Shown here: piece after piece, positions 1 through 40,509 of the stretch
Layout: each line of letters opens with the position of its first letter
Numbering within the stretch: position 1 is the first letter of the stretch
Assembly: GCA_020793565.1 (NCBI GenBank)
Contig: DQIP01000225.1
Span: 1 to 40,509 of the forward strand
Length of the DNA stretch: 40,509 nucleotides
Direction: 5' to 3'
Source: Candidatus Methanovorans sp.
GTDB taxonomy: Archaea; Halobacteriota; Methanosarcinia; Methanosarcinales; Methanosarcinaceae
Position numbers and translations under genes: made by a program
Notes under the pieces: model-generated
Told to the model about the DNA's origin: nothing
The model's database searches: none
Seen by the model: the letters and a program-made list of their open reading frames with translations, nothing else

Positions 1-99
1 CCCACCAGATATATTCGCTGAACTTTTCACGTCACGCCTGTATGTGCTTCTGATTTCGAAACAACGAAAACTGGGTATATTAAATTTTGTGAAATCCCT
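1..99. repeat. 99-bp direct repeat, copy 1 (window edge)
   Basis: Bases 1-99 are identical to 4973-5071, and the match stops at base 100. It begins exactly at the first base of the window, so it may continue to the left. The other copy lies directly upstream of the Fsr-type gene. Two readings are possible: a real duplicated promoter/leader whose second gene is off-window to the left on the minus strand, or an assembly-graph overlap, since contig ends often carry one k-mer of shared sequence. Confidence 0.9.
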
Positions 100-149
100 A
101 AGAGTTAGTACGTCCCTGTTCATCTCACACGTATATATTTTCCACATGT

Positions 150-722
150 TCAAATATTAGAATAGACATCCGCAGCATGTTTTCGTACATTTGACAACAA
201 ATCACATCCTTTTGAATCGATTCCAACAATAAGTGGACCGAATTCCACGACATTGAGTTCCCAGACTGCTTCCGGCATTCCGAGATCAAGCCAGTGAACA
301 TTTGATACATTTTTGATAGATTCCGCTGCAAGTGCTGCGCACCCGCCTGTGTATGTCAAGTATACGCATCTGTTTTTGAGTGATCCTGATACATTTTGCA
401 TGCCGCCTTTTCCGATTAGGGCGCGTACATCACATTTTTCAAGCAGGGACGGTGTCATTTTAGACATCCTACTGCTTGTTGTAGGACCTGCTGCAACGAC
501 GTGCCATTTGTTACCTGCCTGTTGCATGAGCGGACCGCAGTGGTAGATAACCGCACCATTAAGCTCAAATGGCAATTGCTTGCCTTTATTTTCCATTTCG
601 AGTATTCGGGCATGTGCTTCATCTCGTGCTGTGAACAGGGTGCCTGTCAGGTAGACGATGTCACCTGCGTTTAGTTGTGTTATGTCACTTTCACCAAGCG
701 GTGTTGTCAGGTGGTATTCCAT
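150..722 (-). CDS. fumB: Fumarate hydratase class I, beta subunit
   Basis: This is the beta (C-terminal) part of a two-subunit class I fumarase, which interconverts fumarate and malate. The 190-residue protein matches the family in length and has the typical run of 'GPLMQ', '[10 protein letters not shown]' and 'IGKGGM', followed by '[10 protein letters not shown]'. Archaea often encode class I fumarase as two chains, whereas Escherichia coli FumA/FumB are fused. The start ATG directly follows the stop of the alpha gene, with no spacer, so the two are probably co-translated. In this lineage the enzyme would serve a partial TCA pathway; that role is inferred. L(+)-tartrate dehydratase beta is a close relative and cannot be excluded by eye. 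Confidence 0.9.
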
Positions 723-1574
723 TTATTCGTCACCCCCAAGGGTAACGGATGCATGGCGGTTTGCCCAGCATTGTATGTTCACTGCGACTGGCAGGGATGC
801 AGTGTGGCAGTGTGCGGTCTTTATGTGAACGGCAAGCGCGGTCGTGTCGCCTCCGAGTCCCATTGGACCTATTCCGAGTGAGTTGATGTCGCTGAGGATG
901 CCACGTTCGAGTTCGTCCATCTTTTCGGGGTCGGTTTCCAGGTCCAGAAGCAGTGATGATTTGGCAAGGCGTGCCGCCTTGTCAAACGAACCTCCGATCC
1001 CGACCCCGACTATGATAGGTGGGCAGGGCATCCCGCCTGCGTTTAAAACAGTTGAGAGGATGAAATTGCGTATGCTGCCAACTTCGGTGGGGTTGAGCAT
1101 TGTTATTGCGCTCATATTCTCGGAACCTGCGCCTTTTGGCGCGACTGTGATCGTTATTTTATCTCCGTCAACCAGTTCGTATTTGATATCAGGCAGACCA
1201 ATGCCTGTGTTATTGCCGCTGTTTTTGCGAGTGAGGGGTTCAACAGCATTGGGGCGCAGTGGGATTGATCCGGTTGCCTGCCGGACTCCTTCAATGATCG
1301 CATCCCCGAGGTTAAAATCAAGGCAGGTGTCCCGCCCAAGTTCAACGAAGAAAACAAGGATGCCGGTGTCCTGGCACATCGGGATGCTGTGTTCTTTTGC
1401 GATCTCGATATTTTGCAGGATTGCGGATAGTTGCTCTTTTGCGATCTGGCTCGTTTCACGCATCTGCGCTTGCCTGAGCGCGTTTGTTACATCAGGTGGA
1501 AGATCGGTTTCCGCTTTTTTAAGGATATCGATGGTGGCGTTTACCACTGAAGTTTTTGTGATCTTACAGGTCAA
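723..1574 (-). CDS. fumA: Fumarate hydratase class I, alpha subunit
   Basis: This is the catalytic alpha subunit carrying the oxygen-sensitive 4Fe-4S cluster, 283 residues. Three Cys-containing segments typical of the cluster ligands are visible: 'MCQDTGIL', 'GGMPCPPIIVGVGIGG' and a C-terminal 'HCHTASLPVAVNIQCW'. The best start is a TTG at 1574: it has an AAGG-type ribosome site a few bases upstream, the reading frame gives the usual family N-terminus, and the upstream in-frame ATG runs into a stop. It forms an operon with the beta subunit immediately downstream. Tartrate dehydratase alpha is the main alternative. Confidence 0.9.
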   Translation of the reverse strand: MTCKITKTSVVNATIDILKKAETDLPPDVTNALRQAQMRETSQIAKEQLSAILQNIEIAKEHSIPMCQDTGILVFFVELGRDTCLDFNLGDAIIEGVRQATGSIPLRPNAVEPLTRKNSGNNTGIGLPDIKYELVDGDKITITVAPKGAGSENMSAITMLNPTEVGSIRNFILSTVLNAGGMPCPPIIVGVGIGGSFDKAARLAKSSLLLDLETDPEKMDELERGILSDINSLGIGPMGLGGDTTALAVHIKTAHCHTASLPVAVNIQCWANRHASVTLGGDE

Positions 1575-1644
1575 GAAAAGCCTTCCATTGTGTGTTTTTG
1601 TGATATGTAAGGGTAGTTCGTGTTATAATTGAGTAGCACATACC

Positions 1645-1660
1645 TGTTTTATAAATACTT
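1645..1660 (-). promoter_or_regulatory. Possible TATA box for the fumarase operon
   Basis: On the minus strand an ATTTATAAAA stretch (1647-1656) lies about 75 bases before the fumA start, compatible with an archaeal TATA box and a leader of about 50 bases that contains the ribosome site. It is in the short gap between fumA and the CDF gene. This was judged by eye only. Confidence 0.4.
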
Positions 1661-1696
1661 ATAAGTTGTCAGATGATCTAGTGAGTTTGCTATTAT

Positions 1697-2938
1697 TTAC
1701 TCCGTAGGCGATGAGATCACATTCAGGCCATCGATCATTTCCACAACCCCTTTTACATCATCCACACCATCCGGCAGTTGCAGTATCTTCACAAAATCAT
1801 CACGAAGCGAATGGAATGGTCCCTCCCCTATATCGCGTATAACCAGTATATTGACACCCAGTTTTTTCAGGAACTCCGCAGTCTTAACACCTTTCTTCCT
1901 TTCCAGGTTTGCGCCAGGGTTCTCGAAGATATCCCATCTTTTTATCGCATCATTATCCAGTTCGATAATAATATAATACGGAGACCTCCCAAAATGATGA
2001 GATGGCTTTGATTGCAGGCCAGCACCTGTCATACTCTCAACCGGAATTGCAACTTTTACAAATGCTATCTTCCCGGGCTTTGCATTGACAACCAGGTGCT
2101 CCAGGTTTTCCACTTCTTTTTTCATTACACTTTTGATTTCCCCAGAAAGCATCTCGACTCTTTTAAGATCGGCTTCGCCTTCAATTTCCACCGTGACTTC
2201 CCCGAACACAACCAGGCCTGATCTGCGGAGCCTGATATCCCCTATCGTGTTCACGCCCTTGATATCGCCCACAGCCTGCCGGATACTGATTATCGAATCC
2301 TTGTCAAGCCATGCATCCATCAGTGTCAATGCCGCAGTCCTGGCAATCCGGAATCCAAGTTTGAATATCATGAGGGATATGACCAGCACCCCGGCACTAT
2401 CAAGCCACGATATGCCCAGCATTGAGCCGGCAACCGCAATTACAACGACAAGGGAACTAAAAACGTCTGTGTATGAATGCATTGCATCGGCGATAAGGGC
2501 CTGTGAATCGATCTGCCTTCCAATCCCCAGCTTGTATTGGAACAGGGCATAGAGCATAATAACTGAAAATACTGCCGTACCAAGTGCAATTCCCTGAAAT
2601 CCCATAACTGTGGGTTCTTTGATGCTTACAAGTGCCTCGCGCACAAGTTCTACCCCGGACAGGAGGATCATAATAGAAACAAAAAGGGCGATCAGGTTCT
2701 CTGCCTTGTAGTAACCGTACGGGAACTCTTCACCACTACCTTTTTGGCTGAGTTTTAGTCCGACCCACACCGCAAGGGAGGTAAAAACATCCAGGGATGT
2801 GTGAACTGCATCAGCGATTAGTACGGCACTTCCGGAATAATAACCAACAGTACCCTTCAAAAATGCAAGAAACACCAGTGCAAGAGTTGAATTCTTTGAT
2901 GCTTTTGCACCAAGCTGTAGATTTTCCTGCACAGTCAT
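1697..2938 (-). CDS. CDF cation efflux transporter with C-terminal NifX-like domain
   Basis: The N-terminal part (about residues 1-210) is a cation diffusion facilitator with several membrane segments and the paired metal-site motifs 'LIADAVHTSLDVF' and 'LIADAMHSYTDVF' (HxxxD type). A CDF cytoplasmic domain follows (about 210-290). The last ~120 residues ('KVAIPVES', 'SHHFGRSPYYIIIE', 'IGEGPFHSLRDDF') resemble the NifX/NifB dinitrogenase-cofactor fold. CDF proteins export Zn, Fe, Mn, Co or similar ions; which metal is moved here cannot be told. Two more NifX-like proteins are encoded within 6 kb, suggesting a shared metal or Fe-S theme. The ATG at 2938 is well placed. Confidence 0.88.
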   Translation of the reverse strand: MTVQENLQLGAKASKNSTLALVFLAFLKGTVGYYSGSAVLIADAVHTSLDVFTSLAVWVGLKLSQKGSGEEFPYGYYKAENLIALFVSIMILLSGVELVREALVSIKEPTVMGFQGIALGTAVFSVIMLYALFQYKLGIGRQIDSQALIADAMHSYTDVFSSLVVVIAVAGSMLGISWLDSAGVLVISLMIFKLGFRIARTAALTLMDAWLDKDSIISIRQAVGDIKGVNTIGDIRLRRSGLVVFGEVTVEIEGEADLKRVEMLSGEIKSVMKKEVENLEHLVVNAKPGKIAFVKVAIPVESMTGAGLQSKPSHHFGRSPYYIIIELDNDAIKRWDIFENPGANLERKKGVKTAEFLKKLGVNILVIRDIGEGPFHSLRDDFVKILQLPDGVDDVKGVVEMIDGLNVISSPTE

Positions 2939-2951
2939 TCTTTAACGTCAC

Positions 2952-2991
2952 TAAAAATATAAAAAAGAGTGGAGAGGAGGAAAACCCCTCT
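2952..2991 (-). terminator. Hairpin plus T-run after fsr
   Basis: Reading the minus strand after the fsr stop, an AGAGGGG / CCTCCTCT stem with a TTTT loop (2973-2991, one bulge) is followed by a T-rich run ending near 2952. It is the right place for fsr transcription to end, 13 bp before the next minus-strand start. Confidence 0.6.
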
Positions 2992-3015
2992 AATTGCAGA
3001 CAATTGTAAACAGTT

Positions 3016-4932
3016 TCACTCCAGAACTTCTTTGATGAACTGTCCTTCTCCAACCAGCTCAATGATGTTTCCGAGCCTTTCCTTCCCTGGTTTTGTCCTG
3101 TATTTAACAAATACAGAAGCAATCTTATTCACCAGTTCAGGAATCTCTTCCTTTGTGCAGAATGGCTTTAGCAGAACACCATCAGTTGGTCTTCTTGCAT
3201 CATTTCCACCGATCCAGACAGAGTAGCCGACCATATCTTCCACTGCTCCTTCGTGTGGACATCCCCTGACACACCATCCGCAATTCCTGCACAGGTCCCT
3301 GTCTATAACAGCTTTTCCACCAGAGATCGACAGGGCACCGTATTTGCACAATTCAAGACATCTTCCACATCCCGTACATTTCTCGTTGTCGATCTTCGGT
3401 TTCATTTGTCCCATGATACCAATGTCATGGCGGTGAACTCTTACACAATTGTTCGAACATCCTGCAATTGCCATTTTCATCTTATGAGGTGTGAGTTTTT
3501 GTGCAAACATCGGTGTCATTTCATTTGCAAAATCCTTAGTCTCAACAAGTGCTTCCGGACAATATGCATTACCAGGACAGGCAGAAACATAACCCATACC
3601 GATAGTCATGAGTCCATTTCCATATACATCTGCCATTATGTCATCAATATCTTCGTTCCTGACACCCTGTATCTCAATACTCTTACGGTTTGTAAGTTCA
3701 AGTGTACCATCGCCGTACTTGTTTGCCAGTTCTGCAACCTTTGCAAGGTAGTCGTTGCCCACAAGTCCGGATTGAGTCTTGATCTTCACAAAATTGGTGC
3801 CCTTGACCTCCAGCCTCACACCGGGATAGTCACGAACCCAGTAACCTTTAACAGATCTTCCGGCATCAAGACGTTTCTTAAGTTCTGCTTTGAACCTGTG
3901 CATCTTAAGCTCTGCGAACTCTTCTATTAAAGACACATCGACATCACCAGAGGTTTCAATATAACCGGCTTTCACTGCAGCCTCAAGCAATTCCAATCCT
4001 TTGGCATTTCTTGCGATCAATGTTGTCCAGTCTCTTGATGATCCTGCATATCCTGCTGAAATGTCAGCAACCTTTGAGACCGCATCCCTGCATATTCTAC
4101 AACCATCCGATACACAACCAGCAAGGTCCTTTAGTGAAAATTCCACGTCGCCTTTGTCTGTGGTTACTATCATCTCATCAATGTGAATTGCCAGTTTTTT
4201 GACCTTGTCCATGTCAATTCCGGAATCTGCCAGGTAAGCAGAGAGTTTCTCATAATTGAAGTTCTCCATACAGAACAAGCCAATTACGTATGAGATGTTT
4301 GGTATCTTTGCCTTTTCCCCGTCTTTTCCAATTTCAATCGGATGAACGTTCAAACCACCAAAGAACTGGGTTCTTCTTGTTCCATATGTGTGGCATGGAA
4401 GTCCCACCATTGCAACGCTTTTGAGAGTATCTGTTGTTTCTTTGAGTGCAGCCATTACAGGAACTGTTGAATATTTTGCACCAGCTGCATCTAAAAGTGC
4501 ATCTTTGCTTGTTATGATATGTGAACTTGGCTTTGCGATTCCGGCAGTGGTCACTGCGCCATCGATCAAACCATTGTCAAAACAATATGTCAAAAGTGCT
4601 GTCACGGCACCGCCATCCTGCCCTTTTTCGCGGATCGCAGGATCTGTTGCTCTTGCAGCAACTATTTTTTCATATTGCCCGATTGTTGTCGGGGGTTTTG
4701 CCTGGAAGTTGAACACATTCATAGATAGGCGTGAAGCATCAGTAACAACCCGCTGACACACATCCTTGCATGCACCTTCGCCGTTACGATAACATTCCTC
4801 TTTTAATTTCGGACCGTTCTCATCGAATTCAATTATGTCATATGGACAAACTGCGGCGCATGCACCACAATATGTGCACATCCCGGTGTCTACTATCGTG
4901 TCTTTTAAGAACCATTTATATTCATCCGTCAT
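3016..4932 (-). CDS. fsr: F420-dependent sulfite reductase-type protein (Fsr), possibly group II
   Basis: The 638-residue protein joins an F420H2-oxidising half to a siroheme reductase half. An N-terminal ferredoxin motif (C19xxC22xxC25xxxC29) is followed by an FrhB/FpoF-like flavin domain (about 80-350). The sulfite/nitrite reductase part carries the siroheme-cluster motifs CPGNAYC (about 450) and CSNNC (about 489). Inserted 4Fe-4S motifs follow at about 517-527 (CTGCGRCLELC) and 545-555 (CRNCGWCVRGC). In methanogens Fsr reduces sulfite with F420H2; the ANME-2c group II homologue has been reported to reduce nitrite rather than sulfite. Which group this belongs to is inference. The start has a strong GGAGG site. 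A duplicated 99-bp segment lies upstream and an Fe-S/NifX gene cluster is adjacent. Confidence 0.92.
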   Translation of the reverse strand: MTDEYKWFLKDTIVDTGMCTYCGACAAVCPYDIIEFDENGPKLKEECYRNGEGACKDVCQRVVTDASRLSMNVFNFQAKPPTTIGQYEKIVAARATDPAIREKGQDGGAVTALLTYCFDNGLIDGAVTTAGIAKPSSHIITSKDALLDAAGAKYSTVPVMAALKETTDTLKSVAMVGLPCHTYGTRRTQFFGGLNVHPIEIGKDGEKAKIPNISYVIGLFCMENFNYEKLSAYLADSGIDMDKVKKLAIHIDEMIVTTDKGDVEFSLKDLAGCVSDGCRICRDAVSKVADISAGYAGSSRDWTTLIARNAKGLELLEAAVKAGYIETSGDVDVSLIEEFAELKMHRFKAELKKRLDAGRSVKGYWVRDYPGVRLEVKGTNFVKIKTQSGLVGNDYLAKVAELANKYGDGTLELTNRKSIEIQGVRNEDIDDIMADVYGNGLMTIGMGYVSACPGNAYCPEALVETKDFANEMTPMFAQKLTPHKMKMAIAGCSNNCVRVHRHDIGIMGQMKPKIDNEKCTGCGRCLELCKYGALSISGGKAVIDRDLCRNCGWCVRGCPHEGAVEDMVGYSVWIGGNDARRPTDGVLLKPFCTKEEIPELVNKIASVFVKYRTKPGKERLGNIIELVGEGQFIKEVLE

Positions 4933-4948
4933 TTATTTCCTCCTGTTT

Positions 4949-5071
4949 AGGGATTTCCCAATAAATAATTTACCCACCAGATATATTCGCTGAACTTTTC
5001 ACGTCACGCCTGTATGTGCTTCTGATTTCGAAACAACGAAAACTGGGTATATTAAATTTTGTGAAATCCCT
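4949..5071 (-). promoter_or_regulatory. fsr upstream region with enclosing inverted repeat
   Basis: The segment before fsr is bounded by perfect 9-bp complementary arms, AGGGATTTC at 4949-4957 and GAAATCCCT at 5063-5071. The duplicated 99 bp (4973-5071) ends exactly at the outer arm. An AT-rich TTTAATATA stretch near 5049-5057 could be a TATA box on the minus strand. If transcription starts beyond the outer arm, the arms could close a leader RNA of about 120 nt; if the TATA box is used, they would instead be a DNA operator. Nothing in the sequence decides between the two. Confidence 0.4.
4973..5071. repeat. 99-bp direct repeat, copy 2 (upstream of fsr)
   Basis: Exact copy of bases 1-99, located 41-139 bp upstream of the fsr start codon. 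The two copies diverge from the next base on (t here, a at base 100). Confidence 0.95.
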
Positions 5072-5106
5072 TACCTAATAATATGAAATATAATTGTATT
5101 GAATGA

Positions 5107-5619
5107 TCATTGGCGTTTGCCCATTCCTTGACCGCCACCACGTCCCATACCCCTGCCAGCACCGCCACTGCCAGCACCGCCACTGCCAGCACCGCCACTG
5201 CCAGCACCGCCACCGCCAGCACCGCCACCGCCACCTCTACCAGCACCCCTGCCTCCTCCCATACCGGCATGGGCGGATGCGGTCGGGCCTGTGAGTGCCT
5301 GCAATGTACCATTCTTATACTGCTCAATTGCATCTGCAACTGAACCGCCGGCTATTGATACTACTTTGATACCGGATGCATCGAGTATCGGGAATGCATT
5401 GGGACCAAGGTTTCCAGTGACCAGCACTTCGATGCCTTTATTTGCTACTAATTGTGCTGATTGTATACCTGCACCACCAGAAGCTGATATATTTGGATTC
5501 TCAATTGCTTCGAATTCCATTGTATCGGAATCGACGATTACAAAATACTGGCATCTTCCGAAACGCGGGTCTACAGACGATTCTAAATTTCCGTTCGCAG
5601 CTGTTACACATATTTTCAT
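5107..5619 (-). CDS. NifX/NifB-type iron-molybdenum cofactor-binding family protein with Gly-rich tail
   Basis: Residues 1-115 form a NifX-like domain: '[26 protein letters not shown]' region, '[30 protein letters not shown]' region, then '[11 protein letters not shown]'. Stand-alone members of this family bind Fe-S or Mo-containing clusters (NifX, NafY, the Desulfovibrio orange protein). The last ~50 residues are a low-complexity Gly/Ala/Ser/Arg tail built from a repeated GGAGS unit, with no Cys or His. The ATG at 5619 follows a GGGGGAG ribosome site. It is divergent from the DUF134 gene, with a large inverted repeat between them. The ligand is unknown. Confidence 0.88.
5155..5225. repeat. 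15-bp tandem repeat inside NifX-like gene
   Basis: About four to five near-identical tandem copies of a 15-bp unit (ACCGCCACTGCCAGC on the plus strand). They encode the GGAGS repeats of the NifX-like protein tail. Copy number is likely to vary by replication slippage and is a weak point for short-read assembly. Confidence 0.85.
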
Positions 5620-5752
5620 TTAACTCCCCCACAGACATTTTGTGCATGTTTGCCATATAACTTTCGATTGTTTATTTCGATTGCATGTATATTTGCCATT
5701 TTGATCTTTCCTTCACTTATAGTTCGGTTTTGTACAAACTTCACATTACACA

Positions 5753-5820
5753 CATATGAGAGGAAATATATATACATTTCCCGCCATTATAAGATACACT
5801 TATATATTTCCCCTCATATG
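5753..5820. promoter_or_regulatory. 20-bp inverted repeat operator in the NifX/DUF134 divergent promoter
   Basis: Arm 1 (5753-5772) reads CATATGAGAGGAAATATATA. Arm 2 (5801-5820) is its reverse complement with one mismatch (19 of 20 positions), with a 28-bp spacer. Arm 2 covers a TATA-like sequence and the DUF134 start codon (5818-5820). A third partial half-site (ATACATTTCC, 5772-5781) lies in between. This layout suits binding by a dimeric regulator, and the HTH protein DUF134 encoded next to it is the obvious candidate for autoregulation (inference). Confidence 0.65.
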
Positions 5821-6141
5821 AGTAAGAATGTTATGAAATACCCCGGAAGACCAAAATGTCCAAGACGCATTGAAAATGCGCCTGAAGTTACCTACTTTAA
5901 GCCGAGAGGAGTTCCCATGTCAGAACTTGAAGTGGTCTCACTTGCTATGGAAGAATTTGAAGCTTTGAGACTCGTAGACCTGAATGGGCTGCAGCAGGAA
6001 GAGGCTGCCCAAATAATGGGGATTTCAAGACGGGCATTCTGGGAAGATATTCAAAATGCAAGAGCAAAAGTCGCTTTAGCACTAACAACAGGAAAAGCGA
6101 TCGAGATAAAAGGGGGTAACTATGTCAGAAATACAAAATAA
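5818..6141 (+). CDS. DUF134 family helix-turn-helix protein
   Basis: A 107-residue protein of the DUF134 family (COG1342), a small predicted DNA-binding protein. It has the N-terminal '[24 protein letters not shown]' signature, split here around 'RIEN', then '[39 protein letters not shown]', which has the look of a sigma-70 region 4-like HTH. The longer frame upstream to 5650 is an unlikely start because it covers the operator; ATG 5818 or 5833 is better. It is divergent from a NifX-like gene and followed by Mrp and a second NifX-like gene, an association common in anaerobes. The regulatory role is inferred from the fold and the adjacent inverted repeat. Confidence 0.88.
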
Positions 6142-6215
6142 GTTTGAATACTACGATTGTAAATATTAGTTAAGTTTAGTTAAGTTGAAAATACCATACG
6201 ACACTGGTTCCATCT

Positions 6216-6320
6216 ATGTGTACAAAATACAGGAACTTAAATGTTCACAGGTATTTTGCTGACAAAGACGGTAGAAGAGTCAGGTACACTGGTGTGAAAG
6301 GGTTTTGCCCCTTTGCATAA
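6216..6320 (+). CDS. Possible 34-residue ORF between DUF134 and mrp
   Basis: An ATG at 6216 opens 34 codons ending at TAA 6318-6320, with a basic, Cys-containing product (ends 'YTGVKGFCPFA'). It has no clear ribosome site and I recognise no family. An AAAGGG/CCCTTT hairpin (about 6297-6314) overlaps its end. It could equally be untranslated spacer. Confidence 0.2.
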   Translation: MCTKYRNLNVHRYFADKDGRRVRYTGVKGFCPFA

Positions 6321-6345
6321 CATACAAAGAACATGAGGAAATAAA

Positions 6346-7182
6346 ATGACAGATGAACCTATAACAACAGAAAATCTATTGAATGCAAAACCACCAGAAT
6401 CAGAGATCATTACGAATCTGCGGGATGTTAAGCATAAGATCATGGTAATGAGCGGCAAGGGTGGTGTCGGAAAAAGTACTGTTGCTGCCAACCTTGCAGC
6501 CTCACTGGCTGAACGGGGACTGGAGATAGGATTGCTTGATTGTGATATTCACGGACCAACCATTCCGAAGTTATTTGGAGTGGAAAACGAGAAGCCTAAT
6601 GTTGATGATAACGGATTACTGCCTGTTCCGGTATCCCCACATCTTAAGATCATGTCAATAGGCTTTTTCCTTGACGATAATGATTCCCCTGTTATCTGGC
6701 GGGGACCTGCAAAGATGGGTGCGATCAAACAGTTCATAGAAGAAGTATCCTGGGGTAAATTAGATTATCTTATTATTGACCTGCCACCCGGAACTGGAGA
6801 TGAGCCCCTTAGTGTGGCACAGTTAATACCCGACTGTGACGGTGCGATCGTGGTTACGACACCGCAGGATGTGGCACTGGTAAGTGTCCGCAAATCTATC
6901 AATTTCGTTAAGACGGTCAAGATCCCGGTCATCGGGATGGTAGAGAACATGAGTGGAATTGTGTGCCCTCACTGCAATGAGACGATCGATGTTTTTGGAA
7001 GTGGCGGAGTTTCTAAGGCTGCATCTGATTTTGGCGTCAGGATACTTGGGACACTTCCAATCGAACCGGCTGTGGCTTCAGGCGGCGACAGCGGAAAAGT
7101 GTTTGCAGGCAAGGGCGGCACATCACAGTGGCATACTGAATTTGAAAAGATCGTTGATGCTGTTGTAGAGATTGATGAATGA
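6346..7182 (+). CDS. Mrp/NBP35-type Fe-S cluster carrier ATPase
   Basis: A 278-residue P-loop ATPase of the Mrp/NBP35 (ApbC) family, which carries and transfers 4Fe-4S clusters to target proteins. It shows the deviant Walker A 'MSGKGGVGKSTVAANLA' (about residues 35-51), 'LLDCDIHGPTIPKLFG', 'IIDLPPGTGDEP' and the C-terminal CPHC pair (about 207-210) that binds a bridging cluster. ATG 6346 follows a GAGGAAA ribosome site. It sits between DUF134 and a NifX-like gene, as in bacterial orange-protein gene sets. It may also mature the Fsr or AOR cofactors nearby, but that is conjecture. Confidence 0.93.
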   Translation: MTDEPITTENLLNAKPPESEIITNLRDVKHKIMVMSGKGGVGKSTVAANLAASLAERGLEIGLLDCDIHGPTIPKLFGVENEKPNVDDNGLLPVPVSPHLKIMSIGFFLDDNDSPVIWRGPAKMGAIKQFIEEVSWGKLDYLIIDLPPGTGDEPLSVAQLIPDCDGAIVVTTPQDVALVSVRKSINFVKTVKIPVIGMVENMSGIVCPHCNETIDVFGSGGVSKAASDFGVRILGTLPIEPAVASGGDSGKVFAGKGGTSQWHTEFEKIVDAVVEIDE

Positions 7183-7230
7183 ATTGAAATTATTAAATAT
7201 AAAATATATTAAAATGACAGGAGATAAAAT

Positions 7231-7602
7231 ATGAGAGTATGCGTACCAAGTTTTTTGCCCGGTGGGCTGGATGCCCGGGTTTCCGAACATTTCGGACATT
7301 GTGAAGTATTTACCGTAATTGAAGTTGAAGATGGTAAAATTGTAAAAGCATGGCCTCTTTCCAATGACGACGAAGGCCAGGAACATAACTGTGCCATTCC
7401 TGTACAAAGAGTTGCCAGTGAAGGTGTGGAGCACATGATCGTAGGCGGTATTGGACAAGGACCCCTGATGGGCTTTTCGCAGCAGAATATTAAAGTATAC
7501 TCTGGTGCTTCAGGAACAGTCGAAGAAACCGTAAAAAGGTTTATTGACGGGACCCTGGCCAATACAGGTCCAACTGGTGCCTGCCAGGGCGGATGCCATT
7601 AG
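7231..7602 (+). CDS. NifX-type Fe-S/Mo cofactor-binding family protein
   Basis: A 123-residue single-domain member of the NifX/NifB C-terminal family. Typical features are 'MRVCVPSFLPGGLDARVSEHFGHC', split here at the 'RVSEHFGHC' motif, 'HNCAIPVQRVASEGVEHMIVGGIGQGPLMGF', and the C-terminal 'TGACQGGCH', a Cys/His cluster that could bind metal. It follows mrp by 48 bp, with a GGAGAT ribosome site, and is probably in the same operon. It differs from the divergent NifX-like protein at 5107-5619 in lacking the Gly-rich tail. Substrate unknown. Confidence 0.9.
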   Translation: MRVCVPSFLPGGLDARVSEHFGHCEVFTVIEVEDGKIVKAWPLSNDDEGQEHNCAIPVQRVASEGVEHMIVGGIGQGPLMGFSQQNIKVYSGASGTVEETVKRFIDGTLANTGPTGACQGGCH

Positions 7603-7712
7603 AATAATTCATGCAACATAAATTAAACACACGCATATCGGATTATTAATATGTGAGAAGTGTACAATTTTAATTATATAGTAATTCAATACTATAATTG
7701 CGGAGGTATCGT

Positions 7713-8414
7713 ATGGACTATGCAGAAATGAGTGATAAACTCGTGAATTTATTGGGACTGAATGGTAAACCAATAGCAATATCGCTGTTGAAAAGGTCCG
7801 GGGACATTCCGGATGATATGGAAGAGATCAAAGATCCTTTGAGATACTGCCAGATGCTGCAAAAAGCAAGATATGATGGAGATGTGAGTTTTGCAACTTC
7901 TGTGAAACATTCATGTAAAGGCGGCGCAGCAGCAATAGGACTTGAAGATTATCCGGCAAATATCAAAACCGGAACCCTGTATTTTGAGAAACTTGAGAAA
8001 GAGATTTCACTGGGTGTTGCCAAACGTGTGGTTGACAACATGCCAAGACCGGCACCAGGTTCGACAGTTGCAACAATCGTTGCCCCGCTGGACAACACGC
8101 CTACAAGACCGGATGTGGTTATAGTCATAGGAAATACCCTTGTAGCCAGGCGAATTGCCCAGACGGTCATCTACAAGCACGGCGGGAGGATGCACTCGAA
8201 CTTTGCAGGAATACAATCGACCTGTGCCGATGCAACAGGTTCGCCATACATCACAGGTGAAGTAAACATCTCAATCGGATGCGATGGTGCTGCCAAGAAC
8301 GCAGGATTGAAAGATGACGAAATGGTTGTAGGTATACCGGAAGAAATGCTTGAGGATGTCGTAAATGTTCTTTCTGAACGTGCGCCCGGTTGGGACGATT
8401 GGATGAGATCATAG
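7713..8414 (+). CDS. DUF169 family protein
   Basis: A 233-residue DUF169 member, a family of unknown function frequent in methanogens and anaerobes. The start at ATG 7713 is chosen because a GGAGG ribosome site (7701-7705) lies directly upstream; a longer frame to 7698 would swallow it. Features include 'KPIAISLLK' near the N-terminus, conserved Cys in 'LRYCQML' and 'SVKHSCKGG', and the C-terminal 'STCADATGSPYITGEVNISIGCDGA' region. No catalytic motif is evident. It lies 110 bp after the NifX-like gene with its own AT-rich upstream stretch, so it could be a separate transcript. Ends with TAG. Confidence 0.85.
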   Translation: MDYAEMSDKLVNLLGLNGKPIAISLLKRSGDIPDDMEEIKDPLRYCQMLQKARYDGDVSFATSVKHSCKGGAAAIGLEDYPANIKTGTLYFEKLEKEISLGVAKRVVDNMPRPAPGSTVATIVAPLDNTPTRPDVVIVIGNTLVARRIAQTVIYKHGGRMHSNFAGIQSTCADATGSPYITGEVNISIGCDGAAKNAGLKDDEMVVGIPEEMLEDVVNVLSERAPGWDDWMRS

Positions 8415-8418
8415 GTCT

Positions 8419-8440
8419 CATTCTTTTTTTTTGGTTGTTT
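8419..8440 (+). terminator. T-rich terminator after the DUF169 gene
   Basis: A T8 run within a T-rich stretch begins about 9 bp after the DUF169 stop, typical of an archaeal U-tract terminator. No strong hairpin precedes it. Confidence 0.55.
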
Positions 8441-8500
8441 TGCCTTTGAATTTGATCTTTTGCCTGCAATTATGAAACTGAAACTTATTATTATGTATTA

Positions 8501-8597
8501 TAGATGTGCTAAGATAGGTACATAGATAAGATCGTTTTATCTGAAAACAAAAAACAATACAACCGCCGCAGGCGGCAAATTCCCACACCACTGGCCA
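8501..8597 (+). repeat. Family A repeat, long form, copy A1
   Basis: This 97-bp stretch matches 40270-40366 at 89 of 97 positions without gaps in my hand alignment. It contains the palindrome GCCGCAGGCGGC and ends with 'ATTCCCACACCACTGGCCA'. It lies in the 506-bp gap between DUF169 and nrdD, which otherwise holds only A2, an (ATT)8 run and a family C remnant. Confidence 0.85.
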
Positions 8598-8670
8598 TGA
8601 AAATATTGCCTGCTACCTATGATGATTCACTTTGTTAATACATGCAAAAATATGTGAATTTCATCAGTGA

Positions 8671-8712
8671 TAGCGGGGTGCACCGCCTACGGCGGATTGT
8701 CTCGGCGTCAAA
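8671..8712 (-). repeat. Family A repeat, short form, copy A2
   Basis: The segment with ACCGCCTACGGCGGATTG and TCGGCGTCAAAA matches the right part of copy A5 (20705-20757). Together with A1 it brackets a 73-bp interior. Confidence 0.65.
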
Positions 8713-8729
8713 ACTACATGAATAAGTAC

Positions 8730-8754
8730 ATTATTATTATTATTATTATTATTT
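8730..8754. repeat. (ATT)8 microsatellite
   Basis: Eight ATT units in a row in the nrdD upstream gap. Simple-sequence repeat with no evident role. Confidence 0.95.
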
Positions 8755-8782
8755 TCAGGATGATTTGGAAAACCGGAAAGTA

Positions 8783-8845
8783 TACAGAGGGACGCAGTGA
8801 CAAATAACAATCCTCTGCGTACCTCTGCGGTTAATATTTTTTTTG
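8783..8845. repeat. Family C repeat remnant, copy C1
   Basis: Contains ACAGAGGGACGCAGTGA and, 13 bases on, CCTCTGCGTACCTCTGCGG followed by TTAA and a T-run. It shares the CTCTGYG words with C2 (18690-18745) and C3 (22826-22926). Confidence 0.6.
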
Positions 8846-8920
8846 CCATGACCCACCATATAGAATAAATCAAAAAGTCCCGCGATTAGCTATATATCCA
8901 CTGGACACAAATTATCCCCT

Positions 8921-10720
8921 ATGAGTGCGGGAGTTGGGAAACACAGTGTCGATAGACTCGACTTTAGCGATCCTGTTGAACTGGTAGACGATGTTTTGCT
9001 TAACCGGAACTGGCTTTTGAAAGAGAACTCGAACACGCGCACAAGCCCGTCGGTTATAGACCTGCACCTTGCATCCCAGGTAAAGAAACGGTATGCTCTT
9101 GAAAAATTGTATTCTCCCAATATCGCACGCGCGCACCTTGAGGGGAGGATACACATACATGACCTGCACAGCCCGTTTAAGCCATACTGCAACGGCATTG
9201 ACGGGCGTATTTTCCTGATGGACGGATTACGGTTCCCAGATACTACAAGCAAGCCTGCAAAGCGCTTCGATGCGGCAGTGTACCATGTCATGTCATTCAT
9301 GCTCCATTCGCAGCAGTTCTTTGCCGGCGCGCAGGCTGTTGACATGTTCAACTGGCTGCTTGCGCCGCACCTGCATTATGATACACTCGATGCTGACAGG
9401 ATCACGCAGGTAATCCGGGGATTCATGTTCCAGATGAACCAATCCAACCGCATAGGCGCGCAGAGTGCGTTCACCAATATCGGTCTTCGCATACGCTGCC
9501 CACCATCGCTCGCAGATGAGCGCGCGGTCTATGCCGGCAGGCTGCTGGATGAAACGTATGCTGATTTTAAAGACGAGGCGCGCATGATATACAGTGCAGT
9601 AATGGATGTTGCCGGAAGCGGTGATGCCAACGGCGCGCCATTCACGTTCCCGCTGATCACGACCGCGATCACAAAAGACCATGATTTCAATGACCCGCTT
9701 TGGATGGATACGATGAGAGCCGCAGCATCCACGGGTGCACCCTACTTTTTGAATCTTGCGACAGATTACCTGGATGAGGATTTCGTACAGGCGATGTGCT
9801 GCCGCTTGCTTGTGAAACATGCAGGTGGTATCTGGACGGCAGGCGGCATGGGGACAGGTTCGAACAAGATCGTGACTATCAATCTTCCGGGTGCGGCTCT
9901 TGCGGTGTGGAATGTAGATGATTTCTTTGTAGAACTGGATAATGTCATGGATATTACACGCCAGGCGCTGCTTGAGGGACAGGAGATCATCAGGCGGTCG
10001 CTGTATGAGTGGGATATTCTGCCATGGCTTCGGAAAAAGACAATGGACGGAGTGCCGTATTATGATTTCAAGACGCGACGCCTCACGTTTGGGGTAGTAG
10101 GGCTCAACGAATGCCTGCTAAACCTTACCAACGAACCCCTGGTCAGGCAGCAGGAACTTGGCCTTAAGATCATCAGGCACGTGCTGTCCCGTATTCGTAA
10201 GTATTCAAAAGAGGACGGTATCGAGTATACACTTGAGCAAACGCCTGCCGAGAGTACGGCACACAGGCTTGCCATGCTCGACTGCCAGCGGTTCAAGGAC
10301 CAGGTGCATGAGCAGGGATGCGGGAATTCGGCCTATTATACGAATTCCACACATGTGCCGTACAGGGCTGGTATATCGCTTATCGACAGGATCAATATCG
10401 AAGCCGAATTCCACCCGTATTTCACAGGCGGTACCATCAGCCATATCTGGATGGGCGAGAGTTATCCTGATCCGCAGGGATTGAACGAACTGGTGCAGAA
10501 GTTGTCGAAGACAAAACTTGCATACTTCTGTTTCTCTCCTGATTTTTCAATATGTGAGGACGGACATACATCGCGAGGTGTGAATGAAAAATGTCCCCTG
10601 TGCGGCGGGGAGATTGTTGACCACATCTCAAGGGTGACAGGATATTTCGGGCATACAGGCCAGTGGAATCCGGGTAAGCAGAAGGAGTATAAGGAGCGGC
10701 ATAGGTATCGGCTTGAGTAA
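8921..10720 (+). CDS. nrdD: Anaerobic ribonucleoside-triphosphate reductase
   Basis: Class III (glycyl-radical) ribonucleotide reductase, which makes deoxyribonucleotides without oxygen. It has the C-terminal glycyl radical loop RVTGYFG (about residue 570), a 'WNPGKQKEYKERHRY' end, 'YCNGID' and 'MCCRLL' with candidate active-site Cys, and a Zn-site region 'SICEDGHTSRG' plus CPLC. At 599 residues it is shorter than typical NrdD (about 700) because the N-terminal ATP-cone domain is absent. The Zn region shows three Cys and a His instead of four Cys. The activase NrdG is not next to it. ATG 8921 matches the family N-terminus; no strong ribosome site is seen. Confidence 0.93.
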   Translation: MSAGVGKHSVDRLDFSDPVELVDDVLLNRNWLLKENSNTRTSPSVIDLHLASQVKKRYALEKLYSPNIARAHLEGRIHIHDLHSPFKPYCNGIDGRIFLMDGLRFPDTTSKPAKRFDAAVYHVMSFMLHSQQFFAGAQAVDMFNWLLAPHLHYDTLDADRITQVIRGFMFQMNQSNRIGAQSAFTNIGLRIRCPPSLADERAVYAGRLLDETYADFKDEARMIYSAVMDVAGSGDANGAPFTFPLITTAITKDHDFNDPLWMDTMRAAASTGAPYFLNLATDYLDEDFVQAMCCRLLVKHAGGIWTAGGMGTGSNKIVTINLPGAALAVWNVDDFFVELDNVMDITRQALLEGQEIIRRSLYEWDILPWLRKKTMDGVPYYDFKTRRLTFGVVGLNECLLNLTNEPLVRQQELGLKIIRHVLSRIRKYSKEDGIEYTLEQTPAESTAHRLAMLDCQRFKDQVHEQGCGNSAYYTNSTHVPYRAGISLIDRINIEAEFHPYFTGGTISHIWMGESYPDPQGLNELVQKLSKTKLAYFCFSPDFSICEDGHTSRGVNEKCPLCGGEIVDHISRVTGYFGHTGQWNPGKQKEYKERHRYRLE

Positions 10721-10845
10721 ATTTAAGTACATGATCGATTATTTGCTGTTAAAAGATTTAATTATCTTGACTACATACATTCAATGAGTAATTATATTTG
10801 GGCCAGGGGGAAATTATAATACAAATCATAGTTATCTGCCAGAGT

Positions 10846-11082
10846 ATGAACGATACACCAAAAAGCCCAATCGAAAAACTCTACAAAACTTCTGCACCAA
10901 TTGTGTTGGTAATTGGGATCATACTTACCACCCTGCTTTTCAAGGGACTTTTGATGTTTGCCGACCAGGGTAACCTGTTCATGGTTATCCTTATGGCAGT
11001 GGCAATATCGGCCGTTTCATTTGTCCTTACAAAAGTAATCACACTAAGTTTAAGATATAAACCGCAGCAAAAGATCAAATGA
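10846..11082 (+). CDS. Small two-helix membrane protein
   Basis: A 78-residue protein starting at ATG 10846 (MNDTPKS...). I prefer this start because a 16-residue upstream extension is not supported by a ribosome site. Two hydrophobic helices are clear (about residues 17-37 and 47-66), with a basic C-terminus. I recognise no named family; small two-helix proteins of this shape are common in methanogens. It converges on the topoisomerase VI gene and their 3' ends overlap by 8 bp. Confidence 0.65.
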
Positions 11083-12196
11083 TCCCCATATCAGCCAGCC
11101 TTTCAGGCAGGTACTTGTCAGTGACAAAATCAAGACCTTTTCCCGCAAAAGCTTGCTGTTCTGCCTTTTTCTTGATATCAAGCTGAAGTTTTATCTGCTC
11201 CTTCCAGTAATCAGACTCAAACCTCGGGTCTGACAATTCGCTTCGAAGAGCAGCCACGTCCTTGTCAGTAAGCTTGTCTGTTGAAAGTTCGTATTCAACA
11301 ATATCCGATGGCTGTACACCGATAAACTGTGCACCCGGGGTTGCCATATATTCCGACAAGTGGGCACTCTTAATAGCACCGTATGCGACCGATGCAAAGA
11401 TACGGTACGACCATGGGTCACCATCAGTAAATACCGTGACCGGAATGCCAAGTTCTTTGTTCATGCGTTTTATGATGCGCCTTGTGGAACGTGCGGGCTG
11501 CCCTTTGAGGTGAACAAGGATAGCATTGTACTTTTCATCGAATCCATTCTCGATCAGACGGGCATACATACCACCGGTTTCGATCGCAATTATGAACTTT
11601 GCATCATGGTCCAGGAATTCGATATTCTCCACATTGAATGGGATCTGATACCCGCTCTCGCCAATATCTTCCTGGCAGTGTATGGTGCGGGAACCACGTT
11701 TTGTTTCCTCGCGTATCTTTATCGGACCGAACATTGTTGCACCGTCCTCTTCCGGTCGCATGTGGAAATATTCCCTTTGCAGGCCTGTAATTATCTCAAG
11801 GTCTTCGATCAACCGATCACTCTCAGGCTGCTCGCGAAACTTGGCAATATCCCAGTTCTCTGATATGTAATATAATTCCCTGAGCGTAGATCCGCGATCC
11901 TGCTCAAGATGGCTCTTTATAATAAAGTCAACTACATGTGCACTTTTTAGCAACTGGAACGCACCCTTTACGGTCTTTGCACTCCTCTCACTCTCACGAT
12001 CACCATACACCCAAACATTGCTTTTTTCACTATAACGGATATTTTCTTTGGTACGGCTTGGAAGACTGATATTTGGCACAACTTCGTCAAGGAACTGGTT
12101 GTATAATTTATCAGTCAGACCCAAAAGCCTGTTCTTTGCAAGAGATTTTTGCTGTTTTTTATGATCGTTTCGATCAATTGTTTCGTTGTCGCTCAT
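11075..12196 (-). CDS. top6A: DNA topoisomerase VI subunit A
   Basis: The 373-residue A subunit cuts DNA in the archaeal type IIB topoisomerase that relaxes and decatenates chromosomes; it is the homologue of eukaryotic Spo11. The catalytic tyrosine lies in '[13 protein letters not shown]' (about residue 108). The Toprim acidic residues are in 'IAIETGGM' (about 206) and 'TDGDPW' (about 258). The C-terminal '[11 protein letters not shown]' fits the family. Top6A normally pairs with top6B in one operon; here the upstream neighbour is a 393-bp gap and a divergent gene, so top6B is elsewhere. The 3' end overlaps the small membrane protein gene by 8 bp. Confidence 0.96.
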
Positions 12197-12390
12197 TTAA
12201 ACAACTTCCATTTTTTTGTATATGTTATCATAAAAGTCATTTGGGATATTACGGTTGTGTGTATTCAAAAACGATAATATACACTGCATAATATGACCGA
12301 TATATCTCATCTGCTGCATTATTAACTTTCATTCTTTTATGTGTTTATACCGATTCAATCATAATAAAACATTGGGTATTTGTTTGGTAG

Positions 12391-12446
12391 TTTTGATGCC
12401 GAAGCAATACGCCGGAGGCGCACATTCCCAAACCACTGGCGCGAAC
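12391..12446 (-). repeat. Family A repeat, copy A3
   Basis: GATGCCGAAGCAATACGCC and TTCCCAAACCACTGGCGCG correspond closely to the reverse complement of copy A5 (20705-20757). The central palindrome is eroded to ACGCCGGAGGCGCA. It lies in the top6A-ligase gap (12197-12589) together with a family B unit and no recognisable gene. Confidence 0.7.
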
Positions 12447-12463
12447 GATGATGTTTTCTCGTA

Positions 12464-12525
12464 GTATATAATAATAGGACTATATAGTACGGATAACCCG
12501 ACCGCAAGGGATGATATTCTCACAT
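12464..12525 (+). repeat. Family B repeat unit, diverged
   Basis: A 62-bp unit starting GTATATAATAATAGG and containing a TATATAGTACGGATAACCCG stretch. It is a weaker match to the 29562-29826 array, directly next to copy A3. Confidence 0.6.
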
Positions 12526-12570
12526 GCGGATACCCGGGAAATGCTGCAATTGGTTTTGATAGCGAAATAG

Positions 12571-12578
12571 GTATAAAT
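12571..12578 (+). promoter_or_regulatory. TATA box for the ligase-pth2-truD genes
   Basis: TATAAATA (within GGTATAAATAG) is centred about 26 bp before the second in-frame ATG (12602). This suggests a leaderless transcript starting there rather than at ATG 12590. Confidence 0.5.
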
Positions 12579-12589
12579 AGTTCAAGCGA

Positions 12590-13534
12590 ATGAAAACCAC
12601 AATGCAAAATATAAGAATAGGAATCGCTATAACCGACCCGACCGACTGGACAGCCACAGCCCTCGTAGCCGCAGCAAAACAGAAAAAACTCACCCCTGTC
12701 ATAATAAACCTGCAGACCGCAGATGTTACAATACAGCATGGCATCCATTACAGCGCAAACGACACCGACCTATCCGGACTTGACGCAGTCATTGTGCGCG
12801 ATGTAGGCGCAGGCACACTTGAAGGTGTCTCTTTCCGATTCGATATCCTCCGGCAGTTAGAAATAAGCGGCACGCCGGTTATTAACACTCCGCAATCCAT
12901 ACAGAATGCCGCAAATAAATACCACTCTACCTGTCTCCTGGCACAGGCAAATCTACCGGTTCCGTATACGAGGGCAGTCCAGAGCACCGAAGCTGCGCTA
13001 AACGTACTGGATGAATTTGGCGACGCAGTTATAAAACCAATCTTCGGCTACAAGGGTATCGGAATTGTGAGAGTAAAAGACGGCACAGCATTACAACCTG
13101 ACAACAAACCGCGCCCAGAACCAGTTGAACAACTCATCAATGAACTAATCAATGAAAAAGAGATGCTCTATATTCAGGAATTCATTGAAAATCCGGGGCG
13201 GGATATCCGTGCATTCGTGGTCAACGGGCAAGTGATCGGGGCAATCTACCGGACAGCAGCAGACGGGGCATGGCTTAACAATCTCAGTCAGGGCGGTACT
13301 GCTGCCCGGTGTATCCTGTCGCAGGCGCAGGAAGAAATATGCATACGCGCCGCAGCGACCATTGGTACGGTATTTGCAGGCGTGGACATCATCGAAGGCA
13401 CAAATGACGTGAATGGTGCGGATGATGCGGTGATACTTGAAATCAATGGCACCCCATCAGGAGCAGGAATATATGAGGCATGGGGTATAAATGTCGCAGA
13501 CCGTATAATCGATTACGTGACCATGGGGATTTAG
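12590..13534 (+). CDS. ATP-grasp RimK-family glutamate ligase, MptN-like
   Basis: The ATP-grasp ligase fold is visible: '[19 protein letters not shown]' (ATP-binding lid, about 146-164), '[20 protein letters not shown]' and the metal-binding end 'VDIIEG...[11 protein letters not shown]'. Family members add glutamate to ribosomal protein S6 (RimK), coenzyme F420 (CofF) or tetrahydromethanopterin (MptN). The N-terminus '[15 protein letters not shown]' resembles MptN, which would make tetrahydrosarcinapterin in Methanosarcinales, but substrate assignment by eye is uncertain. ATG 12602 may be the true start given the TATA position. It is followed 42 bp later by pth2, then truD. Ends with TAG. Confidence 0.85.
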
Positions 13535-13576
13535 GGGTATAGTAGCGTTTTCTATGGATTACAAGGAACAATAAAG

Positions 13577-13924
13577 ATGACTGAATACAAACAATGCATT
13601 GTGATGCGCGATGACCTCAAACTCTCAAAAGGTAAACTTGCAGTGCAGGTGGCACATGCTGCTGTATCTGCGTCCGAATGGGCAGGCAGGACCGCACTTG
13701 AAAAGTGGAAGGACGGCGGCCAGAAAAAAGTGGTCCTGCGGGTTCCGACATTGCAGGATCTTTTTGAACTCAAGGAAGTGGCAAGACGGCATGACCTTCC
13801 GACAGCACTTATCACGGATGCCGGACGTACTGAGATTGCACCAGGCACTATTACGGTGCTCGGAATAGGACCTGCAAGGTCAGACGAACTTGACAGGATC
13901 ACAGGGCACTTGAAACTGTTGTGA
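13577..13924 (+). CDS. pth2: Peptidyl-tRNA hydrolase, Pth2 type
   Basis: The 115-residue archaeal/eukaryotic-type peptidyl-tRNA hydrolase recycles tRNA from stalled peptidyl-tRNA. The full-length family pattern is present: 'KQCIVMRDDLKLSKGKLAVQVAHAAV', seen here as 'LSKGKLAVQVAHAAV' near residue 17, then 'LITDAGRTEIAPGTITVLGIGP' around residues 75-96. It is probably cotranscribed with truD, whose start is 19 bp downstream. Confidence 0.96.
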   Translation: MTEYKQCIVMRDDLKLSKGKLAVQVAHAAVSASEWAGRTALEKWKDGGQKKVVLRVPTLQDLFELKEVARRHDLPTALITDAGRTEIAPGTITVLGIGPARSDELDRITGHLKLL

Positions 13925-13943
13925 CTAAAGGAGATCATCACTT

Positions 13944-15260
13944 ATGGAAATTCCGGATATAGAAAAACAAACAGGTATCGACATATACACCACAACTACC
14001 AAAGGCATCGGAGGAACATTAAGGCAGCAGATCGATGATTTTATTGTAACGGAGATTACCAACCGCGAAGAAGGAGACAGTGGGAAACAACTGGTACTTG
14101 AACTTACAAAACGCAACTGGGACATGCATCATGTGATTCGCGACCTCTCACGCAAATTTGGCATCAGCCAAAAGCGCATAGGTTTTGCAGGCACCAAGGA
14201 CAAGCGTGCTATCACCACCCAGAAGATCAGTATTTATAATATGACACCACAGGCCGTGGATGATATTTACCTCAAGGACGTAGAACTAAAGGTCATAGGA
14301 AGGTCGAACAGGCCTGTGAAGTTGGGCGACCTTACCGGAAATATGTTTAAGATAACTGTTCGGGATATTGACCCTGGTGAAAATGAACTGCAAACGCGGC
14401 TTCAGGAAACCACAGGTGAAATACTGCAAACCGGTGGTGTCCCGAACTTTTTCGGGATACAGCGATTTGGCGCGATCCGCCCTATCACACACCTTGTGGG
14501 AGAAGCGATAGTTCGCGGTGAACCGAAAGAAGCAGCACTGGCATATATTGCAAGATCATTCCCGGATGAATCCGAAGAAAACAAACATGTGCGTGATCAT
14601 GTGTTTAATACAAGGGATTACGCATGGGGACTTGACCAGTATCCATTGAACCTGCGGTATGAACGCTCGATGATGCATCATCTTGTCAATGACCCGGATG
14701 ATTTCACGGGTGCATTCGGAATACTTTCCAAAAGCATACGTATGCTTTTCGTACATGCATACCAGTCATATCTCTTTAACCGGATCCTTTGCGAGAGGGT
14801 TAAAGAGGATATGCCGCTAAGCAGTGTTGTAGAGGGAGATATCGTCTGTTTCAAGAACAAGAATGGACTTCCTGATACTTCCAAAACAGAGAAGGTCACA
14901 TCACAAAATCTCAACGGGATGAACAACCTGCTACGGCGCAGGCGTGCCTTTGTAACCGCGCCATTGATAGGTCACAGCACTGAATGGGCATCCGGCCAGC
15001 AGGGTGAGATAGAGCATCGTATATTTGAGAAAAGCGGGGTTCCGATTGAAGGATTCAAAGTTCCCCTCATGCCCGAGTTGGCATCAAAGGGATTAAGACG
15101 CGAAATGTTGCTGCATGTACAACCCGGATATACAGTATCAGGAGATGAATTAAATCCCGGGAAAACAAAAGCAGTCCTTGAATTTTCACTACCAAAGGGA
15201 AGTTATGCAACAACCCTGCTGCGTGAATATATGAAAGTTGACCCAAAACGAATGAGTTGA
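13944..15260 (+). CDS. truD: tRNA pseudouridine synthase TruD
   Basis: The 438-residue TruD family enzyme makes pseudouridine 13 in tRNA (Pus7 in eukaryotes). The catalytic motif 'GFAGTKDKRAITTQ' with its Asp is at about residues 72-85, followed by 'NFFGIQRFG' (about 173) and an inserted TRUD domain before 'KGLRREML'. An AAAGGAGAT ribosome site precedes ATG 13944. The length is usual for archaea. The pth2-truD pair is a familiar archaeal arrangement. Confidence 0.96.
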   Translation: MEIPDIEKQTGIDIYTTTTKGIGGTLRQQIDDFIVTEITNREEGDSGKQLVLELTKRNWDMHHVIRDLSRKFGISQKRIGFAGTKDKRAITTQKISIYNMTPQAVDDIYLKDVELKVIGRSNRPVKLGDLTGNMFKITVRDIDPGENELQTRLQETTGEILQTGGVPNFFGIQRFGAIRPITHLVGEAIVRGEPKEAALAYIARSFPDESEENKHVRDHVFNTRDYAWGLDQYPLNLRYERSMMHHLVNDPDDFTGAFGILSKSIRMLFVHAYQSYLFNRILCERVKEDMPLSSVVEGDIVCFKNKNGLPDTSKTEKVTSQNLNGMNNLLRRRRAFVTAPLIGHSTEWASGQQGEIEHRIFEKSGVPIEGFKVPLMPELASKGLRREMLLHVQPGYTVSGDELNPGKTKAVLEFSLPKGSYATTLLREYMKVDPKRMS

Positions 15261-15332
15261 ACAATGATATTGGGATTATTGTTAAATTGTCCAAAAACGA
15301 TCAAAAAAAAGAAATATTACATTTTCTGAAAG

Positions 15333-15394
15333 AAGAAAATCTTCGCTAACGCTCAGATTAACCCGGACTATATAGTCTATAAATCATATACTAT
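15333..15394 (-). repeat. Family B repeat unit, inverted, covering the MFS promoter
   Basis: The reverse complement carries the family B words CTATATAGTCCGGGTTAATC and GAGCGTTAGCGAAGATTTTC, closest to the third and fourth units of the 29.6-kb array. On the plus strand the same DNA supplies CTATAAATC about 26 bp before a possible leaderless start (ATG 15408) of the MFS gene. Confidence 0.7.
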
Positions 15395-16646
15395 GAAAAA
15401 CAGCAGCATGAAACATACAACAAATCCACAGGTTACAGGCACAATAAGTCGGGAACTGTACATATTATCATTATCCAGGTTTTTTGAGGATCTGGGTACG
15501 GGAATGCTGATCACTCTTATACCCTTATACATAGTTGATCTGCATACTTCCATCTTTCCTGACATTCCACTAATCCTTAAAGCCGGTATAGTGATGACAG
15601 TTTTTGGTTTGTTTAATGCGATTGCACAACCCATAATGGGTAGATTGTCAGATAGGCTTGACCGTAGAAAACCTTTCATTATTTTTGGACTGGTCGGTTA
15701 TACTGTTTTATCATTTATGTATGCATACGTCACAAATTACGAGCAGTTACTTGTCCTCAGGATCATGCAGGGAATAACTGTCGGCGCAACGATACCTGCG
15801 ATTATCACAATGGTGACACACCTCTCCACTCCGGCTACCAGGGGGAAGGCTATTGGCATATATTCTACTATCCGGGGTCTGGGATTTGGTTTTGGTCCCG
15901 TTATTGGAGGTGCGGTTGCAACGTACTATAGTTTTAACACTGCTTTCTACCTGTGTGCAGCATTTGGTCTTGTAAGTTTTATATTGGTTAATCTTCTTGT
16001 GAAAGAGACACACAATACATGTGTTGGGAAGATCGTGGATGCGGATGTGAAGGATGGAAAAGGATCAATACGTGTACTTGCAGGTGCTATGTTCATGATG
16101 ATGGTCGGTATAATGATGATCGTTGCACTTTTGCCAGAATATGAGATTCGCCTGGGAGCATCGGAATTTTCGCTGGGGATAGCACTATCTGCATATATGC
16201 TTGCACGATTGGTTTTTCAAACACCGATCGGTGTATTGTCAGATAGGATCGGCAGGAAAAAATTGATTATCTGGGGTTTATTATTAAGTGCTCCTCTTGT
16301 GGTCGGTACCGGTTATGTAACAAGTGTCGAGCAGTTGATACTGCTTCGTGCGTTACAGGGATTTACGATCGCAGCCATCGACACTCCTGTAATTGCGCTT
16401 GCAGGCGACCTGGCTGGCGGGTCAATGGTAAGTTCAAAACTCAGCATGATAACTACGGCTTATGCAAGCGGTATGGCTATCGGTCCCATATTTGGTGGCC
16501 TGCTTGCAGGATATGTTACTTTTGAGACGCCATTTTATGTATGTGCGGCCTTGATGGTAATTGCTGCTGCTATTGTATGGAAAAAGGTGGATGAACCGAT
16601 GCAGCACAGGGATATTGTGGATTTTGAGTGCAGTGAGATCGGATGA
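15393..16646 (+). CDS. MFS transporter
   Basis: A 417-residue major facilitator with about 12 hydrophobic segments and the loop 2-3 signature 'GRLSDRLDRRKPFI' (about residue 83), repeated in the second half as 'GVLSDRIGRKKLII'. This suggests a proton-coupled exporter of the multidrug-efflux type, but the substrate cannot be read from the sequence. The start is ATG 15393 or ATG 15408, the second matching the TATA position. Its TGA stop abuts the stop of the convergent deoxyribosyltransferase-like gene with no gap (TGATCA at 16644-16649). Confidence 0.9.
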   Translation: MKNSSMKHTTNPQVTGTISRELYILSLSRFFEDLGTGMLITLIPLYIVDLHTSIFPDIPLILKAGIVMTVFGLFNAIAQPIMGRLSDRLDRRKPFIIFGLVGYTVLSFMYAYVTNYEQLLVLRIMQGITVGATIPAIITMVTHLSTPATRGKAIGIYSTIRGLGFGFGPVIGGAVATYYSFNTAFYLCAAFGLVSFILVNLLVKETHNTCVGKIVDADVKDGKGSIRVLAGAMFMMMVGIMMIVALLPEYEIRLGASEFSLGIALSAYMLARLVFQTPIGVLSDRIGRKKLIIWGLLLSAPLVVGTGYVTSVEQLILLRALQGFTIAAIDTPVIALAGDLAGGSMVSSKLSMITTAYASGMAIGPIFGGLLAGYVTFETPFYVCAALMVIAAAIVWKKVDEPMQHRDIVDFECSEIG

Positions 16647-17075
16647 TCAACAATGCTGTTCAAGGGCATCCATAAGTTCGCTAATATCGGTTGTAAGTGC
16701 ATCCACTGACACTTCTATCATAAGGTTTACAGTGCCCTCAGGGCCAAGTGTCCTGAAATCGGTTTTGAGCCCAAGCACTGGTTTTTTAATGGCAAATGCA
16801 TAACCAAGTTCCCATGCTGTGCCGGAATCAACATCACTGCCTCCATCAAGAACTGCTATGATGATGTCAGAATTGTCGATCGCTTCAAGATTTTGTCGGA
16901 AAATGTAGTTCTGTTTTTCCTGGTGCCGCATATCTGTAGTATCGTTGGAATCCTCCTGTGGCAGGAATACAGAGAAACCGCGTTCAACCATCTGATCGCG
17001 AATTTTGTTGTTAAATTCCCGTTCAGCCTCCGAGAATAGAGGTGCTGCAAGGTAAATTGTTTTTGTTGCGGTCAT
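16647..17075 (-). CDS. Nucleoside 2-deoxyribosyltransferase-like protein
   Basis: The 142-residue protein has the family pattern 'IYLAAPLFSEAEREFN' (base-binding start), 'DNSDIIIAVLDGGSDVDSGTAWELGYAFA' with the likely catalytic Glu in 'TAWELG' (about residue 98), and 'NLMIEVS' near the end. The family transfers deoxyribose between bases, or hydrolyses modified nucleotides (as in Rcl/DNPH1), in salvage or pool clean-up. Substrate not determined. It is a stand-alone gene on the minus strand, converging on the MFS gene. Confidence 0.85.
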   Translation of the reverse strand: MTATKTIYLAAPLFSEAEREFNNKIRDQMVERGFSVFLPQEDSNDTTDMRHQEKQNYIFRQNLEAIDNSDIIIAVLDGGSDVDSGTAWELGYAFAIKKPVLGLKTDFRTLGPEGTVNLMIEVSVDALTTDISELMDALEQHC

Positions 17076-17364
17076 TTTTTATGTCCCCATTGTGCTTGAT
17101 CCAAAGTATTTCCTGATATGGTGCTGTAACTTCATAAGGCTAATCCATGTGGGGTGAAAATAATGGTGTATTCTCACACATTACTCCACCATGCTCAACC
17201 GCACATGCCTGCGAATTCGAAATGTTTTTCTCAGGTCAGGTCGGCGATTAGATTTATTTGATATGTATTACCCGGCGTGGATTCAGTCATTTCCGGCTTT
17301 ATTTCCTTTTTTCAGGCATCTTGAGATCTTCCGGCATTGTTCTAATTTTCAAACATCCATATTT

Positions 17365-18565
17365 GGGTCGTGTCCCTTAGCAATTGACAACATTTAAATA
17401 GTTTAAATGTAGTTCCCTTTTTTGAGGAATATGAATGGATTTTGAACTGGATTTATCAGAATTTTGTTGTTTGAATGAAGATTGCCCTGATCACGGTAAG
17501 AAAGGTAAAGGAAATATACGAATCAAAGAGAGATACGGACCGAAAAATCGGGTTCTATTGAGGTGCAATACATGCACACGATGCTTCAGTGAAACCAGAG
17601 GTACAATCTTTTTTGGACTTAATACCCCGGATGAAGAAATACTTAGAACACTGGCAATGATACCTGAAAAAGGAAGCATACGTGGAACGGCAAGAGCCAC
17701 AGGATATGATAAAGATACTATATGCAGATGGCTTGACCTTGCAGGTGCACATTGCAAAGAAGTTACCGATTACTATTTTCAAGAGCTTGAATTTGGTCAG
17801 GTGCAAATAGATGAAATATGGTCATATATAAAAAAAAGGAAAAAAACGTGACTGATGACGATCCTGCTGAATGTGGTGATGTTTATACACTGACAACAAT
17901 GGAAAGTAATACAAAATTGTTTATCAGTCATCATGAAGGGAGAAGAAGTACAGATGATGCGACAGAATTGTTTAATGATTTCGAAAGTAAACGATCAAAT
18001 ACCACTCCAATCCCGCTGTTTACCTCAGATGATTGGGATCCCTTTAAAGCAGCACTTCTAAATGTTTACGGGAGTTTGGAACAGCCACCCTATTGTGGTA
18101 TTGGAAGAAAACCACTTCCTGTTTTGGTGCCACCTGAAGATTTGATGTATGCTCAGGTATGCAAAAAAGTCACGAGTGGACATGTTGATGAAATGCGTCG
18201 GCGTGTTGTTTTTGGAGATACCGAAGAAATATTAAGAATTTTTGAGGGAGATTCAGGTGGCTGTATTAACACATCATATATAGAACGAATCAATCTTACT
18301 ATTCGAAACTCTCTAGCGAGATTTATACGCAAGGGTATGAATTGTAGTAAAAGTGCCCTGATGCATTCAAGAGCAATAGACTTCTTTCAGGCATGGTATA
18401 ATTTTGTTAAGCCACATAAATCACTACGATTAATGATTAATTGTGGGAACAAAAAATGGTTGCAAAGGACACCAGCTATGGCTCAGAAAATAGCAGATCA
18501 TATTTGGACATTGAAAGAATTATTGACATTCAGAGCACCTGTTCAGTAACTAGGGGACACGACCC
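17365..18565. mobile_element. IS1-like insertion sequence, about 1.2 kb
   Basis: Terminal inverted repeats are visible: GGGTCGTGTCCCTTAG at 17365-17380 and, reverse-complemented, GGGTCGTGTCCCCTAG at 18550-18565 (15 of 16 match). The 1201-bp interior is filled by the two-frame transposase. Flanking bases (CCATATTT before, GGAATTTT after) show no convincing target-site duplication, so the element may be old or have been rearranged. The flank 17096-17364 shows no gene. Confidence 0.85.
17435..18549 (+). CDS. IS1-like transposase made by -1 frameshift (two ORFs)
   Basis: ORF A (17435-17851, 138 codons) has an N-terminal zinc finger (CCLNEDC...CNTCTRC) and an HTH ('GSIRGTARATGYDKDTICRWL', about 86-106; shown in part). 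It ends in the first catalytic segment QIDEIWSYI. ORF B (17818-18549) lies in the -1 frame and carries the rest of the DDE-type core: 'FTSDDW' and 'SYIERINLTIRNSLARF'. The overlap holds two A-runs (17830-17847, A8 and A7), as expected for programmed -1 slippage in IS1 elements. A single full-length product requires that shift. A plain frameshift mutation is possible but less likely with slippery runs exactly here. Confidence 0.85.
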
Positions 18566-18689
18566 GGAATTTTAAACCGCCATAAATGGGGGTTTTTACA
18601 CCGCCGTTGACAATTATATCCATATCATCAAACGTTGCAGTATAAATAACCACCAGACAAAATTGATTTCCGCTTTTTCTATTCTGCTA

Positions 18690-18745
18690 CAGAGGACACA
18701 GAATAGTTCCACTCTGTGTCCTCTGTGTTCTCTGTGTTCTCTGTG
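18690..18745. repeat. Family C repeat with perfect hairpin, copy C2
   Basis: CAGAGGACACAGA (18690-18702) and TCTGTGTCCTCTG (18713-18725) are perfect inverted arms around a 10-bp loop, followed by CTCTGTGTTCTCTGTG-type tandem words to 18745. It lies in the gap 18550-19012, which contains no gene; a minus-strand frame across it reads as the low-complexity 'HREHREHRGHR'. Confidence 0.85.
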
Positions 18746-18880
18746 GCTATCATTTTTCATTAGACACACCGTGATATCACTGAATTTTTGCAATGAACGA
18801 GGAAATGATTTCTGTCCACACATTAAAAGATTGCAACAATTGATGATATGGTTCAGGCAGTTCAAAATAATCAGTTGATA

Positions 18881-18982
18881 TTTCCATTGTGCAGATCTTA
18901 GGGGTAGATGAATCTTGATGCAAAGATTCATTTCCTTTGTATCGGAAGAATCTACCTTTATCTTTTACTCTGCAATGGAAAG
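18881..18982. repeat. Long imperfect inverted repeat upstream of the ATPase gene
   Basis: Nested complementary arms span 102 bp. The outer pair is TTTCCATTGTGCAGA (18881-18895) with TCTGCAATGGAAA (18970-18982, 2-base bulge). The middle pair is GGTAGAT with ATCTACC. The inner pair is ATGAATCTT (18908-18916) with AAGATTCAT (18923-18931) around a 6-base loop. It could be a MITE-like remnant or a structured upstream element; it ends just before the TATA-like sequence of the ATPase gene. Confidence 0.7.
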
Positions 18983-18987
18983 ATAAT

Positions 18988-18996
18988 TATATAATA
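18988..18996 (+). promoter_or_regulatory. TATA-like box for the ATPase gene
   Basis: TTATATAAT lies about 22-26 bp before ATG 19013/19016, the spacing expected for a leaderless or near-leaderless archaeal transcript. Confidence 0.45.
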
Positions 18997-19012
18997 CACC
19001 CCCTATAATGGA

Positions 19013-20389
19013 ATGATGCTAGAAGAGATAATAATACAGAACGCCTGGTGGAAGACCAAACATATCAGCGAATCCAGGCTGGGTACGGTTGTCAGGCAGG
19101 ATTTTGAATATCTTATAGAAGAACTTGCAAGCAAAAAGATAACATGCCTGTTAGGACCAAGGCGTGCCGGAAAAACAACCTTGATGTACGAGATGATCGA
19201 CCATTTACTCAATCGTGGTGTGAATGAACGGAATATATTGTTCATATCCTTTGACAATCCGAAGATCAGGCTGAGATTGCAAAACGAATTTAGCGAAATG
19301 CTGATGGAATATTCCAGCATGATGGTCAGGGAACCTATAGATAGCCTGACGGACACGGTGTATATTTTTCTGGATGAGATACATAAGCTTGAAGATTGGG
19401 GAAATATCATCAAATACTGGCAGGATATGGGGCTGAAGATCAAGTTCATTGTTTCAGGTTCTTCGTCGCTTCGGATCTTAAAAGGCAGCGGGGAGAGTTT
19501 ACTTGGGCGGATTTGCTTTCACCTGATCTTACCATTAACGTTTTCGGAAATTACCGGCAGGCAGGTAGATGCAGATATCCATAATTTCGATGAGATCAAA
19601 AAAGCACATGACAATCTGATCCTGGAAAAGCAGGATCTGCTCATAAAACTGGATGATTATATCCGCAAAGGCGGTTTCCCTGAAGTTTTTGACATGGATG
19701 ATACTGAAAGTGTGTATGATGTTTTGAAGCTTTACAAAACGCTAACAATAAACAGGGATATTCTGGATATGAAGGGTATCAAGGAGCCAAGGATCTTAAG
19801 CGACCTGACAGACCTGCTTTCGGATTTTATGTCCCAGAGGATGAACTATTCAGCATTTGCAGAAATTCTCGGTATAAAGGTGGACACTGTTAAAAATTAC
19901 ATTTCGTATCTTGAAGAATGCTTCCTTGTTTATACTGCCTACATGTATTCAAAGAAACAGGTAATATCAACACGAAAGGAAAAGAAGCTGTTCTTTATTG
20001 ATTGCGGTCTTCGTAACTCCCTGGTTTTAAAAGAGATCAACGAACTCGAAAAAACAAAGATCGTGGAAAACCTTGTTTTTTCCCATGTGCTCTCCCTGAA
20101 AAAGAAGGAGATGTTCCCTAAAATATTCTACTGGCAGGATAAAGCCAAAAATGAGGTGGATATTGTGTTCACTTCAAATAACAGGACAGTTCCCATAGAA
20201 GTCAAGTACACGAACGACATCGAGAAAAACGACCTCAAAGGCCTGGTGAAATTTTGTGAAACTTTTGAAACGCCGGGCATTGTTGTGACAAAAGACCTGT
20301 TGAAAAAGGATGATGATATTATTTATATTCCGGTATGGTTATTTTTGTTGATGACGAAAGGAGTTTCGAAAAGATTGGATGGGGTGTGA
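19013..20389 (+). CDS. AAA-family ATPase with DUF4143 C-terminal domain
   Basis: A 458-residue protein of the archaeal/bacterial AAA_14 + DUF4143 type. Walker A 'GPRRAGKTT' is at about residues 48-56, Walker B 'YIFLDEIHK' at about 121-129 and sensor-like 'FIVSGSSS' at about 147. A winged-helix-like part ('YSAFAEILGIKVDTVKNYISYLE') precedes the C-terminal PD-(D/E)xK-like 'EVDIVF' and 'VPIEVKY'. Such genes are widespread and often mobile in archaea; their cellular role is unknown. Start ATG 19013 or 19016. It stands alone among repeats, just after an IS element and a long inverted repeat. Confidence 0.88.
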   Translation: MMLEEIIIQNAWWKTKHISESRLGTVVRQDFEYLIEELASKKITCLLGPRRAGKTTLMYEMIDHLLNRGVNERNILFISFDNPKIRLRLQNEFSEMLMEYSSMMVREPIDSLTDTVYIFLDEIHKLEDWGNIIKYWQDMGLKIKFIVSGSSSLRILKGSGESLLGRICFHLILPLTFSEITGRQVDADIHNFDEIKKAHDNLILEKQDLLIKLDDYIRKGGFPEVFDMDDTESVYDVLKLYKTLTINRDILDMKGIKEPRILSDLTDLLSDFMSQRMNYSAFAEILGIKVDTVKNYISYLEECFLVYTAYMYSKKQVISTRKEKKLFFIDCGLRNSLVLKEINELEKTKIVENLVFSHVLSLKKKEMFPKIFYWQDKAKNEVDIVFTSNNRTVPIEVKYTNDIEKNDLKGLVKFCETFETPGIVVTKDLLKKDDDIIYIPVWLFLLMTKGVSKRLDGV

Positions 20390-20491
20390 GGTGAAATCAT
20401 ATGGGCGAGGGTGACCGGATCTGGACTATCGGGGCATGCAAAGACGCTATGCAGGTCTTGTAATTAATAGATCTCCCGTATGTGTTCAGCT

Positions 20492-20566
20492 GGTTACGAT
20501 AAAATGTCGATGCACAGCCAAAATTACTAGACCCCACGCAGCAACCCGCCGCAGGCGGCGGATTCC
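20492..20566 (+). repeat. Family A repeat, copy A4
   Basis: The segment running from GGTTACGATAAAATGTCGAT to the palindrome CCGCCGCAGGCGGCGG matches copy A8 (40425-40499) and the reverse complement of A6 (27851-27909). It lies in the 388-bp gap after the ATPase gene (20390-20777), where A5 is the only other structure I see. Confidence 0.8.
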
Positions 20567-20704
20567 AATCAGTATAAAAATGTCTATATCGGTCAGACAA
20601 ACCCGAATATTTTTAATAATATCAGAATGTGAAAAACGCTATGCTGCGATATTCTACATTTATTTTATAAGTTGAAATGCTGCGAAAAAACTTATGTCGT
20701 TCGC

Positions 20705-20757
20705 GTCAGTGGTGTGGGAATCCGCCGCCTGCGGCGGATTGCATCGGCGTCAAAAAT
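20705..20757 (-). repeat. Family A repeat, copy A5
   Basis: It contains AGTGGTGTGGGAATCCGCCG, the palindrome CCGCCGCCTGCGGCGG and ATCGGCGTCAAAA. It is inverted relative to A4, so A4 and A5 face each other across about 140 bp. Confidence 0.8.
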
Positions 20758-20777
20758 CGCTAAATAAATACCACTTT

Positions 20778-21077
20778 TCATTTAAAACCTATGTATCTTT
20801 TCATGAATCCGGATTTTTCATAAAATTCAGCAAGGCTGTCACAGTTAAAATTATCTATCATGGTGATAAATCCACCAAATTTGTACCGCCTCCAGCACTT
20901 TGTTCCATCGATGAACACGGGATTGTCACCAAAGTCTCCCATACTGTCAAATTGCGTGGTCCCTCCATTCGAATTAACGGCAGAAGATTCACATTTACGA
21001 CATACAATGTTTGGATAATTTTTAGCGAAATCCGGATTATCCATCTCCTTACCACAAAAACTACATTTCACTTGCAT
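20778..21077 (-). CDS. Small zinc-ribbon protein of unknown function
   Basis: A 99-residue protein with an N-terminal zinc ribbon: CSFC at residues 5-8 and CRKC at about 26-29. It is followed by 'GDNPVFIDGTKCWRRYKFGGFITMIDNF' (motif 'FIDGTKCWRRYKFGG') and a short acidic/aromatic end. I recall similar conserved hypothetical proteins in other prokaryotes but know no function. The internal composition and motif conservation argue that it is real. It is followed on the same strand by nothing but repeats; upstream is the GIY-YIG gene end. Confidence 0.75.
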   Translation of the reverse strand: MQVKCSFCGKEMDNPDFAKNYPNIVCRKCESSAVNSNGGTTQFDSMGDFGDNPVFIDGTKCWRRYKFGGFITMIDNFNCDSLAEFYEKSGFMKRYIGFK

Positions 21078-21122
21078 TTCAACACCACGCCGATATAATC
21101 AAAAAACACCCTTGATTATTTT

Positions 21123-21581
21123 TTAATGAGTATCAAAGTCATTAAATGTATTGAATTGAACTGAAACATAAACTTCAAAAATAGTCTGAATAATTGGATC
21201 ATCAATTTCAATAACCTTTATCGACATTTTTGAAACTCTTTCTTTAGTTTCTGTATATAGGCTCGAAAAAGCTGAATCATTTTCAAGATGTGCACGAGTC
21301 TTATTATTAACATCCATACCATTTTTAATAGCATCTTCTTTTGCTAAATTGAAAGCAAATGTGGCACTGGTGTGGGTTGAACTTGGACGACTGTGTTCTT
21401 GAAGTCGCTCTTTAATCCGATTGGATCGTCCTACATATACCGGGCATTTCTTTTCATAAAAAACATATATTCCTTTTTGGGGAAGAGTGCCCAAAGTATC
21501 TCGGTTTTTTGATGGAGAATTCTTAAGTTGTTCCAGTAGATTTGGAAGTTTGTCAATTATTTCCTCGAATTTATCTTTCAT
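21123..21581 (-). CDS. GIY-YIG domain nuclease-like protein
   Basis: A 152-residue protein with a GIY-YIG nuclease core: 'GIYVFYEKKCPVYVGRS' (GIY...YVG, about residues 37-53) and 'RIKERLQEH' with the conserved Arg. The later 'IIQTIFEVYVSVQF' supplies a candidate catalytic Glu. An N-terminal helical region (1-30) precedes the domain. Stand-alone GIY-YIG proteins occur as mobile-element or repair nucleases; this one has no partner gene that reveals its job. The ATG at 21581 is supported by a downstream frame without internal stops. Confidence 0.8.
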   Translation of the reverse strand: MKDKFEEIIDKLPNLLEQLKNSPSKNRDTLGTLPQKGIYVFYEKKCPVYVGRSNRIKERLQEHSRPSSTHTSATFAFNLAKEDAIKNGMDVNNKTRAHLENDSAFSSLYTETKERVSKMSIKVIEIDDPIIQTIFEVYVSVQFNTFNDFDTH

Positions 21582-21657
21582 ATTGAATCAATATTTTCAC
21601 AATATTATTTAAGAGTAACTACTTTGTTTGGATTTTTTTCACCATAAAAACGGCATT

Positions 21658-21903
21658 TCAACACCATGCCGACAGAACCCCAGAAACACCCCACAATCCA
21701 ATGACCCCTATTTCCCTCAATTCAAAAAAACAATCCGCACACGCCCTAACATCAACAGCAGCATCATGCGCCTCATCAAAATAGAGGTGGTTGAACGCGC
21801 CAGGTTTTATGAACAGTTTAACAATATAGGTCACAAAACTCCAAAGCATCGGGTTTACTAAAAGAATCTCTCGCCATTGATATATACAATTGCACCAAAT
21901 GTA
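21658..21903 (-). pseudogene. Remnant of a DnaQ/RNase T-like 3'-5' exonuclease
   Basis: The open frame reads '...FNHLYFDEAHDAAVDVRACADCF' and 'FELREIGVI', which resembles the exonuclease III motif (HxAxxD) and C-terminus of DEDD-family 3'-5' exonucleases. The upstream Exo I and II motifs are missing, and a stop lies at about 21904. This is a 3' fragment left after decay or insertion of the toxin-antitoxin genes next to it. Confidence 0.5.
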
Positions 21904-21908
21904 TTAAC

Positions 21909-22214
21909 ATGGAAACCGTAACCACCCGTCTCTCAGAAAACGAAATATCAAAACTCGACTGGCTGGCACAGATACATCACACCAGCAGGTCCCAAATATT
22001 GCGAACGGTCATTGACGATGGGGTTAAAGAAGAACTGATCGAGGAGTCCCTGCGTCTCTACCAGAACAAAGAGATCACTTTATGGAGAGCAGCAGAGCTT
22101 GCAGGGATCAGCTTATCTAAAATGATGAGTGAAGCTAACCAGCGCAGGATCCCTCACCAGTATTCAGTAGATGACCTCTTGCATGATATCGATGTACTGG
22201 AGCGCATGGAATGA
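21909..22214 (+). CDS. Antitoxin, ribbon-helix-helix / UPF0175 type
   Basis: The 101-residue protein starts with a ribbon-helix-helix DNA-binding segment ('VTTRLSENEISKLDWLAQIHHTSRSQILRTVI', motif about residues 3-35, cited in part). It continues with the UPF0175 pattern 'YQNKEITLWRAAELAGISLSKMM'. Such proteins serve as antitoxins that bind their own promoter. Its stop overlaps the start of the toxin gene by 4 bp (ATGA). A TATA-like ATATATAC sits about 25 bp before the ATG at 21909, compatible with a leaderless message. Confidence 0.85.
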   Translation: METVTTRLSENEISKLDWLAQIHHTSRSQILRTVIDDGVKEELIEESLRLYQNKEITLWRAAELAGISLSKMMSEANQRRIPHQYSVDDLLHDIDVLERME

Positions 22215-22720
22215 AATACCTCATAGTCAATGCATCTCCTGTTATTTTGCTTGGCAAGATCGGTAGATTGGACATGCTCAAAATGTTTGATCGAAAAGCC
22301 ATGGTGCCGCTACGGGTGGTCAGGGAAGTAAACAGGAAAAATACACCTGAAGCACTGGCACTAAAAACCGCAACAAGTAACTGGCTGGAAGTTTTTGACG
22401 ATGTGGCAAACGCTTCGATCATCTCTTCTATAATAGGTGAGGACGTCTCACGCGGTGAGGTTGATGTGATCGCCAAAGCGCAGCAGCTTATACACGATGG
22501 ACATGACGTTGTAGTAGTCCTGGATGACCTGCCGGCACGGCAGGGAGCAGAGGCGCTTTCCATTCCGGTAACCGGAACACTGGGAGTAGTGATACATGGG
22601 GTACGGTCTGGTTTTTTGACATCCGCACAGGGGATCGAAATTGTCAATAGTCTCTTATCGATAGGTGCCAGATTGGATCCACTTCTGGTTAGAAAGGTTA
22701 TCGAACTGATCAGTTTATGA
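22211..22720 (+). CDS. DUF3368 toxin, PIN-domain-like nuclease
   Basis: A 169-residue DUF3368 protein, the usual partner of UPF0175 antitoxins and thought to be an RNA-cutting PIN-fold toxin. The pattern 'IVNASPVILLGKIGRLDML' is at residues 5-23, 'RGEVDVIAKAQ' is in the middle and 'VVLDDLPARQGAEALSIPVTG' is around 113-133 (shown as motif). The first acidic site of the PIN fold is Asn here rather than Asp; Asn also occurs in other DUF3368 members as I recall them. The gene overlaps its antitoxin by ATGA and ends before a strong hairpin. Confidence 0.85.
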   Translation: MKYLIVNASPVILLGKIGRLDMLKMFDRKAMVPLRVVREVNRKNTPEALALKTATSNWLEVFDDVANASIISSIIGEDVSRGEVDVIAKAQQLIHDGHDVVVVLDDLPARQGAEALSIPVTGTLGVVIHGVRSGFLTSAQGIEIVNSLLSIGARLDPLLVRKVIELISL

Positions 22721-22751
22721 TTTTAATATATTCGGGATAAATGAATCGTGG

Positions 22752-22784
22752 CAAGTAAATGCTCCTTCCAGTCGCATTTACTTG
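22752..22784 (+). terminator. Hairpin after the toxin gene
   Basis: CAAGTAAATGC (22752-22762) pairs perfectly with GCATTTACTTG (22774-22784) around an 11-base loop. A second hairpin, CATAATCT / AGATTATG (22790-22808), follows; its arms resemble the AT palindrome of family B. No long T-run follows, so termination is plausible but not proven. Confidence 0.5.
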
Positions 22785-22803
22785 GAGTACATAATCTCAT
22801 AGA

Positions 22804-24120
22804 TTATGCACAGCAAAAAACATTCACCGCAAAGAACACCCACCTCCTACGGAGTTGAGTGCCTGCTACGCCTATGGGGCGTGCAGGTCGCGTAGGGTCC
22901 TTATTTTTCTCTGCGTGTCTTGCGGTTTTCCGAACCATCCCGGAAGATAATAAAAAGTCTCTAAGTTGTTTGTTCTGATCGTTAAGAAGCAGTATTTGAC
23001 GAAGGACTGGTGCAGTCATGTCTTCAAAGATATCTAACAGGGTCTCTGTCGGCTTCAAGAAAACCATGTGATTCAATGATGAGCTTGCATGAAAAATAGT
23101 AGTCCCCTTCGCAAATCTTTCTACTGTCGATTGAATAGCATCCGATTGGAGTAGTTCGTAGATGAACGACCAGTCGATGCCGCATTCTTCTTTGAGAACG
23201 ATTTTGCGAATTCCGCTTGAGAATGCTCCCTTCATACCAAGGCTGACTAAACCTGGTGTCCCATCCATAGTGATAGCCACATCATCGGGTTTCAGCAGTT
23301 TCCCTTTTGCAAATATAACGTCAATATGGATGTTGGAAGATCGACTTCCAAAATCGCCGACTCGTAGAAAAGGGACTCGCCCTTCATCAGGGGCTGTCAT
23401 GTAGTTCTTGCTTCCAGGTTCTACTCCTCTAACAAATTCGAGGTGTGAGATGACATTCTCCCTCTCCCATCCCTTCGGCACACCAACAGTTATGCTAACA
23501 TGTTCGTGACCGGGGAAGCGGAGGTGGACGAACCACTCTCTGTAGAGCAGCCGCGCCGCCTGCTCCAGCAACTGAATCCGCCGCTGGTTATTTTCGATGA
23601 GGTCATCGTAGACGGAGAGGATTGAAACAATGTCTTCCTGCTTCTGTTTAGGAATGATGGGAATCTTGATTCTACCGATAATCTTTGTGTTTAGGTTTAG
23701 CATTGTCGTGCCAACAGCATTTCGCTCCAACCATTCAACGATGTGCCTTAGACTGAGATAGTAGTAGAGGAACTTGGCCCCTAGTGCTTCTTCAGGTGGT
23801 TCAATTTTGACGCAACCTGTTCCACAGAGAAAGCCTGCCTGCTCCTTATCGATGTATGCGCACTTGCTAATCTCACCTCGCCTGGAAAATACGATAGAAC
23901 CAGATTTAATATAGTGACGCGATAGCGTTTGTGCCTTTATTTCAGGTACTCGGGCGATACCGTTTTCATCAATCCGTCCACCTCGGATGTCCTTCGGCAT
24001 CACGACGGGGACACCATCTTTTGAATAGTCACTTTGGTGTAGTTGTGAACTGAAGGGGCCAGTCTGTATGAGACCACCATGTGCCTCAAACAATTCTCTA
24101 AGAGTCGTGATTTCCGTCAT
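22804..24120 (-). CDS. hsdS: Type I restriction-modification specificity subunit HsdS, altered C-terminus
   Basis: HsdS sets the DNA target of a type I methylase/restriction enzyme. Two target-recognition domains alternate with helical spacers: 'FLYYYLSLRHIVEWLERNAVGTTMLNLN' region, 'PIIPKQKQEDIVSILSVYDDLIENNQRRI', then 'LYREWFVHLRFPGH' and the second domain ending in 'ILLLNDQNKQLRDFLL'. The normal end ('LLLPRLISGEI'-like) is replaced by about 40 basic, Arg-rich residues translated from the family C repeat. The start ATG 24120 has a GGAGGT site; a TTG at 24135 is less likely. ATG 24120 overlaps the mini-ORF stop. 438 residues. Confidence 0.88.
   Translation of the reverse strand: MTEITTLRELFEAHGGLIQTGPFSSQLHQSDYSKDGVPVVMPKDIRGGRIDENGIARVPEIKAQTLSRHYIKSGSIVFSRRGEISKCAYIDKEQAGFLCGTGCVKIEPPEEALGAKFLYYYLSLRHIVEWLERNAVGTTMLNLNTKIIGRIKIPIIPKQKQEDIVSILSVYDDLIENNQRRIQLLEQAARLLYREWFVHLRFPGHEHVSITVGVPKGWERENVISHLEFVRGVEPGSKNYMTAPDEGRVPFLRVGDFGSRSSNIHIDVIFAKGKLLKPDDVAITMDGTPGLVSLGMKGAFSSGIRKIVLKEECGIDWSFIYELLQSDAIQSTVERFAKGTTIFHASSSLNHMVFLKPTETLLDIFEDMTAPVLRQILLLNDQNKQLRDFLLSSGMVRKTARHAEKNKDPTRPARPIGVAGTQLRRRWVFFAVNVFCCA
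22826..22926. repeat. Family C repeat, copy C3, inside the hsdS 3' end
   Basis: ACCGCAAAGA (22826-22835) and TCTTGCGGT (22918-22926) are near-inverted ends around CTCTGCGTGTC and an internal GC-rich hairpin region (22861-22899). The last 40 codons of hsdS are read from this sequence. Confidence 0.7.
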
Positions 24121-24215
24121 ACATCCACCTCCCAAAAATTAATCTTGATAGCCACCGCCAGCACCGCCGCCTCAACATTGAAACCTTCCATCCCCATGTA
24201 GATGTCGCAGATCAT
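24117..24215 (-). CDS. 32-residue ORF, duplicate of the HsdM C-terminal tail
   Basis: ATG 24215 overlaps the DUF1016 stop (ATGA), and its TGA (24117-24119) overlaps the hsdS start (ATGA). The peptide, containing 'FNVEAAVLAVAIKINFWEVDV' (residues 12-32, one residue over by count of motif use elsewhere), aligns with the hsdM tail 'LNVEAIRLAATIKNNFEEL'. The DNA aligns with 25338-25430 with many substitutions. It is the leftover 3' end of a second hsdM gene, now a free, translationally coupled mini-ORF. Whether the peptide does anything is unknown. Confidence 0.65.
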   Translation of the reverse strand: MICDIYMGMEGFNVEAAVLAVAIKINFWEVDV

Positions 24216-25341
24216 AGTGTATTCTCCTCATCCAACATCAATTCGGCTTCGATCTCCCTGATGGTTGGCAAGCTCCCTTTGAGGTCATCAGGAAGGGTTT
24301 CGGTCAGGCGGGTTTCCCATTCCGCAACTCCCATAGGACTGTTGAACCCGCGCAGCGCATATTCCGCAACGAGCTGATCTTTGCTCTTGCAAAGCAGCAG
24401 ACCGATAGTCGGCTTATCATCAGGGTGGCGCATCAAGTCATCCACAGCGGAAAGATAGAGGTTGAGTTTTCCGACAAAGCCGGGATCAAATGGCACGGCC
24501 TTAAGTTCAACCACAACATAGCAGCGCAACTTAAGATGATAAAACAGCAGATCAAGGTAAAAATCGCTATTGCCAACTTCAAGCAACACCTGTCTGCCAA
24601 CAAACGCGAATCCTGCCCCCATCTCCAGCAAAAATCGCTGAATGTGATCCATCAGCCCCTGCTCTACCTCCCTTTCCTTACGGGGATCCGCCGTTCCGAG
24701 GAAATCGAACAGATAAGGGTCTTTGAATACTTGCGTCGCCATGTCCGAATCGGCAGGAGGAAGTGCCATGTCAAAGTTATTGATCGCCTTGCCTTGTCGT
24801 TCATGGAGTCGGCTATCGATCTGCATAGCGAGAATGTCGCGACTCCAGCCATGTTCGATGGTATTACAGGCATAGTACATGCGCGTTTTGGGGTCGTCCA
24901 GCTTGTCGAGTAAGGCAAGATTGCTTCGCCATGGAATTTGTGCAACGGTGCGTTGCACAATCTCTCGCTCAGGCCACGCTTCAGCGAATGTACGCATATA
25001 TTTCAGGTTACGCGGCGAAAATCCACTCATGTCTGGAAAGGCGTTTTTAAGGTCATAAGAGAGGCGGTCAATGACTTTAGCTCCCCAGCCCTGACACTCC
25101 TGACGATCCAGAATGACTTTGCCGAGATCCCAATACATGAGCACCATAGCCGATTAGCCGCCATGGTGACACGTAGCCGCTCTGACTGTATCCTGTTTTT
25201 CAATTCATCCAGTACGGCGGCATATTCGGCGGGCACCTCGATTTTTTCCCGTGGCACAGGAAAAGAGGCTCCCTCACGGCTGCGCCCCCTCGACTTCCTT
25301 TCGTTTTCAGTACCGGACATATCCCGGTTATCCTTGCTCAT
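24212..25341 (-). pseudogene. DUF1016 (YhcG-type) PD-(D/E)xK nuclease gene, one-base frameshift
   Basis: The N-terminal part is in one frame (from ATG 25341: '...PAEYAAVLDELKNRIQSERLRV...MAAN', cited in pieces) and the rest is in another ('MVLMYWDLGKVIL', 'GWGAKVIDRLSYDLK', 'FSPRNLKYMRTFAEAWP'). Joining them at about 25150-25156 needs one added base, which restores the family's 'AANSAMVL' reading. The C-terminal nuclease fold shows 'DFYLDLLFYH' and 'VVVELK'. YhcG proteins are DNA nucleases often found in type I RM loci. Its ATG overlaps the hsdM stop. If the missing base is a sequencing error, the gene would be intact (about 375 residues). Confidence 0.85.
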
Positions 25342-27468
25342 ATCCCCAACTCCTCAAAGTTATTCTTAATAGTCGCCGCCAACCGTATAGCCTCAACATT
25401 AAGGTCTTCCAGCTCCACATGAATCTCGCGCAGGGTCTCCTCAAAGTCGAAGTCCTCATCCACTTCTTCGGGGGCAACGCCGACGTAACGCCCCGGAGTC
25501 AGGCTCCAGTCGTTAGCCTCGATCCCGGCGCGGTCCACCAGCTTGACCAGCCCCTCCACATCGCAAAGCTTAGCCTCCGGGAAGCGCTCAGTAAGCCAGT
25601 GGGCCTGCTGCCAGAAATAACGCACCTGCTTGAGCTGCTAGACCGCAAGCTGGCGGGCTTCGTTTGCGGTCTTGCGGGCGCGGATAACGTTCTTGCTCAC
25701 CCAGACGTCGCTCTGCCTGGCATTGCATTCCTTCTCGCAGGTCTCAATGAGGCGCAAGGCGAGCTTGTAAAGCAGGTCGGTCTGCTTGATAAGATCACGG
25801 CTCGATTCAGCCAGCGTAGCGAGGCGGTCAATGGCCTGTTTGAGATCGCCGTTCGTGGTCTTCTGCTGTTGCCAAGCAGTTTCCTGTTCGTCAAGAGCTT
25901 CCTTGAACACCTTGACGTCTGCATGGAAAACAGGCAGTGCCCCGGTCAATTCCTTCTGCACCTCGGCGTGAAGTGCGTCGTCAGCCAGCGTGTTTAGGAA
26001 AGGTTGTATGATATCATTAAGGGAATTGAGCGCGGCTGCGAAGTCAGGCAAAGGCTGGCTGGTTTCGCCGTTTTCGCCCCCGGTGTTGAAACAGCCTGCG
26101 CCTTCGTCAAGTGTCCGACGGCAGTACCCTGAGACAAGGTCAAGGTATTTCTCGGTCTCGCTGCGATAGAGCCAAACGATAGCCAGCAGGTTTTGCTGCT
26201 GCTCGGGGCTGAAATCGTATATCTTGCGGGTAACCTTACGGTAGACATTGCGTGCGTCGATCATCAGTACCTTATCGCGGTGTGCCTCGGGCCTGTCGCG
26301 GTTCAGGAACCACAACTCACATGGTACTGTGCGAGTGTAGAAAAAATTAGAGCGTATGGATACCATCACGTCCACATCGCCGGTTTCGACCAGATTCTGG
26401 CGCACTTTTGCCTCGCCGCCCCCTGCGCTAGAGGCTTGTGACGACATAACAAAGCCGGCTCGTCCTTTTTCATTAAGGTAACTGTAGAAATAACTGATCC
26501 AGACATAGTTGCCGTTTGAGACCTTCCCCTTCTTGTTGACACCTGGTAATCCAAAGGGAAGGCGCGGGTCGGTCTTGACCTTATCCGCATCTATCTCGTC
26601 CACGTTGAACGGGGGATTTGCCATCACGAAGTCGGCCTTACCGACCAATTTGTGGGGGTCTTCATAATAAGTGATCGCCTTCTGGATATCGCCTTCGAGA
26701 CCGTGGACGGCCAGGTTCATCTTGGCCAGGCGAATGGTGGTAGCGTTCTTCTCCAGACCACGGAAGGTGAGCCGGTCAATAGGGCTCTGGCCGTGTTCTT
26801 CCACGATACGCGCACTTTGTACGAACATACCACCGGAACCGCAGGCAGGGTTCCAATACCGTGCCGCCCTCGGGGTCGAGCACATGGGCGATGAGTGAGA
26901 CCAGCGAGACGGGTGTAAAGAACTCGCCGCCGTCGTGTGCCTTTTGGTCGGCGAACTGGGTGAGGAAGTACTCATAAATACGGCCAAAAACATCGCCTGA
27001 AACTTTTTTCAGCTCGTCGGGGTTGAGTTTCCGCAGGAGTTGGCCGAGTACATCGTTGTCCAGTTCCTGATACTCAGTCTTGGGCAGCACGCCGCGCAGG
27101 TTGTCGTAGTCGCTCTCGATCGATTCCATCGCCTCGATGATGGCCCTGGCGCGGTCTTCGCTGTCGGGCAGGGCCATGAGATGGTCGAACTGTGCTCTGG
27201 GCTGAAGGAATATTGCGCTCTGCTGAGAAAAGTCCTCCTTGGTTAAAGCCCGCGTCTTGCCGCCACGGGTGGGAAGATTAGTCTCAATACCATCCTTCAC
27301 CGAGAGGTAGCGGCTATAGGCGTGCCTGAGAAACACCAGCCCCATCACTGGCATGAAGTACTCGTTACTGGCGTAATTTGAGTTGGCTCGCATCGTGTCG
27401 GCCGCACCCCAGAGGCGCTTTTCAATTGCTTCAATGTGTTCAAGTTGGGTCAATATGTGATTCTCCAA
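25338..27468 (-). pseudogene. hsdM: Type I DNA methyltransferase HsdM, frameshift plus in-frame amber codon
   Basis: The gene encodes a full-length HsdM (about 709 codons) in three pieces. Piece 1 (27468-26776 frame) has the N-terminal helical domain up to 'DPEGGTVLEP'. An extra base at about 26847 breaks the SAM motif; removing it gives 'EPACGSGGMF'. Piece 2 (to 25638) carries 'FVMANPPFNVDEI' (NPPF motif) and 'SKNVIRARKTANEARQLAV', then TAG at 25638-25640. The same frame continues as 'QLKQVRYFWQQAHWL' to the normal C-terminus 'DFDFEETLREIHVELEDLN' and stop at 25338. TAG is one change from GAG (Glu). HsdM methylates adenine with HsdS. The DNA is more GC-rich than flanking genes, suggesting transfer. 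Confidence 0.88.
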
Positions 27469-27673
27469 TCTATTATATTCTGGCTTATTTTATATATTAT
27501 ATCAATTTGTTATCCGAGAATCTTTCAGACATTATGAAAACAAAAATGCGAAAGTTAATTGGCAATTCATAACTGAGAATGCTCAGATACAATTATCTCG
27601 GCTTTATTCGACATTAGATAATTAACATGACACTCGTTACTAAATCCACCGATAGACAGGTAAAACGTCTGTA

Positions 27674-27706
27674 GTTCAAATGAACATTTGTTCATTTGCA
27701 TGAACA
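27674..27706. promoter_or_regulatory. Cluster of GTTCA/TGAAC half-sites upstream of hsdM
   Basis: GTTCAAATGAAC (27674-27685) overlaps the perfect palindrome AAATGAACATTTGTTCATTT (27678-27697), and a further TGAACA begins at 27701. Four alternating half-sites in 33 bp look like a repressor operator. It is about 205 bp before the hsdM start, in a 512-bp gap (27469-27980) without any gene, so the target gene is uncertain. Confidence 0.45.
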
Positions 27707-27778
27707 ATTTAGTCTTAAAACAATGAAGCCATTAAATTGTTAACTGCTGCCCGATACAAAAAGGGTTATGAAAGGCTT

Positions 27779-27850
27779 GAGCCGGATGTGGTAAAAGTCG
27801 CAAGTCCGGTTCTTAGAAGAGGGAGAGCGAGTAATCGCTCTTTCTTATTC
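27779..27850 (+). ncRNA. Group II intron 3' relic (domains V and VI)
   Basis: Bases 27779-27812 form a canonical 34-nt domain V: GAGCCGGA pairs with TCCGGTTC and the AGC catalytic triad is at 27780-27782. Bases 27816-27850 fold as domain VI: AGAGCGA/TCGCTCT around GTAA, then GAAGAGGG pairing with TTCTTATTC (some G-U pairs), leaving A27847 bulged as the branch point. The stretch 27737-27778 also looks like intron sequence. No reverse transcriptase ORF or 5' end is visible, so this is a truncated relic. Its 3' edge runs directly into a family A repeat. Confidence 0.8.
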
Positions 27851-27909
27851 GGCGGATTGCTGCACGGGGTCTGGATGTATTGGCTGTGCATCGACATTTT
27901 ATCGAAACT
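27851..27909 (-). repeat. Family A repeat, copy A6, cut by the intron relic
   Basis: GGCGGATTGCTGCACGGGGT and GTGCATCGACATTTTATCGA are the reverse complement of copies A4 and A8. The copy begins in the 3' arm of the GCCGC palindrome, right where the intron domain VI ends; the other arm is missing. Confidence 0.75.
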
Positions 27910-27980
27910 GCCTAATCAAATACATATTGTGATACATATTATATATTGTACCTGTGAATATATCCCACAACAACTTTAAA

Positions 27981-29507
27981 CTAAAAATCGAACAGTGTCT
28001 TTTGCGGCTTGTCAGGTCGGCGTTTTTTTGATACGCTCACTTTTGCAGCAGTTTCCTTTTTGTCATTTTTCGTTGCTGCGATCGTTGTACCTGTAGAATC
28101 GCTCGTTTCAGTGATGTTTGGGATCGAATCAAAACTAACCTGTGAATCACTCTTGCCGGATCTGGCCACCGCAGGTGCTGCAAAAAATTCAACATCGCCA
28201 GAAGCAGTTTCGGCAATAATGGACTGTGCCTGGTCAAAGATGCCCTGAAGTTTCTTTGTCACCCTTTTGCTTCCTGTCATGTAGGCAAGTTCGTCAAGAT
28301 TAAGGTTCAGGTTCACTGCCGTATCAATTGCATACTGTTCATTTTTTAGCATCAGGGAATACATCGATGTCAGGTCTGTGCGGGCATATCGCATAGACTC
28401 ATAACAATGTTCCCCTATTCTGGATGCGATATTGTCCCTCATGTTCCTTTTTGCACGCAATTGTCCAAGTCTTCGCCAGAACGAAGGCGGTTGGTATCTG
28501 GTAAATCCGTCATGCACATGTGTTTTTGCAACCACTGCACCACATGTCATAAGCACACCGGCATACCGCCACATACGGTAATTTTGCCGCTTTTTCACAC
28601 GCCCAAGGTACATATCCGCGTGAGAAAGGTATTCAAACCCATTGCTGATATCTACGTCAATACCAATATTATTGTTGCCACCGGTGCCATACTGAACCGG
28701 AAGATTCTCATCGATCCAGTGCACAAGATCCTCCGGATTCTCATCCAGCCCATACGTTGCATCGAGTGCCTTTTGTGCATCCGTACCCCTGAAGATCATT
28801 GCAAGTACCTTGAAAATCGATTCTTTTGTATCTCTCGGTGATGTAGCAATATCCTCTATATTGATCTCATTCCTGCCAAGGGCAACAGCCTGCAGATCGT
28901 TGACCGCACTTCGCATATCCCCGCCCGCATTCTCTGCGATATTTTCAATAACACCTACGCCGCACATGATTCCTTCGTTGCGGCAGATATTCTTGAGTGC
29001 AGGAACCATAGAACGACTCTGCACAGCATGGAATTTTATTTCCTGGCACAACGTGCGAAGCGTCGAAGTTAAACCATACAGATCGTTTGCAATAAGCACG
29101 ATCGGCTGATTTGTTTTCTTTATAATGTCACCAATCGCGCGTGCGCCTCCGCGATCGGTTGTGCCGTGCAGGTTATCTGCCTCATCAAGAATTATTAATC
29201 TCTTTGTTCCGGACAAGGTGCGCATCTTTGAAGCCGAACCAGCGATCCTTTCAATTACAGATGCGGTTCTCTGGTCACTTGCATTGAGTTCTATGACTTC
29301 CCATCCGTAATCCTTAGCAAGCGCATGTGCCGCAGAGGTTTTTCCAATACCTGCCTGTCCCTGCAGTATTACAGCCCGCTTTTTTGGCACACCATGCAGC
29401 CATTCCCCTACCCACGTCCGCAGTTCATCAACTGCTTTTTTGTTACCAACCACCTCGGAAAGTGAGTGTGGCCTATATTTTTCAGCCCATTCAATTGATA
29501 TTGTCAT
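27981..29507 (-). CDS. rfcL: Replication factor C large subunit
   Basis: The 508-residue large subunit of the archaeal clamp loader, which opens the PCNA ring and places it on primed DNA. Walker A '[17 protein letters not shown]' is at about residues 47-63 and Walker B '[13 protein letters not shown]' at about 104-116. The collar domain follows. After a low-complexity linker the C-terminus ends in 'PQKTLFDF', a PCNA-interacting (PIP) box. Length is usual for Methanosarcinales. The small subunit gene is not in the window. The start ATG 29507 is followed by the family N-terminus '[16 protein letters not shown]'. Confidence 0.97.
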
Positions 29508-29561
29508 CAGTAATCATACCTTCATGAAACGGAAAATTAATTAATGTTTGCATTTCTTGTT

Positions 29562-29826
29562 GTACATAATCTATAAGATTATGTAGACCGAGTTAATTCA
29601 ACCGCAGGGAGAATTTTCTTGTAGTATATAATCTATGGGATTATGTAGTCCGAGCTAATTCGACCGCAGGAAGAATTTTCTCGTAGTATATAATCTATAA
29701 GATTATATAGTTCGAGTTAATCTGAGCGTCAGCGAAGATTTTCGAGTTGTATATAATGTATATGATCATGTAGTTCGAGTTGATCTGAGCGTCAGCGAAG
29801 ATTTTCGAGTTGTATATAATTATATG
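29562..29826 (+). repeat. Family B tandem array, four units plus a partial fifth
   Basis: Units start at 29562, 29624, 29686, 29749 and 29812 (periods 62, 62, 63, 63; the last is 15 bp). Each begins GTAYATAAT, continues with an AT-rich palindrome (ATAATCTATAAGATTAT type) and TAGTYCGAGTTAATYYGA, and ends with a GCAG or GCGTCAGCGAAG segment plus ATTTTC. Units 3 and 4 are closest to each other. The array fills the gap between rfcL and mtxX, and its last TATA-like element is positioned to serve mtxX. Confidence 0.9.
29812..29820 (+). promoter_or_regulatory. TATA box for mtxX supplied by the repeat array
   Basis: GTATATAAT of the partial fifth unit is centred about 25 bp before ATG 29841, the archaeal TATA-to-start spacing. 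This predicts a leaderless or near-leaderless mtxX message. Confidence 0.5.
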
Positions 29827-29840
29827 AGTGGCTGATTGGT

Positions 29841-30692
29841 ATGAGCTCAAAAAACAAAGAAAACCTGCTGGATATTATTGAAAAACGTGCGCTTATAAAT
29901 AAAGCAAAGGTTGCGATCGGAATTCGTGACCCTACCGCTAAAATACTAATGAGTGCCAAAGCCGCACAGGATGCTGGTTTTGCAAAGGTTGTCCTGGTAG
30001 GGAATAAACAGGAGATCGAAGCGATAGGTACTGACCTGGAGATCGTTGACACAGGCGAACCTGAAAAAACGATATGTGATCTTCTTGCATCAAGAGATGT
30101 TGATGCAGCAATCAGGGGAACGGCGCGTGCATCAGGTGCACTTTCGCATCTTAAAGAGGTGCTTGGTATGAAAAAACTACATCGTCTTGCACTTCTCCTG
30201 GACAATGATGGTAATCCATTCTTCATAGCACCTGTTGGTATTGACGAAGGTTCCAATAATGAAGATAAAATTGAATTTCTCAAACTGGGAACTGAACATA
30301 TACGCAGGTTCGGAATTGAACCTGTTGTAGGGATCCTTTCAGGTGGAAGGATTGGTGACCTTGGGCGGGATGAATGGGTTGACCACACGATATATAATGC
30401 CAGATTTGTAACCACTCGCGCTAAGGGACTGGGAATCACTGTAAAAAACTATAATATACTCATAGAAGATGCCATTAAAGAAGCGAATTTTATTCTTGCA
30501 CCGGATGGGATTTCCGGAAACCTTATATTCAGGACTCTGGTTTTTTTGGGTGGCGGAGATGGGATAGGCGCACCGGTGCTCATGGATGATTATGTATTCG
30601 TAGACACATCACGTGTGGGTGGACATTACACAAAAGCCATTATGCTTGCCAGCGCACTTGTTAGCATAAATGACATAAAGAACAGGCAATGA
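29841..30692 (+). CDS. mtxX: MtxX, methanogen marker protein 4
   Basis: A 283-residue MtxX protein, related in fold to phosphate acetyl/butyryltransferases and found in methanogens and relatives; its reaction is not established. Recognisable stretches are '[19 protein letters not shown]' (about 22-40), '[19 protein letters not shown]' (about 89-107), and '[24 protein letters not shown]' (about 235-258, in part). It heads an operon with an MtrA-like and an MtrH-like gene, the order described as mtxXAH in Methanosarcina. This context suggests a role in corrinoid-dependent methyl transfer. ATG 29841 is supported by the TATA position. Confidence 0.88.
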
Positions 30693-30729
30693 TTGATGGC
30701 AAAACGGAAGTTTAAATTTAAAAACAAGG

Positions 30730-31341
30730 ATGATCAATTTGGAATCTATTGCACCGGAATGGCCAGTGGTAAAAGGTGATTATGTTGTTGGCACGCCTGA
30801 ATCAAGAATTGCTGTTGTAACACTTGCAAGTACGCTTGAACCTTATCTTGATGCTGCTATTTGGGGTACCTGTAAAACAGAGAACCTCGGTGCTGAAAAG
30901 ATTATTGCAAATATCATCTCCAATTCGAATATAAGGTATATTCTCGTTTGTGGTGGTGAATCGCGTGGGCACCTTGCAGGACAGACATTGCTTGCACTCC
31001 ACAAAAACGGAATTGATGAACATGGCAGGATCATAGGATCAGGTGGTGCGATCCCGTTTATTGAGAATATCAAAATAGATGCGATCGAGCGTTTTCAAAA
31101 ACAGGTTAGATTCATTGTGCATATCGGATTGACAGATATAGGCCAGATACGGCAAATTGTGAATGACTATAAGAACAAAGGTGCTGTGTATGATGAGGAA
31201 ACGATGGTTGTTGGTACGACAAAGAAAAAACATGCCGCTCCCAACAAACCAATATCCGGAGACCTGATGATCTCCGATGAATTTATGGTGGATGTCACAG
31301 CAGGTATTATATATTCTGCTGAAGTAGAAGCGTTACAATGA
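30730..31341 (+). CDS. mtxA: MtrA-like corrinoid protein (MtxA)
   Basis: A 203-residue homologue of MtrA, the corrinoid subunit of the Na+-pumping methyl-H4MPT:CoM methyltransferase. It keeps 'EWPVVKGDYVVGTPESRIAVVTL', seen here around residues 8-30, 'CGGESRGHLAGQTLLALHKNGID' with the His that ligates cobalt in MtrA ('ALHKNG', about residue 91), and 'GGAIPFIENI'. The usual C-terminal membrane helix of MtrA is absent, so the protein should be soluble. It lies 37 bp after mtxX and 43 bp before the MtrH-like gene. It would carry methyl groups between MtrH-like and unknown partners (inference). Confidence 0.88.
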   Translation: MINLESIAPEWPVVKGDYVVGTPESRIAVVTLASTLEPYLDAAIWGTCKTENLGAEKIIANIISNSNIRYILVCGGESRGHLAGQTLLALHKNGIDEHGRIIGSGGAIPFIENIKIDAIERFQKQVRFIVHIGLTDIGQIRQIVNDYKNKGAVYDEETMVVGTTKKKHAAPNKPISGDLMISDEFMVDVTAGIIYSAEVEALQ

Positions 31342-31384
31342 TATTGGTGATATGTGGACGTATAATAGCAAAATAAGGGGAAAA

Positions 31385-32317
31385 ATGTTCAGGTTTCAAA
31401 AAGAGCAAGAGATCGTTAATATCGCGGGCATAAAAATTGGAGGGCAACCCGGTGAACTGCCCACTGCGCTTGCAGGCACGATTTTCTACAATAACCATAA
31501 GATCGTGCAAGATGCCGCAGCTGGCATATTTGACAGGAATGCTGCTGAAAGACTTGTAAATATTCAGGAAATGAACTCCGATGAAACCGGAAATCCACAT
31601 TTGATCCATATATTCGGAACTACCGCAAAAAGCATCACAAATTATATTGATTTTATAACAGGTATCACTGATGCTCCTTTTCTGATCGATTCCCCTGAAG
31701 CGTCAGTACGGATGCATGCGGTTGAGTATGTTACTGATATCGGGCTTGCTGATAAGACAATATATAATTCTATTAACATGAGCATCACAGACAATGAACA
31801 TAAAGCATTGAAACGATCTGATGTCGATACTGCAATACTTCTTGGATTCAATGCAATGAATTCTTCACTGGATGGCAGGATGGCACTGCTTGAAAATGGC
31901 GGCGGGATCATAGAAACCGGACTTATGGATATTGCACAGGAATGCGGGATTACGAACATACTTGTTGACCCGAGTATTACTCCCATGGGAGATGGTGCCG
32001 GTGTTGCACTCCGTATGACACTTACTGCAAAAGCGAAGTGGGGTCATCCGACAGGGTCGGGGATCCACAATGCCCCATCTGCATGGAACTGGCTTAAAGC
32101 GAAGCGAAAAGAAGACCCGCAGATATCCCGTATATGTGACATTGCTTCAACATGCTTGCAGCAGGTCGCAGCAGGTGATTTTGTGCTATATGGTCCAATT
32201 GAAAATGCACCCTACACATTCCCACTGGCTGCAATGAGTGACATTATGATCTCAGAGGCTTCTGCTGATCTTGATATTGAACCATCAAGCAGCCATCCGA
32301 TAAACATATTAGTATAA
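31385..32317 (+). CDS. mtxH: MtrH-like methyltransferase (MtxH)
   Basis: A 310-residue homologue of MtrH, which moves the methyl group between tetrahydromethanopterin and the corrinoid of MtrA. It has the TIM-barrel pattern 'IAGIKIGGQPGELPTALAG', 'DAPFLIDSPEASVRMHA', 'ILVDPSITPMGDGAG' and 'KWGHPTGSGIHNAPSAW'. I chose ATG 31385 over an upstream in-frame start at 31352 because AAGGGG lies 4 bases before it and the protein then begins at the family N-terminus. It ends the mtxXAH operon and converges on the AOR operon. Being outside a complete mtr operon, it probably works with MtxA rather than the main Mtr complex. Confidence 0.88.
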   Translation: MFRFQKEQEIVNIAGIKIGGQPGELPTALAGTIFYNNHKIVQDAAAGIFDRNAAERLVNIQEMNSDETGNPHLIHIFGTTAKSITNYIDFITGITDAPFLIDSPEASVRMHAVEYVTDIGLADKTIYNSINMSITDNEHKALKRSDVDTAILLGFNAMNSSLDGRMALLENGGGIIETGLMDIAQECGITNILVDPSITPMGDGAGVALRMTLTAKAKWGHPTGSGIHNAPSAWNWLKAKRKEDPQISRICDIASTCLQQVAAGDFVLYGPIENAPYTFPLAAMSDIMISEASADLDIEPSSSHPINILV

Positions 32318-32419
32318 AATGTTATTTTGTTCAGCCAAACGTTGTGATGGCACACCTGACCGCAGCAGAATTACCACGGCAATTCTTGATCCAGGCGCTA
32401 CAGGATGAAGTGACCGGGA

Positions 32420-32578
32420 TCAATCGATCCTTGTGCCTTGGAAAGTAGTTCCCCTGCCGCGTGCACATTGTATGCACACACCGGTTGATGTATCCACGCA
32501 ATTCCTGCAAACAAGTCTTCCACATAGCATACAGGTGAACAACTTTCCAGTTCCTCCGCATATTGTACAATTACCCAT
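32420..32578 (-). CDS. 52-residue four-CxxC zinc-binding protein, third gene of the AOR operon
   Basis: ATG 32578 opens 52 codons to TGA 32420-32422. The product has eight Cys in four CxxC pairs at residues 4/7, 16/19, 24/27 and 35/38, with 'CTICGGTGKLFTCMLCGRL' in the first half; this pattern can bind two zinc ions. It follows the AOR stop by 20 bp on the same strand. The ribosome site is weak. The regular spacing makes chance unlikely. No family is known to me; a partner or maturation factor of AOR is one guess, a small regulator another. Confidence 0.7.
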   Translation of the reverse strand: MGNCTICGGTGKLFTCMLCGRLVCRNCVDTSTGVCIQCARGRGTTFQGTRID

Positions 32579-32598
32579 TAGTTCCAAATGATCACGCC

Positions 32599-34371
32599 CT
32601 ACGTCTTACCTGTGCTCCACCGTCTATCTTTATACATCGATAGTACATTTTGAACTCTCGCTTCATCGATCATACCATTTGTAGATGCAGTTTCAAAAAA
32701 TCGAGAGGGAAATCTCACATCATCAAGATCAAAACCAAACTTTCGTTTTAGTTCATACTTTTTCATGAATATATCCCTGCCAAGTTCAATAAGTTCTTCT
32801 TCTGATCGCTCTATGCCTATTGCGGCAAGAGCCTCAATGATAGTATCATACGTATAAATACCGCGTGCGAACAGGCAAATTGTAAGTGAATTGAGAACTC
32901 CGCGTATGTCATCTTCAAATATCAGCAGATCAACGATCTCTTTATCCGAAAGATTATTCTTAAATGCTTTTTGGTCAATGCTATATCCCCCATTATCCAC
33001 ATGTGAGTGCCTGACCCCGACCGTTAATCCCACCAGATTCCCGACACCAGTGTGGTAGCCCGGAATTTCAAGTCCACCTGCATGTAGTGCAAAATCGTCC
33101 CCACCATATTTCCTTGAAGCAAAGACCACGCCTTTTGCGAGTGCAGAATAAAATTCATTTGGAGATTCGATTATCAGGTCAATTGCACGAAGGTAATTTG
33201 TGACATCACCCCACTTTAAAGAAACATTCATTGTCTCACCTGTTGTGAACCTTTTATGCATAGACATCTCTGTTGCCCATGCCAGCACACCGCCCATGCT
33301 TATTATGTCCACACCATATTGCTCACACCTGTCTATTAATTCCAATACGCTCTCCGGTGTGAGTATACCCAGGTTCGTACCAAGTGCATATACCAATTCA
33401 TAATCGTATGAAATATGCTTGACCTCATACTCATGCAGGGGTGCGAATAATGTTTTTAGCATTGCAATATGTATGCACCCGATCGGGCAGTGAGCACATG
33501 AGATCTTCCTGACAAGATAGTTATCAGCAAAGTTCTCGCCTGATATGGTTTCGGCATACTCGAAAGATGTCTGCTGCAAATTTCTTGTGGGCAGGCCATT
33601 TAATTCATTCAGGGGAAGTATGTTTTCAGTCGTACCAAGGTCATGATATTTATCCATGAGGTCGGTTTCAACAATATTGCTGAATATTTTCTTATAAGTA
33701 TTTGAATATGTACTTTTGTCAGGTATTTCAATTTCCCCATCCCCAGATACTACTATGGCTTTCAAATTCTTTGCACCAAACACTGCACCAAGCCCGAGGC
33801 GACCGAAATGACGATATGTATCTACGTTAACACTTGCATATCTTACACCGTTTTCCCCTGCTGTTCCAATTCGAATAATGCTGCGCTTGCCAATATTTGG
33901 CTCAACATTTCGCAATATCTTCCCTATATCAGTTGTTGAGGACAATCCCCAGATAGAAGATGCATCTTTAAAGGCAATATCATTGTTATGGATCGAAATA
34001 TAAACCGGACGTTTTGCACGTCCTGTTATTACGATCGAACTGTATCCCGCAAACCGCATTGCCATTGCAAGTCGTCCGCCAGCATGTGATTCACCGAATT
34101 CACCGGTAAGGGGGGACCTGAACACGGAAACCACTTTTGTGCAGCATGGGAAAATACCGGACAGGGGACCAATACTAAGTACCACAGGTGATACAGGGTC
34201 AAGAGCATCGGTTCCTTCTTTGGATCCTTCATTCATTAACATGGTGGCAACGCCGGTGCCGCCAAGATACTTATCGTGCAGGTCCTGCCGTTCCACCACT
34301 TTTGATGTTTCATTGGAAAGGTCGATGTATAACACATTTGCAAGACCGGAGATGGAAAATGTATTTGGCAC
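32599..34371 (-). CDS. Aldehyde ferredoxin oxidoreductase family protein
   Basis: A 590-residue tungsten/molybdenum-pterin enzyme of the AOR family, which oxidises aldehydes to acids with ferredoxin. The N-terminal pterin domain has 'YLGGTGVATMLM' and 'GEFGESHAGGRLAMAMRFAGY' (about 94-114, in part). The 4Fe-4S ligands are CAHCPIGC (about 290-297) and a later Cys in 'SLTICLFARG' (about 500). The gene starts directly after the stop of the four-cluster ferredoxin gene (34372), the usual electron-acceptor subunit, and is followed by a small zinc protein gene. The actual substrate is unknown. Confidence 0.93.
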   Translation of the reverse strand: MPNTFSISGLANVLYIDLSNETSKVVERQDLHDKYLGGTGVATMLMNEGSKEGTDALDPVSPVVLSIGPLSGIFPCCTKVVSVFRSPLTGEFGESHAGGRLAMAMRFAGYSSIVITGRAKRPVYISIHNNDIAFKDASSIWGLSSTTDIGKILRNVEPNIGKRSIIRIGTAGENGVRYASVNVDTYRHFGRLGLGAVFGAKNLKAIVVSGDGEIEIPDKSTYSNTYKKIFSNIVETDLMDKYHDLGTTENILPLNELNGLPTRNLQQTSFEYAETISGENFADNYLVRKISCAHCPIGCIHIAMLKTLFAPLHEYEVKHISYDYELVYALGTNLGILTPESVLELIDRCEQYGVDIISMGGVLAWATEMSMHKRFTTGETMNVSLKWGDVTNYLRAIDLIIESPNEFYSALAKGVVFASRKYGGDDFALHAGGLEIPGYHTGVGNLVGLTVGVRHSHVDNGGYSIDQKAFKNNLSDKEIVDLLIFEDDIRGVLNSLTICLFARGIYTYDTIIEALAAIGIERSEEELIELGRDIFMKKYELKRKFGFDLDDVRFPSRFFETASTNGMIDEARVQNVLSMYKDRRWSTGKT

Positions 34372-34815
34372 CTACTTTACCTCCTTATGTGATGTTTCTG
34401 CATGTGTTGTATCCGCACTGGGAACTTTTCTCATTTCAAGTACCTCGTGCGGACAAAAAGATGTGCAAATGCCACAGTGCCTGCAAACAATTGCCTTTGC
34501 ATTCCCATCCATGTGAATTGCACCGACAAGACATGCATCTGCACATTGCTCACAACCCGTGCACAGGTCGGTTTTTAATTCAACTCCGCCGCCATTTCTT
34601 TTTACAAGCGCACCTGTCGGGCATGCCCGGGAACATGGCGGATCAATGCACGCATGGCAGACAACTGAGACATATGCACTCTCAATTCCGCCACTTGTTT
34701 GTATGTCAATTGCACTGTTCTTCAGTGAAATTGTGCTATAATAGGTTCTGGCACAAGCCATCATACAGGAATAACAACCAATACAGCGAGCCTGGTTTGC
34801 AACCTTTATCCTCAT
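34372..34815 (-). CDS. Four-cluster polyferredoxin, AOR electron-transfer subunit
   Basis: A 147-residue ferredoxin of the HycB/DmsB-like type with four Cys groups: CIGCYSCMMAC (about 11-21), CHACIDPPCSRAC (about 53-65), CTGCEQCADAC (about 85-95) and CRHCGICTSFC (about 111-121). Each can supply a 4Fe-4S cluster. ATG 34815 is preferred because TTGGGAG upstream can serve as ribosome site; a TTG at 34836 would start inside it. It is the first gene of the AOR operon, its stop adjoining the AOR ATG. It would pass electrons from AOR to ferredoxin-linked metabolism. Confidence 0.9.
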   Translation of the reverse strand: MRIKVANQARCIGCYSCMMACARTYYSTISLKNSAIDIQTSGGIESAYVSVVCHACIDPPCSRACPTGALVKRNGGGVELKTDLCTGCEQCADACLVGAIHMDGNAKAIVCRHCGICTSFCPHEVLEMRKVPSADTTHAETSHKEVK

Positions 34816-34959
34816 CGGAATAGTATCAACTCCCAATTACTATTAGTAGCAAGATGAACTCAATGCGATATATTATTGCCGATTAGAAAAAAGTAGGATG
34901 ATGGTATCTTCCATCAAATCGATCAAATGTATGTATATTCGCAGCCACTATACATGTCA

Positions 34960-34981
34960 CCCCCGAATAAAGTTGAGGGGG
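34960..34981. promoter_or_regulatory. CCCCC/GGGGG hairpin in a divergent promoter region
   Basis: CCCCC (34960-34964) and GGGGG (34977-34981) flank a 12-base loop in the 236-bp gap between the divergent ferredoxin and TauE-like genes. It stands out in AT-rich DNA; function unknown. Confidence 0.35.
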
Positions 34982-35051
34982 AGCCATTGTATTTTTTGTT
35001 ATAATCCCAAACAACAACTCCTATATATCCAAACAATCCTTAAAAGAAACC

Positions 35052-35834
35052 ATGGATCTTGCATACTGGTATCTGTTCCCACTTGGAATTATAATTTCCA
35101 CAATATCAATGTCAGCCGGAATTTCCGGAGCGAATTTCTGGATACCTGTTTACCTTTTCGTACTCAAACTTGATCCTTTGACCAGTTTCTGGCTTGCACT
35201 CCTTACCATGGTATTCGGATTTGGAAGCGGTGTCATTAGAAATCTTTACCAGCAAACAGTTAACTGGTATATTGTCAGGAAATACCTGATGCCGGTGATT
35301 CCAGGTGCGATAATAGGTTCGATCCTGACATCCTGCATTGATGTAAAGATCCTTGTGATCATATTCGGCTTTTTTGTGTTTATTTATGGAACCTATTTGC
35401 TTATCACAACAATTTTGCCAAGTAAAGAGTCACAAAAACACAACCGGATATTCTGGGAATTGGGATTTGCAGCCGGATTCCTCAAAGGACTGATCGCGAC
35501 GGGATTGGGTAAATTGATAGTGCCCTGTATCTGGAATCATGAAAGGATAAATCATCCATCTGAGGTAATAGGTTCAGCTGTAGTGATTATATTTATAGTG
35601 GACATTGTAGCAGCAGTAACCCGAATGAACCCGGTTTTCATTGGTGCGCTGGTTGACAACCAGGCCACGCTGGTTGATATCATGATATTTGTGGTACCAT
35701 CAGTTGTTATTGGAGGACAGTTGGGTCCATTTGCCATCAGGAATGTGAATACTAAGTGGTTAAGGATTTACATTTCTTTAATGTTGATATTTGTGAGTTT
35801 TTTGATAGCAAATAACATAATATATAGCATATAA
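35052..35834 (+). CDS. TauE/SafE-family membrane permease
   Basis: A 260-residue protein with about eight hydrophobic helices and the TauE/SafE pattern: a first half with 'ISMSAGISGANFWIPVYLF' and a second with 'GFAAGFLKGLIATGLGKLIVP' (about 143-163, in part) and 'SVVIGGQLGPFAI'. The family exports organosulfonates, sulfite or related anions, though most members are uncharacterised. In a genome with an Fsr-type protein a sulfur-oxyanion role is attractive, but the genes are 30 kb apart. ATG 35052 begins the first helix. A family B repeat pair lies downstream. Confidence 0.87.
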   Translation: MDLAYWYLFPLGIIISTISMSAGISGANFWIPVYLFVLKLDPLTSFWLALLTMVFGFGSGVIRNLYQQTVNWYIVRKYLMPVIPGAIIGSILTSCIDVKILVIIFGFFVFIYGTYLLITTILPSKESQKHNRIFWELGFAAGFLKGLIATGLGKLIVPCIWNHERINHPSEVIGSAVVIIFIVDIVAAVTRMNPVFIGALVDNQATLVDIMIFVVPSVVIGGQLGPFAIRNVNTKWLRIYISLMLIFVSFLIANNIIYSI

Positions 35835-35870
35835 TGTATAATAAATAAAATAATATGTAGTATATACTAT

Positions 35871-35993
35871 GTGACCAGAACTATATACTATATAGTCCGA
35901 GTTGATTCGAGCATGCTGGGATTTTCTCGTTGTATATAGTCTATAGGATTATGTAGTCCGAGTTAATCCGACCGCAGGGACGATTTTCTCGTT
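35871..35993 (+). repeat. Family B tandem pair between convergent genes
   Basis: Two units: 35871-35931 (61 bp, left half diverged) and 35932-35993 (62 bp, GTATATAGTCTATAGGATTA start and CGAGTTAATCCGACCGCAGG middle). They fill the gap between tauE and the end of cofE, where no promoter is needed, so they are not only promoters. Confidence 0.85.
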
Positions 35994-36002
35994 CGGACTT
36001 GA

Positions 36003-36761
36003 TCACAAACTTCTCAGTCCTTTCCTGATAATGTCCTCGCCACCGGAACGGTACGTGTCTTTTATTGTGACGTCAGTATCCACATACATTACAAGTCCCC
36101 TGATGATCACAACCGGATTGCCTCCATCTCCTTCCCCCATCAACAGATTTGCTGTGCCTGCAATTTCATCGGCAACCCCTTCTTCGGTAATCTCAAGGAC
36201 CTTGCCGAAAAGGTCTTCCTCACCGCACCAGTCCTTTATCGGTACGATATGTGATACACCAATAGCCACACCTGTCTGCCCGATCTTAAAGGCACGACCG
36301 TTCGTATCTGTGATGACCACACTAACACGTTTTGAAGTCAGTTTCCATATCTCGCCTGCGATTTGTTTTGCACTTGCATCAGGGTCGGCGGGTAATTCCA
36401 GAAGTAACCCGTTTTCGACATTTGAATCGTCAATACCTGCTTTTATGCATACATGCCCGTTGAATGTTTCAACAAGCAGTATTGGCGACCCGACCAGGCA
36501 TTCCCTGCTCCTGTCAAGAACAGCCTGGGTGAAACGGGGATCTTCACCGTTCTTGTAAGCAATCTCCAGGGCACGCCGGGAGGGAGTTATATTATCAAGC
36601 GTAAATGTCCTGCCTTCGGATTTGGATACGACCGTTGATGCTATCACAACTATATCGTTATCCTGTATTTCCGTATTATCGCATATAATTCCTGCAAGAT
36701 CATCACCATTTTTGATTAACGGGATGTTTTCAACAGTGAATGCTTCAAGTTTTAGTTGCAA
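36003..36761 (-). CDS. cofE: Coenzyme F420-0:L-glutamate ligase
   Basis: CofE adds glutamates to F420-0 using GTP, the last step in making coenzyme F420. The sequence shows 'DIVVIASTVVSKSEGR', 'RALEIAYKNGEDPRFTQAVL', 'ITDTNGRAFKIGQTGVAIG' and 'GEGDGGNPVVIIRGL'. A frame from ATG 36812 gives 269 residues, but TTG 36761 has a GAGGA ribosome site 6-7 bases upstream and yields 252 residues with the family-like start, so I prefer it. F420 supply fits the Fsr-type enzyme in the same window. Monocistronic by spacing. Confidence 0.93.
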   Translation of the reverse strand: MQLKLEAFTVENIPLIKNGDDLAGIICDNTEIQDNDIVVIASTVVSKSEGRTFTLDNITPSRRALEIAYKNGEDPRFTQAVLDRSRECLVGSPILLVETFNGHVCIKAGIDDSNVENGLLLELPADPDASAKQIAGEIWKLTSKRVSVVITDTNGRAFKIGQTGVAIGVSHIVPIKDWCGEEDLFGKVLEITEEGVADEIAGTANLLMGEGDGGNPVVIIRGLVMYVDTDVTIKDTYRSGGEDIIRKGLRSL

Positions 36762-37021
36762 TGATATTCCTCGATGCGTGAAATAGCGTTTGGAATAAAT
36801 AAGACTATCCATATATTATATTTCGCGGCGATGATGATAGTTACCCCGACTGAGCAAAAAATGACGATAACATTTTACCTGATGCCGCAAATCACAACAG
36901 GGGATCTTGAAACGTTTTTAAAAAAGTAAGATCAAGCGACCACATTATCCCAAACATGTTAATGTTCGCGGATATGCGGGCGCTTATACTCAACCAATAT
37001 CGAGATTCACATTAAAAAGTG

Positions 37022-37483
37022 TCACTCGATCATGATTTTCTTCTTCTCTTCGATTTGTGCTTTTGGAAGCGTGACCGTCAGTACACCGTCCTCAAGTTTT
37101 GCTTTTGCACCTTCTTCCGTGACAATCGAAGGAAGCGTGACGGCACGACTAAACCTGTTATATGTCCGCTCGTGCCGTACATAGCCTTCTTTTTCGACTT
37201 CGGATTCCTGACTGCACTTTGCACTTATTTCAAGTACATCGTCCCTGATGCCGATCTCGACATCCTTTTTATCAACGCCCGGTACATCAGTTGTGACAAT
37301 TATCCTGTCATCTTCTTCCTTAATGTCCATAAGAGGTGACAATGTATTTTCACCACTCCACTCTTCCCCTGGCATGACATGATAAAACAACTGGTTCAAT
37401 CGTTCCTGTGTCCGGTTAATCTCTTCAAAGGGATCCCATCCCAAAACACCAGATGGACTCCTGCGTATTAATCCAAATTTCAT
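37022..37483 (-). CDS. Hsp20 / alpha-crystallin small heat shock protein
   Basis: A 153-residue small heat shock protein, an ATP-independent holdase. N-terminal 'WDPFEEINRTQERLNQLF' is followed by the alpha-crystallin domain (about residues 45-140) with 'IIVTTDVPGVDKKDVEIGI', 'YNRFSRAVTLP' and 'AKLEDGVLTVTLPK'; a C-terminal IxI tail motif is not evident ('EEKKKIMIE' end). The gap on its 3' side (36813-37021) holds no feature I can support. Confidence 0.95.
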   Translation of the reverse strand: MKFGLIRRSPSGVLGWDPFEEINRTQERLNQLFYHVMPGEEWSGENTLSPLMDIKEEDDRIIVTTDVPGVDKKDVEIGIRDDVLEISAKCSQESEVEKEGYVRHERTYNRFSRAVTLPSIVTEEGAKAKLEDGVLTVTLPKAQIEEKKKIMIE

Positions 37484-37560
37484 TTACAACCACTCCTTAT
37501 AAGTTAACATGTAATATTTGTGGAAATGGTATATATTGGTAATGGATGAGTTTTTGCCAT

Positions 37561-38757
37561 TCAATTAAAATCAATAAGCACCTGCACAAGATCCGCAGCG
37601 TAAACAGTACCCAGCGACCCCTGGTGTCCGGATTCCTCATCAAACGCTACCGCATCGTCAGGGTCCTTATCCGCAGTGGAATATATTGCAAACGGTACAG
37701 GGTCTGAGGTGTGTGTTTTTAGCGAAATTGGAGTTGGATGGTCAGGCAAAACCAGAATCGTGAAATCTTCATCCGACTCACGTGCATATTCCAGTATCCT
37801 GCCAACTACCAGTTTGTCAAAATCCTCGATCGCCCGGATCTTTGCATTAACATCCCCCATGTGCCCGGCCTCGTCAGGCGCTTCAATATGAACGAATACA
37901 AAATCGTGGTTCTTGAGGGATTTAAGCGCATACTCTGCCTTGCCGGAGTAGTTCGTATCCAGGTACCCTGTCGCACCGGGCACCTCAATAATATCAAGTC
38001 CGGCATAAATGCCGATCCCTTTTAGCAGGTCAACGGCAGAGATGATAGAACCGGTCATACCGTACAGTTGCCAGAATTCCGTGAAATTTGGTGCATAACC
38101 CTGGCCCCATAGCCAGATATAATTTGCAGGATCCTTACCGGCTTTGATGCGCTTGTTGTTTACGGAATGGTTCTCAAGGATCATTTTTGAAGCGTCGATC
38201 AACTCACACAAAAGTTCACTATCCTTGCCTGTGGGCATACACTCACTTTTAGCCTTGCCAATAACGTCGTGCGGCGGAGTACACTCTGCACCTATGCCAA
38301 CATCCCCTGAAGCGACCATCAGGTGCCGGTAACTTATCCCAGGGTAAAAACTTATTTTATCAGTACCGAGTCCTGAGTTCACTGCTTCAATAAGTGCCAT
38401 TGCCTCTACGCTTGTAATATGTCCGGCACTGTAATCAGTGATAATATCATCAGTGATCGTGACCAAGTTACATCGAAATGCCACATCGCTATCTTTAAGC
38501 GGTATTCCCATGCTTGCAGCCTCAAGCGGTGCCCTGCCTGAATAATACTTTTTCGGGTCATATCCAATAATGGACATATTTGCGACATCACTTCCTGGAG
38601 GCATTCCCTCCGGCACTGTTCTTGCAAGCCCCATGCGCCCGTTCATTGCAATATGATCCATATTTGGAGTTCTGGCTTTTTGAAGGACTGTTTTCCCGCC
38701 AAGATCATCCATTGGAAAATCTGCCATGCCGTCTCCGATAAGTACCGCGTATTTCAT
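37561..38757 (-). CDS. apgM: 2,3-bisphosphoglycerate-independent phosphoglycerate mutase, archaeal type
   Basis: The 398-residue enzyme interconverts 3- and 2-phosphoglycerate in glycolysis and gluconeogenesis. It belongs to the alkaline-phosphatase superfamily. Metal site '[11 protein letters not shown]' is at residues 5-15, the nucleophile Ser is in '[11 protein letters not shown]' (about residue 62), and the C-terminal metal motifs are '[13 protein letters not shown]' (about 287-299) and '[10 protein letters not shown]'. Its length is typical of archaeal ApgM. The start at ATG 38757 gives the family N-terminus '[15 protein letters not shown]'. Confidence 0.96.
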
Positions 38758-38902
38758 TGGTTCACCTTAATGATATTTGATGTACATAATTTTATGATAA
38801 CATACAATCAAAACAACTATAAACAATCTATCAATGTAATTGCCTAAAATTAATGATTATGATATTGTACTATAAAATTGACAATTGATGTTTGAGGTAT
38901 CT

Positions 38903-40093
38903 ATGAAATATATATATGTTGTACTTATGAGCTTGTGTATCATCTTATCTACATTCTTATCCCCGGCATACGGAGCAGAAACAAATGCAATAATCCATTA
39001 CTCTGAACAATTCGTGGAAATTCATGGTGAATTTGTACTTGAGCAGGGTTATTCCATAAAAGTGATAGATGCCAATCCAATAAATGGAAATAGTTTGCTT
39101 GAGCTGTACTTAAACGACGAAAAAATTGATGCAGGTATGCAGTTCGCCAGGGAAAACGATCCTTTTGAGTATATCAAAACCGTAACCGATGAAGATGATA
39201 ACGAGACTGATACTGATTACCTGATCATACACATTACCCCCATTGAAGTAATAAAGGAACCATTTTCAGTCAAATATAAAACAGAGCAATATATTGATCC
39301 GCAATTCGAGACAGAAAAGTATCTCATACTTGACAAGTCAAAGTCAATTAAAATTAATACCCCTTTTGAACTTAAAGAGGAATACGAACTTGAAGCATCT
39401 GACCTTAAAGATACATCTGTTACATTAACTCTTAGCAAGAACGGTCATCTGGTAAAGCAAGAAGAAGTTGAGAATGGTGATATGTTCACATACTCAAAAA
39501 CCGTTGGCAGCAAGGTTCTCACTATATTCATTGCAAAATTAGACAATATATTTATAGGCACAGACAGCGAAATGGTCTTCCTTAAACATGTGTCCCAACG
39601 TGCTGATATTAATGTCGAGAGTGATGGCACGATAACCGTTGAAGGTGCTGACAGTGCTAAAATTCGTGACGGGGATATCGCAATAATTCGCTATACTTTT
39701 GAAAACGAGGACATTTCAGATGTGGAAATCAGACTTGATGGTGAGCAGATAGATAGCAGGAGTGGAGTCGGCACAGGAACTTACTCTACCGTAACCGGTA
39801 AACTGGATAAGGGAATGCACGAAATTGTCATGATCACTGTTACGGGAGATGGCACCAGATCGACACACGCAAAAGCATTTATGGTCGAATCCAGCATTGC
39901 ATCCGAAGCGATCGATATTGCATCAGAAACCGCTTCAAAGTTTGCGAATGATGTTGGTGAAGATAACGAAACGGTTGGCAAAGCGCTTGAAACGATTGGT
40001 AATGCAATTGAAGCGCCTGGATTTGGTTCAATATTATCTGTAATTATGATCGGACTTGTATGTATTGCATTGCAGCCGAAAAAAAAGAACTGA
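38903..40093 (+). CDS. Secreted surface protein with C-terminal membrane anchor
   Basis: A 396-residue protein starting at ATG 38903, with GAGGT 5 bases upstream. The first 27 residues are a signal peptide (two Met/Lys, hydrophobic core, 'SPAYGA' cleavage area). The body is acidic and beta-rich, with two similar-looking halves ('VEIHGEFVLEQGYSIKVID' about 33; 'LDKSKSIKINTPFELKEEYEL' region about 150) and a third sandwich-like part (about 240-320). The end has an Ala/Glu helix, one hydrophobic helix ('ILSVIMIGLVCIAL') and a KKK stop-transfer tail. This is the layout of archaeal S-layer-like or adhesion proteins. No named family is recognised. Confidence 0.75.
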   Translation: MKYIYVVLMSLCIILSTFLSPAYGAETNAIIHYSEQFVEIHGEFVLEQGYSIKVIDANPINGNSLLELYLNDEKIDAGMQFARENDPFEYIKTVTDEDDNETDTDYLIIHITPIEVIKEPFSVKYKTEQYIDPQFETEKYLILDKSKSIKINTPFELKEEYELEASDLKDTSVTLTLSKNGHLVKQEEVENGDMFTYSKTVGSKVLTIFIAKLDNIFIGTDSEMVFLKHVSQRADINVESDGTITVEGADSAKIRDGDIAIIRYTFENEDISDVEIRLDGEQIDSRSGVGTGTYSTVTGKLDKGMHEIVMITVTGDGTRSTHAKAFMVESSIASEAIDIASETASKFANDVGEDNETVGKALETIGNAIEAPGFGSILSVIMIGLVCIALQPKKKN

Positions 40094-40125
40094 ATCCTGC
40101 ACGCTGTTTCTACCATGTTTTTCAT

Positions 40126-40215
40126 TTAATCAATATTCTATGTTCCTGCGTAAAAAGAATCATAATTCCGCTTAATGCAAACAGAAGTGCAATTCCCGAT
40201 GATACCTGTGCCAAT
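40126..40215 (-). other. Possible small hydrophobic ORF or gene remnant
   Basis: A minus-strand frame of about 30 codons reads as one hydrophobic helix ('SGIALLFALSGIMILFTQ') and ends at TGA near 40126. It is bounded upstream by an in-frame stop and has no ATG or ribosome site. It may be the decayed end of a membrane-protein gene. The rest of 40094-40509 holds repeats only. Confidence 0.25.
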
Positions 40216-40269
40216 CAAAATATCACAAAATAAAAATCAGCTGTCATCAATTAAATTGTCGTATTTGTA

Positions 40270-40366
40270 TAGATGTACAAAGATAGGTGCATAAATTAGA
40301 TCGTTTTATCCGAAAACAAAAAACAACACAATCGCCGCAGGCGGCAAATTCCCACACCACTGGCCA
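40270..40366 (+). repeat. Family A repeat, long form, copy A7
   Basis: The 97-bp counterpart of A1 (8501-8597), with 89 of 97 identical positions and the intact palindrome GCCGCAGGCGGC. Confidence 0.85.
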
Positions 40367-40383
40367 AGAAAATTATCCATGCA

Positions 40384-40410
40384 GTCGAATTAACTCGAAC
40401 TGTATAATTC
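40384..40410 (-). repeat. Family B fragment between A7 and A8
   Basis: The reverse complement contains ACAGTTCGAGTTAATTCGAC, matching the central part of family B units. Confidence 0.55.
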
Positions 40411-40424
40411 GTATTTGTATAGGT

Positions 40425-40499
40425 GGTTTCGATAAAATCTCGATGCACATCTCATATTACCAGACCTCGCGCAGCAATACCGCCGTAGGCGGCGTATTC
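40425..40499 (+). repeat. Family A repeat, copy A8 (window end)
   Basis: GGTTTCGATAAAATCTCGAT through CCGCCGTAGGCGG to GTATTC is the counterpart of A4 and of A6 reversed. With A7 and the B fragment it forms a composite repeat of about 230 bp. Confidence 0.8.
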
Positions 40500-40509
40500 T
40501 AAACATTAT

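Follow-up and report, generated by a model that had tools for sequence, protein, structure and literature searches.

A small cysteine-rich gene behind an aldehyde oxidoreductase

What is encoded by a short, cysteine-rich reading frame that directly follows a tungsten aldehyde oxidoreductase (AOR) gene, and does its product serve that enzyme? The frame lies in a 40,509-nucleotide contig of Candidatus Methanovorans sp. (DQIP01000225.1), hereafter the window. Read from its ATG, it occupies positions 32578 to 32420 of the minus strand, starts 20 bp behind the stop of the AOR gene on the same strand, and yields MGNCTICGGTGKLFTCMLCGRLVCRNCVDTSTGVCIQCARGRGTTFQGTRID, with four CxxC pairs at residues 4/7, 16/19, 24/27 and 35/38. 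These coordinates and cysteine positions, noted in a first-pass annotation of the DNA, were confirmed. The features at issue are as follows.

32420-32587, minus strand: small gene, eight-cysteine finger protein; 55 codons from the predicted TTG start, MELMGNCTICGG...TRID
32590-32599, minus strand: Shine-Dalgarno-like GGGCGTGATC
32599-34371, minus strand: AOR (AFOR_N and AFOR_C, 590 aa), the upstream neighbor; Pfam 1.6e-65 and 1.5e-61
34372-34836, minus strand: 4Fe-4S ferredoxin-like AOR partner (154 aa) of the same cassette; Pfam Fer4 families
31352-32317, plus strand: mtrH-family gene, convergent with the small gene; MtrH 5.6e-119; its family (F3) lies within three genes of the small gene in 29 loci

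The ATG at 32578 is almost certainly not where translation begins. Family members share a start codon and an MExxG N-terminus, and these point to the TTG at 32587. At that position nearly all Methanosarcinia orthologues (more than 60) have ATG, TTG, CTG or GTG, and the codons that come next are GAR, two that vary, and GGN; the ATG at 32578 corresponds to the variable residue preceding the conserved glycine, which is not methionine in many of them. The TTG is common to the window and its five congeners (6/6), which, judging from their Methanosarcinaceae MAG labels, appear to be ANME-3-like. The spacing of the Shine-Dalgarno-like element suits the TTG, and its distance from the ATG is too great; in its place the congeners have GGACGTGATC or AGTGATT-type versions. 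With the TTG start, the product would thus be 55 residues long (MELMGNCTICGGTGKLFTCMLCGRLVCRNCVDTSTGVCIQCARGRGTTFQGTRID) and the gap to AOR would shrink to 11 bp. The length of 52 residues given earlier applies to the ATG reading and not to this product.

Coding status and distribution

The small frame is a real gene under purifying selection, given that nonsynonymous divergence is well below synonymous divergence and that orthologues are widespread. Between the window and the five congeneric genomes, dN is 0.036-0.070 versus a dS of 0.50-1.04, and most differences fall on third positions. Together with clear orthologues (E 1e-29 to 1e-7), this bears out the earlier proposal of a genuine gene below common length cut-offs, of a size that such cut-offs easily miss.

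A protein search of 120 relatives returned matches in 76 genomes; we left out five in which only long DHH-type proteins (about 740 aa) matched, leaving 71 with the small gene. Profile searches extended the family further: in the class, 144 of 238 genomes matched (we count about 140 with orthologues), and in a sample of the phylum 96 of 295, with many divergent forms among them; a few of the weakest matches again fall in long proteins. Named carriers include Methanosarcinaceae MAGs, Methanosarcina, Methanolobus, Methanoperedens and one contig labeled Thermoplasmata. Forms such as MSVTGLCQICESEQAQFTCDRCGALVCQAHYDPSTGYCTECA occur in genomes that we call haloarchaea-like from their sequence style and neighboring genes. 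Both the protein and the profile searches found the gene absent from several genera of Methanosarcinaceae, so its function is not indispensable. A search for plasmid-borne copies found none, and the open-licence papers searched contain no description of this family.

Proteins of 706-751 aa (L119-L128, E about 1e-5) were considered as relatives and rejected. In appearance they are of the DHH/RecJ type, with a DnaJ-like cysteine motif that accounts for the weak match; we judged the resemblance convergent from reading two of the sequences.

A predicted RING-like, two-metal finger

In an alignment of 53 family members, seven of the eight cysteines never vary, and the remaining position (residue 30) holds cysteine in 44 sequences and histidine in nine. 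Such constancy is what metal ligands would show; in the window protein the eight positions are spaced CxxC-x8-CxxC-x4-CxxC-x7-CxxC. The four ordered Cys/His ligand pairs of a binuclear treble-clef (RING-like) finger were found across the 53 sequences. Behind the last cysteine follows a short, basic tail (CxRGRG...), with glycine at position 44 in 40 of 53 sequences and arginine or lysine at position 45 in 37 of 53. A 2x[4Fe-4S] ferredoxin was ruled out as the identity of the protein, as it has no CxxCxxCxxxC motif.

The window protein reached no curated Pfam or NCBIfam cut-off. Its sub-threshold scores are 18.7 bits for B-box (PF00643, cut-off 24.1), 17.1 for ANCHR-like B-box, 14.1 for Prok-RING_4 and 12.7 for Prok-RING_2 (PF14445, cut-off 22.4); the Pfam search gave no zf-HIT (PF04438) match at E<=1. 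Several orthologues pass the Prok-RING_2 cut-off (up to 31.9 bits), two relatives pass that of zf-HIT (26.3 and 26.8 versus 24.7 bits), and many others come near the Pfam thresholds for B-box and ANCHR-like B-box. An AlphaFold2 model built from the 53-sequence alignment, without metals, has a mean pLDDT of 82, with block means above 90 in residues 11-40 and a low-scoring tail, and contains no DNA-binding helix. The best Foldseek probabilities for this model were 0.93 for a FYVE-type finger (1y02) and 0.89 for a PHD finger (2puy), at E values above 0.1, and the list also includes SWR1 chains that hold a HIT finger; nothing was found at E below 0.001. A sequence search of the PDB gave no significant match.

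Binuclear RING-like treble clefs have been discussed as a group that includes B-box, ZZ, zf-UBP and C1 (PMC4506424). Sequence profiles and the predicted model agree in pointing to Prok-RING_2, zf-HIT, B-box and PHD/FYVE-like fingers, and placement of the small protein among binuclear, RING-like treble clefs is well supported as to class, though not as to subfamily. Orthologues from one Methanolobus-like genus (g4) score above the Prok-RING_2 cut-off, the match spanning about 40 of 56 positions, whereas the window protein falls short of it, and the clustered neighbor families of the small gene included none recognizable as ubiquitin-like, E1, E2 or JAB. With zf-HIT and B-box (PF00643, PF22586) the protein shares the spacing of its first three pairs, CxxC-x8-CxxC-x4-CxxC. 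In contrast to these fingers, its fourth pair is CxxC, without the histidine ligands usual in HIT and B-box, and it is a single-domain protein whose window copy scores below cut-off.

Two groups of small archaeal proteins invite comparison. By their description, the C(P)XCG micro-proteins of Haloferax volcanii (HVO_2753 and HVO_0758 among them) are likewise stand-alone archaeal proteins of less than 70 aa with CxxCG knuckles, and the majority of those tested, though not all, bind zinc (PMC11241148, PMC10716476). Almost all of them have two C(P)XCG motifs, however, whereas CxxC occurs four times in the window protein and glycine follows just two of these pairs. MtrI (MM_2401) of Methanosarcina mazei is also small, zinc-binding, from Methanosarcinales and previously unannotated (PMC12774963), zinc being predicted in our case; but MtrI has 68 aa, four helices and a single four-cysteine zinc ribbon, compared with 55 aa and eight cysteines here. 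The nearby mtrA and mtrH genes and papers on small Mtr-binding proteins had suggested MtrI as the identity of the protein; length, fold and cysteine number rule this out, and PDB sequence searches gave no match to MtrI. MtrR, at 49 aa without aromatic residues, is set apart by its description, as the small protein contains phenylalanine.

Two 133-aa proteins (L178, L179) begin with a similar finger and continue into a long tail that is probably helical, an arrangement that recalls the B-box plus coiled-coil layout.

Adjacency to AOR is a local feature of gene order

The first-pass annotation had raised possible involvement in AOR maturation. An accessory factor for the adjoining enzyme, made from the same mRNA and acting in maturation, tungstopterin insertion or electron transfer, would suit the shared strand and the 11-bp gap in the window. 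Clustering of neighbor families, which took in 76 loci, placed AOR (F11) directly upstream of the small gene in 12 of 71 loci, namely those of the window, the five congeners and genera g5, g6 and g12, four genera in all. The 4Fe-4S partner (F13) precedes AOR wherever the contig extends far enough; the window copy was masked in the clustering by a longer overlapping reading frame and is visible in the reading-frame and Pfam analyses. Homologues thus do stand behind the same AOR and ferredoxin cassette elsewhere, but not always, and other neighbors are commoner.

Co-occurrence across genomes argues against such a factor. An orthologous AOR (E<=1e-100) is present in 39 of the 120 genomes. Of these, 32 also carry the small gene, next to AOR in 12 and apart from it in the other 20 (about 610 kb away in G016 and about 201 kb in G035, for instance); the remaining seven lack it. 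Conversely, three genomes with the small gene (G018, 94% complete; G024, 98%; G039, 99%) have no AFOR_C match at all, and elsewhere the gene stands behind ilvD or beside other neighbors. Because the two genes lie apart in 20 genomes and each is found without the other, adjacency to AOR is a local feature of gene order and indicates no general functional link. An AOR accessory protein was rejected as an identity, since neither co-occurrence nor co-localization is consistent; we hold this account to be extremely improbable, and a role in maturation is not supported.

The genome of the window contains six AFOR_C matches, and the window AOR is a divergent one, paired with a small 4Fe-4S protein.

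Other neighbors of the small gene

In most other Methanosarcinaceae the gene directly upstream is ilvD (F1; ILVD_EDD_N 7e-133), and where ilvD and AOR both occur the order is ilvD, F13, F11, small gene. In a few genera, then, the AOR and ferredoxin cassette sits between ilvD and the small gene, which is probably only co-transcribed with it. The neighbors vary by clade (ilvD, AOR, pdxS, a DHH phosphoesterase, pyrF), and no constant genomic partner emerged from the neighbor families of the compared loci. Much of Methanosarcinales retains the downstream, convergent cluster of the mtrH-mtrA-mtxX type, which in most genomes is separated from the small gene by an F4 or DHH (F2) gene. The cluster is not kept in Methanoperedens or most distant clades, and this synteny looks like inherited gene order. 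A regulator gene of the XRE type lies 1 bp upstream of the small gene on the contig labeled Thermoplasmata (L047), the sole such case, and PAC2 proteasome-chaperone-like genes lie within two genes of it in four loci (L156, L176, L114, L116); both are too few to carry weight.

Several further features of these neighborhoods were recorded. In the window, genes for PTA_PTB-like (mtxX-like), MtrA and MtrH proteins stand in a row on the plus strand (29841-32317), kept beside the small gene as F0, F7 and F3; we take this trio to resemble the mtxXAH cluster, which lies outside the main mtr operon. Several congeners have an F4 gene (no Pfam match; N-terminus MKRLTISMSDELFD) between the small gene and mtrH; the window lacks it, and only about 102 bp are left there (32318-32419). 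In Methanoperedens-type genomes (L040, L041, L043, L065, L077, L084), the last 22 bp of the small gene are shared with a convergent gene of the DHH family. The only ilvD match in the genome of the window is on another contig (G000:C189:321-1268), and in two congeners ilvD lies just upstream of the AOR cassette, a difference due to rearrangement or assembly.

A probable stand-alone finger and its possible roles

We think it likely that the small protein is a real, stand-alone, two-metal finger that is not specific to AOR, a member of a euryarchaeal family of single-domain fingers. From family resemblance, its eight cysteines would coordinate two metal ions, with Zn2+ the likeliest, and would probably do so in a cross-brace of pairs 1 with 3 and 2 with 4; the short, basic and presumably disordered tail may contact RNA or DNA. 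Its most plausible role would be as a small adaptor in the cytoplasm, contacting a single partner protein or, by way of the basic tail, an RNP or nucleic acid. This suggestion draws on the same shape in RING, B-box, HIT and PHD/FYVE fingers, and by that analogy we give an adaptor role roughly even chances. A narrower version, in which a euryarchaeal, stand-alone relative of the RING, HIT and B-box fingers acts as an adaptor in protein modification or turnover (SAMP/proteasome) or in RNP assembly, strikes us as very improbable, the four PAC2 loci lending it weak support; if true, the family would be a prokaryotic equivalent, in single-domain form, of the finger adaptors of eukaryotes.

Two other functions were weighed against an adaptor. 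A nucleic-acid-binding regulator, that is, a micro zinc-finger transcription or RNP factor, would account for the conserved basic stretch behind the last cysteine, and the XRE-type neighbor could be read in its favor. That neighbor occurs only once, however, RING-like binuclear treble clefs are mostly protein-binding, and the model lacks a DNA-binding helix; we consider this function unlikely, even with the precedent of haloarchaeal small zinc-finger proteins that serve as regulators (Brz, PMC2253796). A thiol redox switch, whose cysteine pairs would release zinc and form disulfides under oxidants and so alter partner binding, is in our estimate decidedly unlikely. Eight cysteines in 55 residues of a strict anaerobe would suit it, but the protein is also conserved in haloarchaea-like genomes, and most haloarchaea are aerobic; moreover, one ligand is replaced by histidine in the haloarchaea-like forms, a change easier to reconcile with a structural metal site than with a dithiol switch. 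Redox-responsive small proteins do exist in the same order, among them MtrI, a different protein, which binds Mtr after oxygen exposure (PMC12774963). For redox sensing, which the first-pass annotation had also entertained, the evidence gives no support and leaves a small probability; a structural finger that binds zinc would explain the protein more simply.

As a predicted archaeal zinc-finger micro-protein with a RING-like treble clef, the small protein belongs to a kind already known and is ordinary in that respect. Its description gives methanogens, methane oxidizers and probably haloarchaea one more well-conserved micro-protein family, most of which stays under curated cut-offs, corrects the start codon, and does away with a tempting but wrong functional tie between this family and tungsten aldehyde oxidoreductases. 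Knock-out or pull-down experiments are feasible thanks to orthologues in Methanosarcina and, judged by profile, in haloarchaea-like genomes.

Elsewhere in the window, an HsdM-like DNA methylase appears to be split across two overlapping frames on the minus strand (25638-27468), one of 230 aa (HsdM_N and the start of N6_Mtase) followed by one of 451 aa; a frameshift, a pseudogene or an assembly error would account for the split.
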